DNA of 64,000 bases from NCBI GenBank assembly GCA_903895595.1, contig CAITUP010000064.1, forward strand, positions 1 to 64,000. The letters run 5' to 3'. This DNA comes from an uncultured Acetobacteraceae bacterium. Lineage in GTDB: Bacteria; Pseudomonadota; Alphaproteobacteria; Acetobacterales; Acetobacteraceae. The position numbers and the translations under genes were made by a program. Under the pieces are notes generated by a model. The model searched no databases. It was not told the origin of the DNA and worked only from the letters and a program-made list of their open reading frames with translations. Positions 1-64,000 of the stretch are shown piece after piece; positions within the stretch are counted from its first letter, which is position 1, and every line of letters begins with the position of its first letter.

Positions 1-167
1 ACGATGTGCAGCGTGCGGTAAGCCTTCTGCAGCGACGAGGTTTTGGAGAAAACGCCGAACTCTTTGTGTACGCCGGCCATTTCCTGAATAGCGTCGCCAG
101 CTCCCAGCCGCGTATTCAACTGATGCATAACGTCGCTGGTCGTGGTGTCCTTGATCATACCGCCCAT
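1..167 (-). CDS. Hypothetical protein, 5' part only (runs off the window)
   Basis: An open frame on the minus strand starts at the ATG at 167 and runs off the left edge of the window. The start is supported by a GGGAG ribosome site at 176-180, eight bases upstream. The visible 55 residues begin MGGMIKDTTTSDVMHQLNTR and contain no domain I recognise. They look soluble, with no signal peptide. The true length is unknown because the 3' end is missing. The gene lies upstream of, and is read in the same direction as, nothing else visible; the large cyclase gene ends beyond it at 225. Confidence 0.5.
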   Translation of the reverse strand, partial: MGGMIKDTTTSDVMHQLNTRLGAGDAIQEMAGVHKEFGVFSKTSSLQKAYRTLHI

Positions 168-224
168 TGCACTTACTCCCTGTTTGGGTCGGTCCGAACA
201 CAATGCCAAACAATACGGCAGCAA

Positions 225-3200
225 TCAAGTCTGTCGGTTCAATGGCGTTGCAAAAGAATTACCGGACAGGATCGACTGAAGAAGGCCCGCTCCCGTGTCA
301 TTCGCCAGCATTCGGGTGCGCGCGACCAATGCCGCATCGCGTTCGCCTCCCGCCCTGACGGCAACCGACCCGGCATGGTATTCGGCCAACCGGTCGGTTC
401 GCCGCCGCGCCACATCCATTGCTTCGACCGCTACCTTCGCCGCTCGGGCAGCATCGCCCGCGCGCAAATACGTGTCGGCCAGATGGGCCAACAGGCGAGC
501 CTCCAGTTCCAGGCCGGCCTTGGCGTGACGGGCATCGGCCAACGCATTGGTCAAACATGCTTCCGCTCCCGCGAAGTCGGCGGCCGCTATGGCAGCCAAA
601 CCGCGGCAAGCTTGCGACATCACCTGCAAATACGGTGCGACGGAGCGGTCGGCATAGTCGGCGACGATGGTTGCGTGCCGATCGGCCGACACTGCATCGT
701 CGCGATGCCACGCCAATTCCACGGCCGCGAAATGCGGAATGAACTGCACCACGGGGTTCACGACCTCGGTCGCGACCTGACAAACCCGGGCAATCCAGAT
801 TTCCGCTTCGTCGTGCCGGCCCAACCACACCAAAGCACGGGTGCGCAGACATTTGACCCAATGTTCGACGTCGAATCCCAGCACTTGGTCGATATCCAGC
901 CCCAGCACCACCTGACCATCGTTTCGATTGCGGCTTTCGAACGCGGCGAGGGCGGTATCGTTCGCGGCGAGCGCTTCATTCAAGCGCCCGGACTGCCAAT
1001 ACGCCTGACACAACATGCCGTGAACCGTGCCGCGACGGCCGGGATCGCCGTCTGGCCCCGACAAGACGATCGCGTCGCCCACGAGGCGGACATAGTCGTC
1101 GGCCGCACCGCTGGCCGAAAGGATGCGACCGTAGGCGCCAAGCAACAACGGCTCGTGCGACCGGTCGCCGCTCCCGCGCGCGAAGCGCAATGCTTCTTCG
1201 GCGAAGGGTTTGGCCTCTTCGGCGGAGATGCCTTCCCGCCAGCCGAAATTCAAAATTTGGCCGTTCGCCAGCGCCCGCAGCTTGTCGTTCTCATCCGACC
1301 GCGGCTGGTCGCGCAGCAAGTGCCGCACCTTCTTCCAATCGGCGAAGGCCTTCGCGCTGTTGGTCCGCCCGACCCAGCGGGCAGCCCTAGCCAGATGCCG
1401 TGCGGCCAGTTCCAATTCGCCGGCGGCCTCGCAATGATGCGACAGCAATCCGGCACTTTCGTCGCCCATGCCCCATTCGTGCCGCTCCATCGCTCGGGCG
1501 ACCGCGGCATGCAGCCGCACACGCCTGGCACGCAGCTGGGTCGTGTAGGCGACTTCCTGAATCAGCGGGTGGCGGAATGCGAACGAGGCGCCGGACGACC
1601 CAGCCCGCGGCAGAATCAGTTCCGCCGCCGTAAGCCGGTCCAACAGGCGCCGGGCATCGACGGTGGTGATCCCTGCCACTTCCTCGATCAACGCCTGCGG
1701 GAACTCCTTACCGATAATCGCACCGATCTGCAGCAGGCCTTTTTCCCGCGCATCCAGCCGATCGAGCCGGTCGCCCAAAACTGCTTCGACGGTCGCGGGC
1801 AGCGCCATGTCGGCGGATACCGCCCCGGTGAGACGATAATGCCCGCGTTCGCCGGTCAACACGCCGTCCTGCGCCAGCGAGAGGATCAACTGTTCCGCGA
1901 AGAACGGATTGCCGCCGCATTGCTGAGCGACCTTCTCCACGAGAGCGACGAGTTCCGTGTCGTCGCCCACATGATCGCGGACCAGATCGCGGGCATGCGC
2001 CGCGGGCAGTTCCTCCAGCCGAAGCTCACGGTAATGCGGCATCGCCATCAACGGCGCCGACCAGGTCGGGCGGAAATTCAGCACGACCACGTGGCGCGTG
2101 CCCTGAATCGCCTCGGCCAGGGTCTGCATGAAATCGCCACTGGCTTCGTCCAGCCAATGCAGGTCCTCGACAATCAGAACCGATGGGCGGCGTCCGGCGG
2201 CCTTCACCATGGCGCGGACGATGTCGGTCAGCCGCGCCAGCCGCGCGCGGGGTTCCATCCGTGGCAGCGCCTGACCGGTCGGGGCGTAGCCCAGAAAATC
2301 GAGCAGGATCGGCAGATCGCCGATCAATGCCGGATCGAGCGCCATGATACGCTGACGGATGCGTTCGCGTGTCGACGCCGGATCGGTCAGTCCGCCGATC
2401 CGCAGGAAGGTGCGCAGGATTTCCAACACCGGCAGCAGCGGTGTCGCCTGCCCATAGACATGCGCCCGGCCTTCCACCACATCCACGCGCCGGCCGCGGC
2501 ACCACTCGCTGAATTCGAAACACAGCCGGCTTTTGCCAACGCCGGCCGCGGCCGAGATGCCGATGATGCTGGGCTTGCCGTTTTCGGCATCCTCCAGAGC
2601 ACGGCGCAATATCGCCATTTCCCGATCGCGCCCGCGCATGGGCGCGAGGTCGGTCCCACGGAACTGATCGCTGGCCACCGCCGGACGCATTCCGTCCAGG
2701 CGATAGACCTCCACAGGAGCCGCGATACCGCGCAGGTTGAACGCGCCCCGCGATTGGGTTTCGCAATAAGGCCCAACCAGCGCTCGGCAATCGCCGCTCA
2801 TGCAGATTTCGTCGCGCACCGCCAATTGTTCGATCCGGCTGGCGAGATGCACGGTCATGCCCTGCGCCTCCATCTCCACCATGGGACCGGTGTTCAGGGC
2901 GCCCGCGACGACCTCCCCCGAGTGCAGGCCGATCCGGATCGGCGGCGCGCCCGGCAGAGCCGCGACGGCATCGCGCATCGCCAGTGCCGCCTGGGCGGCC
3001 AAAAGTGCGTGCCCTTCCCGCGCGACCGGCGCACCGAATGCCGCCTTAAGGCCGTCGCCGAGCGTGCGCAGGATCGTGCCGTCGTAGCGGCGCACGGCGC
3101 GCGCCATCGCGGCAACGACGGGCTGCAACCGGTCCATCGCCGCTTCCGCGTCCATACCGGCGATCATTTCGGTAGAGCCGACAATATCGGCGAACAGGAC

Positions 3201-3398
3201 GGTTGCCTGCTTGCGCTCCCCGCCCGGCTCGACGACCAGCGCGTCCGGCGTCAGCGACCCGCCGCACCAGCCGCAGAATCTTGCCCCCGGATTCGATCCG
3301 CGCCCGCATGCGGCGCACACGATTTCAAGCCGCGTGCCGCAAGCTTGGCAGAAGGCCGCGCCCTCGGGATTTTCAACCGCGCAGCGTTGGCATTGCAT
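225..3398 (-). CDS. Double zinc-ribbon / class III nucleotidyl cyclase / AAA ATPase / TPR protein
   Basis: A 1,057-residue multidomain signalling protein. Residues 1-50 hold two CxxC pairs (C3/C6 with C17/C20, and C28/C31 with C42/C45), a DZANK-type double zinc ribbon. Residues 62-235 are a class III adenylate/guanylate cyclase domain, with the metal-binding aspartates visible at D71 (LFADIVGS) and D115 (TLGDG). The usual transition-state Asn of NxxxR is His (H184, R188). A P-loop follows (GVGKS, K289) with a Walker B at LIVEDLHWLD, then a long helical TPR-like tail. This is the architecture of large bacterial cyclase/ATPase regulators. I chose the ATG at 3398 because the zinc ribbon starts there, although the frame is open to 3494. 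Cyclic nucleotide production is inferred from family and not certain. Confidence 0.85.
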   Translation of the reverse strand: MQCQRCAVENPEGAAFCQACGTRLEIVCAACGRGSNPGARFCGWCGGSLTPDALVVEPGGERKQATVLFADIVGSTEMIAGMDAEAAMDRLQPVVAAMARAVRRYDGTILRTLGDGLKAAFGAPVAREGHALLAAQAALAMRDAVAALPGAPPIRIGLHSGEVVAGALNTGPMVEMEAQGMTVHLASRIEQLAVRDEICMSGDCRALVGPYCETQSRGAFNLRGIAAPVEVYRLDGMRPAVASDQFRGTDLAPMRGRDREMAILRRALEDAENGKPSIIGISAAAGVGKSRLCFEFSEWCRGRRVDVVEGRAHVYGQATPLLPVLEILRTFLRIGGLTDPASTRERIRQRIMALDPALIGDLPILLDFLGYAPTGQALPRMEPRARLARLTDIVRAMVKAAGRRPSVLIVEDLHWLDEASGDFMQTLAEAIQGTRHVVVLNFRPTWSAPLMAMPHYRELRLEELPAAHARDLVRDHVGDDTELVALVEKVAQQCGGNPFFAEQLILSLAQDGVLTGERGHYRLTGAVSADMALPATVEAVLGDRLDRLDAREKGLLQIGAIIGKEFPQALIEEVAGITTVDARRLLDRLTAAELILPRAGSSGASFAFRHPLIQEVAYTTQLRARRVRLHAAVARAMERHEWGMGDESAGLLSHHCEAAGELELAARHLARAARWVGRTNSAKAFADWKKVRHLLRDQPRSDENDKLRALANGQILNFGWREGISAEEAKPFAEEALRFARGSGDRSHEPLLLGAYGRILSASGAADDYVRLVGDAIVLSGPDGDPGRRGTVHGMLCQAYWQSGRLNEALAANDTALAAFESRNRNDGQVVLGLDIDQVLGFDVEHWVKCLRTRALVWLGRHDEAEIWIARVCQVATEVVNPVVQFIPHFAAVELAWHRDDAVSADRHATIVADYADRSVAPYLQVMSQACRGLAAIAAADFAGAEACLTNALADARHAKAGLELEARLLAHLADTYLRAGDAARAAKVAVEAMDVARRRTDRLAEYHAGSVAVRAGGERDAALVARTRMLANDTGAGLLQSILSGNSFATPLNRQT

Positions 3399-3557
3399 CG
3401 CTGGTCCGCCGTTCGGCAAGGTTACGTACCAGCGGCACCGACGCCGCCCGCCTCCGGCGATCTCCCCGTCGCAAACCGCCTTCCATCGCCCCATCCTTCC
3501 TTCGCCATTCGGCGTACGCGCATCGGCACGAACGTACAGGCTGGCGCGGCGGATGAC

Positions 3558-3661
3558 CAGAGGATACCGGTCGTCAGACGCCGAAGCCGCATTCCCGTCA
3601 TGGTCGGGTCAAGCACGACCACGACGGGAAACGCGGGAAACCGCCATATGCAATCGCCCTG
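3558..3661. mobile_element. Decayed copy of the CAGGG/ATCGCATATG small inverted-repeat element
   Basis: This sits between the cyclase gene and phnE2. The right end reads, on the opposite strand, CAGGGCGATTGCATATGGC, which is close to the ends of the copies at 28305 and 29235. The centre carries the shared CGTCATGGTCGGG hairpin. The left end (CAGAGGATACC) is only weakly similar, so the copy is eroded. Its length of 104 bp agrees with the other copies (101-111 bp). No target duplication is visible. Confidence 0.55.
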
Positions 3662-3677
3662 CGGCTGGGGTGAACCG

Positions 3678-4523
3678 CTAACCTATCAGCCGCATCCGCA
3701 ACCAGCGCGACACGGTGTCGATCAGGGCGACCGCGATCAGAATCAGCACGATCGCGTAGGCGACCTGATCCCAGGCATTGATCTGAATACGTTCCGACAG
3801 GCGCAGCCCGATCCCCCCTGCCCCGACCAGCCCCAGAATGGTTGCCTCGCGGGAGTTGGACTCGATCTGATACAGCGTCTGGCCGATCGTCACCGGCAGC
3901 ACCTGCGGCAAGACGCCCATGCGCAGCACAGCAAAGAAGCTGGCGCCGGTCGCGGTCACGCCCTCGGTCTGTTTGCGGTCGGTGTTTTCGATGGCCTCGG
4001 CGAACAGTTTCGACAACACGCCGGTATCGGCGACGCAAATCGCCAGAATCCCGGCAATCGGCCCCAGCCCCATCGCCCGCACGAACACCAGCGCCCAGAT
4101 CAGCTGGTCCACGCCGCGCATGCCGTCGAACAGGCGCCGGGTGATAAACCGGAACACCCGCGCCGGGATCACGTTACGCGCGCCGAGAAACCCAAGCGGG
4201 AGGGCGAATGCGAAGGCCAGCATGGAGCCGAGATAAGCCATGGCCACGGTTTCCAGCATGGAACGCAGCAGCTCGGCATGGTCCCAATCGGCAAAGCCCG
4301 TCCAATCCAGCATCAACCGGACGATCGTCCAGAGCCTCGGCAATCCGGTAAACAGCTTGCCGAATTCGAACAGCCAGAGCAGGTAGCCGAAATAGCCCGC
4401 CGCCAGCAGGACCACGGCCCAACGCAGCACCTTCGTTCCGGTACCGGGACCGAAGGCGGTGGGCGTGCGGATGCGTTGCGCCGCGATGTCGGTCGGTGCG
4501 ATATCCGCCAGATGCAGGCTCAT
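3678..4523 (-). CDS. phnE: Phosphonate/phosphate-type ABC transporter permease PhnE (second copy)
   Basis: A 281-residue inner-membrane permease of the PhnE family and the last gene of a phnC-D-E1-E2 operon. A cytoplasmic N-terminus of about 30 residues precedes a first membrane segment (VLRWAVVLLAAGYFGYLLWL). Several more segments follow. The cytoplasmic EAA-type loop, with the conserved G..A..I..G spacing, lies around TATGASFFAVLRMGVLPQVL. The start overlaps the phnE1 stop by four bases (ATGA), so the two permeases are translationally coupled and probably form a heterodimeric channel. The imported substrate (phosphonate, phosphite or phosphate ester) cannot be told from sequence. Confidence 0.9.
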   Translation of the reverse strand: MSLHLADIAPTDIAAQRIRTPTAFGPGTGTKVLRWAVVLLAAGYFGYLLWLFEFGKLFTGLPRLWTIVRLMLDWTGFADWDHAELLRSMLETVAMAYLGSMLAFAFALPLGFLGARNVIPARVFRFITRRLFDGMRGVDQLIWALVFVRAMGLGPIAGILAICVADTGVLSKLFAEAIENTDRKQTEGVTATGASFFAVLRMGVLPQVLPVTIGQTLYQIESNSREATILGLVGAGGIGLRLSERIQINAWDQVAYAIVLILIAVALIDTVSRWLRMRLIG

Positions 4524-5443
4524 TGCATCCGTCCGATGAAGGCGTGGCGGATGCGTTCCGATGTCAGGTCCAGGACGACCACCATCAGCAGGATCAGAAT
4601 GCAGATCGCGCTGACTTCCTCATAGATGTTGAAGCCGATGGTGCGTTTCAGCTCCATGCCGATGCCGCCGGCACCGACGAACCCCAGAATCGTCGAGGAA
4701 CGGACATTGATCTCGAACCGCAGCAGCGCGTAGCTCAGGAAACCCGGCAGCACCTGCGGCACCACGCCGTAACGGATCTGCGCCAGCCACGATCCGCCGA
4801 CGGAGACGATGCCTTCGATGGGCCGTCGGTCGGCGTTTTCGTTCAATTCCGCGAACAGTTTCCCCAGCCCGCCCGTCGTATGGATCGCCATCGCCAAAAT
4901 GCCGGCGAGCGGGCCGATTCCGAACGGCCAGACCAGGATCAGCGCCAACACCACCTGCGGAATGGTGCGTAGAATTTCCAGCAGCCGCCGGATCAGGAAC
5001 ACCATCGGACGCAGCCGCGACAACGATCCGGTCGCGGGGAAACACAAGGCGAAGGCGGCAGCGAAGCCCAGCACCGTGGCCAGCACCGCCATTTGCAGGG
5101 TCTGCCAGAGCAATGCCGCGTAAACGTCGATGCGGTAGAACCAATAAGCCAGCGATTGCGGTTCCTTGGTGCCGCCGAAGATATGACCGAACGCGAGGAC
5201 CGGTACTGTATCGGCGCCGCGCGATGGCTCGATGGACAGCAGCTTGCCGAAATACTCGCCGACACGCGGCAGGCCGGCCAGGATCGTGTCCGGTGCGAAA
5301 TCCGTCCAAACGGCTGCGATGACGAACAGCAGCGCGACCGATGCCACGGTGCCCCATGCTTGAAGCAGGCGCGTGCGAAGTATTGGACCGAAACGTTGCT
5401 GGAACCGGCGATATGCGGGGTCCTGGACGGTGGGGGTTAGCAT
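4520..5443 (-). CDS. phnE: Phosphonate/phosphate-type ABC transporter permease PhnE (first copy)
   Basis: A 307-residue PhnE-family permease with five to six membrane segments. The EAA-type loop is near SVGGSWLAQIRYGVVPQVLP and the C-terminal segment is rich in Ile and Leu. The reading frame is open to 5665, but family homology begins close to MLTPTVQDPAYRRF, so I place the start at the ATG at 5443. The extra upstream frame runs through a palindromic repeat at 5478-5528 and is not protein-like. The gene follows phnD and overlaps phnE2 by ATGA. It forms the membrane channel with phnE2 and is energised by PhnC. Confidence 0.9.
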   Translation of the reverse strand: MLTPTVQDPAYRRFQQRFGPILRTRLLQAWGTVASVALLFVIAAVWTDFAPDTILAGLPRVGEYFGKLLSIEPSRGADTVPVLAFGHIFGGTKEPQSLAYWFYRIDVYAALLWQTLQMAVLATVLGFAAAFALCFPATGSLSRLRPMVFLIRRLLEILRTIPQVVLALILVWPFGIGPLAGILAMAIHTTGGLGKLFAELNENADRRPIEGIVSVGGSWLAQIRYGVVPQVLPGFLSYALLRFEINVRSSTILGFVGAGGIGMELKRTIGFNIYEEVSAICILILLMVVVLDLTSERIRHAFIGRMQ

Positions 5444-5477
5444 GATGAGGCATGAGCGCGAACGGTGCTTTCTCCCC

Positions 5478-5528
5478 GCGCCATCTTCGGCGAAGGCCGA
5501 GGACCCACGCCTTTGCCGAAGATGACGC
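5478..5528. repeat. REP-like palindrome between phnD and phnE1
   Basis: The two arms at 5478-5497 and 5509-5528 match at 18 of 20 positions when one is reversed, and they enclose an 11-base loop. The core GTCATCTTCGGC starts with the same CGTCAT word as the other palindromes in this window. It would form a strong hairpin in the phn transcript, between the binding-protein and permease genes. Such hairpins often stabilise the upstream message, but that effect here is inference. Confidence 0.6.
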
Positions 5529-5555
5529 GGAAAAAGGAGACCTGCCCTGCCATCG

Positions 5556-6494
5556 TCAGCCGCGCGAACCTCGGCGTTCAGACTCCCGTAACTCGATAAT
5601 ATCTTTATACAAATCCATCGTCGCCGGCACGTACCCGACCCCCACGCCTTGCTCCAGCGAGTCATAGATATCCTTATGCGACGCCGGTAAATCCGTCATG
5701 ATCGCGACAAAGGCCTGCTTCAAATCCGCCGGCAAGGCCGAACGCATCGCCCAGGGACCGTTCGGAATTTTGCCCGATGTCCAGATGATCCGCACATCGG
5801 ACATTTTCAGCATGCCCTTGGCCACCATCGATCGCAGATTGCCGCGCGAATACCCCTGCGCGATATCGCCCTGCCCCGACGTCCAGGTCACGGCGGCATC
5901 GAATTGCCGGTTGAGCACCGCGACGATCCCTTGCTCATGGCCGCCCGCGAAACCGGTGCGGCTGAAATAGGCGCCGTCGGCCATGTCGATGCCCCGCAGC
6001 TTCATCGTCGCCCGCGGGATCAGATAGCCGGAGGCCGAATTCGGGTCGGCGAAAGCCAGAGAATGACCCCTCATCCCCTCGATGGAGGTAATCCCGGAAT
6101 CCGCCCGGACCACCATCGCGGAAACGTAATAGACGGAGCCATCGGCCTCCCGCGGCACGATCAACGGCTCCACGCATTTGCAATCGAGCCAAGCTCCGGC
6201 GAAGGCGGACGGGCTGAACTCCGACACGTCCACCTGCCCCGCGGCCATCGCCTGCATCACCCCGGCGTAGTCGGCGGCGGGAAACAGCTTGATCGTCACG
6301 CCAAGCTTTTCCCGCAACAGAGTCTGAAACCCATCGTACCGGCGCAACCGGTCCTGCGTGTTTTCCCCGCCGAGCAGACCGATGCGCAATTCCTTGACAT
6401 GGGCGTGCCAATCGTCGGCACGGCTGGCCGTTGGCAGAAGCAAGCCTATAACGGGGATGGCAACGAATGCCACGCGCCGGCCCCACTCCGTCAT
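5556..6494 (-). CDS. phnD: Phosphonate/phosphate-type ABC transporter substrate-binding protein PhnD
   Basis: Periplasmic binding protein of the PhnD family (312 residues from the chosen start). It has a signal peptide (RRVAFVAIPVIGLLLPTASRA) and the family core from ELRIGLLGGENTQDRLRRYD onward. The frame is open to 6689. A strictly palindromic 84-bp repeat (6489-6572) lies inside the 5' part of that frame. If translation starts at the ATG at 6494, that codon is supplied by the repeat. If it starts at the ATG at 6644, directly after phnC, the repeat is translated as 28 extra residues ahead of the signal peptide. The first option gives the better signal peptide, but neither start has a good ribosome site. 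The protein delivers ligand to PhnE1/E2. Confidence 0.88.
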   Translation of the reverse strand: MTEWGRRVAFVAIPVIGLLLPTASRADDWHAHVKELRIGLLGGENTQDRLRRYDGFQTLLREKLGVTIKLFPAADYAGVMQAMAAGQVDVSEFSPSAFAGAWLDCKCVEPLIVPREADGSVYYVSAMVVRADSGITSIEGMRGHSLAFADPNSASGYLIPRATMKLRGIDMADGAYFSRTGFAGGHEQGIVAVLNRQFDAAVTWTSGQGDIAQGYSRGNLRSMVAKGMLKMSDVRIIWTSGKIPNGPWAMRSALPADLKQAFVAIMTDLPASHKDIYDSLEQGVGVGYVPATMDLYKDIIELRESERRGSRG

Positions 6495-6572
6495 GCCGAC
6501 GCAGGTCGGCATCCACGACTTGCGATGCTCGGGCCGGCGCAGTCGTGGATGCCGACCTGCGTCGGCATGACG
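6489..6572. repeat. 84-bp perfect palindromic repeat inside the phnD reading frame
   Basis: Two 32-bp arms (6489-6520 and 6541-6572) are perfect reverse complements around a 20-base loop. They begin CGTCATGCCGACGCAGGTCG. A near copy lies at 28956-29038 and a one-arm copy at 28863-28890. Because 84 is a multiple of three and the element contains no stop in the phnD frame, it leaves the frame open. The translated core reads HADAGRHPRL and MPTCVGM. Confidence 0.9.
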
Positions 6573-6651
6573 GGTATGCGCGGACATCGCCGAAATCGCA
6601 GCGCCGATTGCCCGAAAGACATGCGAAAAGCAGGGCACGATCATTCTCCGT

Positions 6652-7434
6652 TCAGGGGTGTTCGGCGACATCGTCGCCATAGATGGCATGCAGCACGTCC
6701 TCGGTCAGCCCCTCCGGCGGGCCGTCGAACACGATCCTGCCCGCCGACATGCCGATGATGCGGCGGCAATAAGCCCGCGCGGTGTCCAGCGTATGCAGAT
6801 TGACCAGCACGGTGATGCCGTCGGTCCGGTTGATATCCAGCAGCGCATCCATCACCGCCTTGGCGTTGACGGGATCGAGCGACGAAATCGGCTCATCGGC
6901 CAGCAGCATCGCCGGTTCCTGCAGCAACGCCCGAGCAATCGCCACCCGTTGCTGCTGCCCCCCCGACAGCGCGTCCGCTCGTTTCAGCGCGACCTCCGCC
7001 AGACCGAAGCGATCCAGGGTGCGGATCGCCAGTACCCGCTCGGCGGGCGTGAACCGCTTGAACAGCACGCGCCACGCGGACATGTGGTTCAGCCGGCCGC
7101 ACAGCACGTTGGTCAGCACATCCAGCCGGTTCACCAGGTTGAACTGCTGGAAAATCATGGCCGTCCGCGCCCGCCACGCCCGCAGCGCCGCCCCGCGCAG
7201 GGCGGTCACGTCAACACCGTCGGCGACGATGCGGCCGGAAGAAGGCTCGATCAGGCGGTTGATCAGCCGCAGCAAGGTGGACTTGCCGGCACCCGAGCGG
7301 CCGATGATGCCCACCATCTCCCCGCGCACGATCGTCAGATCGGCCCCGGCGACGGCCAAGGTATCGCCGAAGCGTCGGCTGAGTTGGACGAGTTGCAGCA
7401 CGAAAATCCTGTCGTTGGGCGGCAGCGGCGTCAT
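6652..7434 (-). CDS. phnC: Phosphonate/phosphate-type ABC transporter ATP-binding protein PhnC
   Basis: A 260-residue ABC ATPase. It shows Walker [10 protein letters not shown], a Q-loop (FQQFNLV), the signature LSGGQQQR and Walker B MLLADEP, followed by the H-loop region VLVNLHTLD. Length and motifs fit PhnC, the ATPase of phosphonate-type importers. It is the first gene of the phnC-D-E1-E2 operon. It starts 3 bases after the stop of the upstream WcbI gene, so it may also be read from that upstream transcript. No C-P lyase genes are visible in the window, so the system may import a phosphorus compound that is processed elsewhere. Confidence 0.9.
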
Positions 7435-7437
7435 GCC

Positions 7438-8310
7438 CTACGGCATGAACGGCTCCCACCTGATATATTTCAAGATGTATTCCCGATGCGTCCAGAGATG
7501 CGAACGCCATTTGTGCCGTCCCAACGGGTCGTACCAGGTCAGGCCCATGCGTTCGGCGATGAGGGGATGGATCGGTACCGTCTCCACGTCCTGGCCGTCA
7601 TTGCCGCGCATCAGAAACGCGGCGTCGCGCTGCGCTCGGGCGATGGCAGCCGATGTCAGGCCGTCAGTCCGAGCGAGCAGGTGGTGCATGAGGTAGCCGA
7701 AAGCGGGCGCGGTGAGGTGGGTCGCGGTGTGGAACAGTTTTGCGGTGCGGAAATGCGCCTCGATCCAATCCCACACGCCGAAATCCGATAGCGCCTCCAC
7801 CGCTCGGGCGCGGGTCGCGTCCAAGCGCAATCGGCGGTCCAGATCCGGCATCCTCTCGCGGGTCATGGCCATGTAGCGGTCGTAAAGCGCGTCGTCCGGC
7901 AGATCCTCGCCGGTCACGGCTGGATCCAGCGACGCGGCGACGGAATCCGGCCACGGATAAACATAATCGCCGGCAGTCGCGACACGGGGATCGGAGCCGG
8001 AGAACGGCCACAGGCACAGCAGGATCAGCGGCGGGAAATTGACGATCCGGCAGCCCGCGGGCAACCGGCTTGCGAGCATACGCCGATGTTCGTTCGGCTC
8101 CCCGGTTTCGGCCTGATTCCAAACGACGCGGACATCGGCGAAAAACGCCTCATCGTAACGCGTGTCCCAATCCTCGGGCGTCACCCGCTGAGTCTCGATC
8201 GATTTGATCGTGAACACCTCCCGCAGATCGGGCAAATGCCGAGCGATGCGGGCAAGATGATCGGCTTGGCAGTTGCCGTGGATCAGCAGGGACGGTTTGC
8301 CGGCACTCAT
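7438..8310 (-). CDS. WcbI-family polysaccharide-associated putative acetyltransferase
   Basis: A 290-residue protein of the WcbI type (polysaccharide biosynthesis putative acetyltransferase). It opens with the family signature SLLIHGNCQADHLARI and continues with the fold core around FPPLILLCLWPFSG and a conserved C-terminal WTHREYILKYIRWEPF. WcbI-like proteins bind CoA-type nucleotides and are linked to capsule biosynthesis. The start at 8310 overlaps the stop of the preceding gene by ATGA. No signal peptide is visible. It is the second of two WcbI-type genes in tandem. The substrate is unknown. Confidence 0.75.
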   Translation of the reverse strand: MSAGKPSLLIHGNCQADHLARIARHLPDLREVFTIKSIETQRVTPEDWDTRYDEAFFADVRVVWNQAETGEPNEHRRMLASRLPAGCRIVNFPPLILLCLWPFSGSDPRVATAGDYVYPWPDSVAASLDPAVTGEDLPDDALYDRYMAMTRERMPDLDRRLRLDATRARAVEALSDFGVWDWIEAHFRTAKLFHTATHLTAPAFGYLMHHLLARTDGLTSAAIARAQRDAAFLMRGNDGQDVETVPIHPLIAERMGLTWYDPLGRHKWRSHLWTHREYILKYIRWEPFMP

Positions 8311-9899
8311 GAAAGCCACGGGCTCCAGCGCATGGTTCGGATAACCGCCTCCCGGAACGTAAACGCGTTGGATCCCAGCTTGTAGGTGGCGTCGGGGGAC
8401 CACCAGCTCAGCTTGAAATGGCGGGCAACCCGCGGATGGATCGGCAGCGCTCGGCCTTCCGCGTGCCAGCCGTGGGTCAGGCGATACAATCCCTCCAGCG
8501 CGGTATCGAGGTCGCAGACCTGCCGCAGGGCCGTAGATGCCAGCAGTTGCCGAGCGATCTCGGTCACGACCGGGGTGGCGCGCTCATGCGGTGCGGCGAA
8601 CAGGCAGCGGTCGCGCACATGAAAGTCGATGAACGCGGCGAGGCACACGTCCCGGCTGGCGTCCTCGGCCTCCCATTGCGCCATGTCGGCGGCGTAGAGC
8701 GCGTCGAGGTCGAGCGGCGCGGTTTCGGTGATCTCCATATACAGATCGAACAAGGCATCGTCGGTCATGGCCGGATTGGCCAAGGACGCCGCAACGGCAT
8801 CGGTATCGGGGTAGCGGCCCGCGCCGTACAGCGGAGGTTCCGGCACCAACCTGTCGTCGCGGCCGAGGAATGGCCAGAAGGCGCGCATGCTGCTGGTGGG
8901 AAAGGTGCGGACCTCGCAATGCGCGGGCAGAGCAGCCCGCACGGCATCGCGGGTCGCGGCCGCACCGGCCTGTGTTTCCTCGAAATACAGGTCCGCGCCT
9001 TCCAGCCATCCTTCCGGCAACTGGTTTTGGATCGCGCCAGGGTCCTGCCCGGCGTCGAGCCATCGCACCGCGACCTTGTCGCGAAAGGGCAACATCCGGC
9101 CGAACAGCCGGGAGATTTGGTTCGCGAGATGAAAGCCCGCGACCGCGAGGCGCAGCGGACCGTCGTGCCGCGCCTGTGCCGGTTTCGGGGCTGGCGGGGT
9201 CCAGGCATCCCGCTTGGCTGGCAGTTCCGCCAGTGCCGCCAGCAGCGGCTCGAAACCGGGATGGACCAGAAGCCCACGGCGGCAGGTCGCCTCCGCCGCG
9301 TCGAACTGCCCCAGTGCCGCATGCGCCCAAGCCAGACCGACAAGCGGCAAGGCGCGATCCGGGAAGGCGGCACGCAGCACGGCGAAGCGATCGAGCGCGT
9401 CCTCGTAGTTGCCTTTGGCGGCGGCCAGCCACGCCAGTTCGGCCCTTGGTCCGAATTCGTCCGGGAAGCGGGCGAGCGCCTGGTTAACCAGTACCTCAGC
9501 CGCCGCGAGCCGGCCCGCTTCGCGCTGGCACCGCGCGGCGTTCAACCAGTAATCGAGGTTGTCGGGGACTTGCATCCGCACGTGTTCCCAGCGCGTGGCA
9601 GCATTGGTCCAGCCTTGGCGGCGTTCGGCGAGACCCGCGAAGGCGACTGCCATATCCAGGTCCAACCCGACACGTTCGGCCGCGACCTCCAGCAGGGTCT
9701 CCGCTTCCTCGAAGTGACCGGCCTCGATCAGCGCCCGCGCCGGCTCCCGGTACGGGGCCGGTTCAGCCGGGAACATCTCTCGCAACGTGCTGTATACCGC
9801 CAGCGCGCCGATCAGGTCGCCATCCGAACGGGCCGCGCGGGCAACATCCAGGGCAATTTCCAATGTCGGGGGTTCGGGGGCGATGGGGTCGTCTGGCAT
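8307..9899 (-). CDS. TPR-repeat protein with C-terminal WcbI-like domain
   Basis: A 530-residue protein. Residues about 20-255 are TPR-like helical repeats (for example GHFEEAETLLEVAAERVGLD and GNYEDALDRFAVLRAAFPDR). Residues about 265-530 are a WcbI-like domain that matches the downstream gene in layout, ending FTFREAVIRTMRWSPW. The HGNCQ signature of WcbI is replaced by a divergent GFHLANQISRL, so catalysis is doubtful. The start is set at the ATG at 9899, which has a strong AGGAG site. It overlaps the next gene by four bases. The pair probably arose by duplication, with the TPR copy acting as a scaffold. That role is inference. Confidence 0.65.
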   Translation of the reverse strand: MPDDPIAPEPPTLEIALDVARAARSDGDLIGALAVYSTLREMFPAEPAPYREPARALIEAGHFEEAETLLEVAAERVGLDLDMAVAFAGLAERRQGWTNAATRWEHVRMQVPDNLDYWLNAARCQREAGRLAAAEVLVNQALARFPDEFGPRAELAWLAAAKGNYEDALDRFAVLRAAFPDRALPLVGLAWAHAALGQFDAAEATCRRGLLVHPGFEPLLAALAELPAKRDAWTPPAPKPAQARHDGPLRLAVAGFHLANQISRLFGRMLPFRDKVAVRWLDAGQDPGAIQNQLPEGWLEGADLYFEETQAGAAATRDAVRAALPAHCEVRTFPTSSMRAFWPFLGRDDRLVPEPPLYGAGRYPDTDAVAASLANPAMTDDALFDLYMEITETAPLDLDALYAADMAQWEAEDASRDVCLAAFIDFHVRDRCLFAAPHERATPVVTEIARQLLASTALRQVCDLDTALEGLYRLTHGWHAEGRALPIHPRVARHFKLSWWSPDATYKLGSNAFTFREAVIRTMRWSPWLS

Positions 9900-10066
9900 C
9901 GGTCGCTCCTGGCGCAGGCGCGTCATAGCCCGCGCCAGGGACAGGACGCCAGAGCTTGCCTCACGACTACAGATAGGGGGTGACCCCAGGGGTTATCCAC
10001 AGCATTTTGTGTTTGCCGAGTCGATTGCCGTTGACCCCCCGCGTTTGTCGCAGTACGGACGATGCT
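9900..10066. other. Divergent intergenic region before minC
   Basis: This 167-base gap separates the leftward TPR-WcbI gene from rightward minC. It must hold both promoters. I see no convincing -35/-10 pair. A TTATCCACA motif at about 9993-10001, a DnaA-box-like word, is present as a single copy only and no origin structure surrounds it. Confidence 0.35.
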
Positions 10067-10780
10067 GTGACAGACGCAATTACCCCTCCTTTCATCCGAT
10101 TGCGCGGCCGGTCCGTGATGGCCCTGGTGCTCGCGCCCGAGCTGCCCTTGCCGACATGGCTGGCGGCGCTGGATGCGCAGATCGCGCGCGCGCCGAACTT
10201 CTTCGACGGGCGCCCGGTGCTGGCCGATCTCGGGGCGCTGCCCGCCGGCACGCCGGATGTCGCGGGTTTCCTGAAATCGCTGGAAGAGCGGGGCATCCGC
10301 ATCATCGGCACCGAAGGCGCGCACCCGTCCTGGGCCGGGATCGAGGCCTGGGGCCGGCCCTTCCCGGCCGCCAGCAAACCCGGCCGTCCCATGACCATAC
10401 CGGACGAGGCGCCCAAGAACACGCCGGTTCCCTCCCCGGTGGCACAGGAGGTTTCGTCGCTGGTGCTCGACGAACCGGTGCGCTCCGGCCAATCGGTGGT
10501 GTTCGAACGCGGCGACGTGACGATCCTGGGATCGGTGGCCTCGGGCGCGGAGGTCATGGCCGGCGGGTCCATCCATATCTATGGCGCGCTGCGCGGCCGA
10601 GCGATTGCCGGGCTCGCGGGCAACGCCAAAGCGCGCATTTTCTGCCGCAAGATGCAGGCGGAATTGCTGGCGATCGACGGGGTTTACCAAACGGCGGACG
10701 ACATGCCCGCGGCCTTGGTCGGGCGCGCCGTGCAGGCGTGGCTCGAAGGCGAGCAGATGAAGATGACGGCACTCGATTAA
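10067..10780 (+). CDS. minC: Septum site-determining protein MinC
   Basis: A 237-residue FtsZ-assembly inhibitor that, with MinD, blocks division near the poles. The N-terminal FtsZ-binding domain (about residues 5-100) includes FIRLRGRSVMALVLAPE. A proline-rich linker follows, then a C-terminal beta-helix domain (about 135-225) with the MinC hallmark repeats SGQSVVFERGDVTILGSVAS, GGSIHIYGALRGRAIAG and ARIFCRKMQAELLAI. I chose the GTG at 10067 because homology begins just after it, although the frame continues upstream to another GTG at 9980. The ribosome site is weak for both. It is followed by minD after 20 bases. Confidence 0.92.
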   Translation: MTDAITPPFIRLRGRSVMALVLAPELPLPTWLAALDAQIARAPNFFDGRPVLADLGALPAGTPDVAGFLKSLEERGIRIIGTEGAHPSWAGIEAWGRPFPAASKPGRPMTIPDEAPKNTPVPSPVAQEVSSLVLDEPVRSGQSVVFERGDVTILGSVASGAEVMAGGSIHIYGALRGRAIAGLAGNAKARIFCRKMQAELLAIDGVYQTADDMPAALVGRAVQAWLEGEQMKMTALD

Positions 10781-10800
10781 TTCGGACACGGGAGACGCGC

Positions 10801-11616
10801 ATGGCCAAAGTCTTGGTCGTTACATCCGGCAAGGGCGGCGTGGGGAAGACGACCTCCACCGCGGCGTTGGGTGCGGCGCTGGCGCAGAACGGCGCCAACG
10901 TGGTGGTGGTGGATTTCGACGTCGGGCTGCGCAACCTCGATCTGGTGATGGGCGCGGAACGGCGGGTCGTCTACGACCTGATCAACGTCGTGCAGGGCGA
11001 TGCCAAGCTGGCGCAGGCGCTGATCCGCGACAAACGGGTCGAAAACCTGTCGCTGCTGCCGGCGTCTCAGACACGCGACAAGGACGCCCTGACCAATGAG
11101 GGCGTGGCGCGGGTGATCGGCGAACTGCGCGAGAAGTTCGACTGGGTGATTTGCGACAGCCCCGCCGGGATCGAAAAAGGCGCGATGCTGGCGATGTACC
11201 ATGCCGACGTCGCGGTCGTGGTGACGAACCCGGAAGTGTCGTCCGTGCGCGACTCCGACCGCATCATCGGCATGCTGGATTCCAAGACTGCTCGGGCAGA
11301 AAAAGGCGAGCGCGTCGAAAAACACCTGCTGCTGACCCGCTACGACCCCGGCCGAGCAGCCCGGGGCGAGATGCTGAACGTGGACGACGTGCTGGAAATC
11401 CTGTCGATCCCGCTGCTGGGAATCATTCCCGAAAGCCAGGAAGTCCTGCAGGCGTCCAACATCGGATCGCCGGTCACCCTGGCCAACCCCAACGGCGTCG
11501 CGGCCCGCGCCTATTTCGACGCGGCCCGCCGGCTCGGCGGCGAAAAGATCGAGGTCGTCGTGCCGCTGGAGCGCAAAGGCTTCATCAGCCGGCTGTTCGG
11601 ACGGAGGGTGGCATGA
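10801..11616 (+). CDS. minD: Septum site-determining ATPase MinD
   Basis: A 271-residue membrane-cycling ATPase of the ParA/MinD family. The deviant Walker A is GKGGVGKTT with the signature Lys at 11 and the P-loop Lys at 16. The Walker B-like stretch is [18 protein letters not shown]. The C-terminus ends in a basic amphipathic segment ([15 protein letters not shown]) that fits the membrane-targeting helix. A GGGAG site lies seven bases before the ATG. The stop overlaps the minE start (ATGA). Confidence 0.97.
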
Positions 11617-11882
11617 ACCTGCTGGGTTTATTCTTCAAACGCCGTTCTTCCGCGCCCGTCGCGCGCGAACGGCTCCAGGTATTGCTGGCGCATGAGCGTA
11701 TCGCCACCGGTCATTCCGAACTTCTTGCCAAGCTCCAAGAAGAGATCATTCAGGTCATCGCTCGGCATATCAAGATCGACCGCGAGCATGTGCATGTGAA
11801 GCTGGATCGGGGGCGGGATACGTCCACGCTGGAGATCGACGTGGATCTGCCGGCGGTTATGCCGTTGATGGGGGCGCGGTAG
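11613..11882 (+). CDS. minE: Cell division topological specificity factor MinE
   Basis: An 89-residue MinE. The N-terminal membrane-binding and MinD-stimulating part ([20 protein letters not shown]) is followed by the dimerising beta/alpha topological-specificity domain ([28 protein letters not shown]). It stimulates MinD ATPase and drives pole-to-pole oscillation. It is translationally coupled to minD by a 4-base overlap and ends the min operon. The truncated RES gene comes in from the other side, 48 bases away. Confidence 0.95.
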
Positions 11883-11930
11883 GTTCTGGGACTGACCAAA
11901 CGGTTTTGCCCTTAACCGGCCGCGGCAGGC

Positions 11931-12101
11931 TCATGCCACCAATCGACGCGCGACGCGTTCGGCGACGAGGCGGTCGTTGGTCCAGCCTTCGAGTTCCATC
12001 GCGGCTTCAGGGTCCCCGGGCGTCGCGACCGTGTCGGACGCACCGATGGGGGGAAAGCGGGAGGGGATCAGCCGGAACGCCGGGGCGGGAGCCTGGGTCA
12101 C
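11931..12101 (-). pseudogene. Truncated RES-domain toxin (toxin of an Xre-RES toxin-antitoxin pair)
   Basis: A GTG at 12101 overlaps the stop of the upstream antitoxin (GTGA), the usual arrangement of xre-res operons. The 56 residues read VTQAPAPAFRLIPSRFPPIG and continue with ELEGWTNDRLVAER. This matches the N-terminus of RES-domain NAD-degrading toxins, which have FRLxPxRFPP. A normal RES protein is about 150-230 residues. Here a stop at 11931 removes the rest of the domain, and no RES-like sequence is found in other frames before minE. The toxin is therefore almost certainly inactive. It is too short to be picked up by usual length cut-offs. Confidence 0.7.
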
Positions 12102-12616
12102 GCGAAGACGATGTCGTCGTCCGTGAGCGGGACGGCGTCATGGTGTGCCGCGTTGGGCGCCATGCTTTGCCCGCCACGCAGGGCGCCGAGGAAGCGGCGG
12201 ACGGCCATGAGACCATCCTGTGTGCCGCCAGCGATCAGTGCGATGGGGGGTTGACCGGCGAAGGGTTGGCTCCGGTGCGGGTTCTTGAGCCATGCCGCTT
12301 GCTCGTGGTCGATCGCGAACAGGATTTGCATGGCTTGGTGAATGCCGAGGATGGCGGAGATGCGGATCAGCGTATCGGTGGGGAGCATCAGCTCGCGGTG
12401 GTCGCGGGCCGCTTTGATCCAGCCGAAATAGGTGGAGCGGGAGGGCGTACCGAGGATGAGCAAGCGTTCAAGCTCGGTCAGGTCCCACCGGTCGGCAATG
12501 GCGAGGAAGGTGCGCAGGCCAGGGCCGCTCAGACGGCGGCGGTTGGTGGGGGCGAAGCGGGCGGTGTCCAGTTGGTAGGGGGCTGGGCGGGTGAGTTTGG
12601 CTGTTTGGGGGGGCAT
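12098..12616 (-). CDS. MbcA/ParS/Xre-type antitoxin (DUF2384)
   Basis: A 172-residue antitoxin of the Xre/MbcA/ParS family. An N-terminal helical DNA-binding region (about 30-110, with LTELERLLILGTPSRSTYFG) is followed by the C-terminal DUF2384 toxin-binding region (WLKNPHRSQPFAGQPPIALI and GLMAVRRFLGALRGG). In this family it neutralises a RES toxin encoded immediately downstream. Here that partner is only a fragment. The ATG at 12616 has a perfect AGGAGG site at 12624-12629. Two palindromes in the promoter suggest autorepression. It may survive as an orphan regulator. Confidence 0.8.
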   Translation of the reverse strand: MPPQTAKLTRPAPYQLDTARFAPTNRRRLSGPGLRTFLAIADRWDLTELERLLILGTPSRSTYFGWIKAARDHRELMLPTDTLIRISAILGIHQAMQILFAIDHEQAAWLKNPHRSQPFAGQPPIALIAGGTQDGLMAVRRFLGALRGGQSMAPNAAHHDAVPLTDDDIVFA

Positions 12617-12633
12617 GGGAGTGCCTCCTGGGT

Positions 12634-12671
12634 TCGATTGGGATCGAAAAGTCCGGATTTGGACTTGTCAA
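12634..12671 (-). promoter_or_regulatory. Promoter and operator of the xre-res genes
   Basis: On the minus strand a perfect -35 TTGACA (12666-12671) is followed after 17 bases by TTCGAT (12643-12648). The spacer is a palindrome, AAGTCC-6-GGACTT (12649-12666). A second palindrome, TCGAT-4-ATCGA, covers 12634-12647. Both are good candidate binding sites for the antitoxin, whose gene starts 18 bases further on. Confidence 0.55.
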
Positions 12672-12774
12672 TTTAAAACGGCCGATTGTTAGCCCACATT
12701 AGAGATGTCCCCTTCGATGCATGCTGCTGCCTGTGGGCAACCCAACCATGGTATTTGCCACGGTCACGTCACAT

Positions 12775-13095
12775 TCAAGCCGCCCGCCCCATCCGCGCCA
12801 TCTCCAACTCATAAGCCATCTGCAACCCCAACCAGAACTCCGCCGTCGTCCCGAACCGGTCCGCCAGCATCAGCGCCGTATCGGCCGTCACCGCCCGCCG
12901 CCCAGCCACGATTTCCGTCACCCGGTTCGCCGGTATCCCAAGCTCAGCGGCCAGCGCGCGGCCGGACAGGCCGAGCGGAACCATGAAATCCTCGTGCAGA
13001 ACCTCCCCGGGCGTTACCGGCGGCAGCTTCTCGCCGGTAATATCCTGGGAGAAATCGATCTTCTCCAGGTCCTCCCGCAGGATGATGTCGTTCAT
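12775..13095 (-). CDS. higA: HigA-family antitoxin
   Basis: A 106-residue antitoxin of the HigA type. The helix-turn-helix (about residues 27-85) reads TPGEVLHEDFMVPLGLSGRA and then ELGIPANRVTEIVAGRRAVT, ending with the typical DTALMLADRFGTTAEFWLGL. It neutralises the RelE-like toxin from the gene 12 bases upstream and represses the operon. The higB-then-higA order is normal for this family. The pair looks intact. Confidence 0.88.
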   Translation of the reverse strand: MNDIILREDLEKIDFSQDITGEKLPPVTPGEVLHEDFMVPLGLSGRALAAELGIPANRVTEIVAGRRAVTADTALMLADRFGTTAEFWLGLQMAYELEMARMGRAA

Positions 13096-13107
13096 CGTTC
13101 GGTCCCT

Positions 13108-13389
13108 CTAGTGGTAATCGACAATCTCGACCTCATGAACATCGCCGTCCCGCCATACAAAGCAGATGCGCCATTGGTCATTGACACGGATGCTGTGCTG
13201 GCCGGCTCGGTCACCTCTCAATGCCTCCAACCGGTTGCCGGGCGGTTGGCTGAGGTCCTCCAGTCGCTTGGCAACGTCCAATGCGCGCAGCTTGCGCTGG
13301 GCAACGCGGGCAATCTGGGAGGAGAAGCCTTTCGGCACGTCGCCCCCGAAGACGATGCCCGCCGCTTTCCCGCGGAAGCTTTTGATCAT
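13108..13389 (-). CDS. higB: HigB/RelE-like mRNA interferase toxin
   Basis: A 93-residue toxin of the RelE/HigB (plasmid maintenance) family. It begins MIKSFRGKAAGIVFGG and carries the conserved core RLEALRGDRAGQHSIRVNDQ followed by WRICFVWRDGDVHEVEIVDYH. Such toxins cleave mRNA on the ribosome. The start codon lies inside a palindrome that may be the HigA operator. The only partner needed, higA, follows directly, so the module appears functional. Confidence 0.88.
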   Translation of the reverse strand: MIKSFRGKAAGIVFGGDVPKGFSSQIARVAQRKLRALDVAKRLEDLSQPPGNRLEALRGDRAGQHSIRVNDQWRICFVWRDGDVHEVEIVDYH

Positions 13390-13406
13390 ACGCCAAGCGT
13401 ATTATG
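13388..13406 (-). promoter_or_regulatory. Probable HigA operator and -10 box overlapping the higB start
   Basis: The palindrome ATACGC-3-GCGTAT (13388-13402) covers the first bases of higB. On the minus strand it is preceded by CATAAT (13401-13406), a plausible -10 box. If this is the -10, transcription would begin about five bases before the ATG, giving a nearly leaderless message. A -35 box is not clear. Confidence 0.4.
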
Positions 13407-13441
13407 ACGGGGCCTGCCTAGGCAAGGAGTTTCGCGTTCGC

Positions 13442-15517
13442 CTACCCCCGCTCCAACGCCAAATACCCCAAAGCATTCACCCGTGCCGACCACCCCGGCC
13501 CCACCAGCGTCGACGTCTCATCCTCCGTCACGATCGCCGGCCCGGGCACAAGCGCACCCACGGCCAAAGAACCACGCGGATAAATCCCCCAATCGCGGAC
13601 CTCCCCCGTCACCGTATCCCGCACCTTCTGCATCCGCTCGGGTGCGACCTCCGGCACGAACAGCCCGCCGGCATCGGACGCGGCGTGGGAAAACTCCGCC
13701 ACCGTCGCCACGACGACCGCGTAGCTCATGATCTCCACATCCGACCCCGGCACCGGGCGGTCGTAGAACCGGGCGTATTCGCGGTCATAGGCCGCCCGAA
13801 TCTCCGCCACATCGTCGGGGCCGAGCACCTTCAACGGCAGCGGCACCGGGATTTCGTGGCCTTGGCCGACGTAGCGCATGTAGGCCGTGCGGGTTTCCGT
13901 CAGCTCCGCCCCGAAGCTGCCGGGGCGAACGGCGGCGACGGCTTCCTCGCGCATCGATTCCAGCAGTGTGTTCACGGCGACCGCGTCGAACGACGAGAAC
14001 CGCTGGTACAGGCTGCGAACGACCTCATACCCCACGGGCGCGCGCAGGAAGCCGATGGCGCTGCCGACACCGGCGCCCGAAGGCACCAGCACGCGCGAAA
14101 TCCCGATTTTCTCCGCGACGCGGCAAGCGTGCACCGGCCCGCCGCCGCCGAAGGCGATCATGACGCGACCGTCATAGGTTTTGCCGGATTCGATGGCATG
14201 CACGCGGGCGGCGTTGGCCATGTTCTCGTCCACCATTTCCACGACGCCGAGCGCGGCCATGTCGGAACTCAAAGACAGCGGCGCGCCGACGTCGGTCAGC
14301 AGCGCGGCGGCGGCGGCGGCGGCGTCCAGGGACATGGTGCCCCCGGCGAAGCGCGCGGCGTCGTAGCGGCCGAGGGTCAGATTGGCGTCGGTCACCGCGG
14401 GATGCAGGCCGCCGCGGCCATAGCAGGCGGGGCCGGGATCGGCACCGGCGCTCTCCGGTCCGACCGCGATACGACCCAAGGAATCCACATGGGCGATCGA
14501 TCCACCGCCGGCACCGATTTCGACCATCTCGATCACGGGGATCCGCAGCGGCAGGCCGGACCCTTTGCGGAACCGACCGACACGCGCGACTTCGAATGTG
14601 CGGGCGGTCTGGGGTTTGTAGTCGTCGATCAGGCAGATTTTGGCGGTCGTGCCGCCCATGTCGAACGACAGCACGTTCTCCAACCCGCATTGGCGCGCGA
14701 CAAAGGCGGAGAAGATCGCGCCGCCGGCCGGGCCGCTCTCCACCAGGCGGATGGGGAAGCGGCAGGCGGTTTCGATGGTCGTCAGCCCGCCGCCGGACAT
14801 CATCAGGAACAGCGGCGCGGGGATGCCGACGCCGCGCAATTCCGTTTCCAAAAGGCGCAGATAGCGCGCCATCATCGGCTGCACGTAGGCGTTGGCGACG
14901 GTGGTGGAAAAGCGTTCCCATTCGCGCATTTCCGGCGACACTTCGCACGACAGCGACGCCGGCACATCCGGCAGTTCCTCGTTGAGCAAAGCCCGCACCC
15001 GCCGTTCGTGGTCCGGATTAACGAACGCGTGCAGGAAGCCGACGGCGATGCTCTCCACCTGTTCGGCACGAAGCAGCGGCACCCAGGCCCGCACGGCGTT
15101 TTCATCCAGAGGCCGCAGCACTGCGCCGGTATTGTCCAACCGTTCCGCCACCGGCAGCCGCAGATGCCGCGGCACCAACGGCTGAGGCAGCACGATGTTC
15201 AGATCGTATTGATCGTAGCGGCTTTCGTTGCCCATCGCGATGACGTCGCGAAACCCCTCGGTCGTGATCAGGGCAGTCTTCGCCCCTTTCCGCTCGATCA
15301 CCGCGTTGGTGGCCAAAGTGGTGCCATGGATCAGCAGCGCGATATCCGCCGCCGCCACCCCCGACGCCGCCAAAATCGCGCGAACCCCCTCCATCACCCC
15401 CCGTTCCGGGGCGGCCGGAGTCGTCAGCACTTTGATGGTGGTGCGCCCGCCGCTATGTTCCAGCGCGAGATCGGTGAAAGTGCCGCCGATATCGACGGCG
15501 AGGCGGGCGTTCGGCAT
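13442..15517 (-). CDS. Hydantoinase/oxoprolinase subunit A family protein (HyuA-like)
   Basis: A 691-residue ATP-dependent hydantoinase A / 5-oxoprolinase family protein. The N-terminal actin-like phosphate loop is LAVDIGGTFTDLAL, followed by LIHGTTLATNAVIERKGAKT. The second nucleotide loop is VLSFDMGGTTAKICLIDDY, and a glycine-rich EIGAGGGSIAHVD comes later. Family members open cyclic amides such as N-methylhydantoins or oxoproline, usually with a HyuB partner. No HyuB is visible here. Translation starts at 15517, where homology begins, behind a GGGGA site. It is divergent from a luciferase-like monooxygenase gene with 55 bases between them. Confidence 0.88.
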   Translation of the reverse strand: MPNARLAVDIGGTFTDLALEHSGGRTTIKVLTTPAAPERGVMEGVRAILAASGVAAADIALLIHGTTLATNAVIERKGAKTALITTEGFRDVIAMGNESRYDQYDLNIVLPQPLVPRHLRLPVAERLDNTGAVLRPLDENAVRAWVPLLRAEQVESIAVGFLHAFVNPDHERRVRALLNEELPDVPASLSCEVSPEMREWERFSTTVANAYVQPMMARYLRLLETELRGVGIPAPLFLMMSGGGLTTIETACRFPIRLVESGPAGGAIFSAFVARQCGLENVLSFDMGGTTAKICLIDDYKPQTARTFEVARVGRFRKGSGLPLRIPVIEMVEIGAGGGSIAHVDSLGRIAVGPESAGADPGPACYGRGGLHPAVTDANLTLGRYDAARFAGGTMSLDAAAAAAALLTDVGAPLSLSSDMAALGVVEMVDENMANAARVHAIESGKTYDGRVMIAFGGGGPVHACRVAEKIGISRVLVPSGAGVGSAIGFLRAPVGYEVVRSLYQRFSSFDAVAVNTLLESMREEAVAAVRPGSFGAELTETRTAYMRYVGQGHEIPVPLPLKVLGPDDVAEIRAAYDREYARFYDRPVPGSDVEIMSYAVVVATVAEFSHAASDAGGLFVPEVAPERMQKVRDTVTGEVRDWGIYPRGSLAVGALVPGPAIVTEDETSTLVGPGWSARVNALGYLALERG

Positions 15518-15572
15518 CCGTGTTCCCCAAGGCTTCGTCCGCCATCCATAGCAGACAGAAGGTCCCCCGCCC

Positions 15573-16637
15573 ATGCGTCCGATCGAATTCGGCTGGTACG
15601 TGCCCACGAGCGGCGACACGATTTCGTACGCGGAACCCGAGACCTCGATCCCGCCGTCGATGGAGATGTTCGATCGCGTGACACAAGCGGCGGAAAAAGC
15701 CGGGTTCACATATTTACTCCTGCCCGTGAACACGATGTGCTGGGAGGCCTGGATGGTCGGCGCCATGATGGCCGCCCGCACCAAAACCATCGCCCCTTTG
15801 ATCGCCGCACGCCCCGGCTATATCGCCCCGGCGCAAATGGCGAAGATGGTGGCGACCTTCGACCAACTCACCGGCGGTCGCATCCGCATCAATCTGATCG
15901 CCGGGCAGAGCGAGGCACAGGTGGAAGGCGACGGCATCCGCCTGGGCAAGGACGAGCGCTACGCGCTGATGGACGAGGAAGTCACCATCATGAAGGCGCT
16001 TTGGGCCGCGAAACAGCCGCTGGATTTCGAGGGCCGGTTCCACACCCTGAAGCAGGCCGTCACGATCCCAAAGATGACGAAGATGCCGCCCTTCTACCTC
16101 GGCGGCGGCTCGCGTCAGGCGTGGGAGGTTTCGGCCAAGCACGCCGACGTGCATCTGTTCTGGGGCGACCATCCCGACGCCATCGCCCGGGACATGGCGG
16201 AAATCCGGGATATGGCGAAAGTCTGGGGCCGGGATTTGCAGTTCGGCATGCGCCTGCAAATCGTCTGCCGCAATACCGAGGAAGAGGCCTGGGCGGCCGC
16301 CGATGCCCTCGTGCGCGGGGTGACCGAACAGCAAACAAAAGCGGTGCACGCGGTCTACGCAACTTCCGTCGCCAACCAGCGGATGCAGGCGCTGTCTCGC
16401 ACCCCAGGAGAACGCCTGCTCCCCAACCTCTGGACCGGCATCACCCGTGTCCGGCCGGGCGCGGGTGTCGCGATCGTCGGCAACCCCGAACAATGCGCTG
16501 GGGTATTGCAGCAATTCATCGATATCGGCTGCGATTCGTTCTGCCTGTCCGGGTATCTGCACGATGAGGAAGCCGAACGCTTCGGCCGTATGGTCCGTCC
16601 GTTGCTGAAAGCCGCCAATCCCGGACGGATCGCATAA
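15573..16637 (+). CDS. LLM-class flavin-dependent monooxygenase (SsuD-like)
   Basis: A 354-residue luciferase-like TIM-barrel monooxygenase that uses FMNH2. The family signatures are visible: MRPIEFGWYVPTSGDT at the start, MAKMVATFDQLTGGRIRINL and then AGQSEAQVEGDG, as in alkanesulfonate monooxygenases. It is the first gene of a rightward group with an MFS transporter, a second flavin monooxygenase and a VOC protein. The substrate is probably an organosulfur, amine or heterocyclic compound, but the sequence does not decide this. An AAGG site precedes the ATG. Confidence 0.85.
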   Translation: MRPIEFGWYVPTSGDTISYAEPETSIPPSMEMFDRVTQAAEKAGFTYLLLPVNTMCWEAWMVGAMMAARTKTIAPLIAARPGYIAPAQMAKMVATFDQLTGGRIRINLIAGQSEAQVEGDGIRLGKDERYALMDEEVTIMKALWAAKQPLDFEGRFHTLKQAVTIPKMTKMPPFYLGGGSRQAWEVSAKHADVHLFWGDHPDAIARDMAEIRDMAKVWGRDLQFGMRLQIVCRNTEEEAWAAADALVRGVTEQQTKAVHAVYATSVANQRMQALSRTPGERLLPNLWTGITRVRPGAGVAIVGNPEQCAGVLQQFIDIGCDSFCLSGYLHDEEAERFGRMVRPLLKAANPGRIA

Positions 16638-16854
16638 GCCGCCAGCGGTGCGGCCTCTCTCAGGCATCGCCGTTTAACGCGGAGCGTTCGGAACCCTTGG
16701 CGATCTCCACGCGAAACCGGCACAGGCCCGGCCATTTTTGCGCATCGTGGCGCCCCGCGGCCCTCCCGGATTTGCGCGCCCGCGCGTCATCGGATTAAAT
16801 CATCTCCACAAGCCGAACCATACGCAGTCCGGCACCGCAGGGAGACGTAAACCG

Positions 16855-18249
16855 ATGTTCCGCCGGCTCGACGAGGCCAAGGCCCTCACTGTCAATCAGA
16901 TGAAAATCGTCGCCGCCGCGATCATCGGCGACATGCTGGAGTTCTTCGACTACTATTTGATCGCCTTCGTGTTGGCCTTCATCATCAAACCCTGGCACCT
17001 GACCTTCGGGCAGTCGGCGATCATCCTGACTTCCTCCGGCCTCGGTGCCATCTTCGGCTCCTTCATTTGGGGCCGCATCGCCGACATCATCGGCCGGCGC
17101 ACGGTGTTCATCGGCACGGTACTGAACTTCTCCCTCGCGAGCGGGTTGCTGTATTTCACCCCGGAAGACGGCTGGGTCTACCTGTCCGTCATGCGCTTCT
17201 TCGTCGGCTTCGGCGTGGGCGGGCTGTACTGCGTCGATCTGCCGTTGGTGCAGGAATTCGTCCCCGCCCGCATGCGCGGCTTCATCGGCGGCCTCGTCAC
17301 CGTCTTCATCCCGCTCGGCGTCATGATCTCCTCCGCGCTCGCGGCGTTCGTGCTCGACTCCGTCGGCTGGCGCTGGCTGTTCGTCCTCGGCCTGTTGCCG
17401 GCGGCATTCACCCTGGTGATCCGAGCCTGGGTGCCGGAATCGCCGCATTGGCTCATGAGTCAGGGGCGGAAAGACGAAGCCCGCAAGGCACTGGCCTGGG
17501 CGCTGCAAGTGCCGCCCGAGACTCTGCCGCTACCCGATCACGCACCGAAGCAGGAGGTCGCGCCCTGGTCGGAGCTGTTCAAATATCCGAAAAGCCTCGC
17601 CGTCTCCTGGATGGCCAGCATCGGGGCGCAAACCGCGTCCTACGGCATCGGACTATGGGCACCGACGTTGTTCGTGCTGCAGTTGGGCTGCACCCCGGCC
17701 TATGCCGCGTTCCTGTTCCTGTGGGTGAAGCTGGCTGGCATCGCCGGACGCCTGAGCTTCGCGTTCCTGTCCGACTTCCTGGGCCGCCGCCGGTCCGGGA
17801 TGCTCGCCGGGTTCGGTGCCGCGTTTTGCGTCTGCATCGCGGGGCTGTGCCATAACGAGTATATCGGAACGGTTTCCGTCCTCTGGCTGATGATCGTCAT
17901 CGGCGACTTCTTCTACGACGGCGGTTTCGCGGTCATCGGCCCCTATCTGGCGGAAGTCTGGCCGACCAAGCTGCGCACCACCGGCATGGGATCGGCCTAC
18001 GGCTTCGGCGGCATCGGCAAGATCATCGGCCCGCTGGGACTCGCGCTGATCGTCGGGACCTCCGACATCGTGACCCCCAAGGCCACGCTGGACGCGATCG
18101 TGCCGTCGTTCATGTACTTCACCGCGTGGCTCGTCCTGTGCGGCTGCGCCTTCCTGTTCTTCGGATTTGAAACCGGCAAGCAGTCGATCGCGGAGATCGA
18201 CAGCGAGCTGGGGGATGCGGCGCCGGCTGCCGCGGGGAAAAACGCATGA
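16855..18249 (+). CDS. MFS transporter, aromatic acid/sugar:H+ symporter-like
   Basis: A 464-residue major facilitator with 12 predicted membrane segments. The first segment includes GDMLEFFDYYLIAFVLAF, typical of the AAHS/metabolite:H+ symporter branch. The loop 2-3 motif is GRIADIIGRRTVF. The ATG at 16855 has a GGGAG site. The 217 bases before it hold no gene and no clear promoter. Its stop overlaps the start of the downstream monooxygenase (ATGA), so it probably imports the substrate for that enzyme set. Confidence 0.87.
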   Translation: MFRRLDEAKALTVNQMKIVAAAIIGDMLEFFDYYLIAFVLAFIIKPWHLTFGQSAIILTSSGLGAIFGSFIWGRIADIIGRRTVFIGTVLNFSLASGLLYFTPEDGWVYLSVMRFFVGFGVGGLYCVDLPLVQEFVPARMRGFIGGLVTVFIPLGVMISSALAAFVLDSVGWRWLFVLGLLPAAFTLVIRAWVPESPHWLMSQGRKDEARKALAWALQVPPETLPLPDHAPKQEVAPWSELFKYPKSLAVSWMASIGAQTASYGIGLWAPTLFVLQLGCTPAYAAFLFLWVKLAGIAGRLSFAFLSDFLGRRRSGMLAGFGAAFCVCIAGLCHNEYIGTVSVLWLMIVIGDFFYDGGFAVIGPYLAEVWPTKLRTTGMGSAYGFGGIGKIIGPLGLALIVGTSDIVTPKATLDAIVPSFMYFTAWLVLCGCAFLFFGFETGKQSIAEIDSELGDAAPAAAGKNA

Positions 18250-19382
18250 GCATCGTCGACGAACAACTCGCAAAAGCCCATACTCTCGCGCCGATGATTC
18301 GGGAGGACGGGGACGAGATCAACCGCATCCGCAAGGTCACGCCTCGCATCGTCGCCGCCCTGAAGGCCGGCACCTTCTTTCGGATGCTCCAGCCCAGGTT
18401 CCTCGGCGGGCTGGAGTTGAAGCCGTCGGAATTCTCCCGTGTGACGGAGGCCATCGCCAGCCTGGACGCCTCGGTCGGCTGGATCACCTGCCAGAGCAAC
18501 GGCTGCTCGATGACGTCCGCCTATCTCGACCGCAAGGTGGCGCACGAAATCTTCGGATCTGTCGACGGCATCGTCGCCTGGGGTCCGGCCTGGGGCGGCG
18601 CGGCCACGGCGAAGAAGACTGACGGCGGCTACATCGTTAACGGCACCTGGCGCTTCGCCAGCGGCAGCCAGAACGCGACCTACATGGGCGCCCATATCGT
18701 GATCGAGGGCACGCGCGACCTCCGCACCTTCCTGTTCCCGCAGTCCAGCGTCGAAATGCAGGACATCTGGCACACCGTCGGCCTGCGCGGCACGGCGTCC
18801 AACCAGTACGTCGCCAAGGACCTGTTCGTGCCGGACGAACGGGTGGTCTACCGCGACCATCCCTCGGCCCTGAAGGAACAGGGCACGCTGTACAAATTCA
18901 CCAGTGGCCAGCTCTATTCCGCCGGGTTCGCCGGTGTCGGTCTGGGCGTCGCCCGTGGCATTATGAACGATTTCCTCGAACTCCCCGCCACCAAGATCGC
19001 CCGCGGCGCCAGCCGGCCCATGCGGGAAAACAATGTCGTGCAGGCGCAATACGCGGTGTGCGAGGCCAAATGGCGCTCCGCCCGCTACAACCTGCACAAC
19101 ACGCTCGATGAGGTCTGGGAGTACGTGGAAAAGCACGGCGACATGACGACGGAACACCGAGCGCTGATCCGCTTGGCATCGACCTGGGCCATCCAAAACG
19201 CCCGCGACGTCGTCAACACACTCTATCATGCCGCCGGTTCCACGGTTATCTTCGAGGAGAACCCGTTCGAGCGTCGGCTGCGCGACATCCACACCATCGC
19301 CCAGCAGGCGCAAGGCCGCCAACTTCACTTCGAAACCGTGGGCCAGCTCATGCTCGGCCTGCCCGCCGAAAATGCCTTCTGA
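18246..19382 (+). CDS. Acyl-CoA dehydrogenase-like flavin monooxygenase (HsaA/HpaH type)
   Basis: A 378-residue protein with the acyl-CoA dehydrogenase fold in the flavin-monooxygenase branch. An N-terminal helical domain contains TFFRMLQPRFLGGLELKPSE. The central beta domain has GGYIVNGTWRFASGSQNATY and DIWHTVGLRGTASNQYVAKD. The C-terminal helices include HAAGSTVIFEENPFERRLRD. Related enzymes hydroxylate aromatic or sulfur-containing substrates using reduced flavin from a separate reductase. It is coupled to the MFS gene by a 4-base overlap and is followed by a VOC protein. Confidence 0.82.
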   Translation: MSIVDEQLAKAHTLAPMIREDGDEINRIRKVTPRIVAALKAGTFFRMLQPRFLGGLELKPSEFSRVTEAIASLDASVGWITCQSNGCSMTSAYLDRKVAHEIFGSVDGIVAWGPAWGGAATAKKTDGGYIVNGTWRFASGSQNATYMGAHIVIEGTRDLRTFLFPQSSVEMQDIWHTVGLRGTASNQYVAKDLFVPDERVVYRDHPSALKEQGTLYKFTSGQLYSAGFAGVGLGVARGIMNDFLELPATKIARGASRPMRENNVVQAQYAVCEAKWRSARYNLHNTLDEVWEYVEKHGDMTTEHRALIRLASTWAIQNARDVVNTLYHAAGSTVIFEENPFERRLRDIHTIAQQAQGRQLHFETVGQLMLGLPAENAF

Positions 19383-19397
19383 CCAGGAGAATCCACC

Positions 19398-19814
19398 ATG
19401 CCCGCCATGTCCCTGAACCACTACACGATCCAGGCCCGCGACCTGGAAGCGACCAAGAATTTCTACTGCGACATCGTCGGCCTGACCGTCGGCGACCGCC
19501 CGCCGCTGACTTTCCCCGGCTACTGGCTGTACTGCGGCGGCATCCCCACCGTGCATCTGCTGGGCTATCAGGCCCATGCCAAGCTGGTGACCGACGGCCC
19601 GTCCTACCCGGCCGACACCGGCCGCCTGGACCACATCGCGTTCTCCTGCGAGGGCTTGGCCGACATGCGCGCCAACCTGGAAAGCCGCGGCATGAAATAC
19701 GAAGAACGCGTCCTGCCGCGCCTGAACATGACGCAGTTGTTCTACCTCGATCCCGATGGCATCGCGGTGGAATGCAACTTCCCGGCGCATGAGACGGTCG
19801 CCAAAGCGGCCTGA
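19398..19814 (+). CDS. VOC-family (glyoxalase/dioxygenase-like) metalloprotein
   Basis: A 138-residue vicinal-oxygen-chelate protein. Metal-ligand candidates are His in LNHYTIQARDLEATKNFYCD, His in RLDHIAFSC and Glu in GIAVECNF, giving the usual H/H/E set of ring-cleaving dioxygenases and glyoxalases. It is the last gene of the catabolic group and is followed 29 bases later by a strong terminator. An AGGAG site precedes the ATG. A role in a late step on the oxygenated product is inferred from position. Confidence 0.85.
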   Translation: MPAMSLNHYTIQARDLEATKNFYCDIVGLTVGDRPPLTFPGYWLYCGGIPTVHLLGYQAHAKLVTDGPSYPADTGRLDHIAFSCEGLADMRANLESRGMKYEERVLPRLNMTQLFYLDPDGIAVECNFPAHETVAKAA

Positions 19815-19843
19815 TCCCGTTCAAGCAGTAAAACGACCAAGCG

Positions 19844-19877
19844 ATGCCCCTGGACTCGGTCCGGGGGCATTTTCGTT
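19844..19877 (+). terminator. Rho-independent terminator after the catabolic operon
   Basis: A 12-bp stem (ATGCCCCTGGAC paired with GTCCGGGGGCAT, one T-G pair) closes on a 3-base TCG loop and is followed by TTTTCGTTT. It lies 29 bases after the VOC stop and closes the rightward operon. Confidence 0.85.
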
Positions 19878-19899
19878 TGTCGGGGTTCGGACGGCCGTC

Positions 19900-20301
19900 C
19901 CGGTCGTTCAGGCGGTCGTAGTCGCTATGGATCCCCATCCAAAGTACGAGAACGCCGTGCCGCACGAAGTCGATCGAGCATATCGAACGGTAGCGGTTCC
20001 CTTTGATATCGAATACGAATTCGCCATGCGCCAAATCGACCCCGGCACCGTAATCCGGCTCGATGTCGTCGAGACTCGTCCATCGCGCCTTGGACACGAC
20101 ACAGGGCTATCGCACATGACCTTTGGCGCCCCCGCTCGTTTGGTCGGGTCAGGCCCGACCATGACGGAGAGTGTCGGAAATCCGCTATATGCGATCCCCA
20201 TGGGACACGACATCGAACCATGTTCGCAGCGCTGTCATGGAGTCGGACCTGCCCGGGGTTTCCCAGAACTCTTTCAGGCGCCGTCGGGAGACAATTCTCA
20301 A
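19900..20301 (-). pseudogene. higB: HigB-type (PF09907-like) toxin gene split by a small mobile element
   Basis: Two fragments of one toxin flank the element at 20102-20202. The 5' fragment (TTG at 20301) reads LRIVSRRRLKEFWETPGRSD and ends in TWFDVVS. The 3' fragment continues KARWTSLDDIEPDYGAG and then FVFDIKGNRYRSI and GIHSDYDRLND. Deleting the element plus one copy of the 10-base flanking repeat joins them in frame, giving about 97 residues, the usual size of HigB. The element introduces a stop six codons in. The 3' end has no normal stop before the neighbouring operon's terminator, and the expected downstream antitoxin gene is absent. The toxin is dead. Confidence 0.8.
20102..20202. mobile_element. 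101-bp inverted-repeat element inserted in higB, with 10-bp target duplication
   Basis: The ends read CAGGGCTATCGCACATGAC and, from the other side, CATGGGGATCGCATATAGC (13 of 19 alike). The flanks carry the direct repeat GGACACGACA at 20092-20101 and 20203-20212, perfect over 10 bases. The element is a close relative, in inverse orientation, of the copy at 29235-29336, sharing nearly its whole interior including the GGTCGGG/CCCGACC hairpin. It codes for nothing and is too short for a transposase, so it must have been moved in trans. Confidence 0.85.
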
Positions 20302-20324
20302 TCTGCGATTTCCAGCCGCTACGC

Positions 20325-20364
20325 CTCCCAAAATGGGAGAATTCCATTGCAGCGTCAAAGTATG
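20325..20364 (-). promoter_or_regulatory. Palindrome and possible promoter upstream of the broken higB
   Basis: The perfect palindrome CTCCCAAAATGGGAG covers 20325-20339, about 24 bases before the old higB start. On the minus strand TTGACG lies upstream, followed after 17 bases by CATTTT, which falls within the palindrome. This is the arrangement of an autoregulated toxin-antitoxin promoter, now without a working module. Confidence 0.35.
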
Positions 20365-20549
20365 ACTTCACCCGTCAGTCGCGCAGCGCCCTCTCCCCCG
20401 CCCCACCTGTCACACCACTGACGCAAATCGGCCACAGCCCCGCCACCCCAACCACCGAAACAAGCGAATCGACCCAGGATCGCGTAGACTGGGCTTGGCG
20501 TCGGGCGCGAGCCGGACGATAACCCCGGCAGGCGGTGCATGGCGGTAAC

Positions 20550-21122
20550 ATGACGTGGGTTGATGGGGTCATACTCGGTATCCTGGCGATCTCGGGCTTG
20601 CTGGCGTTTTCGCGCGGGCTGGTGCGGGAGGTCTTGAGCATCGGCGCCTGGATTGGCGCCTTCGCGATCGCCGCCAAGATGCAGCCGGTGGGCAAGGAAA
20701 TCGCAGCCCAGTGGCTCAAGGAGCCGCAGGCCGCTTCGGCCGCCAGCTTCGTGGCGCTGCTGCTGATCTCGCTGATCCTGCTGAAGCTCGTCGCCAGGGC
20801 GATCAGCAATATGATCAGAAGCACTGGCCTCGGGGGTATCGACCGCACCTTCGGGCTGTTATTCGGCCTCGCAAGGGGTGCGTTTTTGGTTATCGCCGCC
20901 TATATATTGGCGGGCTCGGCGATGTCGATCGATCGTTGGCCCGCCGCGGCCCGAGAGGCACGTTCGCTCCCTTGGGTCTACGATGGCGCGGTCTGGGTGC
21001 GGGCAAATCTCCTGCCCGAGGACTACCGTCCGAAACTTTACGCGCCGCCGTCCGCACTGAACCCAACGTCCGACTCGCTGCTGCGCGCCACACCGCTCGG
21101 CCGAGCGGTGTTGGGTAAATAG
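20550..21122 (+). CDS. cvpA: CvpA family membrane protein
   Basis: A 190-residue inner-membrane protein. The CvpA N-terminus (MTWVDGVILGILAISGLLAF, then SRGLVREVLSIGAWIGAFA) is followed by membrane segments at ASFVALLLISLILLKLVARA and GLARGAFLVIAAYILAGSA. In proteobacteria cvpA commonly lies just before purF, as here (22-base gap). Its function in colicin V production and envelope homeostasis is poorly understood. I use the ATG at 20550, where homology starts. A GTG at 20535 is also possible. Confidence 0.9.
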   Translation: MTWVDGVILGILAISGLLAFSRGLVREVLSIGAWIGAFAIAAKMQPVGKEIAAQWLKEPQAASAASFVALLLISLILLKLVARAISNMIRSTGLGGIDRTFGLLFGLARGAFLVIAAYILAGSAMSIDRWPAAAREARSLPWVYDGAVWVRANLLPEDYRPKLYAPPSALNPTSDSLLRATPLGRAVLGK

Positions 21123-21144
21123 GGTCTATCAGGAGTACCGAGGC

Positions 21145-22611
21145 ATGGCATTCGCCGGATACGATGTCGAGGACGACTCCCTCCATGAGGAGTGCGGCGT
21201 TTTCGGCATATGGGATGTGCCGGACGCGGCGGTGGTCACCGCCTTGGGTCTGCACGCGTTGCAGCACCGCGGCCAGGAAGCCACCGGAATCGTGAGCTTC
21301 GAGAATGGCCGATTCCACTCCCACCGGGCGCTGGGACTGGTCGGCGATGCGTTCGGCGATCCGCGCGTCATGGCCGGTCTGCCGGGCCGCAACGCCATCG
21401 GCCATAACCGCTACGCCACGACCGGCGAAACCATCCTCCGCAACGTGCAGCCGTTGTATGCCGATTTCGAATTCGGCGGCTTCGCGGTCGCCCATAACGG
21501 CAATCTGACCAATGCCCAGATTCTGCACCGCCAACTGGTGCGCCGGGGCTGCCTGTTCCAGTCCACGACCGACTCGGAAGTGTTCGTCCACCTGATCGCC
21601 ATCAGCCTCTACACCACCGTCGAGGACCGGCTGATCGACGCCTTGAAACAGGTCGTCGGCGCCTACTCCCTGGTCGCGCTGTCGAATGAGGCACTGATCG
21701 GCGTGCGCGATCCGCTGGGGGTGCGCCCGCTGATCCTGGGCCGCATCGCCGGCCACGCGACCGGCGGCTGGGTGCTGGCGTCGGAAACCTGCGCCCTGGA
21801 TATCGTCGGCGCGGAGTTCGTCCGCGACGTCGAACCCGGCGAAATCGTGGTCATCGACGACAAGGGCGTCCGCAGCATCCGGCCGTTCAAACCGCTCGCC
21901 GAACGCTTCTGCGTGTTCGAATACATCTACTTCGCCCGCCCTGATTCCGAGATGGCCGGGCAGTCGGTCTACGCCGCCCGCCAAAAGATCGGCGCCGAAC
22001 TTGCCCGCGAATCCAGCGTGGAAGCGGACGTGATCGTGCCGGTGCCGGACTCCGGCGTCCCCGCCGCCATGGGCTATTCGACCGAAAGCGGCATCCCGTT
22101 CGAGCTCGGCATCATCCGCAACCACTACGTCGGCCGCACCTTCATCGAGCCGACGGATCACATCCGCAACCTCGGCGTGAAGCTGAAGCATTCCGCCAAC
22201 CGGCCTGTGTTGGACGGCAAGCGGGTGATCCTGGTGGACGATTCCATCGTCCGCGGCACCACCAGCAAGAAGATCGTGGAAATGGTGCGCAATGCCGGCG
22301 CGAAGGAGGTGCACATGCGTATCTCCTCTCCGCCCACGACGCATTCCTGCTTCTACGGCATCGACACGCCCGAGCAGGACAAGCTGCTGGCGCATAGCCA
22401 CAGCGTGGAAGAAATGGCGGCCCTGATCGGTGTCGACAGTCTGGCCTTCATCTCCATCGACGGGCTGTATCGCGCCTTGGGCAAATCCGGCCGCGATGCC
22501 GCGAAACCGCAATATTGCGATGCCTGCTTCACCGGCGATTATCCGATCTCGCTGCCGGATCTTGAGGCCAGCAGCGAACGGCAACTCAGTCTGCTCGCCG
22601 CCGCGCAATGA
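21145..22611 (+). CDS. purF: Amidophosphoribosyltransferase PurF
   Basis: A 488-residue first enzyme of de novo purine synthesis (PRPP + Gln to phosphoribosylamine). The N-terminal nucleophile is Cys17 in HEECGVFGIW, so a 16-residue propeptide must be removed. The glutaminase domain shows LHALQHRGQEATGI and HNRYATTG. The phosphoribosyltransferase domain carries the PRPP loop VILVDDSIVRGTT. A strong AGGAG site precedes the ATG. The stop overlaps the start of an SDR gene (ATGA). Confidence 0.97.
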   Translation: MAFAGYDVEDDSLHEECGVFGIWDVPDAAVVTALGLHALQHRGQEATGIVSFENGRFHSHRALGLVGDAFGDPRVMAGLPGRNAIGHNRYATTGETILRNVQPLYADFEFGGFAVAHNGNLTNAQILHRQLVRRGCLFQSTTDSEVFVHLIAISLYTTVEDRLIDALKQVVGAYSLVALSNEALIGVRDPLGVRPLILGRIAGHATGGWVLASETCALDIVGAEFVRDVEPGEIVVIDDKGVRSIRPFKPLAERFCVFEYIYFARPDSEMAGQSVYAARQKIGAELARESSVEADVIVPVPDSGVPAAMGYSTESGIPFELGIIRNHYVGRTFIEPTDHIRNLGVKLKHSANRPVLDGKRVILVDDSIVRGTTSKKIVEMVRNAGAKEVHMRISSPPTTHSCFYGIDTPEQDKLLAHSHSVEEMAALIGVDSLAFISIDGLYRALGKSGRDAAKPQYCDACFTGDYPISLPDLEASSERQLSLLAAAQ

Positions 22612-23315
22612 CGACAGGGCCTTTGACGGGTGCCGTGGCGCTAGTCACCGGCGCCAGCCGGGGCATTGGCGCCGCGACGGCGATCGCCTTGGCGGGCCTG
22701 GGCGCGCATCTCGTCATCACCGCCCGCACCCAAGGCGGGCTGGAGGAAACCGACGACGCCATCCGTTCGGCGGGCGGTTCGGCCACCCTGCTGCCGCTGG
22801 ATTTGCGGGAGGGCGAGAAGATCGATCTCCTCGGCCCCAGCATTTTCCAACGCTTCGGGCGGCTGGACGTCCTGGTGCACTGCGCCGGCGCGTTGGGCCA
22901 GTTGACTCCTGCCGGCCATATCCAGCCCAACGACTGGGCCGATGCGATGGCCGTAAACCTGTCGGCGGCTTGGCGGCTGATCCGCTGCTGCGACCCGTTC
23001 CTGCGTCAGGCGCCTGCCGGCCGTGCCGTTTTCGTGACGGATGCGATGGCGCGAACGCCCACCGCCTACTGGGGCGCGCTGGGTGCCAGCAAGGCCGGCA
23101 TGGAAAACCTCGCGCTGACCTGGGCCGCCGAGACAGCCTCCGCTCGGTTGCGCGTCAACCTGTTCGACCCCGGCGCCGTCGCCACCCGCATGCGCGGCGC
23201 GGCGTTTCCCGGCGAAAACCCTGCGTCATTGGCGCCCCCGGCTTCAGTCGCCGGTGCGCTCGCAGCGTTGTGCCTACCCAGCGAAACCCGGCATGGGATG
23301 CTGGTACGGGTCTAA
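22608..23315 (+). CDS. SDR-family protein lacking the catalytic Tyr
   Basis: A 235-residue classical short-chain dehydrogenase fold. The cofactor loop TGASRGIG (residues 15-22), the HCAG motif and the structural Asn117 (VNLSA) are present. In the active site the YxxxK motif reads L158-G-A-S-K162, so the catalytic Tyr is Leu. The Ser position (VTDAM) is also altered. It is closest in style to YciK-like enzymes, which read AYWGAYxxSK. Either it uses another residue (Tyr154 lies four residues earlier) or it is a non-catalytic binder. It overlaps purF by four bases and the convergent MBL gene by four. Confidence 0.85.
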   Translation: MTTGPLTGAVALVTGASRGIGAATAIALAGLGAHLVITARTQGGLEETDDAIRSAGGSATLLPLDLREGEKIDLLGPSIFQRFGRLDVLVHCAGALGQLTPAGHIQPNDWADAMAVNLSAAWRLIRCCDPFLRQAPAGRAVFVTDAMARTPTAYWGALGASKAGMENLALTWAAETASARLRVNLFDPGAVATRMRGAAFPGENPASLAPPASVAGALAALCLPSETRHGMLVRV

Positions 23316-24178
23316 CGCGCGACCGTCAGTACCATCCCTTCACTCGAAACGATCGAACCCGGCCGCCGCTTGGCGATGGCCGCGGCAATCGCATCCATAG
23401 CCTCATCGTCGTGGCTTGGCTCGTGATGGAAAAGGACCAGTTGCCGGACATTGGCCGCGTCCGCCAGTTCGGCCGCGGCCTCCCACGTCGAATGCCCCCA
23501 GCCGATCCGGGTCGCGTATTCCTCGGCCGTATAGGACGCGTCGTAGATCAGCACATCGGTGCCACCGGCAAACCGAACCAAAGCCGGATCGGGACCCGCG
23601 GCGGGATGCTCCGTATCGGTTATGTAGCAAACACTGGCGCCGCCCCATTCGGCGCGATACCCCACGGCATTGCCGGGATGCCGGAGCAGAACGGTCCGCA
23701 CCTCCAGCCCCGGATGCGGCACCAGGGTTTCGCCCGGCGTGAAATCGGTGAATGCCAGTGTCGCCCGAAACGCCCGGTCCATGTCCGGCATCAGCGGCGC
23801 CTGCCAGCTTCGCATCAAGGCATCGCGGATGCCCGCCTCCGGCATCGTATGCCCGCCCCAAAACCGACAACGCCTCCGCTTGTCGAACAGCGGCGCGAAG
23901 AACGGCAACCCGCAGATGTGATCGAGATGCGTGTGGCTCAAAAGAATATCCACATCGGAGGTATCGCCGCTTTCGCGTAAGAATCGTCCGAAACCGCGCG
24001 CACCGCTGCCCCCGTCCAGCATCAAAACATGCGGTCCGCAGCGAAGCTCTACGCAGATTGTATTACCACCGTACCGTACTGTTTCAGGACCAGGCGTCGG
24101 CAGACTGCCCCGCACGCCCCAAAAGTGGAGCGTCATGGCAGCATCGGACAGGTCTACAGTTGAATTTTCGTTTGTCAC
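23312..24178 (-). CDS. MBL-fold metallo-hydrolase
   Basis: A 288-residue metallo-beta-lactamase-fold protein. The metal motif reads [16 protein letters not shown] (HxHxDH type), with further ligands in CYITDTEH and [12 protein letters not shown]. The start of the fold, [15 protein letters not shown] with [10 protein letters not shown], matches phosphodiesterase-like MBL proteins of the PhnP/RNase Z neighbourhood. The frame can begin at the GTG at 24178 or at the ATG at 24136, where homology starts. The gene is convergent with the SDR gene. The substrate is unknown; a cyclic phosphodiester is a reasonable guess. Confidence 0.85.
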
Positions 24179-24302
24179 AAATTGTCGTCCTATCGAGACG
24201 ACAGTCTACATCGTAACGTCCTGGAATGCCAAGTGCTTTTCAGTAAAACGCACAACCATCCGCGAGGACTGCAAAATGGCACGGCATTGAGCGGGGAGGA
24301 AT

Positions 24303-24379
<77 letters not shown>

Positions 24380-24423
24380 AGTGGCGCCCTTCTAGCCCCA
24401 ATCGCGGCGGAACGGAAGCCCGC

Positions 24424-26925
24424 TTATCGAAACTGCTTCAACAGCCGGTCGATGTAGTCCAGCTCGGGTTGCGGCCGCGCCCGTTCGGCGCCGCGCCGCC
24501 GCAGTTCCTCCTGAATTGCCAAGGTTTTCTGCCGCTCCCGCTCCTCCGGCACCGCCGTGTCGTCGCTGATGGACTCCCCCGAAGACCCCGTCCCAACGGC
24601 GCGTCCCAGCGGATCCCGCCCCTGCCGGTTCGCTCGGCCCGGATCCGATCCTGGGGGCGGTCCCCCGTTTTGTCCCGGCAGCGTCATGCCGAACAGGCCC
24701 GCATCGCCTTCGCCGGATGCGCCGCCGTTACCGGGCTGGGGCGGACCGAATTTCCGCACCATCGCCTGCCCCATCTCCTGCGCCCCGCGTTGCAAAGCCT
24801 CGATCGCCTGCTGCACGGACTCGCCGGCCGAACGGTCGCGGCCGTCGCTTAGCTGACGGGTGGCATCGCGCATCGCGCCATCGGCCTCCCCCAGGCTGGG
24901 AGGAATCTCGCCGGTCAGATCGCCGAACTGCTGCATCAACTCACCCAACGCCCGGCGCAACGCCTGCTGCACCCGGCGGTCCGCCTCCCGCGCCGTGACC
25001 GGATCGCCAGCCGAACCCGGCGGGCGGGTCCGAGGGTTTTGCTGCGCCCGTCCCTCGGCATGGTCCAGCAAGGCCCCTTCGCGAGCGATCATGTCCTGCA
25101 CCGCGCCCATCTGCTGCCGTCCGCGCTGGCGTTGCTCCGCGTTCTTCTGGTCCTGCTGCCCCGCCTTCGCGCCGCGCAGCTTGTCCAGCATCCGCTCCAG
25201 CTCGGCCATGCGCTGCTGCGCTTCCTCCGGCGTGCCGGCGCGCGCGGCGTCGCGGGTCCGGTCGGTCTGGCGCTGCATGTCCTCCTGCGACAGAGGCTTC
25301 CCATCCGGCCCCACCGGGGGCGGGGTCCCGTTCCGGCGGGCTTCCTCCCGGATCGCCTCCATGTGGCGTTCGATCGCATCGCGCAGTTCCGCCAGCTTCG
25401 CGTCCAACGCATCGCGATTGGCCTGGCTCGGCGCCTCGATCAGCGCTTGCATGGCTTCATGCGCTTCCCGCCGAGCCTGTTCGAGGTCGTGGGCGGTGGA
25501 TTCGGTGCGGCCTTCTTCGAGGTGCAGCGCGAGTTGCCACAGGCGATCCTGCGCCTCGGCGATTCCGGCCGGGGATGGGTCGCGAACCAGCTTGCGATAG
25601 ATGGCGCTCAGGTTGACGATGGCCCCGAAATCGTCGCCCAGCGCCTCGGGTTTCAGCAGCAGTCCGTCCAGCGCCGCCATTTCGTCCCCGCGATCGTCCG
25701 GGTGCAGGGACAGGCCTTTGCGCACTTGGATCATCGCCTGCGCTATGGGGTTGGTGAACGGGCGTTCGGGCAGGATGAAGCTGCTTCCGTCGCTATTGCC
25801 GGTCTGGCCAGCGAAATCGGTGCCGAACAGCATCGCGACCACCGGCAACCCGGACCAGGGATGCGCCGTCAGGTCCTGCTGATTGACCCCGTTGGCCGTT
25901 TTGGTTCCGCCGGGCGGCATGGGGATCGTAACCGTCAGTGGCGCCGCATCCGGCCGAGCCTCCAGGCGCAGTTCGGCGCGGAGGCCGGTGACGCCGTAAT
26001 CGTCCCGCACCGACCAGGGGAGCCGTGTCTGCTCGCTGTTCTGCGCCCGCCCGGGCGGGGAGGCCCAGGCGACAACCGGCGGCCGATCCGGCACCACCGT
26101 CACATCCCATTGCCCCATTGGCACTCCGCCCAGCGCGACCGAAACCCGGCCGTCAGCGGTCAGATCGCGGTCGGCCTGGAAACTGCCGGCATCCAGCGCG
26201 CGAAAGGCCAGATCGGCACCACCGAACAACAAGGTCGGCGCCGTGCTGGCCCCCGTGACCCCGACCGTAAGATGCGACCCGGCGGGCACCGAGACAGCGG
26301 GATGGTCCGCATGCAGAAACAACGGCGGCAGACGTGTGTAAGCCGGCGGGTTGACCCAGGCTCGCAGATCGGGCGGGCGAACCGGCGCGGGCTGGACGGC
26401 CGCGGGCCACATAGCGGCGGCAATCCGGTCGGGCGCATCGCGACCCGCAACCGTCAGGCACGCCGCCAGCCCCAGCACCACCGCCGCTCGGAGCGCCATG
26501 GGGTCGCGGCGCGGCAGGCCGGGATGCGGTGCGCCGGCTTTCAGATCGTGAACCGACTTGGCCGCGCGGGCGACATGCGCCTCCCACAAGGCGACCGACG
26601 CCGCATCCATATGGGCGGGCGAGTCCGACAGTACGGCCAGCGGCCGGTGGGTCAGGCCGGACACGGATTCCAGCCGCCGGTCCGCCGCCGCCGCATCGGG
26701 AAATTGGACATGCCGGAAGCCGCGAACCAGCAAAGTCAGGACCGCCGCCGCCGTCCCCACCAGCAGCGCGATATGCGCCCAACCCGGCAGCAGGCGCGGC
26801 AGGTCGAGCAAAGCCGCACACAGGAACAGGCCGGCGACACCCAGCGCGGGCCAGATGGCCGGCCAAACCGCCTCCACCACCAGCACGCATCGCGCTCGGA
26901 ATCGCTGCCTGTCCAGGTCGGTCAT
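24424..26925 (-). CDS. TIGR02302/DUF4175 family membrane protein
   Basis: An 833-residue protein of the alphaproteobacterial TIGR02302 (DUF4175) family. Three N-terminal membrane segments (around AIWPALGVAGLFLCAALLDL, IALLVGTAAAVLTLLVRG and AAVVLGLAACLTVAG) precede a periplasmic beta-rich region. A long Gln/Arg/Glu-rich helical C-terminal half of coiled-coil character follows (MAELERMLDKLRGAKAGQQD). The function is unknown; the layout suggests an envelope protein. It directly follows lysA with an ATGA overlap, a common order in alphaproteobacteria. The start is set at the ATG at 26925, though the frame is open further upstream. Confidence 0.88.
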   Translation of the reverse strand: MTDLDRQRFRARCVLVVEAVWPAIWPALGVAGLFLCAALLDLPRLLPGWAHIALLVGTAAAVLTLLVRGFRHVQFPDAAAADRRLESVSGLTHRPLAVLSDSPAHMDAASVALWEAHVARAAKSVHDLKAGAPHPGLPRRDPMALRAAVVLGLAACLTVAGRDAPDRIAAAMWPAAVQPAPVRPPDLRAWVNPPAYTRLPPLFLHADHPAVSVPAGSHLTVGVTGASTAPTLLFGGADLAFRALDAGSFQADRDLTADGRVSVALGGVPMGQWDVTVVPDRPPVVAWASPPGRAQNSEQTRLPWSVRDDYGVTGLRAELRLEARPDAAPLTVTIPMPPGGTKTANGVNQQDLTAHPWSGLPVVAMLFGTDFAGQTGNSDGSSFILPERPFTNPIAQAMIQVRKGLSLHPDDRGDEMAALDGLLLKPEALGDDFGAIVNLSAIYRKLVRDPSPAGIAEAQDRLWQLALHLEEGRTESTAHDLEQARREAHEAMQALIEAPSQANRDALDAKLAELRDAIERHMEAIREEARRNGTPPPVGPDGKPLSQEDMQRQTDRTRDAARAGTPEEAQQRMAELERMLDKLRGAKAGQQDQKNAEQRQRGRQQMGAVQDMIAREGALLDHAEGRAQQNPRTRPPGSAGDPVTAREADRRVQQALRRALGELMQQFGDLTGEIPPSLGEADGAMRDATRQLSDGRDRSAGESVQQAIEALQRGAQEMGQAMVRKFGPPQPGNGGASGEGDAGLFGMTLPGQNGGPPPGSDPGRANRQGRDPLGRAVGTGSSGESISDDTAVPEERERQKTLAIQEELRRRGAERARPQPELDYIDRLLKQFR

Positions 26926-28250
26926 GACGCCGGCAGCACCTCGTTCGCCCAGAGATCGTCTATCGTCTGGCGCGGCCGGATCACGGTCCAGCGGTCCCCG
27001 TCCACCATGACCTCGGCAGCACGCGGGCGCGCGTTGTAGGGGGAACTCATCACCGCGCCGTAAGCCCCGGCATCCAGGAAGGCGACCAGCGCCCCGGGCG
27101 CCAGTGGCGGCAGTGCGCGTTCCTTGGCGAAGGTGTCGCCGCTTTCGCAAATGGGTCCAACGACATCGGCCGGGCTGAGCGGCGCGACCGCGTCCACCGG
27201 CGACACCGGCACAATGCCGTGCCAGGATTCATACATTGCCGGCCGCACCAGATCGTTCATCGCGGCGTCCACCACCACGAAGCGCTTAACCGGCGTCTGC
27301 TTGGTCAGCACGACCGAGGCCAGCAGCACCCCCGCCGGCCCGACCAGCCACCGCCCCGGCTCCAGCGCCAGCCGCACATCCATATTATGGAACGCCGCCT
27401 TCATCGCCCCCGCCAGACCCGCCGGGCTCGGCGCCGGTTCATTCCGGTAGGGAATGCCCAGCCCGCCGCCGCAATCGATGCTTTCCACCTTGTATCCGGC
27501 GTCGCGAATGGTCCGGACCAGCGTTGCGATGCGCGCGAACGCATCCCGATACGGCGCGAGGTCCAGAATCTGGCTGCCGATATGCGTCGCGATGCCGACC
27601 GGCTGGATGCCGGGCAAGGTCGCCGCATGCGCATACAAAGCCGCCGCCGCGTCGTAGGCGATGCCGAACTTGTCGGTCGCCCGTCCAGTTGAAATCTTGC
27701 TGTTGCCCCCAGCTTCGACATCCGGGTTCACCCGCAGCGCGACCCGAGCGACCCGGCCGGCCGCGGTGGCGACGGCGGAGAGCATCGCGAGTTCCTCGGC
27801 GCTTTCCACGTTGATCTGGCCGATGTCTTCCGCGACGGCCAACCGCAGTTCGGGTACGGACTTGCCCACCCCGGAATAGACGATGTGTTTGGCGGGCACG
27901 CCGGCCTTCAACGCCCGCCGCAGTTCCCCCCCGCTGACGACGTCGGCGCCCGCACCTTCCCGAGCCAAGGTGGCGATGACCGCCAGATGGTCGTTGGCCT
28001 TGACCGCGTAATGCGGCTGCGCGTCCAGGCCGGCGTCTTTCAGCGCCCCGGCCAGTGCTTGGTAGCGCGAACGCAGCGTACCGGCGGAGTACACCCAGGT
28101 CGGCGTGCCCACCTCCCGCGCGATGGCGCTCAGCTTCACGCCGTCGAGCATCAGCCCATCCATCGCGTGCATGCGTAAATTGTTGCGCCCCGCCAGCAGT
28201 TCCGCTGGGCTGGGGTCATCGGCGGGATCGGTCGGTGCGTGCGTGGCCAT
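26922..28250 (-). CDS. lysA: Diaminopimelate decarboxylase LysA
   Basis: A 442-residue PLP enzyme for the last step of lysine synthesis (meso-diaminopimelate to lysine + CO2). The PLP Lys is K84 in HYAVKAND. The glycine-rich phosphate loop is SIDCGGGLGIPY, and the dimer-interface catalytic motif CESGD is present in VGPICESGDTFAKER. The start at 28250 has no clear ribosome site. ATGs a little downstream (MHAMDGLML) are alternatives. The promoter must lie in the repeat-rich region to the right. Confidence 0.96.
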   Translation of the reverse strand: MATHAPTDPADDPSPAELLAGRNNLRMHAMDGLMLDGVKLSAIAREVGTPTWVYSAGTLRSRYQALAGALKDAGLDAQPHYAVKANDHLAVIATLAREGAGADVVSGGELRRALKAGVPAKHIVYSGVGKSVPELRLAVAEDIGQINVESAEELAMLSAVATAAGRVARVALRVNPDVEAGGNSKISTGRATDKFGIAYDAAAALYAHAATLPGIQPVGIATHIGSQILDLAPYRDAFARIATLVRTIRDAGYKVESIDCGGGLGIPYRNEPAPSPAGLAGAMKAAFHNMDVRLALEPGRWLVGPAGVLLASVVLTKQTPVKRFVVVDAAMNDLVRPAMYESWHGIVPVSPVDAVAPLSPADVVGPICESGDTFAKERALPPLAPGALVAFLDAGAYGAVMSSPYNARPRAAEVMVDGDRWTVIRPRQTIDDLWANEVLPAS

Positions 28251-28304
28251 GGTGCGATGTTAGCACGGATGGTGGGGGTGGTCGCGGGGGATTTGCGGGA
28301 TGAC

Positions 28305-28415
28305 CAGGGTGATCGCATATGGCTTAGTCTGGCCACCTCTCGTCATGGTCGGGCCTGATCCGACCACCTCTTGCCAATTCCGTGACGCCGGAATCAGCCA
28401 TATGCGATCACCCTG
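28305..28415. mobile_element. 111-bp element with perfect 19-bp terminal inverted repeats
   Basis: Both ends read CAGGGTGATCGCATATGGC, perfect over 19 bases. The interior carries CGTCATGGTCGGG with a partner CCGACCA and then CCGTGACG. It is the best-preserved pair of ends in the family. No flanking target duplication is seen, so the insertion may be old at its borders. Confidence 0.8.
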
Positions 28416-28634
28416 TTCCTGCATCTAAGCCTCCTTACCCCTTGGGGGGTTCCAAGGCGTGCGCAGCGGGCGGTTTTTTCGGTTGGCGCGGATTTTCGGA
28501 CGGGGTATTGCGCGGGTTGGTTTCGGCCGGGGTAGCCGTTTGTGTGACCGAGCTTCGCGGGTGCGTGCCGCTTGGGGTTCTCGGATCGATCCCGAGGACG
28601 AGAATGACTCGGTGTGAAACGGTGTGGGTATGTG

Positions 28635-28795
28635 TTTTGAGATTTTGTCACGGGAAACGACGCTTTGAGACGATGATGAGACGGGCGATGGCAAGGGATG
28701 CCAACCGAGCGATCCGTGGGCAAGCTGGCAACGCGATGAGAGTTTTGAGATTTTGTATTGGAAAATGACCGTTTGAGACGATGGTGAGACGCGCT
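28635..28795. repeat. Pair of about 53-bp imperfect direct repeats
   Basis: A unit at 28635-28687 recurs at 28743-28795, 108 bases further on. Shared phrases are TTTTGAGATTTTGT, TTTGAGACGATG and TGAGACG. The intervening DNA is unrelated. Direct repeats of this type are distinct from the palindromes nearby. They are not a CRISPR array, because there are only two units. Confidence 0.6.
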
Positions 28796-28862
28796 GCGGC
28801 TTCCGGCCAAGGGGCAAACCGTGTGTGCCGCTCGGGTCGCGGGGGATGGTCGGCTGCCCCCT

Positions 28863-28890
28863 CGTCATGCCGACCTGCGTCGGCATGACG
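28863..28890. repeat. Single-arm copy of the CGTCATGCCGACG palindrome
   Basis: A 28-bp near-perfect hairpin beginning CGTCATGCCGACC and ending GTCGGCATGACG. It corresponds to one arm of the 84-bp element at 6489-6572. Confidence 0.7.
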
Positions 28891-28955
28891 GTTTCCCACG
28901 CGACAGTGTGTCATACCAGCCACCCTAACCATTGACACATCGGCGCGTGGTAAAT

Positions 28956-29038
28956 CGTCATGCCGACGCAGGTCGGCATCCACGACTTGCTGACCGCTAC
29001 CAAGAAAATCGTGGATGCTGACCTTCGTCAGCATGACG
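28956..29038. repeat. Full copy of the CGTCATGCCGACG palindromic element
   Basis: 83 bp. The left arm (28956-28987) is identical over 32 bases to the left arm of the phnD copy. The right arm (29009-29038) has drifted (GTGGATGCTGACCTTCGTCA). The loop sequence differs completely from the phnD copy, so only the arms are conserved. Confidence 0.75.
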
Positions 29039-29117
29039 ATGTGGCGAGTTCCGGTGCGTCACTGGTTAGTTCGGTTGGTATAAATGGTTAGAACACTTGG
29101 TATAAACATTGACACAC

Positions 29118-29209
29118 CGTCATGGCCGGTCTCGTCCCGGCCACCAGGGCGGGCACAAAATCGCGGAATCGCGGATGTCTTGGTCCCCGGAACAAGTCCG
29201 GGGATGACG
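29118..29209. repeat. Composite palindromic repeat pair
   Basis: A left hairpin, CGTCATGGCCGGTCTCG with CCCGGCCA, and a right hairpin, CCCCGGAACAAGTCCGGGGA followed by TGACGG, face each other across about 35 bases. The outer ends repeat the CGTCAT word seen in the other families, here with different stem sequences. Confidence 0.6.
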
Positions 29210-29234
29210 GGGTTAGGAGGAGCCGCTCTCTTAT

Positions 29235-29336
29235 CAGGGGGATCGCATATGGCGGATTTCCGACACTTTCCGTCATGGTCGGGTCACGCCCGACCATGAC
29301 GAGCGGGGGCGCCAAAGGTCATATGCGATAGCTCTG
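29235..29336. mobile_element. 102-bp inverted-repeat element with 10-bp target duplication
   Basis: The ends read CAGGGGGATCGCATATGGC and, reversed, CAGAGCTATCGCATATGAC. It is flanked by GCTCTCTTAT (29225-29234) and GCTCTCCTAT (29337-29346), a 9-of-10 match. This supports the 10-bp duplication seen at the higB copy, to which its interior is nearly identical. Confidence 0.82.
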
Positions 29337-29396
29337 GCTCTCCTATGGCAGCGCCTATCGGGTTTGGTTGGGGTAGGTTCGGGTGGGGGGTGCCGA

Positions 29397-30395
29397 CTAC
29401 CGCCCTTCCCCCACGAACCCCTGCGACAGTGCGGCCATCCGCGCCAAAGCCTCCACCGACAGCGGACCTTTCAGGACCGCGGCCAACGAAGCCTCGAACT
29501 CCTCTACCGTCGCCATGCCGACCAGAATGGACCCCATCGCCGGATGGGTGATCGCGAAGCGAGTCGCAGCCTCGGCCAGAGATCCCGCGAACCCCTCGGT
29601 CACCAGAGGCATCAAGCGTTGTGCGCGTTGCAGGTCGGTGCCGTAGGACATAGCCGAGCCGATCGGCTCCGGCGGCGGGCTGGCGGTGGGGTGGCGTTCG
29701 GCGCTACCGGTCAAGGCTCCGCCGGCCAGCACGCGGATGCCAACGACGCCGACGCCGGCCGCGACCGTATGGTCGAACATGCGGCCGTAGTCCTGAGCCG
29801 GATAACCCGCCGGCAGGGGCTGCGCGGCGGAGGGGTTGAGCATGTTGTAGCTGACCTGGGCGCTCTGGAATTTCCCGGAATCCAGCACTTTCAGCACCGC
29901 CTCGGTGTCGCCGATGGCGGTGATGCCCAGGAAGCGGATCTTGCCGGCGGCGCGCAAAGCTTCGAACGCTGGGGCGACTTCGTTCAGCACCTGATCGGCG
30001 CTCAGGCTTTCGCCGCCGCCGTTGACTGTGATGGGGTTATGGAGGTGGAAAATATCCACGTGGTCCATGCCCAGCCGGCCCAGGCTGGCGTCCATGGAGC
30101 GCGTAACCTCAGCCGCGATCCCGCCGAATAAAGCGCTGGGGATGCGGACCTTGGTGCCGACGAAAACGCCGGACGGTTTCAGCTTGGCCAGGACCCGACC
30201 GAGATGCGTCTCCGACAACCCGTCGCCGTATTGCACGGCGGTGTCGAAGTAGTTGATGCCGGCGTCCAGCGCCTGACCGACGGCGTTCTCCTGATCCGCC
30301 GAGGACCCGCGCACCATCAGCCCGCCGACCGCGCCGCAGCCGAAGCCCAGCACCGAGGTCCGCATGCCGGTCCGCCCGAAATCTCTCATTTCCAT
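29397..30395 (-). CDS. Aldo/keto reductase (first)
   Basis: A 332-residue NADPH-dependent aldo/keto reductase. The catalytic tetrad is visible: Asp in INYFDTAVQYGDG, Tyr in the same stretch, Lys in VGTKVRIP and His in IFHLHNPITV. The fold starts MRDFGRTGMRTSVLGFGCGA. It is the last gene of a leftward three-gene operon. An AGGAG site that overlaps the stop of the ketopantoate-reductase-like gene drives its start. Physiological substrate unknown. Confidence 0.86.
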   Translation of the reverse strand: MEMRDFGRTGMRTSVLGFGCGAVGGLMVRGSSADQENAVGQALDAGINYFDTAVQYGDGLSETHLGRVLAKLKPSGVFVGTKVRIPSALFGGIAAEVTRSMDASLGRLGMDHVDIFHLHNPITVNGGGESLSADQVLNEVAPAFEALRAAGKIRFLGITAIGDTEAVLKVLDSGKFQSAQVSYNMLNPSAAQPLPAGYPAQDYGRMFDHTVAAGVGVVGIRVLAGGALTGSAERHPTASPPPEPIGSAMSYGTDLQRAQRLMPLVTEGFAGSLAEAATRFAITHPAMGSILVGMATVEEFEASLAAVLKGPLSVEALARMAALSQGFVGEGR

Positions 30396-30406
30396 GGATT
30401 TAACTC

Positions 30407-31387
30407 CTATCGCTTGTACAGGCCGGCACTCTCGGACCGCAATTTCGCCAATGCCACAAGCATATCGAGGACCGGCGTTTCCACTCCCGCCATCCGCGCC
30501 AGAGCGAGCGGGGCGTCGAACATGCCGTCGATCTCCATCGGCCGTCCGGCTTCCAAATCCTGTAGAATGCTCGGCTTATGCGCCATGCTGCCCTGGGATT
30601 TGATCCGCGCTTCGTTGTCGGTCGACGGATTGGCGCCGAGCGCCTGGGCGATGGCGGCGGCTTCAGCCATGGCGGCGAGGGAGACCTTAACGCCCGCCGC
30701 CTCGGTATACACCGTCTGCGGCGCGCAGCCGGTCAGAACGGCGAGCGAACCGCCGGCCAGATTGCCGATCAGCTTGTTCCAGAGTTCGGTACGGATGTCC
30801 GGCGTCGCCACCCCGGTGATCCCGCCCTTCTTGAGCAGGTCCGCCAGCGCCACGACGCGATCGGACATCGTGCCGTCAGGCTCCCCCAGGAAGACCCGGC
30901 TGTTGGCTTGCTCGACCTCGATCACCCCGGGTTCGATGACGGCGGAGGCGGAATACACCACCCCGCCGATGGCCCGCCCCGGCCCGAGCGCCTTGCGCAG
31001 TACGTCGTCCGGGTCGATGCGCGGCAAGGTGCGGCCGTTCAGCGGACCGGGCAGGCTGTCGCAATACCACCAGGGAATGCCGTTCATCACGAACGCCACG
31101 GCGGTATCGCGCCCGAGCAACGGCCCGATCCCAGCGGCGATCTGCGGCAGGGCCGGTGCCTTCACGGTCACGATCACCGCGTCCTGCGGTCCGAGTTCCG
31201 CTGGATTATCCGTGGCTTGCAGGTGGACATTATGTTCCCCGTCTACCGCATGCACGGTCAGCCCGTTCGCGCGGATCGCCGCCAGATGCGGACCGCGCGC
31301 GACGATGGACACCTCCGCCCCGCCGCGATGGAAGCGGGAGGCCAAGTGCCCGCCGATGGCCCCGGCCCCGTAGACGCAGATCTTCAT
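30407..31387 (-). CDS. Ketopantoate reductase (PanE/ApbA) family protein
   Basis: A 326-residue NADPH-binding reductase of the PanE/ApbA family. The Rossmann loop is ICVYGAGAIGGHLASR. The family core VTVKAPALPQIA, and WNKLIGNLAGGSLAVLTGC with the conserved Lys/Asn, are present. Some members reduce ketopantoate for CoA synthesis. Others act on unrelated 2-keto acids, and the operon with two aldo/keto reductases points to a catabolic role here. The AAGGAGG site overlaps the stop of the upstream gene. Confidence 0.84.
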   Translation of the reverse strand: MKICVYGAGAIGGHLASRFHRGGAEVSIVARGPHLAAIRANGLTVHAVDGEHNVHLQATDNPAELGPQDAVIVTVKAPALPQIAAGIGPLLGRDTAVAFVMNGIPWWYCDSLPGPLNGRTLPRIDPDDVLRKALGPGRAIGGVVYSASAVIEPGVIEVEQANSRVFLGEPDGTMSDRVVALADLLKKGGITGVATPDIRTELWNKLIGNLAGGSLAVLTGCAPQTVYTEAAGVKVSLAAMAEAAAIAQALGANPSTDNEARIKSQGSMAHKPSILQDLEAGRPMEIDGMFDAPLALARMAGVETPVLDMLVALAKLRSESAGLYKR

Positions 31388-31397
31388 CGCGGCCTCC

Positions 31398-32384
31398 TTA
31401 TATAAAGACGCCGCCCATGCCGCCCGCCGGGTAGCGTGTGCCCGCGGCGGCGCCGGTCGGCACTGCAGCGGAGATTTCCGCGACTTCCGCCGGAGTCAGC
31501 GACACGTTCAGCGCCCCCAGGTTCTCATCGAACCGGTTCTCGTAGCGGGTGCCGGGGATGGCGACGACGTCTTCGCCCTGCGCCAGCAGCCAAGCCACCG
31601 TCAGTTGCGACGGCGTGCAGCCCTTGGCCTTGGCGAAACCCTCGATCTTGGCGACCAGCGCGCGGTTCTGGTCGAAGTTCTCCTTCTGGAAGCGCGGATG
31701 CGCGGCGCGGCGGCCGTCCACGTCCTCGAACGTCTGGATCGCGCCGGTCAGGAAGCCTCGGCCCAACGGCGCATAGGCGACGAAGGCGATGCCCAGATCG
31801 CGGGTGACGGCGCGGGTGGCTTCGGCTTCCTGTCTATATAATAGAGAGTACTCCGTCTGCACGGCGGCGATCGGATGCACGGCGTGGGCGCGGCGCACGC
31901 GGTCCGGCGACGCTTCGGACATGCCGAGGAACCGGACCTTGCCCTGTTCCACCAGTTTCTTCATGGCCCCGACCGTTTCCTCCACCGGCACGTCGGGGTC
32001 GACGCGGTGCTGGTAATAAAGGTCGATCACATCCTCATTCAGCCGCTTGAGGCTGGCTTCGCAGGCCGCGATCACATACTCGGGCCGGCCGTTGACGCCA
32101 TTCGACTGGCCGGGGCGCTGCGTCTGGCCGAACTTCGTCGCCAGCATCACCTGGTTGCGGTGGCCTTTGATGGCGCGACCCAGCAGTTCCTCATTATGGC
32201 CCCAGCCATACATGTCGGAGGAGTCCAGGTGGTCGACGCCCTGATCGATGACATGATGGATCAGCTTTTCGGATGCCGCGTCGTCGGCGGCGCCGTAGAC
32301 GCCGGACAGCGACATGCACCCCAGGCCGATGGCGGTGACGGACAGGCCGCCGGCTCCCAGTGCGCGACGTTCGAGCTTGGCCAT
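31398..32384 (-). CDS. Aldo/keto reductase (second)
   Basis: A 328-residue aldo/keto reductase of the YajO/AKR13-like type. The tetrad is Asp and Tyr in HLDSSDMYGWGHNEELLG, Lys in LATKFGQ and His in LYYQHRVDP. It is the first gene of the leftward operon. A GGGGAG site precedes the ATG at 32384. A short AT-rich patch near 31834-31850 encodes SLLYR with rare codons (CTA, TTA, AGA), which stands out in this GC-rich gene. Confidence 0.86.
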   Translation of the reverse strand: MAKLERRALGAGGLSVTAIGLGCMSLSGVYGAADDAASEKLIHHVIDQGVDHLDSSDMYGWGHNEELLGRAIKGHRNQVMLATKFGQTQRPGQSNGVNGRPEYVIAACEASLKRLNEDVIDLYYQHRVDPDVPVEETVGAMKKLVEQGKVRFLGMSEASPDRVRRAHAVHPIAAVQTEYSLLYRQEAEATRAVTRDLGIAFVAYAPLGRGFLTGAIQTFEDVDGRRAAHPRFQKENFDQNRALVAKIEGFAKAKGCTPSQLTVAWLLAQGEDVVAIPGTRYENRFDENLGALNVSLTPAEVAEISAAVPTGAAAGTRYPAGGMGGVFI

Positions 32385-32467
32385 AACAGACTCCCCATGA
32401 ATTATGCCGGAACGATACCGGGACATCCGGGGTTTGGCGATCCCCCGCCGCACGGTTATCAAAGCCA

Positions 32468-33709
32468 ATGCCGAACGCCCTGCCCCGCTGGTTGATCCCC
32501 CGCCTGCCCTTCTACTACGGCTGGGTCATCCTGGGCTGCGTCTGCTGCGCCGGCGTCGCGCGCCAGGGCGGCGCGGTGGCGACGCTGTCGGTGTTCGTGT
32601 CGCCCATGACGCAGGAGTTTGGCTGGTCCCGCACCGCGATCTCCGGCGCCGTGTCTTTGGGCGGAGTCCTCGCCGCGCTGCTGTCCCCCCGGCTCGGGCG
32701 CTATCTGGACAAGGCGGGGGCGCGGCTCGTGCTGTGCGTGGTGATCGTGGGCACAGGCGTTTCGACCGCGCTGCTATCGCTGACCCAGTCGCTGCCGGCC
32801 TTCTATCTATTGTACTGCATCGCTCGGATGAACTTCGCCGGCCCGTTCGATTTGGGCATCTACGGCGCGGTGAGCAACTGGTTCGTGGCCCGCCGAGCGT
32901 TTGCGACGGCGGTGGCGACGATGGGCGGCATGGTGGGACTGACACTCATGCCGATGGTGGCGCAGGCGGCGATGACGACAGGCGGCTGGCGCGGCGGCTG
33001 GCTCGCGGTCGGCGGCACGGCATTGCTGGTCGGGCTGCTGCCGGTCTGGCTGCTGCTGGTGCGCCGGCCGGAGGATGTGGGGCTGGTGCCGGACCGAACG
33101 GTGTCGGCCGATGGAGCGCGGGAGGAACCGTCGTTTACCAGGGCGCAGGCGCTGCGCACCCCGACGTTCTGGCTGCTGTCGCTGTTCACGCTGCTGGCCT
33201 ACCCCGTGCAAGGCGGAGTCAGCCTGCATCAGGCGCCGTTTTTGATCGAGCGTGGTCTGTCCCCCTCCGTCGCGGCCTCGGCGGTCGGCACGTTTTCGAT
33301 GGCTTCGGGTGTGGCGACATTGTGCTTCGGGCTAGTACCGCGGTGGGTGCCGATCCGGGTGCGGCTGGCGCTGGTGGGGGTGCTGATGAGCAGCGGCACG
33401 GCCCTGATGCTGACAGTGCACGGCGCGACGAACGCATTCCTGGCGGCGGGGCTGTTCGGGCTGGGGATCGGCGGGCTGCTGACGATGCTGCCGATCGCCT
33501 GGGCGGATTACTACGGGCGCCGGAGCTACGGTGCGATCCGCGGGATTGCGCTGTCGGTGCAGGTGCTGGCGCAGGCGGCCGGGCCGCTGATTTCCGGCGG
33601 GCTACGGGATTGGACGGGCGGATACGAGTGGTCGCTGACGGTGTGCGCGGTGCTGGCGGGATTAAGCGTCGGGGCCGCGCTTTTGGCGCGGCCGCCGGTT
33701 TATCGGTAG
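32468..33709 (+). CDS. MFS transporter (monocarboxylate/oxalate-type)
   Basis: A 413-residue major facilitator with 12 membrane segments. The N-terminus includes FYYGWVILGCVCCAGVARQG, characteristic of the monocarboxylate/oxalate-formate-like branch. Motif A-like sequence is SPRLGRYLDKAGARLV. It is divergent from the reductase operon across an 83-base gap and convergent with the SARP-like regulator, whose stop is five bases away. It may carry the substrate or product of the reductases. Confidence 0.85.
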   Translation: MPNALPRWLIPRLPFYYGWVILGCVCCAGVARQGGAVATLSVFVSPMTQEFGWSRTAISGAVSLGGVLAALLSPRLGRYLDKAGARLVLCVVIVGTGVSTALLSLTQSLPAFYLLYCIARMNFAGPFDLGIYGAVSNWFVARRAFATAVATMGGMVGLTLMPMVAQAAMTTGGWRGGWLAVGGTALLVGLLPVWLLLVRRPEDVGLVPDRTVSADGAREEPSFTRAQALRTPTFWLLSLFTLLAYPVQGGVSLHQAPFLIERGLSPSVAASAVGTFSMASGVATLCFGLVPRWVPIRVRLALVGVLMSSGTALMLTVHGATNAFLAAGLFGLGIGGLLTMLPIAWADYYGRRSYGAIRGIALSVQVLAQAAGPLISGGLRDWTGGYEWSLTVCAVLAGLSVGAALLARPPVYR

Positions 33710-33713
33710 GGCG

Positions 33714-35780
33714 TCAGGCGGGGATGCCGGCGCCGATCAGGTGTTCCACATACAGCGCCCGCCGCGCGGCATCGTGGAACGGCCAACGCTCCAACATGCG
33801 GGTAGCTTTGAACCCAGGATCGAGCTGCTTGGCCCTTCCCGCCATCTCGCTTGCTTCCTCTACGCGGCCCAAGGCGAACAACGACGCAGCAGTGAGACGC
33901 AAGTTGGAAGTGTAACGCGGGTTGGCGTAGTATGACAGATTTCCCCAATGGGACGCCTCGTCGTACGCCTTGCGGGCATAGTAAGCGATGCACAGGAAAT
34001 GGTAGGTTCTAAAAACAAAAGGATCGCGCGGCGATAACCGTAGCGCCCGAGCCGCCAGACGCTCGGCCTCATAGCTTTCGCCGATGTACGCGCGTGTGGG
34101 GCTGCTCCAAAGCAACACCTCGGCGTCGTTGGGAGTCATCTCCAAGGCGCGATTGGTCAATCTCACAGCCTCGGCGTGGTCCCGTTCGTAAACCGTCTTC
34201 CCATTGCCAAGCAGCGCCAACGCACGTGCGTTGCTGCTATCGAGCCTCACGGCGGCATTTGCGCAACGGTTCAGCGTTCGCACATCCAGGGCTGGATCCT
34301 CCGACCAACCTTGCCCGAGACGGAGACTGTACCATCCGGCCAGCGCACCATGCGCGGCGGCATATCCGGGTTCGAGTGAGATAGCTTGGCGTAACAGACG
34401 CCCTGCCTGATCGAAGCTCTCCGGTTCCAGCCGGAAGATCAGATCGCGGGCCTCCAATGTCAGATGATAGACACTGAGGTCATGCGGCCGTTGCAGACGG
34501 ATACGTTGAAGCTCCGCCTCATGCACGCGCGGTGCGAGCGAGTTGACGATCTGCTCGACGATCCGGTCTTGCGCGTCGAACAACATCCCGTCTTCGGCGT
34601 CGAAAGCATGTGCCCAATGCACCGCGCGGGTGGCGGCATCGGCCAGCTCCACCGACAACCGTAACCCTCGTCCAGTCGATCGTGCGGTCCCGGACACTAC
34701 ATATTGTACGCCGAGTTCGCGTTCGACGCGCCGCGGATCGGTGCCGCCTGTCGGAAACATACGGGTCGAGTTGCTGGATATCACGATCAGTTCCCGCACC
34801 CCTGCCAAGGTGCGGACGATATCCTCGGTCAACCCATCCGCGAGATAGGAGGGAACCGTATCCGGCCCCACGGTCCGAAACGGCATGACGGCAATCCACG
34901 GCGGGCCGCCGCCACGCGTCGGCTCGGGTGTGGCACGGACGATTGGGGCGACCGTCGGTGCCACGTCGAATTCGCCTTGCTTGATCGCCGCGACGAGCGC
35001 CTGTGTCGCCGCCGAGGGCTCCATGTCGAAATCTTCGCCCAGATGACTGTAAAGCGCATCGTAAGCCCGCAACGCCGCCCCGGTCTCCCCTTCCTCGGCA
35101 GCGCACCGCATAACGGTACGGCATGCTTCCTCATTCGCGGGGTCTTGCAGCAAAGCCGCTTCAGCAAGCGTCCGACGCTGGCGCCGGGGTATCCGAGAAT
35201 CCCGGAAGGCGTTCGTCAAAGCCCGCAACAACCGGTCGTTCGCATTTTGCCGGCGTGTACTGACCCATTCGCTAAAACTGGGGTCGAGGTCGTCGAGGCC
35301 GGCCAGCAGGACGTCCATCAATCTGACATCGCGCGGCACCAGTCCCAATTCGCCGCGTTCGAGCTCGGCCACCATCTCGGCCGTATCCACCTCGAAAGTA
35401 CCTGGCCGCAATCCGACCGTCAGACGGCCCGCCACCAGCGCATTGCAACCAGCCGCAATCAGGGCCTGACGGGTCTCATGCACCGCCTGACGCAACGTCG
35501 CCTGCGCGCGCGATTGTTCCGATTCGCTCCAGAGCAAGCCCGTCAAACGTTCCCGGCTCTCCTCCGGCGGATTATTCAAAGCCAACACCGCCAGCATGGC
35601 GCGGGCCTTGCGGTTCGGCAGAGGCACATCCTGCCCTTCGAACGACAGAAAAACCCCACCGGTCAGGCTGATACGCAGCGTACCGCAATCCGGCGCGATC
35701 TGATCCTGGACCCGAGACACCGAGTCCTGGAACGTCTGGAGGTCATGATATCGTTCGCCGACCGCCGGAATGTGATTCAT
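33714..35780 (-). CDS. SARP-like transcriptional regulator (winged helix + BTAD, TolB-like and TPR regions)
   Basis: A 688-residue regulator. Residues about 37-135 are an OmpR-type winged helix (LRISLTGGVFLSFEGQDVPL, then RKARAMLAVLAL and a basic recognition region around SRAQATLRQAVHETRQALIA). Residues 140-275 are a bacterial transcriptional activation domain (MDVLLAGLDDLDPSFSEWVS). Residues about 295-430 are a TolB/FlgO-like domain (WIAVMPFRTVGPDTV, SYLADGLTEDIVRTL, ELGVQYVVSGTARSTG). TPR-like repeats fill the rest. SARP-type proteins activate natural-product genes through 11-bp-spaced repeats, and two such boxes lie just upstream. It is divergent from the repeat-peptide gene and is the likely regulator of that locus. 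Confidence 0.85.
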   Translation of the reverse strand: MNHIPAVGERYHDLQTFQDSVSRVQDQIAPDCGTLRISLTGGVFLSFEGQDVPLPNRKARAMLAVLALNNPPEESRERLTGLLWSESEQSRAQATLRQAVHETRQALIAAGCNALVAGRLTVGLRPGTFEVDTAEMVAELERGELGLVPRDVRLMDVLLAGLDDLDPSFSEWVSTRRQNANDRLLRALTNAFRDSRIPRRQRRTLAEAALLQDPANEEACRTVMRCAAEEGETGAALRAYDALYSHLGEDFDMEPSAATQALVAAIKQGEFDVAPTVAPIVRATPEPTRGGGPPWIAVMPFRTVGPDTVPSYLADGLTEDIVRTLAGVRELIVISSNSTRMFPTGGTDPRRVERELGVQYVVSGTARSTGRGLRLSVELADAATRAVHWAHAFDAEDGMLFDAQDRIVEQIVNSLAPRVHEAELQRIRLQRPHDLSVYHLTLEARDLIFRLEPESFDQAGRLLRQAISLEPGYAAAHGALAGWYSLRLGQGWSEDPALDVRTLNRCANAAVRLDSSNARALALLGNGKTVYERDHAEAVRLTNRALEMTPNDAEVLLWSSPTRAYIGESYEAERLAARALRLSPRDPFVFRTYHFLCIAYYARKAYDEASHWGNLSYYANPRYTSNLRLTAASLFALGRVEEASEMAGRAKQLDPGFKATRMLERWPFHDAARRALYVEHLIGAGIPA

Positions 35781-35810
35781 TTGCTATACACCGGTCCTCA
35801 ACCCTACCGA

Positions 35811-35880
35811 CTCACGATGGACTCACGCTGGCGTGAAGTCAAACCCATTTCAACCGCAAGACCTCACGGTGGAATCACGC
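35811..35880. promoter_or_regulatory. Two SARP-style boxes with 11-bp periodicity
   Basis: CTCACGATGGACTCACGC (35811-35828) and CTCACGGTGGAATCACGC (35863-35880) match at 16 of 18 positions. Each contains TCACG twice with an 11-base step, the spacing SARP and OmpR-type winged helices recognise. They lie in the 173-base gap between the divergent regulator and peptide genes. The first box runs into a near palindrome (GACTCACGC-TG-GCGTGAAGTC). No convincing -35/-10 pair is visible. Confidence 0.55.
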
Positions 35881-35953
35881 ATGATCAGCGATGGTTGCAC
35901 ATCGGCGCCGGGCATTTCGCCTTAGGGTTGCCACTGAACAGGGGATTACGGGG

Positions 35954-36148
35954 ATGACAAACAACAAGCGCATCGTTCGCACGCAACCCAGCGCGATCCG
36001 CGTGATCCGGACGCCGGAAAACGTGGCGACGCAAACCCAGACCGACGGCGCCTTTCAAATCGGCGACGGTGGCTGCATCTATCGCTTCGGCGACGGTGGC
36101 TGCATCTATCGCTTCGGCGACGGCGGCTGCATCTCCCGCTTCGGCTGA
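35954..36148 (+). CDS. Small repeat peptide, candidate ribosomally made natural-product precursor
   Basis: A 64-residue peptide. Residues 1-36 (MTNNKRIVRTQPSAIRVIRT, then PENVATQTQTDGAFQI) resemble a leader: polar, basic at the start, and with no signal peptide. Residues 37-63 are three 9-residue units, GDGGCIYRF, GDGGCIYRF and GDGGCISRF, and the peptide closes with Gly64. Each unit has one Cys and one or no Tyr. The first two units are identical in DNA and the third differs at two bases in total. An AGGGG site sits about nine bases before the ATG. It lies 24 bases before a DUF6065-like gene and opposite a SARP-like regulator. Leader plus tandem core repeats is the pattern of RiPP precursors, but no classical modifying enzyme is adjacent. 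Confidence 0.75.
   Translation: MTNNKRIVRTQPSAIRVIRTPENVATQTQTDGAFQIGDGGCIYRFGDGGCIYRFGDGGCISRFG
36062..36142 (+). repeat. Three tandem 27-bp repeats encoding GDGGCI(Y/S)RF
   Basis: Units at 36062-36088, 36089-36115 and 36116-36142. Units 1 and 2 are identical. Unit 3 has GGC for GGT (silent) and TCC for TAT (Tyr to Ser). The identity at DNA level suggests recent duplication or gene conversion within the core region. Confidence 0.95.
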
Positions 36149-36171
36149 GGCCAAATGGGGACACGACGGAT

Positions 36172-36972
36172 ATGGAACGCGGGCAGGATCCACTGATTAC
36201 CTTCTACCGGATGCTGCCCGGTGCTCCACAACCGAAGCGAGCGAGGCTCGACGCCGGCGGGACGCTGCCAACAGCCGCCTACCGCTATTGCGAACCATCA
36301 CGCCTCGCATCCGCTTTCGGCTACTACATCTTCCTGCCGACCTCGTTCCAGGTGGAATGGGACGGCGGCACCGGCGGTCTTTGGTCCTTCGACGACGGCG
36401 ACCATTGGTACCCGCTGAACGAGACAGCGTACCCGAACAGCATGGCGGATTTCGATGCCGTCGCGCCGGGACCCTGCAAGGGCTTCTGCCCCTCCTTTCT
36501 AACCTTCACGGTCGATCATGCCCTGCTCCAGGTCTGGACCGGCTGGTTCGTGCGCACCGCGCCGGGCTACAGCATCCTGGTCCGCGGCCCCGCCAACCTC
36601 ACCCGCCCCGCGGGGTACGAGGTGCTGGAGGGAATCATCGAGACCGACTCCTGGTTCGGCCCGCTGTTCACCAACATCCGCTTCACCCGCTCGGACGTAC
36701 CCATCCTGTTCGATAACACGCGGCCGTTCCTGCAGGTCCAGGCGTTGAACCGCGCCATCTATGCGGAGGAGCTGCAAAAGAACTTCGTCGTGGAGGACGC
36801 CACCGCGATCCCGCCGGAGTTGTGGAAAGCCTACGAGGAAAGCCTCATCGACCCGATCGTCCGCAACCCCGAGCAGGCCCATTACGCGAAGACCGCTCGG
36901 CGACGGCGGGCGAGCGAGGCCGCCGCCTGCCCGTGGCCCGGACATGCCGCGACGCCCGGTCATGAGTCTTGA
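36172..36972 (+). CDS. DUF6065-like protein, partner of the repeat peptide
   Basis: A 266-residue soluble protein that I believe belongs to the DUF6065 family, from memory of its layout. It shows PTAAYRYCEPSRLASAFGYY, then FLPTSFQVEWDGG, FDAVAPGPCKGFCPSFLTFT, VWTGWFVRTAPGYSILVRGP and DSWFGPLFTNIRFTR. The family has no assigned reaction. Conserved Cys, His and Trp residues and its place directly after the peptide gene (23-base gap) make it the best candidate for a maturation or binding partner. The C-terminal 30 residues are basic and low-complexity. The last 11 bases overlap the exporter gene. Confidence 0.7.
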   Translation: MERGQDPLITFYRMLPGAPQPKRARLDAGGTLPTAAYRYCEPSRLASAFGYYIFLPTSFQVEWDGGTGGLWSFDDGDHWYPLNETAYPNSMADFDAVAPGPCKGFCPSFLTFTVDHALLQVWTGWFVRTAPGYSILVRGPANLTRPAGYEVLEGIIETDSWFGPLFTNIRFTRSDVPILFDNTRPFLQVQALNRAIYAEELQKNFVVEDATAIPPELWKAYEESLIDPIVRNPEQAHYAKTARRRRASEAAACPWPGHAATPGHES

Positions 36973-37915
36973 TTATCGCCTGCCGCATTTGGCACTGGAT
37001 TCGGCGGTCATAACCGAGTCCGTCCTCGACCGGATGCGCCGCATGCGCGGTATCGTCTACTATCTGTGCCTTAACGCCGCGATGCTCGTGGACGCTTCAG
37101 TCGTCCACCGACTCGGAACCAAGATTTCCGTCGTTCAGATGTGCCTGATTCGCGGCATCGGAGTCGGACTCCTGGTGCTTGTCCTATCGCGCGGCCAGGG
37201 CTTGTCGGTGTTTCGCACCCAAATGCCCCTCGCCCAGATCGGCCGAGGCTGCCTGAACCTGGTGTCCTTCTGGGCCATCTTCTACGCTCTGGCCCATCTC
37301 CTGCTCGCGGATGCATCGGCGATAAACTACTCCCGCGCCCTGTTCATGACCTTGTTGGGGGTCTGGTGGTTCGGGGAGAAAGTCGGCCGCTGGCGCTGGA
37401 CCACGATCATCCTGAGCTATGTCGGCGCGTTGGTGATTGTCAGCCCCGGATTCTCCCAATGGAACCCGGTGTATTTGGTCGCACTCGCGGGTGCCGCACT
37501 GAATGCGACGGCCATGGCGGGGACGAAACGCCTGACCGAAACCGACGGTGCCCAGACGACTCTGGCATACACTGCGGCCGTCGCCTTGGTGCTGTCGTTA
37601 CCGGCGCTCTGGGAAAACTGGCCGTGGCATGACCCGCTGTTCCTGGTGCTTGCCGTCAGCGGCGCCGCGACCGTGCACTTCGGCCAACAGGCCATGCGCT
37701 ACGCCGACATGTCGCTGCTCGCCCCCTATGACTACCTGCGCCTGCCGCTGGTGATCCTGGTCGGCTTCGTGTTCTTCCATGAAGTGCCCGGTGTCGCCAC
37801 CTGGGGGGGCGCAGTGCTGATCGTCCTGTCCGGCGTGTTGCTCTGGGTGCGGGAGACCAAGCGAGTCCTCGTGCGCAATCCTGCCGTTGCCTCGGACTCC
37901 ACCCCCCGCCTATAA
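36962..37915 (+). CDS. EamA/DMT-family membrane exporter
   Basis: A 317-residue drug/metabolite transporter with about ten membrane segments in two EamA halves (for example NLVSFWAIFYALAHLLLADA and GGAVLIVLSGVLLWV). The second half includes HFGQQAMRYADMSLLAPYDY, common in this family. It starts inside the 3' end of the DUF6065-like gene (11-base overlap), so it is translated with it. Export of a small product of the peptide locus is a reasonable inference. DMT carriers of amino acids and nucleosides are an alternative. Confidence 0.82.
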   Translation: MSLDYRLPHLALDSAVITESVLDRMRRMRGIVYYLCLNAAMLVDASVVHRLGTKISVVQMCLIRGIGVGLLVLVLSRGQGLSVFRTQMPLAQIGRGCLNLVSFWAIFYALAHLLLADASAINYSRALFMTLLGVWWFGEKVGRWRWTTIILSYVGALVIVSPGFSQWNPVYLVALAGAALNATAMAGTKRLTETDGAQTTLAYTAAVALVLSLPALWENWPWHDPLFLVLAVSGAATVHFGQQAMRYADMSLLAPYDYLRLPLVILVGFVFFHEVPGVATWGGAVLIVLSGVLLWVRETKRVLVRNPAVASDSTPRL

Positions 37916-37990
37916 GCCCTGTATCGACCCCAAACACACCCAAGTACGACCGTATCAGGCGATACGAGGGGAATACAGGAGAGGCCCACC

Positions 37991-39298
37991 ATGTACGAAG
38001 CCGTCGAAAAATCGGCGATGCGGAAGATCTATATCCGCCTGCTGCCGTTTGCGATTCTCAGCTACTTCCTCGCCTACGTCGATCGCATCAACGTCAGCTT
38101 CGCGGCGCTGACGATGAAGGGCGACCTGGGCATCAGTGCGACCGAATACGGCTTCGCGTTGGGAACCTTCTACTGGGGCTATTTCATCTTCGAGGTTCCC
38201 AGCAATCTGGTCATGGAGAAGGTCGGCGCGCGGATGTGGATCGCGCGCATCATGATCTCCTGGGGCATTCTCGCGGGCATCACCGCCCTGGTGGTGGGAC
38301 CGACCAGTTTCGGCGTGGTGCGGTTCTTCCTCGGCGCCGCCGAGGCCGGGTTCTTCCCGGGCATCGTGCTCTATTTCACCTACTGGTTTCCGTCCTATCA
38401 CCACGCCCGAATCGTCTCGGGCTTCCTGATCGGGCTGCCCATCGCCGTCGCCGGCGGCGCGCCGCTCTCCACCGCCCTTCTCGGATTGGACGGCATGCTC
38501 GGCCTCAAAGGCTGGCAGATCATGTACATCGCCGAGGCCATCCCAACGGTCGCCATCGGCATCGTCACGTTGTTCGTGCTGACCGACCTGCCGGAGCAGG
38601 CGAAGTTTCTGACGCGCGAGGAAAAGGACTGGCTGTCCGCCAAGCTGCTGGCCGAGCGCAAAGCCAAGGAAGCGGTGAAGAAGTTCACGCTGTTGCAGGG
38701 CATGTTCGATCCCAAGGTGCTGCTGCTGGCGCTGAACTACTTCGGCATCGTCACCGCCAGCCTGGGCGTGCTGTTCTTCATGCCGCAGATCATCAAATCC
38801 ATCGGCGTGAAGGACAACATGACGGTCGGCTGGTTGACGATGGTGCCGTATATCTGCGGCGGTATCGGGCTGGTGGTCTGGGGGCGCGTTTCCGACCGCA
38901 TGAATGAGCGTCGCTGGAACCTGCTTGGCACCTGCGTGGTGTCCACCGTCGGCCTAATCATCGCCGGCATGACGATGGGCACCTGGTGGGCGCTGGTCGG
39001 CATGTCCATCGCGGCGGTCGGCTTCTACGGCTCCAAAGGTCCGTTCTGGTCGATGCCGCCGATGTTCCTGACCGGCACGGCCGCGGCCGGCGCCATCGCC
39101 TGGATCAACTCCATCGGCAATTTGGGCGGATTCTTCGGCCCCTGGTATGTCGGGGTGATCAAGGACGGCACCGGCAGCTACGAGTACGGGCTGTATGGCT
39201 TGGCCCTGCTCGGGGCGATTGCCTCGATCGTCTGCGCGTTCTTCCTGCACATTCCGAATGTGGCGAAGGACGCGGTGGTGGAGGTGGCGGGCGACTAA
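37991..39298 (+). CDS. MFS transporter, anion:cation symporter (ACS) family
   Basis: A 435-residue major facilitator of the ACS branch, which imports organic anions such as tartrate, phthalate or glucarate. The hallmark AYVDRINVSFAALTMKGDLG is at residues about 28-47, with FYWGYFIFEVPSNLVMEKVG next and RFFLGAAEAGFFPGIVLY later. An AGGAG site precedes the ATG. It is 75 bases after the exporter gene and may start its own transcript. Confidence 0.88.
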   Translation: MYEAVEKSAMRKIYIRLLPFAILSYFLAYVDRINVSFAALTMKGDLGISATEYGFALGTFYWGYFIFEVPSNLVMEKVGARMWIARIMISWGILAGITALVVGPTSFGVVRFFLGAAEAGFFPGIVLYFTYWFPSYHHARIVSGFLIGLPIAVAGGAPLSTALLGLDGMLGLKGWQIMYIAEAIPTVAIGIVTLFVLTDLPEQAKFLTREEKDWLSAKLLAERKAKEAVKKFTLLQGMFDPKVLLLALNYFGIVTASLGVLFFMPQIIKSIGVKDNMTVGWLTMVPYICGGIGLVVWGRVSDRMNERRWNLLGTCVVSTVGLIIAGMTMGTWWALVGMSIAAVGFYGSKGPFWSMPPMFLTGTAAAGAIAWINSIGNLGGFFGPWYVGVIKDGTGSYEYGLYGLALLGAIASIVCAFFLHIPNVAKDAVVEVAGD

Positions 39299-39561
39299 TC
39301 CAAACCATCGTCCGCGCCTGCGCCGATCTTCGTTATCTACCTTGGCTCCGCGATAACCCGACTGAATCGCGGGCCAAGGCGTTGGAACTCGATTCGGCTG
39401 CCTTGCATGATCAGGCGCGGCATCCTCGACCCCGAATCACGGCGAGACCCGATCGAACCGACCCGCGACGGGTCGGCGAGCTTCCGTCACGAGGGTGGCG
39501 TCTGCCGTGGAAGAATTCCCCTGGCTCTCACCAGGGGAACGGTCGCCAGTATCGCAAAAAA
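39299..39561. other. Intergenic region with a 9-bp hairpin
   Basis: A 263-base gap between convergent genes. The only structure seen is a perfect hairpin at 39516-39539, TTCCCCTGG-CTCTCA-CCAGGGGAA. There is no strong U run on either side, so a terminator role for the leftward aminoacylase-like gene or the rightward MFS gene is only possible. Confidence 0.4.
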
Positions 39562-41271
39562 TCAATTCCGGTGCTGATGATACCAGCTATTGCGCAGCAC
39601 CTTACCCGGCAGCGCACCCGTGTGCACCCCGTTCTCCAGCAGCACCTGACCGTTGACGATGGTCATGTAAATCCCCTCGGCCGGCTCCTTGATCCGCCAA
39701 CCGCCGAGCGGGAAATCGTGTACCACGCTTTCCGGCCCCGGCTTCACGGTCTTGGGGTCGAAGATGACGATATCCGCCGCCATCCCTTCCCGCAGCAGCC
39801 CGCGATCGTGGATGCCGAACACCGACGCGGAATCGAACGTCAGCTTCCGCACCGCCTGTTCCAAAGTAAGAACTTTCCGTTCCCGCACCCACTCCGCCAG
39901 CAGCCGCGTCGTGTAGCCGTAACCGCCGTGGAACTGCACATGCGCCCCGCCGTCGCCCAGACCGATAATGGCGTTGGGATACGTCAGGATTTTCGTCATC
40001 GCTTCGTCGTCGATGTTGTTTTCCGCTTGCAGGAAGCGGGTTTCCAGGTTTTCCTCGACCACGATGTCCAGGAACGCATCGATCACGCGCTTGCCGGTCA
40101 TTTCCGCGATTTCGCCGATGCTTTTGAACTGGAATGGCTTGTTCTTCTCCAGCACCGGCTCGTTCAGCCACATGTAGTTCCACCAGGTCTTGGAAAACCC
40201 GACGGCGTTGTGCGGCACGGTCTGCGCCACCGCTTCCGCGTGCAGCAGATCGCGCACGGCCGGATCGGCGTAGGCTTTCAGCTTTTCCTCGTCTGAGGAA
40301 ATCAGAATCGGATGCCATGTCGGCAGACCGCGGAAGACCTGGCAGTTCTTCATCGTGAAGTCCTGCGTCACCCGGTTCGGGCTGCACATCGGGTACGCGC
40401 GTATGCCCTGCGCGGCAGTTTCGTCCACCCGCGCCATGTGCTGCTTCCATTTGTCGGGCCAACGGACGGTTTGACTGAGGCTGTTGTAAACGACCGGCCG
40501 CCCCGTCGCTTCCGCGATGCGGGACATCATGCCGTCCTTCAGCTCCATATCCACGCCGCCGCCGACCTGGATGGTGCCGGTGGACAGTTCCCGGAGCACG
40601 TCGCCGAGTGCCAGAATTTCGTTATCGTCAGCCCACAGCGCCGGGATTTGCACGCCCTGCGGATCGTAGTGACCTTTCTGTCGGGACAGCGACAACCCGA
40701 GCGCACCGGCCGTCATGCCGTCGCGTACGACATCCTGCATGGCCTTGAGTTCTTCCGGCGTCGCCGCGCGCTTCTGGCAATCGTCGCCCATCACGTAATA
40801 CCGAACCGGGGTATGGCCGATCAGCGCGCCGGTGTTCACACCGAGGCTTTTGTCCAGCCGGTCCATATATTGGCCCATCGTTTCCCAATCGACGTCGATG
40901 GTGCCGAGCACATCCATCGGGATGGCTTCGACGTAGGACAGGAATTCCGCTGTACGGTTCTGCGCTTTTTTGGTCGGCCGCACCGGGGCGAGCGACAGCG
41001 AACAATTGCCGAAAATGACCGTTGTCGCGCCATGCTGCGGGGAGAAGCTGCACAGCGGATCCCAGGTCACCTGACCGTCGTAATGCGCGTGATTGTCGAT
41101 GAAGCCGGGTGCCACGGCCTGGCCGCCGGCATCGATGGTGCGGGTCGCGGGGCCGCTGAGCTTGCCGATTTCGGCGATCTTGCCATTTCGCACGCCCACA
41201 TCGCCACGGAACGCCGGGTTGCCGGAGCCGTCGACGATGAGCCCGTTTTTGATCAACAGGTCGTACGCCAC
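39562..41271 (-). CDS. Amidohydrolase family 3 protein, N-acyl-D-amino-acid deacylase-like
   Basis: A 569-residue metal-dependent amidohydrolase with the D-aminoacylase layout. It starts YDLLIKNGLIVDGSGNPAFR. The first metal motif is PGFIDNHAHYDGQVTWDP. Further motifs are TVIFGNCSLSLAPVRP, ALIGHTPVRYYVMG and the late GLGDGGAHVQFHGGYGYTTR. Family members remove acyl or carbamoyl groups from N-substituted amino acids. It is the last gene of a leftward catabolic run that begins with a mandelate-racemase-like gene. Confidence 0.85.
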   Translation of the reverse strand: MAYDLLIKNGLIVDGSGNPAFRGDVGVRNGKIAEIGKLSGPATRTIDAGGQAVAPGFIDNHAHYDGQVTWDPLCSFSPQHGATTVIFGNCSLSLAPVRPTKKAQNRTAEFLSYVEAIPMDVLGTIDVDWETMGQYMDRLDKSLGVNTGALIGHTPVRYYVMGDDCQKRAATPEELKAMQDVVRDGMTAGALGLSLSRQKGHYDPQGVQIPALWADDNEILALGDVLRELSTGTIQVGGGVDMELKDGMMSRIAEATGRPVVYNSLSQTVRWPDKWKQHMARVDETAAQGIRAYPMCSPNRVTQDFTMKNCQVFRGLPTWHPILISSDEEKLKAYADPAVRDLLHAEAVAQTVPHNAVGFSKTWWNYMWLNEPVLEKNKPFQFKSIGEIAEMTGKRVIDAFLDIVVEENLETRFLQAENNIDDEAMTKILTYPNAIIGLGDGGAHVQFHGGYGYTTRLLAEWVRERKVLTLEQAVRKLTFDSASVFGIHDRGLLREGMAADIVIFDPKTVKPGPESVVHDFPLGGWRIKEPAEGIYMTIVNGQVLLENGVHTGALPGKVLRNSWYHQHRN

Positions 41272-41369
41272 TTTCTTGCCCTCCAGTTATTGGTCGGGGG
41301 CGCCATTCGCGACCCCGTCGCTTAGCACCGGAAAGGTTAGCACATCGCCGAAATCGCACAAATTCGGTG

Positions 41370-42215
41370 TTAAACCGGCCGTGTCCCCTGAATCTGAATC
41401 CGCCGCGCCACCCGCCGGAACGGGCCGGCGTCGTTCACCGCGATGTGCTTCACGCAGCGATTGTCCCAAAACGCGACCGATCCCGGCGTGTAACGGAACC
41501 GGCAGGTGAATTCCGGCCGATGCCCGTGTTCCAGCAAATACCCCAGCAGCGGCTTGCTTTCGTCCTCGGTCATGCCCTCGAACGCGACGCAGTGGGAGTG
41601 GTTCAGGAACAACGCCTTCCGCCCGGTTTCCGGGTGGGTGACGACCGCCGGATGGAGATTGACGGTTTCCTGCCAGTCCGCGTCCTCCCGCACCGCGGTG
41701 GAGCGGCTTTTGCTGACAGCCGCGCGCGGGCCGGCGAGGTTGCGGTCGGTGTGCACCACGTTCAGCTTGCCGATCAGATCCTTCATCCCATCGGACAAGG
41801 TTTCGTAAGCAAGATACTGGTTCGCGAACATCGTATCCCCGCCATAGGGCGGCACTTCGATGGCATAAAACACAGCCCCCATCGGCGGTTCGGCGACCAT
41901 GGTGGTGTCGTGGTGCCACTGTTCCCCCACAATCCGGGCATCGCCGGGGTTGCGCACGACGTTCACCACTTCCGGATCGGCCTGCGTGCCGCGGAAATTG
42001 GGATGGACGAAAATCTCTCCGAACCGGCGGACGAACGCCTTGTGCCGATCGACCTCCAGCTTCTGGTCGCGAAAGAAAATCACCCCGTGATCCAGCAGGG
42101 CCTGCCGGATTTCGGCGATGACCGAGCCCGGCAGCTCCTGGGAAATATCCACCCCTTGGATTTCCGCGCCCAAGGCGCCCGAAATCGGCGATACCTCGAT
42201 CGATGCGTTACGCAT
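41370..42215 (-). CDS. TauD/TfdA-family 2-oxoglutarate-dependent dioxygenase
   Basis: A 281-residue Fe(II)/2-oxoglutarate dioxygenase. The iron triad is H101-x-D103 (EQWHHDTTMV) and H257 (NRCVKHIAV). The 2-oxoglutarate salt-bridge Arg is around R271 (RRVARRIQ). The N-terminus, ISGALGAEIQGVDISQELPG, is typical of the TauD branch, which hydroxylates taurine, sulfonates, phenoxyacetates or similar. It lies 21 bases after the LVIVD-repeat gene in a leftward operon. The substrate is unknown. Confidence 0.88.
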   Translation of the reverse strand: MRNASIEVSPISGALGAEIQGVDISQELPGSVIAEIRQALLDHGVIFFRDQKLEVDRHKAFVRRFGEIFVHPNFRGTQADPEVVNVVRNPGDARIVGEQWHHDTTMVAEPPMGAVFYAIEVPPYGGDTMFANQYLAYETLSDGMKDLIGKLNVVHTDRNLAGPRAAVSKSRSTAVREDADWQETVNLHPAVVTHPETGRKALFLNHSHCVAFEGMTEDESKPLLGYLLEHGHRPEFTCRFRYTPGSVAFWDNRCVKHIAVNDAGPFRRVARRIQIQGTRPV

Positions 42216-42236
42216 GGCGCAGAAATCCTTTCACGA

Positions 42237-43682
42237 TTAGTTCGGCAGGCCGGCGGCTTTGCGTGCCTCGCCGGTGAGTTCCAGGATATGCATCCCGGTG
42301 TTGGCGCGATCGACGATATAGATGTAGCCGCGATCGTCGGTTTCCACGTTGTTGGTCTGAATCGCGACCTTGCAACGATCCTTGCCATCCACCTTCACGC
42401 AGCGCTCATCGGTGTCCTTGGTGATGGAGGGGATGAAATACCCGACTTCCTTCGGTTGGAACGGATTGCGGATATCCAGCGCCCGCACCCCGCCGTTGAA
42501 GTAGGAGATGAACGCCATCTTGTTGCGGTACACCGGCTCGAAGCTCTCGTTCGAGGCATGCGAGCCGAAGCGGCCACCACGGGCACAGAAATTGCCGCCG
42601 TTTTCCGGCGCGGTGTAGTTGGAAACGACCATGCCTTTCGCCTCGGCGGTGATATCGGCGAACCACACCATTTGGCGGGCTTCCAGGCATTCGTTCAGGA
42701 TTTGCTCGTTCACGATCATCAGGAAATCGCGTTTCGCGCCGATCTTGTCGTGCAGGAATGCCGGTACCGGCACGCCCAGCATGGGGTAGGTGGTGTGGGC
42801 ACCGATCAGCGGCGACAGGTCCATGCGCCCGACCTGCGGATAGAGCAGGTTTTCCGGCGTCGGATCGGCTGCGCCTTTCAGCAGTCTTTCGCGATCGACG
42901 ATCTGCACGATACCGCTGCCGTTGGTGCCGTAGCCGAAATAGACGCGGTTGCCCTTGGGGCCGGTGGAGATCGCCCCGTGCAGCATCGTCGGCACCGGCC
43001 CGGTCGCACCAGGCTCCTGACCCACCAGCCCAAAATTCCGTATAAACTTCGGATTCGCGGGATCGCCGAGGTCGTAAACCTGCGTCATGCGCGGCACCCG
43101 CCAGCCCTCGGCGCCGGACACCAGATACGCGATCCCGGTTTCGCATTCCCACCAATTCTTATGCGTTCCTTTGATTCCGGTCAGGCGGCTGATCAGCGCG
43201 GGCTTGGCAGGATCGGTCACGTTCCAGATTTCATGCGCGGAATTGCCGAAGGGCCGCAGCATGTAGAATGTTCCGGGCGCGGGCTTGGAGAAATTCGTGC
43301 CCTCGCACACCCGCACCATCTGCGCGCCCCCGTCCTCGAACAGACCGGGTTCGCCGGGGATATGGGACAGATATTTCGGATGCTTCGGGTCCGTCACGTC
43401 GATGATGGACGTGCCGTTCGGCTCCGCCTTGCCGGTCATCGGGTTCACCGGCATCGCGACCTTATTGGTGCCGCCGTGATGGCCGATATAGGCGATGTAG
43501 CGTTTGCCCTGCTTCTGGATCGTCGGCTGGTACGCCGACCGCGCCTGCAAACTGTCCCATCCCACCAACCGCATGTTCTGCGCTTCCGGCGGGTCGCCGA
43601 TTTTCGGTGTCGTGGGCCGGACCTCGGCCTGGGCGGCGGAGGCGAACAGCATAATTGCCGCCGCGATCGTTCTGAACAGCAT
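42237..43682 (-). CDS. Secreted LVIVD-repeat beta-propeller-like protein
   Basis: A 481-residue exported protein. A signal peptide (MLFRTIAAAIMLFASAAQA) is followed by LVIVD-type repeats of the form I-D-V-T-D-P-x-x-P, for example GTSIIDVTDPKHPKYLSHIP, EIWNVTDPAKPALISRLTG, VYDLGDPANPKFIRNFG and ALDIRNPFQPKEVGYF. These make a propeller. I chose the ATG at 43682 because AGGA lies 8 bases upstream. An ATG at 43697 would add five residues. Periplasmic location is expected. No catalytic motif is recognised. It is preceded by a small secreted protein gene. Confidence 0.75.
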   Translation of the reverse strand: MLFRTIAAAIMLFASAAQAEVRPTTPKIGDPPEAQNMRLVGWDSLQARSAYQPTIQKQGKRYIAYIGHHGGTNKVAMPVNPMTGKAEPNGTSIIDVTDPKHPKYLSHIPGEPGLFEDGGAQMVRVCEGTNFSKPAPGTFYMLRPFGNSAHEIWNVTDPAKPALISRLTGIKGTHKNWWECETGIAYLVSGAEGWRVPRMTQVYDLGDPANPKFIRNFGLVGQEPGATGPVPTMLHGAISTGPKGNRVYFGYGTNGSGIVQIVDRERLLKGAADPTPENLLYPQVGRMDLSPLIGAHTTYPMLGVPVPAFLHDKIGAKRDFLMIVNEQILNECLEARQMVWFADITAEAKGMVVSNYTAPENGGNFCARGGRFGSHASNESFEPVYRNKMAFISYFNGGVRALDIRNPFQPKEVGYFIPSITKDTDERCVKVDGKDRCKVAIQTNNVETDDRGYIYIVDRANTGMHILELTGEARKAAGLPN

Positions 43683-43698
43683 GGTTTGTTTCCTCATT

Positions 43699-44202
43699 TT
43701 ATTGGTTCGCCGCCCATTCCTGAAACGGCTTATCGTTCAGCACCGCGACGGCGGCGCGTTCTTCCTCGGGTGTCACCGCAGTGCCCGAAACGATCGTCGC
43801 CACGACCGCCTTGCAGTCGGTCGCCACCACAATCGACAGCACATGCGTCGTGCCAAACCAGCGGTTGGGAATGTCGAACAGCCGCTTTCGTCCCTTCAGC
43901 GGCCCGACCTCGGTAACGACGCCCGGTGCGACGGGGTTGAACGTCTCCCCATGCAAATCCACATCGCCGATCCGGTCGATTTCCTCGTCGTCCGCGACCC
44001 CGCTGTAACAATTGCAGAACCCCACCTTCGTGCGAGCGAACAAACGCGCCCCACCGGGGCAGGCATCGTTGTCGCAAACGAACGCCATGCCGGTGCCCCA
44101 GTTGTCGATCGGCCGGCCCCAGTCCGCCGCCCGCCACACAGGTTCCGCCGCGAACGAAGCCGCGCTCCATACCGTCATCGCCAGGATGACGGCGCGGATC
44201 AA
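43699..44202 (-). CDS. Small secreted Cys-containing protein of unknown function
   Basis: A 167-residue protein with a probable signal peptide (MIRAVILAMTVWSAASFAAE) and five Cys after it, four of them clustered (FVCDNDACPGG and KVGFCNCYSG), which could bind metal or form disulfides. The start is a TTG at 44202 that overlaps the stop of the upstream gene (TTGA). It is supported by GAGGA seven bases before it. I do not recognise a family. It is co-transcribed with the LVIVD-repeat gene, which suggests a shared periplasmic role. Confidence 0.65.
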   Translation of the reverse strand: MIRAVILAMTVWSAASFAAEPVWRAADWGRPIDNWGTGMAFVCDNDACPGGARLFARTKVGFCNCYSGVADDEEIDRIGDVDLHGETFNPVAPGVVTEVGPLKGRKRLFDIPNRWFGTTHVLSIVVATDCKAVVATIVSGTAVTPEEERAAVAVLNDKPFQEWAANQ

Positions 44203-45401
44203 AACCCGGTCCTCGTCGCCGCGACGGTGTAGTTTTTGCGCGGGAATTCTTCCGTATAGCTGCGAAGTTTCGCCCCGGCCTTGGTGCCCATATCGCGGTA
44301 GGGTTTGGATTTCAGTTTGCCCACATCCAGATCGATCCCGTGCCCGGGAGTCGTCGGCAGATCGACGAAACTGTCCTTGATCGTCAGCGGCGTAATCGCG
44401 ATTTCATCGCAGGCCGGCTTCAGATTGATGAAACACTCGGCCAGCCAGAAATTCGGGATCATCGCCGACAGCTGCACCGTCGCGGCCAGCCCGATCAGCG
44501 TCGAATTATAATTATGCGGCGACATCGCCACCGCGTGCGGCTGCGCCATCGCTGCGATATCCAACATTGCGGAAATACCGCCGCAATTGCAGATGTCGGG
44601 GTTGATGATGTCGGCCGCCCGAGCGGCCAAGGCCTGCATGAAGCCTTCTTTGGAGTAGATCGCCTCCCCGGTCACGATCGGCACGCCCGGCATCGCGCGC
44701 CGCACTTCCGCGACGAGTTCGATGTTGTCGCAAAGAGACGGTTCTTCGTACCAGCCGATATCGAATTCCCGCAGCCGATGCCCGATCCTGACAGCATGCA
44801 TCGGCGCCAGACGGCGATGGCATTCGATCAGAAGCCCGAACTCGGGTCCCAGAGCCTCCCGCATCTTCTGCACGTAGCGGACGACGTGATCCTCATCCTC
44901 GCGATGGATGAAGCTGCGCCAGGGGCCGGGGAACGGGTCCCATTTCAGGGCGGTATAGCCCATTTCCTTGACCTTCAGGGCGCGTTCGACGTTCTGCTCG
45001 ATGGACTCGGTCCCGCTAGACCAGCCGTTCGCATAGACCTTCACCCGTTCGCGGGATGCGCCGCCGAGCAGATTGTAGATCGGCAAACCGGCGTGCTTGG
45101 CGACGATGTCCCAGGACGCGATTTCGATGGCGCTCCACGCCGACAACAAATCGAGGGAGGCGCGCCGCATGGCGAAATCCTCGAACAGCACCTGCGCGGT
45201 GTGGCGTATGTTGAAGACGCTGCGGCCGATCACGTATTTGGCCATGGCTTGCAGCAGTTTCTCGATGATCTGCTCCTTGCCGGGCGTGACATAGGCCTCG
45301 CCCCAGCCGTACAGGCCGGATTCGGTCTCGACACGGCAGAACAGCAGATTTTTGGCTGTCCCCGGGTCGAACAGGAAGGTCTCGATGCGGGCGATCTGCA
45401 C
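44199..45401 (-). CDS. Mandelate racemase / muconate lactonizing enzyme family protein
   Basis: A 400-residue enolase-superfamily enzyme. The N-terminal capping domain begins QIARIETFLFDPGTAKNLLF. In the barrel, a metal Asp/Glu region is recognisable at FGLLIECHRRLAP, IGWYEEPSLCDN and VTGEAIYSKEGF, with NPDICNCGGISAMLDIA later. The His/Asp general-base region is MSPHNYNSTL. It resembles galactonate-dehydratase-like members. I chose the GTG at 45401, with GAGGA six bases upstream, over an upstream ATG. It is the first gene of the leftward group and is divergent from an enoyl-CoA hydratase gene. Confidence 0.85.
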   Translation of the reverse strand: MQIARIETFLFDPGTAKNLLFCRVETESGLYGWGEAYVTPGKEQIIEKLLQAMAKYVIGRSVFNIRHTAQVLFEDFAMRRASLDLLSAWSAIEIASWDIVAKHAGLPIYNLLGGASRERVKVYANGWSSGTESIEQNVERALKVKEMGYTALKWDPFPGPWRSFIHREDEDHVVRYVQKMREALGPEFGLLIECHRRLAPMHAVRIGHRLREFDIGWYEEPSLCDNIELVAEVRRAMPGVPIVTGEAIYSKEGFMQALAARAADIINPDICNCGGISAMLDIAAMAQPHAVAMSPHNYNSTLIGLAATVQLSAMIPNFWLAECFINLKPACDEIAITPLTIKDSFVDLPTTPGHGIDLDVGKLKSKPYRDMGTKAGAKLRSYTEEFPRKNYTVAATRTGF

Positions 45402-45476
45402 GACTGTTTCCTCACGCTTGCTTGCCGCCGAGACTACTGCTTCCATCGCACGCGGAGCAACCATCGGGAGAGACAA

Positions 45477-46331
45477 ATGGACTTTGAGCAAATTACCTAT
45501 GAGGTGCGCGGCACCACCGCCATCGTCACGTTGAACCGGCCCGAACGCCGCAACGCGCTGTCCGGCAAGCTGTTGCACGAACTGAACGCGGCGCTGCTGG
45601 AGGCCGACGAATACAACCCTGTCCATTGCGTCGTGCTGCGCGGCGCCGGCCCGCACTTCTGCGCCGGTGCCGACCTGAACGAATTCTCCTCCGGCCGAGG
45701 CCCCGAATATCGCGGCCGCCAGGAGATCGACGACGACATCTGGCGGTTGGAGCAAGGCCAGCGCCTGCGCATCCAGTTGTTCGACATGCACAAGCCGGTG
45801 ATCGCCCAGGTGCACGGCACCTGCATCGGGATCGGCACCGAACTCGCCTGGTTCTGCGACATGATCATCGTCGCCGACGACGCGAGGATCGGGTTCCCGC
45901 CGGTGCGGGACCTCGGCACGCCGCCAGGGTCGATGTGGCTGTATCACTGCGGCCCGCAATGGGCGAAGCGGCTGCTGCAGACCGGCGACTCGCTGTCCGG
46001 CCGCGACTGCGCCGAGATCGGGTTGGCGCTGAAATCCTACCCCGCCGCCGAGCTGGAAACCGAGGTTATGCGGCTGGCCGACCGCATGGGCTTGGTGGAC
46101 CCGCATCTGCTGTCCGCCAACAAGCGGATGGTGAACCTCGGGTTGGAGCTGATGGGCGCCCGGACCTTGCAGCGGATTGGCGCCGAGATCGACGCGCGCG
46201 GCCACCTCGCCCCCAAGGCGATGGCGTTCAAGGCGACGATGCGGGAGCATGGGGTGAAGACCGCGTTTCAGGCGCGGGATGCGGCGTTCGGGAGCGGGAT
46301 GGCGTCCGTTCGAGGGAGGGATCCCGATTGA
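45477..46331 (+). CDS. Enoyl-CoA hydratase/isomerase family protein
   Basis: A 284-residue crotonase-fold protein. The CoA and oxyanion-hole stretches are VTLNRPERRNALSGKLLHEL, GAGPHFCAGADLNEF and VHGTCIGIGTELAWFCDMII. The second active-site region reads PPVRDLGTPPG rather than the usual acidic pair, so the reaction may not be simple hydration. A GGGAG site precedes the ATG. The stop overlaps the TTG start of the pseudouridine synthase gene. Confidence 0.84.
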   Translation: MDFEQITYEVRGTTAIVTLNRPERRNALSGKLLHELNAALLEADEYNPVHCVVLRGAGPHFCAGADLNEFSSGRGPEYRGRQEIDDDIWRLEQGQRLRIQLFDMHKPVIAQVHGTCIGIGTELAWFCDMIIVADDARIGFPPVRDLGTPPGSMWLYHCGPQWAKRLLQTGDSLSGRDCAEIGLALKSYPAAELETEVMRLADRMGLVDPHLLSANKRMVNLGLELMGARTLQRIGAEIDARGHLAPKAMAFKATMREHGVKTAFQARDAAFGSGMASVRGRDPD

Positions 46332-47005
46332 TCGTCCCTCCCATTCTCTTTCAGGACCAGCGCTACATCGTCCTGAATAAACCGGCCGGCTTGCCGGTTC
46401 ACCCCGGCCCGCGCGGCGGCCCGAGCGTGGAGGATTGTTTTCCGGCGTTGTCGCGGCGGAAGGACGGGCCGTGGCTGGCGCACCGGCTGGATGCCGACAC
46501 CGCCGGATGCCTTGTGATCGCGCTCCGCAAGGCCCCGCTGATCGCCGCGCAGGCCGCGTTCGCCGGGGGAAAGGCCGACAAGGTCTACTGGGCGGTTGTG
46601 CGCGGTGGGCCAAGCGGCGAGCGTGGCACGATCGATGCCGCGTTGGCGCGGCGGGATGCGAAAGCGGGGTGGCGCATGGCCGTGGACCCAGCCGGCCAAG
46701 TGGCGGTCACGGATTGGCAGGTCCTGGGCCGCGGCGACGGCATCGCATGGCTCGAACTTCACCCACACACCGGCCGCACCCACCAGATCCGGATACATTG
46801 CGCCGCGCTCGGCTGCCCGATCCTGGGCGACCCGGTGTACGGGGACGGCGGTGGACCGCTGCACCTCCTGTCCCGGTCGATCTCTCTACCGGTCGCCCCG
46901 CTGATCTCCGCCATTGCCCATCCGCCGCCGCACATGCGCGCCGCCCTGACCCGATGCGGCTGGACCATCGATCCTCCCGCTCAAACTGATCGAAAAAATT
47001 CATGA
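46328..47005 (+). CDS. RluA-family pseudouridine synthase
   Basis: A 225-residue RNA pseudouridine synthase without an S4 domain. The catalytic Asp lies in LAHRLDADTAGCLVIA (HRLDxxTSG-type motif). Other family blocks are YIVLNKPAGLPVHPG, DKVYWAVVRG and LELHPHTGRTHQIRIHCAAL, then ILGDPVYGD. The start is a TTG at 46328 (TTGA overlap with the preceding stop), supported by GGAGGG about ten bases upstream. The target RNA site is not predictable here. Confidence 0.87.
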   Translation: MIVPPILFQDQRYIVLNKPAGLPVHPGPRGGPSVEDCFPALSRRKDGPWLAHRLDADTAGCLVIALRKAPLIAAQAAFAGGKADKVYWAVVRGGPSGERGTIDAALARRDAKAGWRMAVDPAGQVAVTDWQVLGRGDGIAWLELHPHTGRTHQIRIHCAALGCPILGDPVYGDGGGPLHLLSRSISLPVAPLISAIAHPPPHMRAALTRCGWTIDPPAQTDRKNS

Positions 47006-47115
47006 ACCTGCCAACTTCAATTTAACCGGCACTTGGACTAGGTTCCCCCCGTTGGGAAACGCCGCGCAACCGCTCGGCGCTACCCCATCGTCCTGAAAGC
47101 TGAAAGGAACCCGTC

Positions 47116-47535
47116 ATGGCCGCGCTCAAGGGAAGCAAGACCGAAGACAATCTGAAAGCCGCGTTCGCCGGCGAATCGCAGGCTAACCGCCGCTACCTCT
47201 ATTTCGCTCAGAAGGCCGACGTCGAAGGCTACAACGACGTCGCCGCTGTGTTCCGCTCCACCGCCGAAGGTGAAACGGGCCACGCGCACGGCCATCTGGA
47301 ATACCTCGAAGAGTCCGGCGATCCGGCCACCGGCCTGCCGATCGGCGAAACCGCCCTCAACCTGGCGGCCTCCGTCGCCGGCGAAACGCACGAGTACACC
47401 GACATGTACCCGGGCATGGCCCGCACGGCGCGCGAAGAAGGCTTCGACGAGATCGCCGGCTGGTTCGAGACCCTGGCGAAGGCCGAGCGTTCGCACGCCG
47501 GCCGCTTCCAGAAGGCCCTGAACGACCTGGGCTGA
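47116..47535 (+). CDS. Rubrerythrin (diiron domain only)
   Basis: A 139-residue ferritin-like diiron protein. The ligand set is visible in ExxH form: E20 ([11 protein letters not shown]), E53 with H56 ([10 protein letters not shown]), E90 with E93 (AGETHEY) and E124 with H127 (AERSHAGR). There is no rubredoxin tail. Rubrerythrins reduce peroxide. It is followed at 72 bases by a cysteine-rich Fe-S protein and then by DUF3501, a grouping often seen in proteobacteria, so the three probably work together in peroxide or redox handling. An AAAGGA site lies before the ATG. Confidence 0.92.
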
Positions 47536-47607
47536 GCTTGCTACCCCCCTTCGCCTTTCGTGGGCGGAGGGGGACTCCTCCCGCATTAAGTAACGAAAGT
47601 ACAGACG

Positions 47608-48936
47608 ATGAGAGAAGGCAGCCTGGAGGCGCCGACCCGGCATCCGATTCCTTGGCAGGATGAATCCTTCTACGATCCAAATGAGATCGAAAAGGAATTG
47701 CGCCGGGTATTCGACATCTGCCACGGCTGCCGCCGCTGCTTCAATCTGTGCGATTCCTTCCCGCGCCTGTTCGACCTCGTGGACGCTTCGCCCACCGAGG
47801 AACTGGACGGCGTCGACAGCAAAGATTTCAAATCCGTCGTGGACGCCTGCACGTTGTGCGATCTGTGCTACATGACGAAATGTCCGTACGTGCCGCCGCA
47901 CGAATTCAACCTCGATTTCCCCCATCTGATGCTGCGATATCGCGCCATGGAGGAACGACAGGGCAAGGTCGGGTTCGCCGATAAGCAACTGGCTGAAACC
48001 GATCGCAACGGCGCGCTGGCGACTTTGGTGTCTCCGCTCGCCAACTGGACGACCAAGCGCGGCAACGCGACGGCCGGCCGGGTGCTGCGTTCCGTCGCCG
48101 GTCTGCACAAGGACGCGGAACTGCCGAAATACGCGAGCCACAAATTCACCAACGAAGCCGCGCCGGCGGTGAACCGCGACGCCCCCGCGTTTGGACGCAA
48201 AGCCGTGCTGTACGCGACGTGTTTCGTGAATTTCAACGAACCCCATGTCGGCATCGCCGCCCGTCAGGTGCTGGCGAAAAACGGCGTCGAGACCGAGGTC
48301 GTCTACCCCAGTTGCTGCGGCATGCCGCTGCTGGAGCAAGGCCGCATCAAGGACGTCGCCGCCAACGCAAAAAGGGTCGCGGCCGAGATGAAGCCGTGGA
48401 TCGAAAAAGGCTACGACATCATCGCTTTGGTGCCGTCCTGCGGATTGATGCTGAAATCGGAATGGCCGCTGATCCTGCCGGACGATCCCGATGTGAAGCT
48501 GCTGTCGCGGGCAACGTTCGACATTAGCGAATACGTCGTCGATATCGCGAAGAAGGAAGGTCTGGCCGAGGGCATGCAGAACATCCCCGGCACCCTGACC
48601 CTGCACATGGCCTGCCACGCCCGTGCGCAGAACATGGGACAAAAGGGCGCGGAAATGCTCCGCTTGATCCCCAAAGCCTCCGTCAAAGTGATCGAGCGCT
48701 GCTCGGGGCACGGCGGTTCCTGGGGGTTCAAGGAGGAATGGTTCCCGATCGCGATGAAAGTCGGCAAACCGGTGGCGGTCCAAGCGCAACGCAACGGCGC
48801 CGGGTTCGTGATGTCGGAATGCCCGCTGGCCGGCGTGCATATCGAGCAAGGGATCGACGCGCTCGGTCAGGATGGCGCAAAGCCGGAGCTGGTGACGCAT
48901 CCGATCCAGTTGCTGGCGCGGGCCTACGGGTTTTAA
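47608..48936 (+). CDS. Fe-S and CCG-domain oxidoreductase (GlpC/HdrD-like)
   Basis: A 442-residue cytoplasmic protein. Two 4Fe-4S clusters are predicted from CHGCRRCFNLC (residues about 38-48) and CTLCDLCYMTKC (about 80-91). Two CCG domains follow, with SCCGMPLLEQG and ERCSGHGGSWG as their cysteine motifs and HMACHARAQNMG between them. This is the architecture of GlpC and heterodisulfide-reductase-like electron carriers. It sits between rubrerythrin and DUF3501, which suggests that it passes electrons to the diiron protein. Confidence 0.88.
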   Translation: MREGSLEAPTRHPIPWQDESFYDPNEIEKELRRVFDICHGCRRCFNLCDSFPRLFDLVDASPTEELDGVDSKDFKSVVDACTLCDLCYMTKCPYVPPHEFNLDFPHLMLRYRAMEERQGKVGFADKQLAETDRNGALATLVSPLANWTTKRGNATAGRVLRSVAGLHKDAELPKYASHKFTNEAAPAVNRDAPAFGRKAVLYATCFVNFNEPHVGIAARQVLAKNGVETEVVYPSCCGMPLLEQGRIKDVAANAKRVAAEMKPWIEKGYDIIALVPSCGLMLKSEWPLILPDDPDVKLLSRATFDISEYVVDIAKKEGLAEGMQNIPGTLTLHMACHARAQNMGQKGAEMLRLIPKASVKVIERCSGHGGSWGFKEEWFPIAMKVGKPVAVQAQRNGAGFVMSECPLAGVHIEQGIDALGQDGAKPELVTHPIQLLARAYGF

Positions 48937-48943
48937 CACGAAC

Positions 48944-49017
48944 CGTCATGGTCGGGCTTGACCCGACCACCTCAGGCCAATTGTTACGAGTTGGTCGGGT
49001 CAAGCCCGACCATGACG
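48944..49017. repeat. 74-bp palindromic repeat between the Fe-S and DUF3501 genes
   Basis: Two perfect 26-bp arms (48944-48969 and 48992-49017) are reverse complements around a 22-base loop. Each arm is itself a hairpin, TGGTCGGG-CTTGA-CCCGACCA. It starts CGTCATGGTCGGG, the same word as the core of the CAGGG/ATCGCATATG elements, but those terminal repeats are missing here. Confidence 0.88.
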
Positions 49018-49034
49018 TTTAACGGGAGTTTCCC

Positions 49035-49622
49035 ATGCCCAAACGCCTCATCACGCCCGCCGATATCCTCCCCGCCGCCGAATACGCGAAGAATCGCGCC
49101 CAGCTCCGCCGGGACATTACCGCGAAAAAGCGCAACCGCCGTGTGGAAGTTGGGCCGTACATCACCTTCTATTTCGAATCCTACGATACGATGTGGCACC
49201 AGGTGCAGGAAATGGTCTACATCGAAAAAGGCGGCGCCGAGCAGGTGCCGGGCGAATTGGAGGCGTATAATCCTCTGATTCCCAATGGAACCGAACTCAC
49301 CGCCACATTCATGATCGAAATCGACGATCCGATCCGCCGCAAGCGGGTGCTCGACGGTCTCGGCGGCGTGGAAGACACCGCGTTTCTCCGCATCGGCACG
49401 GAAACGATCCGCGGCATCGCGGAAGCCGATCAGGACCGCACCCGCGAAGACGGCAAGGCTTCGTCGGTGCAGTTCGTGCACTTCGCCTTCACCGCGGAAC
49501 AGATCGCGACGTTCGGGAAAACCGACGCGGGCGTGGTGATCGGGTTCGACCACCGCAACTACGGCCACATGGCCATCGTGCCCGAGAACGTACGCGCCGA
49601 ATTGACGACCGACTTCGGGTAA
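49035..49622 (+). CDS. DUF3501 family protein
   Basis: A 195-residue protein of the DUF3501 family. Recognisable blocks are RRVEVGPYITFYFESYDTMW, QVQEMVYIEKGG and VVIGFDHRNYGHMAIVPENV. The function is unknown. In many proteobacteria it follows rubrerythrin and a GlpC-like Fe-S protein, exactly as here, which points to an accessory role in that redox system. A GGGAG site precedes the ATG. Confidence 0.85.
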   Translation: MPKRLITPADILPAAEYAKNRAQLRRDITAKKRNRRVEVGPYITFYFESYDTMWHQVQEMVYIEKGGAEQVPGELEAYNPLIPNGTELTATFMIEIDDPIRRKRVLDGLGGVEDTAFLRIGTETIRGIAEADQDRTREDGKASSVQFVHFAFTAEQIATFGKTDAGVVIGFDHRNYGHMAIVPENVRAELTTDFG

Positions 49623-49653
49623 CCGACACTCATGGGCAGGAGGAACCCTGCCC

Positions 49654-50799
49654 ATGTCGCTACGCGAAGCAGCCGCCGTCACCGGCGTCGGAGAGACGAA
49701 ATATCTGCGCGGCACCGATCGCACCGCGCTGTCGTTCCAGCTCGAAGCATCGCTGAACGCCATCCGCGACGCCGGCCTGCAACCGTCGGATATCGACGGG
49801 CTGATCCCCTACGGCCACGGCGCGGTGGCCGAGGATTTCATCACCAATTTCGGCATCAAGGACCTGCGCTTCTCCGCCACCACGCCGATGGGCGGAGCGT
49901 CCGCGGTCGCCTCGATCCAATGCGCGCTGGCCGTCATCCAAGCGGGCATCTGCAAGCATGTGCTGCTGTCGCTGGGCCGCACCGGCTACTCCGGCGGCCG
50001 CATCGGCATGCGCGTGCAGCAAATGCCTCAGTTCCGCACCATCGGCGAGTTCGAAATGCCGCTCGGCGCCATCGCCCCGGCGCAGCTTTATGCCCCGATG
50101 GCACGCCGGCACATGGAGCTGTACGGCACGACCTCCCGCCAACTCGCGGAAATCGCGGTGACCACGCGCTATCACGCCTCGCTGCAAACCAACGCCACGA
50201 TGCGCAGCCCGATCACCATCGAGGATCATCAGGCGTCGCGCATGATCTCCGACCCGCTGCGGCTGCTGGATTGCTCCCTGGAAAGCGACGGCGGCGCGGC
50301 GATCGTCATCAGCGCGCCCGACCGAGCGAAGGACATGGCGAAACGCCCGATCATGGTGATGGGCGTGGCCGAGGGCCATCCCGACTCCCCCTCCGCCATC
50401 ACCCAACGCCCCGACCTCACCACGTTGGGCCTCGCGAAAGCGGCACCGAAGGCGTTCGGCATGGCGGGCATCACCCACAGCGACATCCATGTCGCGGAAA
50501 TCTACGACTGCTTCACCTATATCGTGATGTGCCAGTTGGAAGACCTCGGCTTCTGCAAAAAAGGCGAGGGCGGAAGCTTCATTGAAAACGGAGCGCTCGG
50601 GTTGAACGGACGGCTGCCGGTGAACACCCATGGCGGATTGCTGTCGCAGGCGCATATGGCGGGCATGAACCACATCGTCGAACTCACCCGACAGCTGCGC
50701 GGCGAAGCCCAGGCGCAGGTCCCGAACGCGGAAATCGGCTTGGTTACCGGCTACGGCGACATGGGCGACGGCGCTGTCGCCATCATGCGGAGGGGCTAA
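49654..50799 (+). CDS. Thiolase-like protein (SCP2/acetyl-CoA acetyltransferase family)
   Basis: A 381-residue thiolase-fold protein. The His block NTHGGLLSQAHMAGMNHIVE is conserved. The position of the acyl-accepting Cys reads TTPMGGASAVASIQCAL, with no Cys at the usual site, and the late Cys motif is VTGYGDMGDG. This Cys-poor form is common among thiolase-like proteins encoded with a DUF35 partner, as here. They are thought to catalyse retro-aldol or other CoA reactions on steroid-like or branched substrates. It is followed four bases later by the DUF35 gene. Confidence 0.85.
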   Translation: MSLREAAAVTGVGETKYLRGTDRTALSFQLEASLNAIRDAGLQPSDIDGLIPYGHGAVAEDFITNFGIKDLRFSATTPMGGASAVASIQCALAVIQAGICKHVLLSLGRTGYSGGRIGMRVQQMPQFRTIGEFEMPLGAIAPAQLYAPMARRHMELYGTTSRQLAEIAVTTRYHASLQTNATMRSPITIEDHQASRMISDPLRLLDCSLESDGGAAIVISAPDRAKDMAKRPIMVMGVAEGHPDSPSAITQRPDLTTLGLAKAAPKAFGMAGITHSDIHVAEIYDCFTYIVMCQLEDLGFCKKGEGGSFIENGALGLNGRLPVNTHGGLLSQAHMAGMNHIVELTRQLRGEAQAQVPNAEIGLVTGYGDMGDGAVAIMRRG

Positions 50800-50803
50800 G
50801 CGC

Positions 50804-51211
50804 GTGTCCGACTACGATAAACTCGTCCCCTCCCCTACCCCGGATACGCAGCCGTATTGGACAGGATTGCAGGAACACCGCCTGTGCCTGCAAGCATGCG
50901 CCGATTGCGGAAGGGTCCGGCATTACCCACGGCCGGTCTGCGATTCCTGCTGGTCGATGAATGCGAAATGGATCGACGCCTCCGGCCGCGGCAAGGTCCA
51001 TAGCTGGACCATCACGCATTACGCGTTCCATCCGGGGTTCAAGGGCGATCTGCCCTACATCCTGGTAACCGTCGATATGGACGAAGGCGTGCGCATGAAT
51101 GCTCAGGTGCGCGGCATCGTGGAGGCGGATTTACGTGTCGGGCTGCCGGTGAAAGTCGGATACGATAAAGTCAAAGACGATCTGACCCTGCCAGTGTTCG
51201 AAAAAGCCTGA
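50804..51211 (+). CDS. DUF35 Zn-ribbon OB-fold protein, partner of the thiolase
   Basis: A 135-residue protein with a rubredoxin-like zinc ribbon (CADCGRVRHYPRPVCDSC, two CxxC pairs) followed by an OB-fold (GKVHSWTITHYAF and MNAQVRGIVEADLRVGLPVK). Such proteins bind CoA-linked substrates for thiolase-like partners. The GTG start at 50804 lies four bases after the thiolase stop, so they form one unit. It is convergent with a toxin-antitoxin pair, whose antitoxin ends at the next base. Confidence 0.87.
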   Translation: MSDYDKLVPSPTPDTQPYWTGLQEHRLCLQACADCGRVRHYPRPVCDSCWSMNAKWIDASGRGKVHSWTITHYAFHPGFKGDLPYILVTVDMDEGVRMNAQVRGIVEADLRVGLPVKVGYDKVKDDLTLPVFEKA

Positions 51212-51535
51212 TCAATCCTTCACTTGCACGGACATCCGCCCCGCCCCTGGATCGCGCGCGGGGCGGACCGTCACGTCGATATCCTGCCCGAGCGTCGTCA
51301 AAAATTCCATGAGACGGCCGACGGAAACGGATGCCGGTTTGCACCGCATCAGCGTGGAAACCTGCGCCTGCGTGGTGCCGAGCAGCTTCGCGGCCTCGAC
51401 CTGGGTGATGCCCATGTCTTTAAGCAGCCGGTAAATTTGCACCGTGAGTTTAGCCTTCACCAGTTCCTGTTCGGAATCGGGAAATCCAAGATCGGCGAAA
51501 ACATTACCGCTGCTTCGTTCGTAGGTTTTGTCCAT
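51212..51535 (-). CDS. HTH antitoxin of a RelE/HigB-type pair
   Basis: A 107-residue helix-turn-helix protein. The DNA-binding core is KLTVQIYRLLKDMGITQVEA and then AKLLGTTQAQVSTLMRC. The N-terminus (ERSSGNVFADLGF) matches the small XRE antitoxins that accompany PF05973-type toxins. I use the ATG at 51535, directly after the toxin stop at 51537. It neutralises the upstream toxin and probably represses the operon. Confidence 0.82.
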   Translation of the reverse strand: MDKTYERSSGNVFADLGFPDSEQELVKAKLTVQIYRLLKDMGITQVEAAKLLGTTQAQVSTLMRCKPASVSVGRLMEFLTTLGQDIDVTVRPARDPGAGRMSVQVKD

Positions 51536-51536
51536 T

Positions 51537-51956
51537 TCAGTCGTCCTCTGCATAAAGTTCTTCCGCCAGCTTCAAGCGGCTGCGGACCAGGTCTGTTTCG
51601 GCCTTCGGCGTTGCGATCCCGTGTTTGGACTTCTTCTGAAACACGTGCAGCTCGTAGACCTTGTGCGTGAACCGCACAGTGTAAACGGCCCGGTACGTGT
51701 CCCCACGATGGTCCTCGATCAGCTCCAACACACCCGCGCCACGAAACCCCTTCAACGGCTTGGCCGAGGGCGGCGTCTCCCCCAGTTGCACCGCGAACAA
51801 CGCGACCCCGAACCTGCGCCGCACGGTTTCCGGGAACGCCCGGAGTTCCTTACGGCTGCTCCCCACCCAAACCAGTTCGGTGGGATCGTCGTCGTCATCC
51901 TCATCGTCTATATCGTTATATGGTTTTATGAATAGGCCGTCAAGCGGGGAAAGCAT
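51537..51956 (-). CDS. PF05973-like (phage-derived Gp49/HigB) toxin with acidic N-terminus
   Basis: A 139-residue RelE-superfamily toxin. The PF05973-type core is LVWVGSSRKELRAFPETVRR, followed by PLKGFRGAGVLELIEDHRGD and YRAVYTVRFTHKVYELHVFQ with KKSKHGIATPK. The first 35 residues are unusual: a long acidic run (NDIDDEDDDDDP) precedes the toxin core. A strong AGGAGA site selects the ATG at 51956. The antitoxin follows immediately, so toxin-first order is kept. Confidence 0.82.
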   Translation of the reverse strand: MLSPLDGLFIKPYNDIDDEDDDDDPTELVWVGSSRKELRAFPETVRRRFGVALFAVQLGETPPSAKPLKGFRGAGVLELIEDHRGDTYRAVYTVRFTHKVYELHVFQKKSKHGIATPKAETDLVRSRLKLAEELYAEDD

Positions 51957-52019
51957 GGGTTTTCTCCTTTCCAGGAGCCCCACCATGAACCTCTCAGGTT
52001 AACAAAGAGTTAACGTAGC

Positions 52020-52772
52020 TCAGTTATTTCCGACGATCTCGCCCAGGGTGTCGCCGATCCCCCGGTTCAGCACCAGATCGGCGATTTCATCCAGCCCGGT
52101 GGGGTCGCGGTTCAGGATTACCAGTTGCGAGCCGTTGCGCTTCGCCAGTTCGGGGAACCCGGCCGCCGGGTAAACCACCAGGGACGAACCGACCACGATG
52201 AACAGATCGGCCAGCAGCGATTCCCGCTGCGCCAGCTGCATCTCCCGCACCGGCATCGACTGTCCGAACGACACCGTCGCCGTCTTCACCCACCCACCGC
52301 AGGCGCAATTCGGCACGATCCTGTCCTGTTCGAAATCTACCCGCAGCGCACCGATTTCGTAACGTTGCCCGCAATCCAGGCAATGGGCGTAGGTGGTGTT
52401 GCCGTGCAACTCGATCACCTTGTCGTCTGGGATGCCGGAATCCTGGTGCAGCCCGTCGATGTTCTGGGTGATGACGCAGGACGCCTTGCCCCGCCGCACC
52501 AGTTCCGCGACCGCGCGATGACCACGGTTAGGGGTGGCTTTGCGGAAGGTGTCCTCCATATCGAACCGGCGCTTCCAGGTTTCCCGCCGCGCCTCATCGG
52601 ACCGCATGAAGTCGGAGAAATCGATCGGCTTCATTTTGGTCCAGGTCCCGCCGGGCGAGCGAAAATCGGGAATCCCGGATTCCGTACTGATGCCAGCGCC
52701 GGTGAAGATGACGACGCGTTGGGCCTCGTCGATCATGCGGGCGAATTCTTCCAGGTCCGGGTCGGGTCGCAT
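52020..52772 (-). CDS. SIR2-family NAD-dependent protein deacylase (sirtuin)
   Basis: A 250-residue sirtuin. NAD-binding GAGIST with GIPDFRSPGG, the QNIDGLHQDSG motif (Q103, N104, D106), the catalytic H123 in ELHGN, and the zinc site C131/C134 with C156/C158 are all present. It deacetylates or deacylates lysines using NAD. I chose the ATG at 52772 because GGAGG lies five bases upstream. Another ATG is at 52790. It is divergent from a 2OG oxygenase gene. Confidence 0.92.
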   Translation of the reverse strand: MRPDPDLEEFARMIDEAQRVVIFTGAGISTESGIPDFRSPGGTWTKMKPIDFSDFMRSDEARRETWKRRFDMEDTFRKATPNRGHRAVAELVRRGKASCVITQNIDGLHQDSGIPDDKVIELHGNTTYAHCLDCGQRYEIGALRVDFEQDRIVPNCACGGWVKTATVSFGQSMPVREMQLAQRESLLADLFIVVGSSLVVYPAAGFPELAKRNGSQLVILNRDPTGLDEIADLVLNRGIGDTLGEIVGNN

Positions 52773-52870
52773 CTCGGCCTCCAGCGTCATAGGGACGACC
52801 GAACATACCCCTGTGCGGGAGCATGGGCAAAGCGGGGGGCTGCCATTCCGCACCGCCGTAACACCCACCC

Positions 52871-52900
52871 TTGACCGGTCGGCGCACCCAATCCGATAAG
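52871..52900 (+). promoter_or_regulatory. Possible promoter of the 2OG oxygenase gene
   Basis: TTGACC (52871-52876) is followed after 18 bases by GATAAG (52895-52900). Both are partial matches to the housekeeping consensus. The predicted leader would be about 100 bases. The 233-base gap between sirtuin and oxygenase genes holds nothing else recognisable. Confidence 0.3.
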
Positions 52901-53005
52901 ACGCCTGAGAACGGAGCTGACCGAGCATATCCCGTGACGGTGTGTGTCGGGGCAGTGAAGCCGGACACCGCCCGTGTCCCGCTTCAACGTGAAGGAGCGG
53001 TCGCC

Positions 53006-53632
53006 ATGCTGAATCTGCAAGCCATGGGATCTGGGTCACTGTTTGGGACTCCGATCATGGAATACATGTGGCCGGACGCTACCGAGCTGAACCCGCAGCT
53101 CAGGGACGCCATTCTCCGCCATGCGCGGCATCACGCCGGTACCAAGCTCAGCAATGTCGGCGGCTGGCAGTCGGAATCGGGCCTTTTGGAGTTCTGCGGT
53201 CCGGCCGGCGAACGGTTGATTCAGCACATTCTGGAGATGGCGCAGGCTGCCTCCGACCGGCTTTACAAGGAAAATGGCATCCCGCCGGAGAAGCTCGACT
53301 GGACGCTGAACGCCTGGGCGAACGTCAACAAGCGCGGGCATTACAACAATGTCCACACGCATCCCAGCGCCACTTGGTCCGGTGTCTACTACGTCGACAG
53401 CGGGGAGGCTCGGCCGACCGCGGCGAATACCTCCATCCATTTGACCGACCCCAATCCGGCCCGCAACGCGATTTTCTTCCCCAATCTTCCGACTGGCAAT
53501 TTCCGCTTCAAACCGTTACCGGGACTGATGATTTTATTCCCGAGCTACGTACCGCACGTGGTGCCGCCGCATGAGGGGGACCGGCCGCGGATTTCGATTG
53601 CGTTCAACCTCCGGAAGGAGCCGTTCCCGTAA
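53006..53632 (+). CDS. Putative 2OG-Fe(II) oxygenase (TIGR02466-like)
   Basis: A 208-residue protein of the putative 2OG-Fe(II) oxygenase family. The first iron-binding region is NNVHTHPSATWSGVYYVDSG. The distal region is FPSYVPHVVPPHEGDRPRIS, with the His ligand and the 2OG Arg, ending IAFNLRKEP. Related proteins are of unknown substrate, often in prolyl/peptidyl hydroxylase-like groups. An AAGGAG site is placed eight bases before the ATG. Its last 29 bases overlap the convergent binding-protein gene. Confidence 0.82.
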   Translation: MLNLQAMGSGSLFGTPIMEYMWPDATELNPQLRDAILRHARHHAGTKLSNVGGWQSESGLLEFCGPAGERLIQHILEMAQAASDRLYKENGIPPEKLDWTLNAWANVNKRGHYNNVHTHPSATWSGVYYVDSGEARPTAANTSIHLTDPNPARNAIFFPNLPTGNFRFKPLPGLMILFPSYVPHVVPPHEGDRPRISIAFNLRKEPFP

Positions 53633-55211
53633 CGTTCGGTTTATCCAGCCAGACGTCCTCGAACCGCCAGCCGTTGTAGATGCTGTTTACCATGATGTCG
53701 TAGTTCTTCACGTAGGACTGCCAGCATCCCGCTTGAATCCCGTGATAGGTGACGGGACGGGCAACATCTTCCAGCAGGCGGCGTTCGATTTCCCAGACCA
53801 TTTGTTTGCGCTTGGCGACATCCAGCTCCACCGATTGCGTATCGAACATCGCCTGCAGTTCGCGGTTGCAGTAGTGCATGTAGTTCCGCATGCTGTCGCA
53901 GCCATAGGTTTCGTATAAAACCTGATCCGGATCGTCCAGAGAATGACCGGTCGCGTTCATGCCAACCTGATAGTCCTTCCGGTAAACGCGGTTGTAGAAC
54001 TGCGTGGTTTCCACCACATCCAATTCGGCATCGATGTAGATTTCCTTCAACTGATCGGCCAGGATCAGCGCCGGATCGCGAAATGTCGCGATATTGCGCG
54101 TGAAGATCTTCACCGGCAGGCGCTTGTCGGGACCGTACCCGGCGCCGCGCATCAGACCGCGCGCTTTCTCCCGCCGTTCGGCGATATCGGGGCCGTAGCC
54201 CGGAAAACTTGCCAGCTTGTCGCGTGGCACGCCCCAGACCCCATCGGGTTGCGACAACATGGAGGCGCCGATCCCGTCCGCGCCTTCGTTCATGATGCGG
54301 TTGAACGCCAGCCGATCCAACGTCAGAGCCAGGGCCTGGCGAATATCGGCATTGTCGAAGGGCGGTGCTTCCCGGTTGATGATCAGGTTCGAAGTTCCGA
54401 TCGCCCGCAGCTTGCATTGCACCTCGGGCGCCTGGGCTTTCAATTCCTCGACCAGACGCACGGTCACATCGGTCGGAAAACTGATATCGTATTTTCCGGT
54501 CTGCAGCCCCAGCATGCGCGTCGCGCGATTGGCGACGATGGGCACTTCGATACGATCCAGGTACGGCAGACCCGGCTTCCAGTAATCCGGGTTACGCTCA
54601 AGCCGAGCGCCTTCGTTCATTTTATATTCGACGAAACGGAATGGTCCGGTACCGATCGGATGCGTGCGCATGGTCGCGGACGGAACATGGCAGGGATAGA
54701 CTGGCGAATAACCTGACGCGAGCATCGCCAGGATGGACGGCTGCGGCCGTTTCAAATGGAACGTAACGGAAAAATCGCCATCCACCGAAACCGCCATCAG
54801 GTTCGCGTACCAAGGCTGACGCGGGCTTTTGCGGATTTTCCCCGGCGTCAGGCCCGACACCATATCCCAGGTGCATTTCACATCCGCCGAGGTGAACGGT
54901 TTCCCGTCGTGCCATTTCACCCCCTGCCGCAGCGTGAAGGTCAGCTTGGTGCGGCTATCGTCCCACGCCCATTTCGTCGCCAGCTCGCTCACGATGGTAT
55001 CGTCGCGGTTCTGCATTCGATGCTGGTCGTAAATAATGAGATTGTTGTACAGCGGCATGAACGGCACGACGGCGGAGATCGTGGCTTCCTCGTGCAACGA
55101 CGGGCTGGGCGGCGTGTCGATCAGCGGCACGGTCAGCGTGCCGCCGCGCTTCTGCGCCATCGCCCCGCCGCACAACGTCAACGCCACAATCAATGCCAGC
55201 ACGCGCCGCAT
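53604..55211 (-). CDS. ABC transporter substrate-binding protein, family 5 (peptide/nickel type)
   Basis: A 535-residue periplasmic binding protein of the DppA/OppA (SBP_bac_5) family. A signal peptide (MRRVLALIVALTLCGGAMAQ) precedes the family core KRGGTLTVPLIDTPPSPSLH. Other landmarks are TFTLRQGVKWHDGKPFTSAD and RAIGTSNLIINREAPPFDNA with DIRQALALTLDR. No permease or ATPase gene is next to it, so it depends on components encoded elsewhere. A GGAGG site precedes the ATG at 55211. Confidence 0.87.
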   Translation of the reverse strand: MRRVLALIVALTLCGGAMAQKRGGTLTVPLIDTPPSPSLHEEATISAVVPFMPLYNNLIIYDQHRMQNRDDTIVSELATKWAWDDSRTKLTFTLRQGVKWHDGKPFTSADVKCTWDMVSGLTPGKIRKSPRQPWYANLMAVSVDGDFSVTFHLKRPQPSILAMLASGYSPVYPCHVPSATMRTHPIGTGPFRFVEYKMNEGARLERNPDYWKPGLPYLDRIEVPIVANRATRMLGLQTGKYDISFPTDVTVRLVEELKAQAPEVQCKLRAIGTSNLIINREAPPFDNADIRQALALTLDRLAFNRIMNEGADGIGASMLSQPDGVWGVPRDKLASFPGYGPDIAERREKARGLMRGAGYGPDKRLPVKIFTRNIATFRDPALILADQLKEIYIDAELDVVETTQFYNRVYRKDYQVGMNATGHSLDDPDQVLYETYGCDSMRNYMHYCNRELQAMFDTQSVELDVAKRKQMVWEIERRLLEDVARPVTYHGIQAGCWQSYVKNYDIMVNSIYNGWRFEDVWLDKPNVTGTAPSGG

Positions 55212-55304
55212 CGCCGCCTCCTCCATTCGTTGAGCAAGATGCAACGCGATTTTCCGCCGCCACGCAACGGCGTGCTATCCTGGCACCGACGACAGGAGGC
55301 CCGC

Positions 55305-55922
55305 ATGCGCATCGATCCCGACACCGATATTCTGGGCATCGTGGATGCTCAACCCACCTTCATGCCAGGGGGCGAACTGGCCGTCGCGGGCGGCCACGAA
55401 ATCGTCCCGGCGATCAACCGGCTGCTGCCAAAGTTCGCCCACGCCTTCGCCACCCAGGACTGGCACCCGCCGGGACACGCCTCCTTCGCCAGCAGCCACC
55501 CCGGCAAAGCGCCGTTCGACTCCTACAACGGCGACACGCTCTGGCCCGATCACGCCATCGCCGGCAGCCCCAACGCTGCCATCCACGCCGCCATCGACCA
55601 GACAAGGATCGAGCTGATCGTCCGCAAAGGTTTCCGCCCGCAACTCGACAGCTATTCCGCGTTTTTCGAGAACGACCGCAAAACGCACACCGGCCTCGAC
55701 GGCTGGCTGCGCCAGCGCGGTTTCAAGCATGTGTTCATAGCCGGCCTCGCCACGGACTATTGTGTGGGATGGTCGGCCGAGGACGCACTGCGCCTGGGCT
55801 ACGCTGTCACCATCGTGGAAGACGCCTGCCGGGGCATCGCCCAAGCGACCATCGACGCCATGCGTGCCCGCCTGACCGCCCTCGGCTGCCAATTTATCGC
55901 CAGCACCGATCTTGTCGGATAA
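55305..55922 (+). CDS. pncA: Nicotinamidase PncA
   Basis: A 205-residue isochorismatase-fold amidase that turns nicotinamide into nicotinate for NAD salvage. The catalytic triad is D14 (GIVDAQPTF), K108 (VRKGFRP) and C153 (LATDYCVGW). The metal site is D52/H54/H58 (QDWHPPGHASF). A strong AGGAGG site precedes the ATG. A sirtuin gene, whose reaction releases nicotinamide, lies 2.5 kb away. Confidence 0.93.
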   Translation: MRIDPDTDILGIVDAQPTFMPGGELAVAGGHEIVPAINRLLPKFAHAFATQDWHPPGHASFASSHPGKAPFDSYNGDTLWPDHAIAGSPNAAIHAAIDQTRIELIVRKGFRPQLDSYSAFFENDRKTHTGLDGWLRQRGFKHVFIAGLATDYCVGWSAEDALRLGYAVTIVEDACRGIAQATIDAMRARLTALGCQFIASTDLVG

Positions 55923-55966
55923 CCCCCACCCGCCGATAAACGCGCCGGAACGAAGGAGCCGACCCG

Positions 55967-57097
55967 ATGAAAATGAAAGCCGCTGTGCTGCGCGAGCAAG
56001 GCAAGCCCCGCCCCTACGCCACCAGCCTGCCGATGACGGTGGAAGAGGTCGACCTCGATCCCCCCGGCCCCGGCGAGGTCCTTTACAAGATCATCGGCGC
56101 CGGCCTGTGCCATTCCGACCTTTCCACCATCGAAAACCTGCGCGCCCGCAAGCTGCCCACGATTCCCGGCCATGAAGCCGCGGGGATCGTCGAGGAAGTC
56201 GGCCCCGGCGTGACCAACCTGAAACCCGGCGATCACGTCATCAGCGTCTTCGTCACCAGCTGCGGCGACTGCCGCTACTGCAACGCCGGCCGGCCGAACC
56301 TGTGCCAGGGCGCCTCCGCCAGCCGCACCAACGGCACCCTGATCTCCGGCGCTCGGCGACTGTCTCTCAAGGGGGAGCCGATCTACCATTACTCCGGCCT
56401 GTCGGTATTCGCGCAATACGCCGTGGTGTCGCAGAACGCATTGATAAAGATCCCCGACGACATTCCGCTGGAGGACGCCACCATCTTCGGCTGCGCGGTC
56501 CTGACCGGCGTCGGCGCGGTGCTGAACACGGCGCAGGTGCCGCCCGGCGGGCAGGTCGCGGTCGTGGGTCTCGGCGGCGTCGGCATGAACGCGCTGATGG
56601 GCGCCGTGATCGCGGGCGCCGAACGAATCGTCGCGGTGGACCTGAGCGCCGACAAGCTGAAACTGGCGCGCGAGCTCGGCGCCACCGACACATTCCTGGC
56701 CGGCAACGCCGACGCGGTGAAGGAAATCCGCGACGCCACCGATGGCGGGCTGGACTACGTGGTGGAAACCGCGGGCTCGATCCCCGCGATGAATATGGCC
56801 TACGCCATCGCGGCCCGCGGCGGCATGGTGGTCAGCGCCGGCCTGCCGGCGAGCAATGCCAGTTTTTCCTACCTGCACGCAGCGCTGGTGTCGGACGAAA
56901 AATCGATCCGCGGCAGCTACATGGGCAGTTGCGTCCCCAAGCGCGATATCCCCCGCTTCCTCGGCCTGTATCAGCGCGGCAAGCTGCCGGTCGGGAAACT
57001 GCGTTCCGGCTTCATTAGCCTCGACCAGATCAACGAAGGCTTCGACAAACTCTCCGACGGATCTGTGCTCCGCCAAATCCTGCGGCCGCACGGCTGA
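55967..57097 (+). CDS. Zinc-dependent alcohol dehydrogenase (MDR family)
   Basis: A 376-residue medium-chain dehydrogenase. The catalytic zinc ligands are C48 (GLCHSD) and H69-E70 (PGHEAAG). The structural zinc uses C99/C102/C105/C113 ([15 protein letters not shown]). The NAD loop is [14 protein letters not shown], with a following acidic residue (AVDLSADK) that favours NAD. The type is like class III/benzyl alcohol dehydrogenases, but GSH-dependent formaldehyde oxidation is not proven. It is followed by an epimerase gene two bases later. Confidence 0.9.
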
Positions 57098-57099
57098 CC

Positions 57100-58041
57100 A
57101 TGGCACTGTATCTCGTCACCGGCGGCGCCGGCTTCATCGGATCGCATCTGTGCGACGCGCTAATCGCGCGCGGCGACCGGGTGCGGGTGCTGGACGATCT
57201 GTCCACGGACCATCTGAGCAACCTTCCCCCTGGCATCGATTTCCTGAAAGGCGACATCGCCGATCCGGAAGCCGCCGCGAAAGCGACACAGGACGTGGAC
57301 GGCTGCTTCCACCTCGCCGCCATCGCCTCGGTGGAGCGCGGTGTCAACGATTGGACCGGCACCCATAAAGCCAACCTGACCGGCGCGATCACGATTTTCG
57401 ACGCGCTCCGGCGCACCGGAGCCCCGGTCGTCTACGCCTCCTCCGCCGCCGTCTATGGCGACTGCCAAACCATCCCGATCGACGAAACCGCCGACCGCAG
57501 CCCCCTCTCCGCCTACGGCGCCGACAAGCTCGGCTGCGAGTTGCACGCCCGCGTCGCCAGCCATGTCCATGGCATCCCCGCCGTCGGGCTGCGCTTCTTC
57601 AACGTCTACGGTCCGCGCCAGGATCCGAAATCGCCCTATTCCGGCGTCATCTCCATCTCCGGCGTCATCTCCATCTTCTGCCAAAGGATCGGGGACGGCG
57701 CGCCCATCGCCATCTTCGGCGACGGAGGCCAAACACGGGATTTCGTCCATGTCTCCGACGTCGTGAAAGCGCTGCTGGCGGCCATGGCGCTGAAACCCAC
57801 CGACGCACCGGTTTTCAACGTTTGCACCGGGCAAGCAACCTCGGTGCTGGACCTCGCGCATTTGATCGCCGATCTCGCCGGCAAGCCGTTGAACCACAGC
57901 TTTCAGCCACCCAGGGCCGGGGAAATCCGGCACTCCCTAGGCAACCCCGCGCGCCTGCGCGCCACGCTGCACGCCGCCGATCCCGTGCAGCTTCGCACCG
58001 GCCTCGCCGGGGTGCTGGCGTGGATGGCCGCAAGCCGCTAA
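57100..58041 (+). CDS. NAD-dependent epimerase/dehydratase (UDP-glucose 4-epimerase-like)
   Basis: A 313-residue extended SDR sugar-nucleotide epimerase. The NAD loop is TGGAGFIGSH (residues 7-16). The catalytic Ser is in VYASSAAVYG, and the Y139-x-x-x-K143 pair is in SAYGADKLG. The C-terminal part reads RFFNVYGPRQDPKSPYSG. Residues 181-192 are an exact tandem duplication of SGVISI. It probably makes a sugar nucleotide for the cell-surface genes that follow (YdcF, GNATs, glycosyltransferase). Confidence 0.88.
   Translation: MALYLVTGGAGFIGSHLCDALIARGDRVRVLDDLSTDHLSNLPPGIDFLKGDIADPEAAAKATQDVDGCFHLAAIASVERGVNDWTGTHKANLTGAITIFDALRRTGAPVVYASSAAVYGDCQTIPIDETADRSPLSAYGADKLGCELHARVASHVHGIPAVGLRFFNVYGPRQDPKSPYSGVISISGVISIFCQRIGDGAPIAIFGDGGQTRDFVHVSDVVKALLAAMALKPTDAPVFNVCTGQATSVLDLAHLIADLAGKPLNHSFQPPRAGEIRHSLGNPARLRATLHAADPVQLRTGLAGVLAWMAASR
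57640..57675 (+). repeat. 18-bp exact tandem duplication inside the epimerase gene
   Basis: TCCGGCGTCATCTCCATC occurs twice in a row (57640-57657 and 57658-57675). It adds six residues in frame, in the region that normally reads YSGVISIF, next to the nucleotide-sugar site. Confidence 0.95.
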
Positions 58042-58050
58042 CCAGCCACG

Positions 58051-58776
58051 GTGTTCTTCAGATCCCTTTTCGTGAGCCTGTTCCTGCCGCCGTTCGGGTT
58101 CGTCACCCTGGCGGTGCTGGCCCTGTTCTGGCCGCGCTTCCGCCTGCGTTTGATCGGCGTCTCCCTGATCGGGCTTGTGATGCTGGCCATGCCGGTCGTC
58201 GCCGATCGTCTCCAGATACGGCTGGAGGAAAACCTGCCACGCACCCCGCCCGCTTCCGCCCCGCCCGCCGCCATCATCGTCCTCGGGGCGGAAATCCGGC
58301 GCACCAGCGACAACGACGGACATGTGGTCGGGCGTCTCTCGCTGGAACGGTTGCTGACGGCGGCGCATTTGCAACGCAGCACCGGGCTGCCGGTGTTGAT
58401 ATCGGGCGGCACCATGCAGCCATCGCAGCCCGCCATCGGCGCGGTGATGGCCGATACGATGGAGCACGATTTCGCCATCCCCGTTCGCTGGCGCGAATTG
58501 CGCTCCCGCGACACCTGGGAAAACGCCTTGTTCAGCGCCGAAATCCTGCGCAAGGAAGGCATTACCTCGGTCTACGTCGTCACCCATGCTTGGCACATGC
58601 GCCGCACGCTGTTGGCGTTCCAGCAAACGGGATTGACGGTCACGGCGGCCCCTATTCCGCCCGACAAGCGGGACGGCGCCATTTTGGACGACTTCATCCC
58701 GCGCGCATCCACCTGGATGGTCAGCTACTACGCGTTGCACGAATGGATCGGCTATGCGTGGTATACGTTCCGCTGA
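58051..58776 (+). CDS. YdcF family (DUF218) membrane protein
   Basis: A 241-residue protein with two N-terminal membrane segments (FRSLFVSLFLPPFGFVTLAV and LIGVSLIGLVMLAMPVVA) and a DUF218 domain. Core motifs are AAIIVLGAEIRR, GLPVLISGGT, RSRDTWENALFSAEILRKEG and VVTHAWHMRRTLLAFQQTGL. Family members are linked to envelope and polysaccharide biology. The start is a GTG at 58051, nine bases after the epimerase stop. Its 3' end overlaps the next gene by 23 bases. Confidence 0.86.
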   Translation: MFFRSLFVSLFLPPFGFVTLAVLALFWPRFRLRLIGVSLIGLVMLAMPVVADRLQIRLEENLPRTPPASAPPAAIIVLGAEIRRTSDNDGHVVGRLSLERLLTAAHLQRSTGLPVLISGGTMQPSQPAIGAVMADTMEHDFAIPVRWRELRSRDTWENALFSAEILRKEGITSVYVVTHAWHMRRTLLAFQQTGLTVTAAPIPPDKRDGAILDDFIPRASTWMVSYYALHEWIGYAWYTFR

Positions 58777-59857
58777 TCCAGCCGAAAAGGCTGTCCCCTA
58801 TCCTTCCCCCGATGCCTTGCCAGCGGACGCGGACGATCTGTTCGCAACGGCGGATTCGTTGTTCGCGACCCGCCTTTGGTGGCGCACCGTCCTGTCGGAC
58901 GCGATGCCCGAGGGTGCGGAAGCCGGCTTCGTCCTGTGCCTTACCGCTGGCAAAGCAACCGGCCTGTTCCCGCTGCTCCGAACGCCGGGCGCCCGTTGGA
59001 CCAGCTTTACCACCCCTTACACCTGCCGCTACACGCCGCTGATTGCCCTCGACAGCAACCCTGTCGCCGTGTGCATCGCCTTCGCCCGCCAGTGCCGCGG
59101 CAACGCTGTCACCCGGCTCGACGCTTTGCCCGCGGAATGGCCGCATCTGGACGCCCTGATCGCCGGCGCCGAACGCGCCGGTCTGTCCGTCCGCCGCTTC
59201 GACCATTTCGGCAACTGGCACGAAAGCGTGGCCGGCCTCGGGTGGTCCGGCTACCTCGCAAGCCGGCCCGGTGCGCTGCGCGAAACCATCCGCCGCCGCC
59301 TGCGCCGAGCAGACCGTATGACAGAGGCACGATTCACCCTGATCGATGGGGAGGATGGGTTGGAGCCTGCTATCGCTGCGTTCGAAGCCGTCTATGCCAA
59401 AAGCTGGAAGGACCCGGAACCGTTTCCCCGCTTCAACGCGGCGCTAATGCGCACCGCCGCCGGCGTGGGGGTCCTGCGTTTGGGCATCTGGTGGATCGGC
59501 GACCAGCCCGTCGCGGCACAATTCTGGATCGTCGAGCACGGCCAAGCCACGGTACTCAAACTGGCGCACGACGACGCATTCAAAGCGCATTCCCCCGGCA
59601 CCGTCCTGACCGCGACGATGCTGCGGCATCTGCTTGACCGGGATGGCGTCACCGAGATCGATTTCGGACGCGGCGACGATCCCTACAAGCGCGATTGGGC
59701 AGGGGAGCGGCGACAACGGATCGGCCTGCTGCTGATCGACCCGCGCCGGCCGGCCGGATTGCTGGCGTTATTGCGCCACGACATGGGCCGGCTGCGCGCC
59801 CGTCTCAGCCGGTCAGCCGCTTCAGCGCCGCCCGCCGGATCAGGCGGTAGCCAATAA
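58754..59857 (+). CDS. GNAT/FemAB-like acyltransferase (BcsL/CelD type)
   Basis: A 367-residue protein with the GNAT_acetyltransf_6 (CelD/BcsL-like) layout. It includes RETIRRRLRRADRM and then IAAFEAVYAKSWKDPEPFPR, GIWWIGDQPVAAQFWIV, and the C-terminal TEIDFGRGDDPYKRDWAGER. Such enzymes add acyl or aminoacyl groups to polysaccharides or other envelope polymers. The 3' end overlaps the convergent GNAT-fusion gene by 53 bases. Confidence 0.8.
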   Translation: MRGIRSADPAEKAVPYPSPDALPADADDLFATADSLFATRLWWRTVLSDAMPEGAEAGFVLCLTAGKATGLFPLLRTPGARWTSFTTPYTCRYTPLIALDSNPVAVCIAFARQCRGNAVTRLDALPAEWPHLDALIAGAERAGLSVRRFDHFGNWHESVAGLGWSGYLASRPGALRETIRRRLRRADRMTEARFTLIDGEDGLEPAIAAFEAVYAKSWKDPEPFPRFNAALMRTAAGVGVLRLGIWWIGDQPVAAQFWIVEHGQATVLKLAHDDAFKAHSPGTVLTATMLRHLLDRDGVTEIDFGRGDDPYKRDWAGERRQRIGLLLIDPRRPAGLLALLRHDMGRLRARLSRSAASAPPAGSGGSQ

Positions 59858-62237
59858 CCGCACCGCCCACCGGCACCAACGTCGCCCCCGCGACCAGACC
59901 GTAGAACAACAGCGAGTTTCCATCGCCGCCTTCGTCCGTATCGCCCTCCAGCATGGAGCCGACCCCGCTTTCGGGATCGGACAAGGCCCCTTTGATCGCA
60001 ACCGGCACGGCGATCTGTTCGGGTACCCTGGATCCGGTAGCGACCGCGAACCGGTCGGTGGCATCATCCACGAGTGCCGTTCGGACATAGGCGGCGCCGA
60101 CTGTACTCGTCGCGATCCTGCCGGTTGCGGGGGGCGCCGGACGAATGCGAAGCGACACGTCGTCGTCCGAGACCGCGACGGTCGCCGATAAGGTGGCGCC
60201 GGCATCCCCTCGTCCGCCGCCACGCCCCAGCCGCGGCACATAGGTATACCCCAGCGTCGAACTCCCCGCCGCCCCAATCCCCAGTTCGGTTGGCCGCACA
60301 TCCCGGGTCGAAAACCCGATCGTCGTCGCCAGAGGCATTTCGAGCTGATAGCTGACGGCGCTGCCCGTCGCCCCAGGACCGCCGGCAAAGCGGGCGCTGC
60401 GTCCGCGTTCCGATTCGATCATCAAGGTGGGTGTCGCCGAACCGGTCGCACCGAGGATGGCCGTATCGCGCCCGGGCCCCCCGGCCCCCTCGGCGACCGC
60501 GGGCCTGACGCCGATGAAGACCGAATGGCCAGGATCGCCGCGCGGGGTAATGCGTTGCGCGATATCGGCCGAACCATCGGGAACGGCCGGCGCGGCGGTG
60601 CTCAACGTCGGACGAAAGATATAGTTATAGGCCCGAGCCGGCATCTCGTTGATGAGCACGCCGAGGGATGGGACCGCGAAGATGCCTTCGCGCGCCGTGC
60701 CGATGGTACCGTGCAAATTGCTGACATTGCCGGGATTGCGCCGGCTGAACGCGGCCGCCTTGTCCCGAGCGGTCTGCGGTAAAGCGACCTGGGCTTTGTA
60801 GGTGTAGGTGGCGCTGGGCGATTGCGACAAGGCCGGACCGGCGACCGGTCGCGCCTCATCCATCGTGGCAGCGGGCAAAACCTCATCGATTGCCACCGGC
60901 CGCGGGGCGAACAGCGCCAGACTGTCGCGCAACACGTCGGAATCCCCCGCCACCCCGGTCGGGGCGCCGTCGGCGATCCGAACGATGGGCGCGGCCGCGA
61001 CGCGTCCTCCGCCCAAAGCCAGCAAGGCGAGAACCGAGGTCGTGGAAAGCAGGTTGTGTTTCACCCGGTGCGCACCTCTGCCGAAAAGGGTGTCGCGCAA
61101 ACCCGCCACCGCATCCCGTGCCCGTTTTACCAGAAGCCGAGGCGACCACCATGGCCCCGCCAGGACCCAGCGCATGGTCGCGGAGCCGTCTGCCAAACTG
61201 CGCTTATAGCGGGAATCTCCGGCCAGAAAATCGTAGTACCGGACACCGTCCCGCCCGCTAGCCTCGATCGCCAGCCGGTGGCAGGTCAAACCGGGCTTTC
61301 GGCGCGCATCCGCCGGGTCGTAGGCAAAACCGCTCTGATAGGCGAACGTGCGGCCGCGAAAGCGGAAATTGTAGAGAATACCGACTGTACCGGCGCGACC
61401 GGTCACCCGCCAAAGATCGATCTCCCCCCGGTGCATGCCGCGATCGATCAGGGCGTGGTGGAAGCGGGCGAAAAACGGGTCGGCGAAACAGCCCGGCTCG
61501 CCGCGCGCGGTCCAGGTGGCCTGATGCAGAACCGCCATTTCCTCCAGCCACGCATGCGCGGTCGCCGCCGTCTCCGCCCGAACGATGGTCGGTTCGCCGA
61601 ACGCGCGGTCCGAACGGCGGATCTGCTGGCGGGTGTTGGCGCTGCGGCGGTCCATGTAGGCGAGGCCGCATTTCCCCGTCATGGTCCGCGAAGGCGAAGC
61701 ACCGACGACTTGCGGGGGCAAACTCAACGAAGCCGTGGGTGGTCCGTCTTCGCGGACCATGACGGTATTGGATTGCGGTGCATCGCACGCAATCGTCGAT
61801 TCCTGTTGGCCCCGTAGATCGGCGAAGGGAGCCGCCTGGCTCTTCAGAACCAGTCCAGGAGCCGGTTGCGACAGGCCGCTCAGGACCGCGTCGTGCCGAG
61901 CGGCCACAATGCGCAAAATGGCGGCGGCGATATCCGGCCGCAGTGCCAGAGGTCCGTTATGCTCGATCGCCAGCCGGTCGAAGGGCGCGGCGCCGGTTTC
62001 ACCCAAATACAGACAACCGCGCCGCCGGTTGAACAGCGCCAACCCCACGGTTTCGCCGTCCTCCGTCGCCTCGGCCAGAACCGGGTCGGGGAACCGTTCC
62101 GCCGCCAGACAGCCGGTCCAGGTCCAGGTTTGGAAGAACGACGCCTCGGCACGCGCCTCCAAGGCCCGCCAGCGTGTCTCCAGGGCCGATATATCCGCGA
62201 TGCCGCTCAGACGGACCTGGATCACGAACCGGTCCAC
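59805..62237 (-). CDS. GNAT acyltransferase fused in frame to an unknown exported protein
   Basis: One 810-residue frame with two parts. Residues 1-385 are a CelD/BcsL-like GNAT (SANTRQQIRRSDRAFGE, FAYQSGFAYDPADARRKPGL, DFLAGDSRYKRSLADG). At residue 392 a GTG (61064) begins KHNLLSTTSVLALLALGGGR and then VAAAP, a good signal peptide, preceded by AGAGG. From there to the end is a secreted-looking protein rich in Gly, Ala and Ser with a C-terminal membrane anchor (LFYGLVAGATLVPVGGAVIG) and basic tail. I cannot tell a true fusion from two genes that share a frame with no stop between them. The GNAT part also contains a palindromic repeat (61677-61764). Confidence 0.7.
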   Translation of the reverse strand: MDRFVIQVRLSGIADISALETRWRALEARAEASFFQTWTWTGCLAAERFPDPVLAEATEDGETVGLALFNRRRGCLYLGETGAAPFDRLAIEHNGPLALRPDIAAAILRIVAARHDAVLSGLSQPAPGLVLKSQAAPFADLRGQQESTIACDAPQSNTVMVREDGPPTASLSLPPQVVGASPSRTMTGKCGLAYMDRRSANTRQQIRRSDRAFGEPTIVRAETAATAHAWLEEMAVLHQATWTARGEPGCFADPFFARFHHALIDRGMHRGEIDLWRVTGRAGTVGILYNFRFRGRTFAYQSGFAYDPADARRKPGLTCHRLAIEASGRDGVRYYDFLAGDSRYKRSLADGSATMRWVLAGPWWSPRLLVKRARDAVAGLRDTLFGRGAHRVKHNLLSTTSVLALLALGGGRVAAAPIVRIADGAPTGVAGDSDVLRDSLALFAPRPVAIDEVLPAATMDEARPVAGPALSQSPSATYTYKAQVALPQTARDKAAAFSRRNPGNVSNLHGTIGTAREGIFAVPSLGVLINEMPARAYNYIFRPTLSTAAPAVPDGSADIAQRITPRGDPGHSVFIGVRPAVAEGAGGPGRDTAILGATGSATPTLMIESERGRSARFAGGPGATGSAVSYQLEMPLATTIGFSTRDVRPTELGIGAAGSSTLGYTYVPRLGRGGGRGDAGATLSATVAVSDDDVSLRIRPAPPATGRIATSTVGAAYVRTALVDDATDRFAVATGSRVPEQIAVPVAIKGALSDPESGVGSMLEGDTDEGGDGNSLLFYGLVAGATLVPVGGAVIGYRLIRRAALKRLTG
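61677..61764. repeat. 88-bp palindromic repeat inside the GNAT reading frame
   Basis: Perfect 17-bp outer arms (CGTCATGGTCCGCGAAG at 61677-61693 and its complement at 61748-61764) enclose about 54 bases. The translated segment (roughly residues 158-187 of the protein) reads VMVREDGPPTASLSLPPQVV. It interrupts the region that normally joins the N-terminal half to the SANTRQQIRRS motif. The word CGTCATGGTC links it to the other palindromes. Confidence 0.8.
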
Positions 62238-63319
62238 AACGTCCGATACCGCTCGAACATCGCGGTATCGGCGAAATCCCTGGTCGCCTTGGCGAGGTTC
62301 GCAGCACCCAGGCGCAACCGCAACGCCCGGTCGCGCAGCAGAGCCGTCAACGCCTCCGCCAGCGCTTCATCGGACAGAGGCACCACGAACCCATCCTGTT
62401 CCGGCGGCAGCATCGACCGCACGTCGCCAACATCGGTCGAGGCCGCCGGCAGCCCGCAAGCCATCGCTTCGATCAGCGACAGCGGCATCTGTTCGGTGTC
62501 CGACGACAGCGCGAACACGTCGAACCCGGCGTACAGCGCCGGCGTGTCGTCCCGATGACCGGTAAACAACACGCGGTCAGCCACCCCGAGTTCCGCCGCG
62601 AGCGCGGTCAAGCCCGCCCGCTCCGCCCCGTCGCCGACAATCGTCAGACGTCCGGGCGTGCGCGACGCAGCGATGGCAAACGCGCGCAGCAGCCGCCCGA
62701 GATTCTTTTCCTCCCGCAACGCCGCGATGGTGCCGATCGTCGGAATTTCCGAACGCTGCGCCCGGTCCGGCGCGGCGAAACGGGTCAGATCGATCCCGTT
62801 CGGCACGTAAAGCACCCGCTTGGGATTCAGCTTCCACACTTCGGTCGCGATCCGCACCAAGTTCCGCGACGGCAACACCACCTCGCTGCGGGCGAGCACC
62901 AGACGGTTCATCCAGACCCGCCGGGGAATCTGAACGGCGCGTTCCTCCGGCCCGAATCCATCGACGATATGGATATGGCGGGTCACCGGCGGAATATTCG
63001 CCATCGCGAACTCGATGGCGCCCCAATTGCCGGTCACCAGCACGTCCGGCCGCCATGCCTTCAACAGCCGCCGGAAGCGACGGGCATTACCGAACATCGC
63101 GCCCTTGGGCGCAGCGACAACAGGGAAGATCGCGTCCAGATCGGGCCGCAGTCGTTCCCGGCATTCCAGATTGCCGTCCAACGACACGACGATATGCCGG
63201 AACGCCGGCCCGAAATGGTTCGCCACCGCCGCGAAACGCACCTGCGCCCCCCCGACCGCGAAGCTCGGGAAAACATGCACCACCAGCGGTGCGCCTGGAT
63301 CGGTCGGACGGTCGGACAT
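62222..63319 (-). CDS. Glycosyltransferase family 4 (GT-B) protein
   Basis: A 365-residue GT-B glycosyltransferase. The N-terminal domain has VHVFPSFAVGGAQVRFAAVA. The nucleotide-sugar domain has RVLYVPNGIDLTRFAAP, GTIAALREEKNLGRLLRAF, RLTIVGDGAER and the E-x7-E motif region SDTEQMPLSLIEAMACGLPA. It transfers a sugar during polysaccharide or glycolipid synthesis. An ATG at 63358 is also possible but would overlap the divergent gene's start. The 3' end overlaps the GNAT start by 16 bases. Confidence 0.87.
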   Translation of the reverse strand: MSDRPTDPGAPLVVHVFPSFAVGGAQVRFAAVANHFGPAFRHIVVSLDGNLECRERLRPDLDAIFPVVAAPKGAMFGNARRFRRLLKAWRPDVLVTGNWGAIEFAMANIPPVTRHIHIVDGFGPEERAVQIPRRVWMNRLVLARSEVVLPSRNLVRIATEVWKLNPKRVLYVPNGIDLTRFAAPDRAQRSEIPTIGTIAALREEKNLGRLLRAFAIAASRTPGRLTIVGDGAERAGLTALAAELGVADRVLFTGHRDDTPALYAGFDVFALSSDTEQMPLSLIEAMACGLPAASTDVGDVRSMLPPEQDGFVVPLSDEALAEALTALLRDRALRLRLGAANLAKATRDFADTAMFERYRTLWTGS

Positions 63320-63356
63320 CTTGACGTACAGCAGCCCCTCGGACGATGCCTGCGTC

Positions 63357-64000
63357 ATGACCGACGCCCAGCCTTCGATGATCCGGCATAGCGCAATCGC
63401 TTTTCTTCTCGCAACGCTGCTGCTGGCCGGCGTCGCCGTACCAGCACAGGCGCGCGTGCTGCTGGTCGGACCGCAGCGCGCGATCCAACTGCCAAGCCAA
63501 GCCGCCGCGATCGCCCGCGATGGAGACCGGATCGTGATCGACCCCGGCATTTACCGCGACTGCGCGGTCTGGCGCGCATCCAATCTGGTCATCGAAGGCC
63601 GAGCGCCGGGGGTCACGATGAGCGGGCGCGTGTGCTTCGAGCGCGGGATATTCATTTTCGCAGGCAACAACACCACGGTACGCAACCTCGCCTTCGCCGG
63701 GGCACACGGACTATGGCACACCGCCGCCGGCATTCTGCAGGAAGGCAACAACCTGCTCGTCGAGAACAGCCGGTTCGAGGACAACGAAAACGGCATTCTG
63801 GCCGGTGGCGGGCCGGCCAGCCAAATTCGCGTGGTGAACAGCAGATTCCGCGGCAACGGGTCCTGCCAGGGAGCCTGCGCGCATGGCATCTACGTCGGCG
63901 GGCCCATTGCCTCGCTGGAGGTGGAACGATGCCACTTCCTGGACACCCGAACCGCCCACCACATCAAATCACGCGCCCGCACCACGATCGTGCGGGACAG
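63357..64000 (+). CDS. Exported right-handed parallel beta-helix protein, 5' part
   Basis: The frame runs off the right edge of the window; 214 residues are visible. A signal peptide (AIAFLLATLLLAGVAVPAQA) is followed by GDRIVIDPGIYRDCAVWRAS and coil repeats of the parallel beta-helix type: NLVIEGRAPGVTMSG, NTTVRNLAFAGAHG, NLLVENSRFEDNENGILAG, QIRVVNSRFRGNGSC and LEVERCHFLDT. Such proteins are carbohydrate lyases, epimerases or binding proteins. Its place beside a glycosyltransferase suggests a role in polysaccharide processing. The start at 63357 could instead be the ATG at 63378. Confidence 0.8.
   Translation, partial: MTDAQPSMIRHSAIAFLLATLLLAGVAVPAQARVLLVGPQRAIQLPSQAAAIARDGDRIVIDPGIYRDCAVWRASNLVIEGRAPGVTMSGRVCFERGIFIFAGNNTTVRNLAFAGAHGLWHTAAGILQEGNNLLVENSRFEDNENGILAGGGPASQIRVVNSRFRGNGSCQGACAHGIYVGGPIASLEVERCHFLDTRTAHHIKSRARTTIVRD

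Follow-up and report, generated by a model that had tools for sequence, protein, structure and literature searches.

The window, a stretch of 64,000 nt from an uncultured Acetobacteraceae bacterium, carries a compact four-gene locus in which the gene for a short tandem-repeat peptide precedes that for a DUF6065 protein. Judged by comparison with other genomes, this locus is a conserved, recurring gene module and not a one-off. The reading we consider most likely, at roughly an even chance, is that the module encodes a RiPP-like multi-core precursor and a dUTPase-fold partner under a dedicated regulator, and that it would lie outside any known RiPP class. The module is apparently undescribed. 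Within the terms queried, some of them poorly worded, we found no published mention of DUF6065, nor any literature on a peptide/DUF6065 module; the motif strings, WP_170279615, and PF19541 led only to antibody papers, each with one motif string.

The locus and its relatives

The four adjacent genes of the original prediction are confirmed to the base by the sequence and a Pfam scan (Table 1), as are the 23-base gap between the peptide and DUF6065 genes, the 11-base overlap of the DUF6065 and EamA genes, and the three units of the 64-residue peptide, GDGGCIYRF, GDGGCIYRF, and GDGGCISRF. A longer form of the peptide ORF, 85 residues at 35891-36148, is less likely to have the true start because the peptides of two close relatives, L048 and L100, start about where the 64-residue form does.

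Table 1. Features of the window locus.
Feature	Position	Strand	Remarks
BTAD/TPR (SARP-like) transcriptional regulator, 688 aa	33714..35780	-	Divergent from peptide gene; Pfam BTAD match
Candidate regulator-binding region	35798..35880	+	TCACG direct repeats
Precursor-like peptide, 64 aa	35954..36148	+	N-terminal segment RIVRTQPSAIR..., then repeats; last residue Gly
9-residue tandem repeats GDGGCI(Y/S)RF, n=3	36062-36088, 36089-36115, 36116-36142	+	Read from the sequence
Type-B DUF6065 protein, 266 aa	36172..36972	+	PF19541 match; predicted dUTPase-like fold
EamA-family (DMT) transporter, 317 aa	36962..37915	+	PF00892 match; ATG at 36962

The arrangement exceeds chance, as suggested by its being kept in the closest relatives, L048, L050, and L100. 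L100, from an uncultured Acetobacteraceae, has a DUF6065 protein 77% identical to that of the window (its frame is broken in the assembly, and it was placed in the tree as a 145-aa open piece) and a 67-residue peptide with FRFGDGG and FRYGDGG units. The peptides of L048 and L050, in the same position as the window peptide, carry FRFGAGM and QFRFGSG units, respectively. In all three, an EamA gene likewise overlaps the 3′ end of the DUF6065 gene.

We use the label type B for the diverged DUF6065 clade that contains the window protein. Removal of duplicates reduced 142 type-B loci to 128 (the copies L001, L002, L032, and L033 having been omitted earlier), of which 100 have at least 700 nt of upstream DNA; the other 28, with short upstream DNA, were set aside. 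In 72 of these 100 loci an ORF with repeats (score at least 7) lies upstream on the same strand, and 17 more have a single or degenerate motif, 11 flagged by pattern and six by eye (one N-masked); the remaining 11 have no upstream peptide. The downstream control gave 0 of 97. Within flanks of about 1.5 kb, the repeat peptide is absent at 28 canonical DUF6065 loci and at 26 other loci of weak relatives, three of which overlap others (L196, which is the window itself, was not counted), the high repeat scores at L021, L022, L190, and L195 being due, by eye, to low complexity or other frames. The predicted co-occurrence of repeat peptides, DUF6065, and SARP-like regulators in other genomes is thus borne out for the type-B clade, with regulators near a part of the loci (see below), but not for canonical DUF6065.

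A reciprocal test, with a DNA pattern derived from the peptide alone, matched four of 385 genomes of the class. The peptide adjoins a type-B DUF6065 gene in two of them (G852 and G941); in a third (G764) the sequence stops about 100 nt past the peptide, and the fourth match (G310) lies outside such an ORF. Searching genome contigs from the window peptide itself gave 94 pattern stretches, among which tblastn confirmed no relative; the link to the family was reached via DUF6065 instead.

Many genomes within the window's order carry the module, as do Reyranella, Sneathiella, Rhizobium, Roseobacteraceae, and beta- and gamma-proteobacterial assemblies, and Rhodopila globiformis DSM 161 and Sneathiella chinensis are among the cultured carriers; counts of this distribution describe samples (299 genomes drawn; the best 80 of 265 relatives kept). 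Since the 21 matching genomes of the phylum-wide sample, the window's own aside, gave weak partial matches of at most 47.4 bits, type B is patchy outside the order. Five of 72,556 plasmid records matched, two from Rhizobium at 38% over 89% and three more weakly; a Niveispirillum plasmid match (L228) looks canonical by eye. Some single genomes contain several DUF6065 matches. The window's own genome holds two peptide/DUF6065 pairs, with repeats that differ between them.

A phage origin was rejected, the DUF6065 protein having no tblastn match in phage records and the window protein a sole, weak PHROG match, phrog_7084 (E 3e-4), of unknown function. The lack of a phage match also speaks against a toxin-antitoxin or defence pair, in which the small peptide and its partner protein would neutralise each other. 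A small gene ahead of a partner gene, and multiple DUF6065 matches in some genomes, are what such a pair might present, but PADLOC matches none of the four window proteins, and the varying number of repeats and the large regulator close by set the module apart from toxin-antitoxin pairs. We regard this explanation as very improbable.

The repeat peptide and the intergenic gap

The original prediction took the GDGGC repeat as the feature to look for in other genomes. Tandem repeats do recur, but the Cys is not conserved, and what the peptides have in common is a core V-R-Φ-G-(G/A/D), where Φ is hydrophobic, often preceded by D-x-G-[KR]; GDGGCIYRF in the window appears, by eye, to be a divergent form of this core. 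The family core is approximately D-x-G-[KR]-V-R-[LIM]-G-[GA], in 1-18 copies per peptide, with the Gly preset by the search pattern used for the copy counts. Where the window peptide has Cys, relatives have, by eye, I, F, Y, A, Q, or M, and for this reason we rejected Cys-based chemistry as a theme common to the family. A Cys near this position reappears in L059 and L092.

The repeat period is regular, mostly 14-29 residues, and the copies are near-identical in many multi-copy peptides; among 106 peptides, 23 have one anchored copy and 33 have two. Most peptides have their last copy, judged by eye, at the C-terminus or close to it. Peptides of the window clade have in common a RIVRTQP-like N-terminal segment ahead of their C-terminal repeats, again by eye, and several other peptides are nearly without a leader. 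Matches of the peptides to NCBIfam and Pfam families are scattered, with no consistent family, and were dismissed as repeat artefacts. Two matches of the L154 peptide were likewise rejected: to DUF3299 (Pfam), over the cut-off by summed repeats with no single stretch passing, and to the J25-type lasso peptide (NCBIfam), 23 bits and just at the cut-off, also by summed repeats.

Divergence among repeats indicates that those of the relatives are translated and constrained. Pooled pS is 0.296 and pN 0.102, and pN is below pS in 46 of 49 peptides. Only peptides with three or more anchored copies at a main spacing entered this set, in which L111, L145, L150, and L151 are among the few that are poorly registered. 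The window's own three repeats gave 1.5/12 versus 3.5/42 in the same test and are too alike to be informative on constraint. Their nearly identical DNA is the one feature that would suit the notion that the peptide ORF is no gene, simply repeat DNA in a chance frame. The excess of pS over pN in the peptide frame largely contradicts that notion, and a motif common to many families also argues against it, as does an independently annotated homologue: a hypothetical protein of 83 residues in Rhizobium sp. WSM4643, with three VHIANKSP(A/M)F units, encoded 16 bp ahead of a 'DUF6065 family protein'. We find it hardly credible.

The DNA between the two genes has a signal of its own. Of the 106 gaps, 95 that are 45 nt or longer and free of N were folded over their first 160 nt, with a mean z of -2.0 and 44 values below -2; coding DNA gave a mean of 0.04 (4 of 95 below -2) and upstream DNA -0.8 (16 of 81). 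By this computed folding, the gaps of many loci hold a stable RNA structure. Most of the gap hairpins are not typical terminators, given that a T-rich tail follows only 21 of the 89 counted. The gap in the window is too short for a hairpin.

The DUF6065 protein and the proposed mechanism

The window protein is a member of DUF6065, matching PF19541 with 58.7 bits (cut-off 26.6), the best stretch being positions 84-165 of the 236 in the profile. Of the 28 canonical loci examined, 27 match almost the entire profile, at 290-348 bits, and L031, which matches it in part, scores 135; type-B proteins score lower and match mostly at positions 84-170. In the canonical L021 and L022, which are without a repeat peptide, the protein is fused to a Cupin_8/JmjC domain.

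A dUTPase-like fold is predicted for type-B DUF6065. An AlphaFold2 model of the window protein (pLDDT 89.7) gave eight Foldseek matches in the PDB at E ≤ 0.001, all of them dUTPases; one of these, 3ecy (E 1.2e-4), has a TM score of 0.75 by target but 0.36 by query. Sequence searches gave no match to the dUTPase family PF00692 in a Pfam scan at E 0.1, a non-significant E of 0.19 in profile comparison with 25 dUTPases (hhalign), and nothing among PDB sequences (best E 0.85). By eye, dUTPase motifs 2-4 are in register with VRxPANL, EGIIETD, and PxLQxQ; in contrast to dUTPases, Gly stands in place of the motif-1 Asp and the glycine-rich C-terminal motif is lacking (both by eye).

We propose that the dedicated BTAD/TPR SARP-like regulator controls the operon, presumably as an activator. 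The first gene would yield a short disordered precursor with one to many core copies on its C-terminal side, and the second the dUTPase-fold type-B DUF6065 protein, which would recognise each copy and most likely modify or process it chemically. The precursor would then be cut into units, and in the window clade the EamA transporter may export the product. A bolder version, which we put forward tentatively and hold to be clearly less probable, is that peptide-modifying enzymes built on a dUTPase fold have their founding family in type-B DUF6065. The enzyme would act on V-R-Φ-G-(G/A) cores of precursors with tandem repeats, perhaps through nucleotide chemistry at a retained E-x-D site, and would yield a new proteobacterial class of ribosomal peptides, exported in some clades and controlled by SARP-like regulators. 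No precedent for the dUTPase fold in peptide modification was found in the literature with loosely worded queries. In agreement with the original prediction, no LanM, YcaO, radical SAM, MNIO, or protease gene, nor any other known RiPP enzyme (ATP-grasp included) or peptidase, turned up among the window genes that were scanned with Pfam or among 36 downstream neighbours (the window's own and 35 of 134 listed, and so a part of the loci). Also weighing against the proposed mechanism are the non-significant profile comparison, the TM score of 0.36 by query, the unstructured peptide of the joined model described below, the 11 loci with no peptide, the lack of EamA at most loci, and the patchiness of type B outside the order.

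In an AlphaFold model of the peptide joined to DUF6065, the peptide is disordered and undocked, mostly with pLDDT under 50. Such disorder, together with the regular period and near-identical copies, would also be consistent with a multivalent scaffold, in which each motif of the peptide binds one dUTPase-fold protein and an assembly forms without chemical modification; dUTPases are mostly trimers and are thus suited to multivalent binding. Against this, the peptides with one or two anchored copies fit poorly, the peptide is neither structured nor docked in the model, and, in the window clade, the adjoining EamA gene points to release of the product. A scaffold therefore seems rather unlikely to us, though it is the most serious competitor of the RiPP-like reading.

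Regulation and comparison with known systems

The regulator had been predicted to be a SARP-like part of the module. The window protein matches Pfam BTAD with 47.7 bits (cut-off 22.1) and TPR families just below their cut-offs; its Trans_reg_C match (15.1 bits, E 0.024) is below the cut-off. Sixty related regulators, 59 of them recovered with the window regulator at E 1e-3, lie near 58 of the 128 type-B loci, and not all of them are BTAD proteins. At E 0.001, 39 of the 60 match BTAD and 15 match Trans_reg_C; minor output types are Crp-like (one), histidine-kinase-like (one), and cyclase-like (two). Many match TPR families, TPR_19 alone in 31. The window's own genome has six BTAD matches in total.

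Upstream of the window peptide, TCACG occurs at 35812, 35823, 35864, and 35875, that is, as two pairs with 11-bp spacing within a direct repeat of 31 nt whose copies are set 52 nt apart. Among TCAC pairs upstream of the peptides, 11 bp is the commonest spacing, with 10 pairs spread over 8 of 91 regions; there are seven pairs each at 20 and 21 bp, and all spacings but 11 and 22 average 1.5. The downstream control has no 11-bp pair in 85 regions, and all eight upstream regions with such pairs have a cluster regulator in view.

The operator-like repeats, and the retention of TPR matches in many regulators whose output parts differ, as if a common sensor part had been kept, might point to peptide signalling: the repeats would be cut into short peptide signals that the neighbouring regulator detects with its TPR part, either directly or by an indirect route, and DUF6065 would mature or hold the signal. 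Pheromone precursors also have many near-identical copies. However, large BTAD regulators often have TPR regions in any case, the genes scanned include no protease, there is no sign of peptide uptake, and the position of the regulator varies (upstream divergent at 22 loci, upstream co-directional at 12, downstream at 24). We consider signalling improbable.

With these findings, DUF6065, a family of unknown function, gains a gene context and a tie to a peptide family absent from the libraries searched. Two genes are enough to clone the module, so its chemistry can be put to a direct test. Modification of the peptide by the dUTPase-fold protein would make that protein a new catalytic scaffold for ribosomal peptide products, whereas binding alone would make the pair a new repeat-peptide assembly. 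The module would probably escape genome mining that takes known RiPP enzymes as its starting point.

Among known systems, SARPs bind direct repeats at the operator spacing described above, and the window regulator resembles SARP/BTAD regulators in its BTAD domain and in the candidate TCACG operator ahead of the peptide gene; it differs in its large size, TPR-like region, and weak Trans_reg_C match. Scanned from codon 2, the window transporter gives a clear match to the EamA/DMT exporters (PF00892, 62.3 bits). The predicted place of such an exporter in the module is upheld throughout the four-member window clade (clade support 100/99) but not in general, a downstream same-strand EamA gene being present at few type-B loci (12 of 128). 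The closest parallel is with multi-core RiPP precursors of the microviridin, cyanobactin, and fungal dikaritin/ustiloxin type. In contrast to these, the partner here is a predicted dUTPase-fold protein with no known RiPP enzyme or peptidase among the genes scanned, and the core is conserved rather than hypervariable. As in these systems, a short precursor gene stands beside its partner or modifying gene, a likeness of adjacency, one to many core copies of variable number lie towards the C-terminus, and RNA structure appears between the genes in many loci.

Repeat peptides and type-B DUF6065 genes

Sequence and Pfam searches place the four genes of the window locus exactly where, and in the arrangement in which, the original prediction had them. 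Three 9-residue units, nearly identical to one another, close the 64-residue peptide. A gap of 23 bases separates its gene from the DUF6065 gene, whose last 11 bases overlap the start of the EamA gene. The regulator has a BTAD domain (47.7 bits) and sub-threshold TPR matches. The surrounding genes scanned are those of ordinary metabolism and transport.

Features of the window locus and of compared DUF6065 loci (L-numbers)
Feature	Location	Remark
Regulator gene	window 33714-35780 (-)	
Peptide gene	window 35954-36148 (+)	
DUF6065 gene	window 36172-36972 (+)	weakly similar to phrog_7084 (phage family, function unknown), matched by 16/32 type-B proteins; Foldseek similarity to uncharacterised Caudovirales proteins
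EamA gene	window 36962-37915 (+)	
TCACG	window 35812, 35823, 35864, 35875	upstream of peptide
tRNA gene	window 24306-24379 (-)	sole Rfam match in window at gathering thresholds
MFS transporters		both flanks of window locus
Aldo/keto reductases, ketopantoate reductase-like protein, amidohydrolase, PLP decarboxylase		window neighbours
DUF6065 gene, closest relative	L100:6001-6775	frame broken in MAG assembly
Second DUF6065 gene of own genome and sole dUTPase gene found	L003:6521-6964 and 8080-8865	about 1.1 kb apart; may be coincidence
Two hypothetical genes after DUF6065, Rhizobium sp. WSM4643	L227:5864-6879	one MFS-like, just sub-cut-off
Canonical DUF6065 fused to Cupin_8/JmjC-like domain	L022:1426-3171	
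Canonical DUF6065 fused to Cupin_8/JmjC-like domain	L021:556-2265	

The DUF6065 profile (PF19541) matches in 87 of 299 genomes of the window's order, 81 of them over the cut-off, and twice in the window's own genome, where the second locus (L003), on a different contig, likewise carries a short repeat peptide immediately before the DUF6065 gene. Canonical proteins score 290-348 bits across nearly the whole profile at 27 of the 28 loci examined (one partial match scores 135), whereas a diverged set, type B, to which the window protein belongs, scores mostly from profile positions 84-170. Our type-B collection joins 60 stretches that surround type-B genes, both loci of the own genome and, out of 265 confirmed relatives, the best 80, giving 142 loci, or 128 once duplicates are removed. 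Since the matches in 21 more of 398 genomes sampled phylum-wide, besides the own genome, are weak and partial (at most 47.4 bits), type B is patchy outside the window's order. Two type-B genes from assemblies labelled Actinomycetota (L135, Solirubrobacterales) and Myxococcota (L125, Polyangiaceae) sit among proteobacterial ones in the tree, which may reflect contamination or transfer.

The repeat peptide is part of the type-B DUF6065 module. At the 100 of 128 type-B loci with at least 700 nt upstream, a strongly repetitive same-strand ORF precedes the gene in 72, and single or degenerate motif copies do so in a further 17 (11 flagged by pattern and 6 by eye, one of the latter N-masked); the peptide was not found upstream in 11. 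Downstream, the same score applied to 730 nt, taking the best of both strands, gave no repeat ORF in 97 loci. No such peptide was seen within about 1.5 kb on either side of the 28 canonical loci, or of 26 other weak-relative loci, three of which overlap others. Thus, the co-occurrence that the original prediction offered as a check holds for type B and does not extend to the canonical loci examined. A DNA pattern built solely on the peptide has matches in 4 of 385 class genomes. Two of these have the peptide next to a type-B DUF6065 gene; in a third, the available sequence stops about 100 nt past the peptide; and in the fourth, the match lies outside any such ORF. The peptide of Rhizobium sp. 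WSM4643 is annotated as an 83-residue hypothetical protein, 16 bp upstream of a "DUF6065 family protein" gene. At the other 28 type-B genes, the contig reaches less than 700 nt upstream; assemblies may break at tandem repeats, and repeat copy numbers could therefore be underestimates.

Form and constraint of the repeats

A motif was anchored at 106 loci, with a consensus of roughly D-x-G-[KR]-V-R-[LIM]-G-[GA]-[GM]-[AS]-P-[AT]-[FL], its Gly being fixed by the search pattern itself, with 1 to 18 copies per peptide and the final copy, by eye, usually at or near the C-terminus. The window falls in a divergent subgroup: YRFGDGG in the window and FRFGAGM, FRFGSG and FRFGDGG in its closest relatives L048, L050 and L100, respectively. 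The GDGGC repeat is real in the window, but its Cys is not kept across relatives: by eye, other peptides have I, F, Y, A, Q or M there. Cys chemistry is therefore unlikely as a shared theme, though a Cys recurs near this place in L059 and L092.

Since, per site, adjacent copies differ mainly by synonymous changes (pooled pS 0.296, pN 0.102; pN<pS in 46 of 49 peptides), the peptides are translated and under constraint; the copies in the window itself are too similar to show it. No Pfam or NCBIfam family matches the peptides consistently, and no family for them was found in any library searched.

Regulators, control signals and downstream genes

Relatives of the window regulator, 60 proteins in all, are found near 58 of the 128 type-B loci, likely a lower bound because contigs are often short; they are upstream and divergent at 22 loci, upstream and co-directional at 12, and downstream at 24. 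The window regulator as query recovers 59 of the 60, itself among them, at E 1e-3. Pfam (E 0.001) finds BTAD in 39, Trans_reg_C in 15 and TPR_19 in 31, with fewer matches for other TPR families, besides a single histidine-kinase-like protein, a single Crp-type protein and two with a cyclase-domain match. BTAD matches number only 6 in the whole own genome. The proposed link to a SARP-like regulator thus stands as regards relatives near the loci, but not as regards BTAD throughout. The 60 are related and often TPR-rich, with differing output domains. Peptide signalling via the TPR regulator is possible, and shared TPR-like parts joined to different output parts would suit a common sensed cue.

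The window's TCACG sites form two pairs, 11 bp apart, within a 31-nt repeat. The commonest spacing of TCAC pairs across the 91 upstream regions is 11 bp, with 10 pairs at 8 loci, each of which has a cluster regulator in view; the 20 and 21 bp spacings have 7 each, and the mean for spacings besides 11 and 22 is 1.5. For 85 downstream control regions, the 11-bp count is 0 and the top spacing has 5. SARPs bind 11-bp-spaced direct repeats of this kind. RNA of the peptide-DUF6065 gap is unusually stable (mean z -2.0, 44 of 95 gaps below -2), against 0.04 for coding DNA (4/95) and -0.8 upstream of the peptide (16/81). Precursor operons often carry such structure, which yields more precursor than enzyme. 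A T-rich tail occurs in only 21 of the 89 gap hairpins counted, and the window's gap is too short for a hairpin. Both the DNA and the RNA signals are supported by these data.

The 36 downstream neighbours scanned (35 of 134 listed, chosen mostly as co-directional, and the window's) include 15 EamA and 7 GDSL-like proteins. In the tree of the 128 type-B proteins, the window clusters with L100, L048 and L050 (support 100/99), and EamA overlaps the DUF6065 end in all four; at 11 loci besides the window, it starts from -43 to +359 nt relative to that end. The 12 EamA rows fit the tree with 8 changes, where shuffles take 11.6 (1 of 500 reached this). EamA is thus clustered but not universal; the predicted exporter gene is kept throughout that clade and not at all type-B loci. 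At L040, L041, L109, L138, L141, L158 and L168, whose 7 members match, a same-strand GDSL-like esterase gene follows DUF6065 in the place that EamA has in the window clade.

A predicted dUTPase-like partner and its possible role

The AlphaFold2 model of the window protein, from 66 sequences, is confident (pLDDT 89.7, pTM 0.83), and all eight PDB matches with E ≤0.001 are dUTPases, the best being 3ecy (E 1.2e-4; TM 0.75 by target length, 0.36 by query length). The top viral structure matches, several of them phage proteins, are uncharacterised or unnamed, and dUTPases rank below them. Compared by profile with 25 dUTPases, the protein gives no significant match (E 0.19), but the alignment keeps register over dUTPase motifs 2 to 4. 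By eye, E157-x-D159 stands at the motif-3 acids and N142 at the motif-2 Ser, but the motif-1 Asp is Gly. Type-B DUF6065 is predicted to have a dUTPase-like fold. The Cupin_8/JmjC fusions hint at a tie between the wider family and hydroxylases, a lead to function. In a joined peptide and DUF6065 chain from locus L144, the peptide is mostly below pLDDT 50 and unstructured, few peptide rows making this weak either way.

The most likely reading is that the regulator would switch on the operon, that a disordered precursor carrying a single core or many would be produced, and that the dUTPase-fold partner would recognise the V-R-Φ-G core (Φ, hydrophobic) and then modify or process every copy, by chemistry or cleavage, with EamA exporting the product in the window clade. 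The main rival is a multivalent scaffold that involves no chemistry; the many peptides with just one or two copies count against it.

In the literature searched, we found no mention of DUF6065, and the motif strings occurred only in two antibody papers. The module would be categorically new if its DUF6065 partner proves to be a new kind of enzyme, or if its peptide forms a new assembly. While the type-B module falls under no RiPP class definition tested, it would work much as a multi-core RiPP does.
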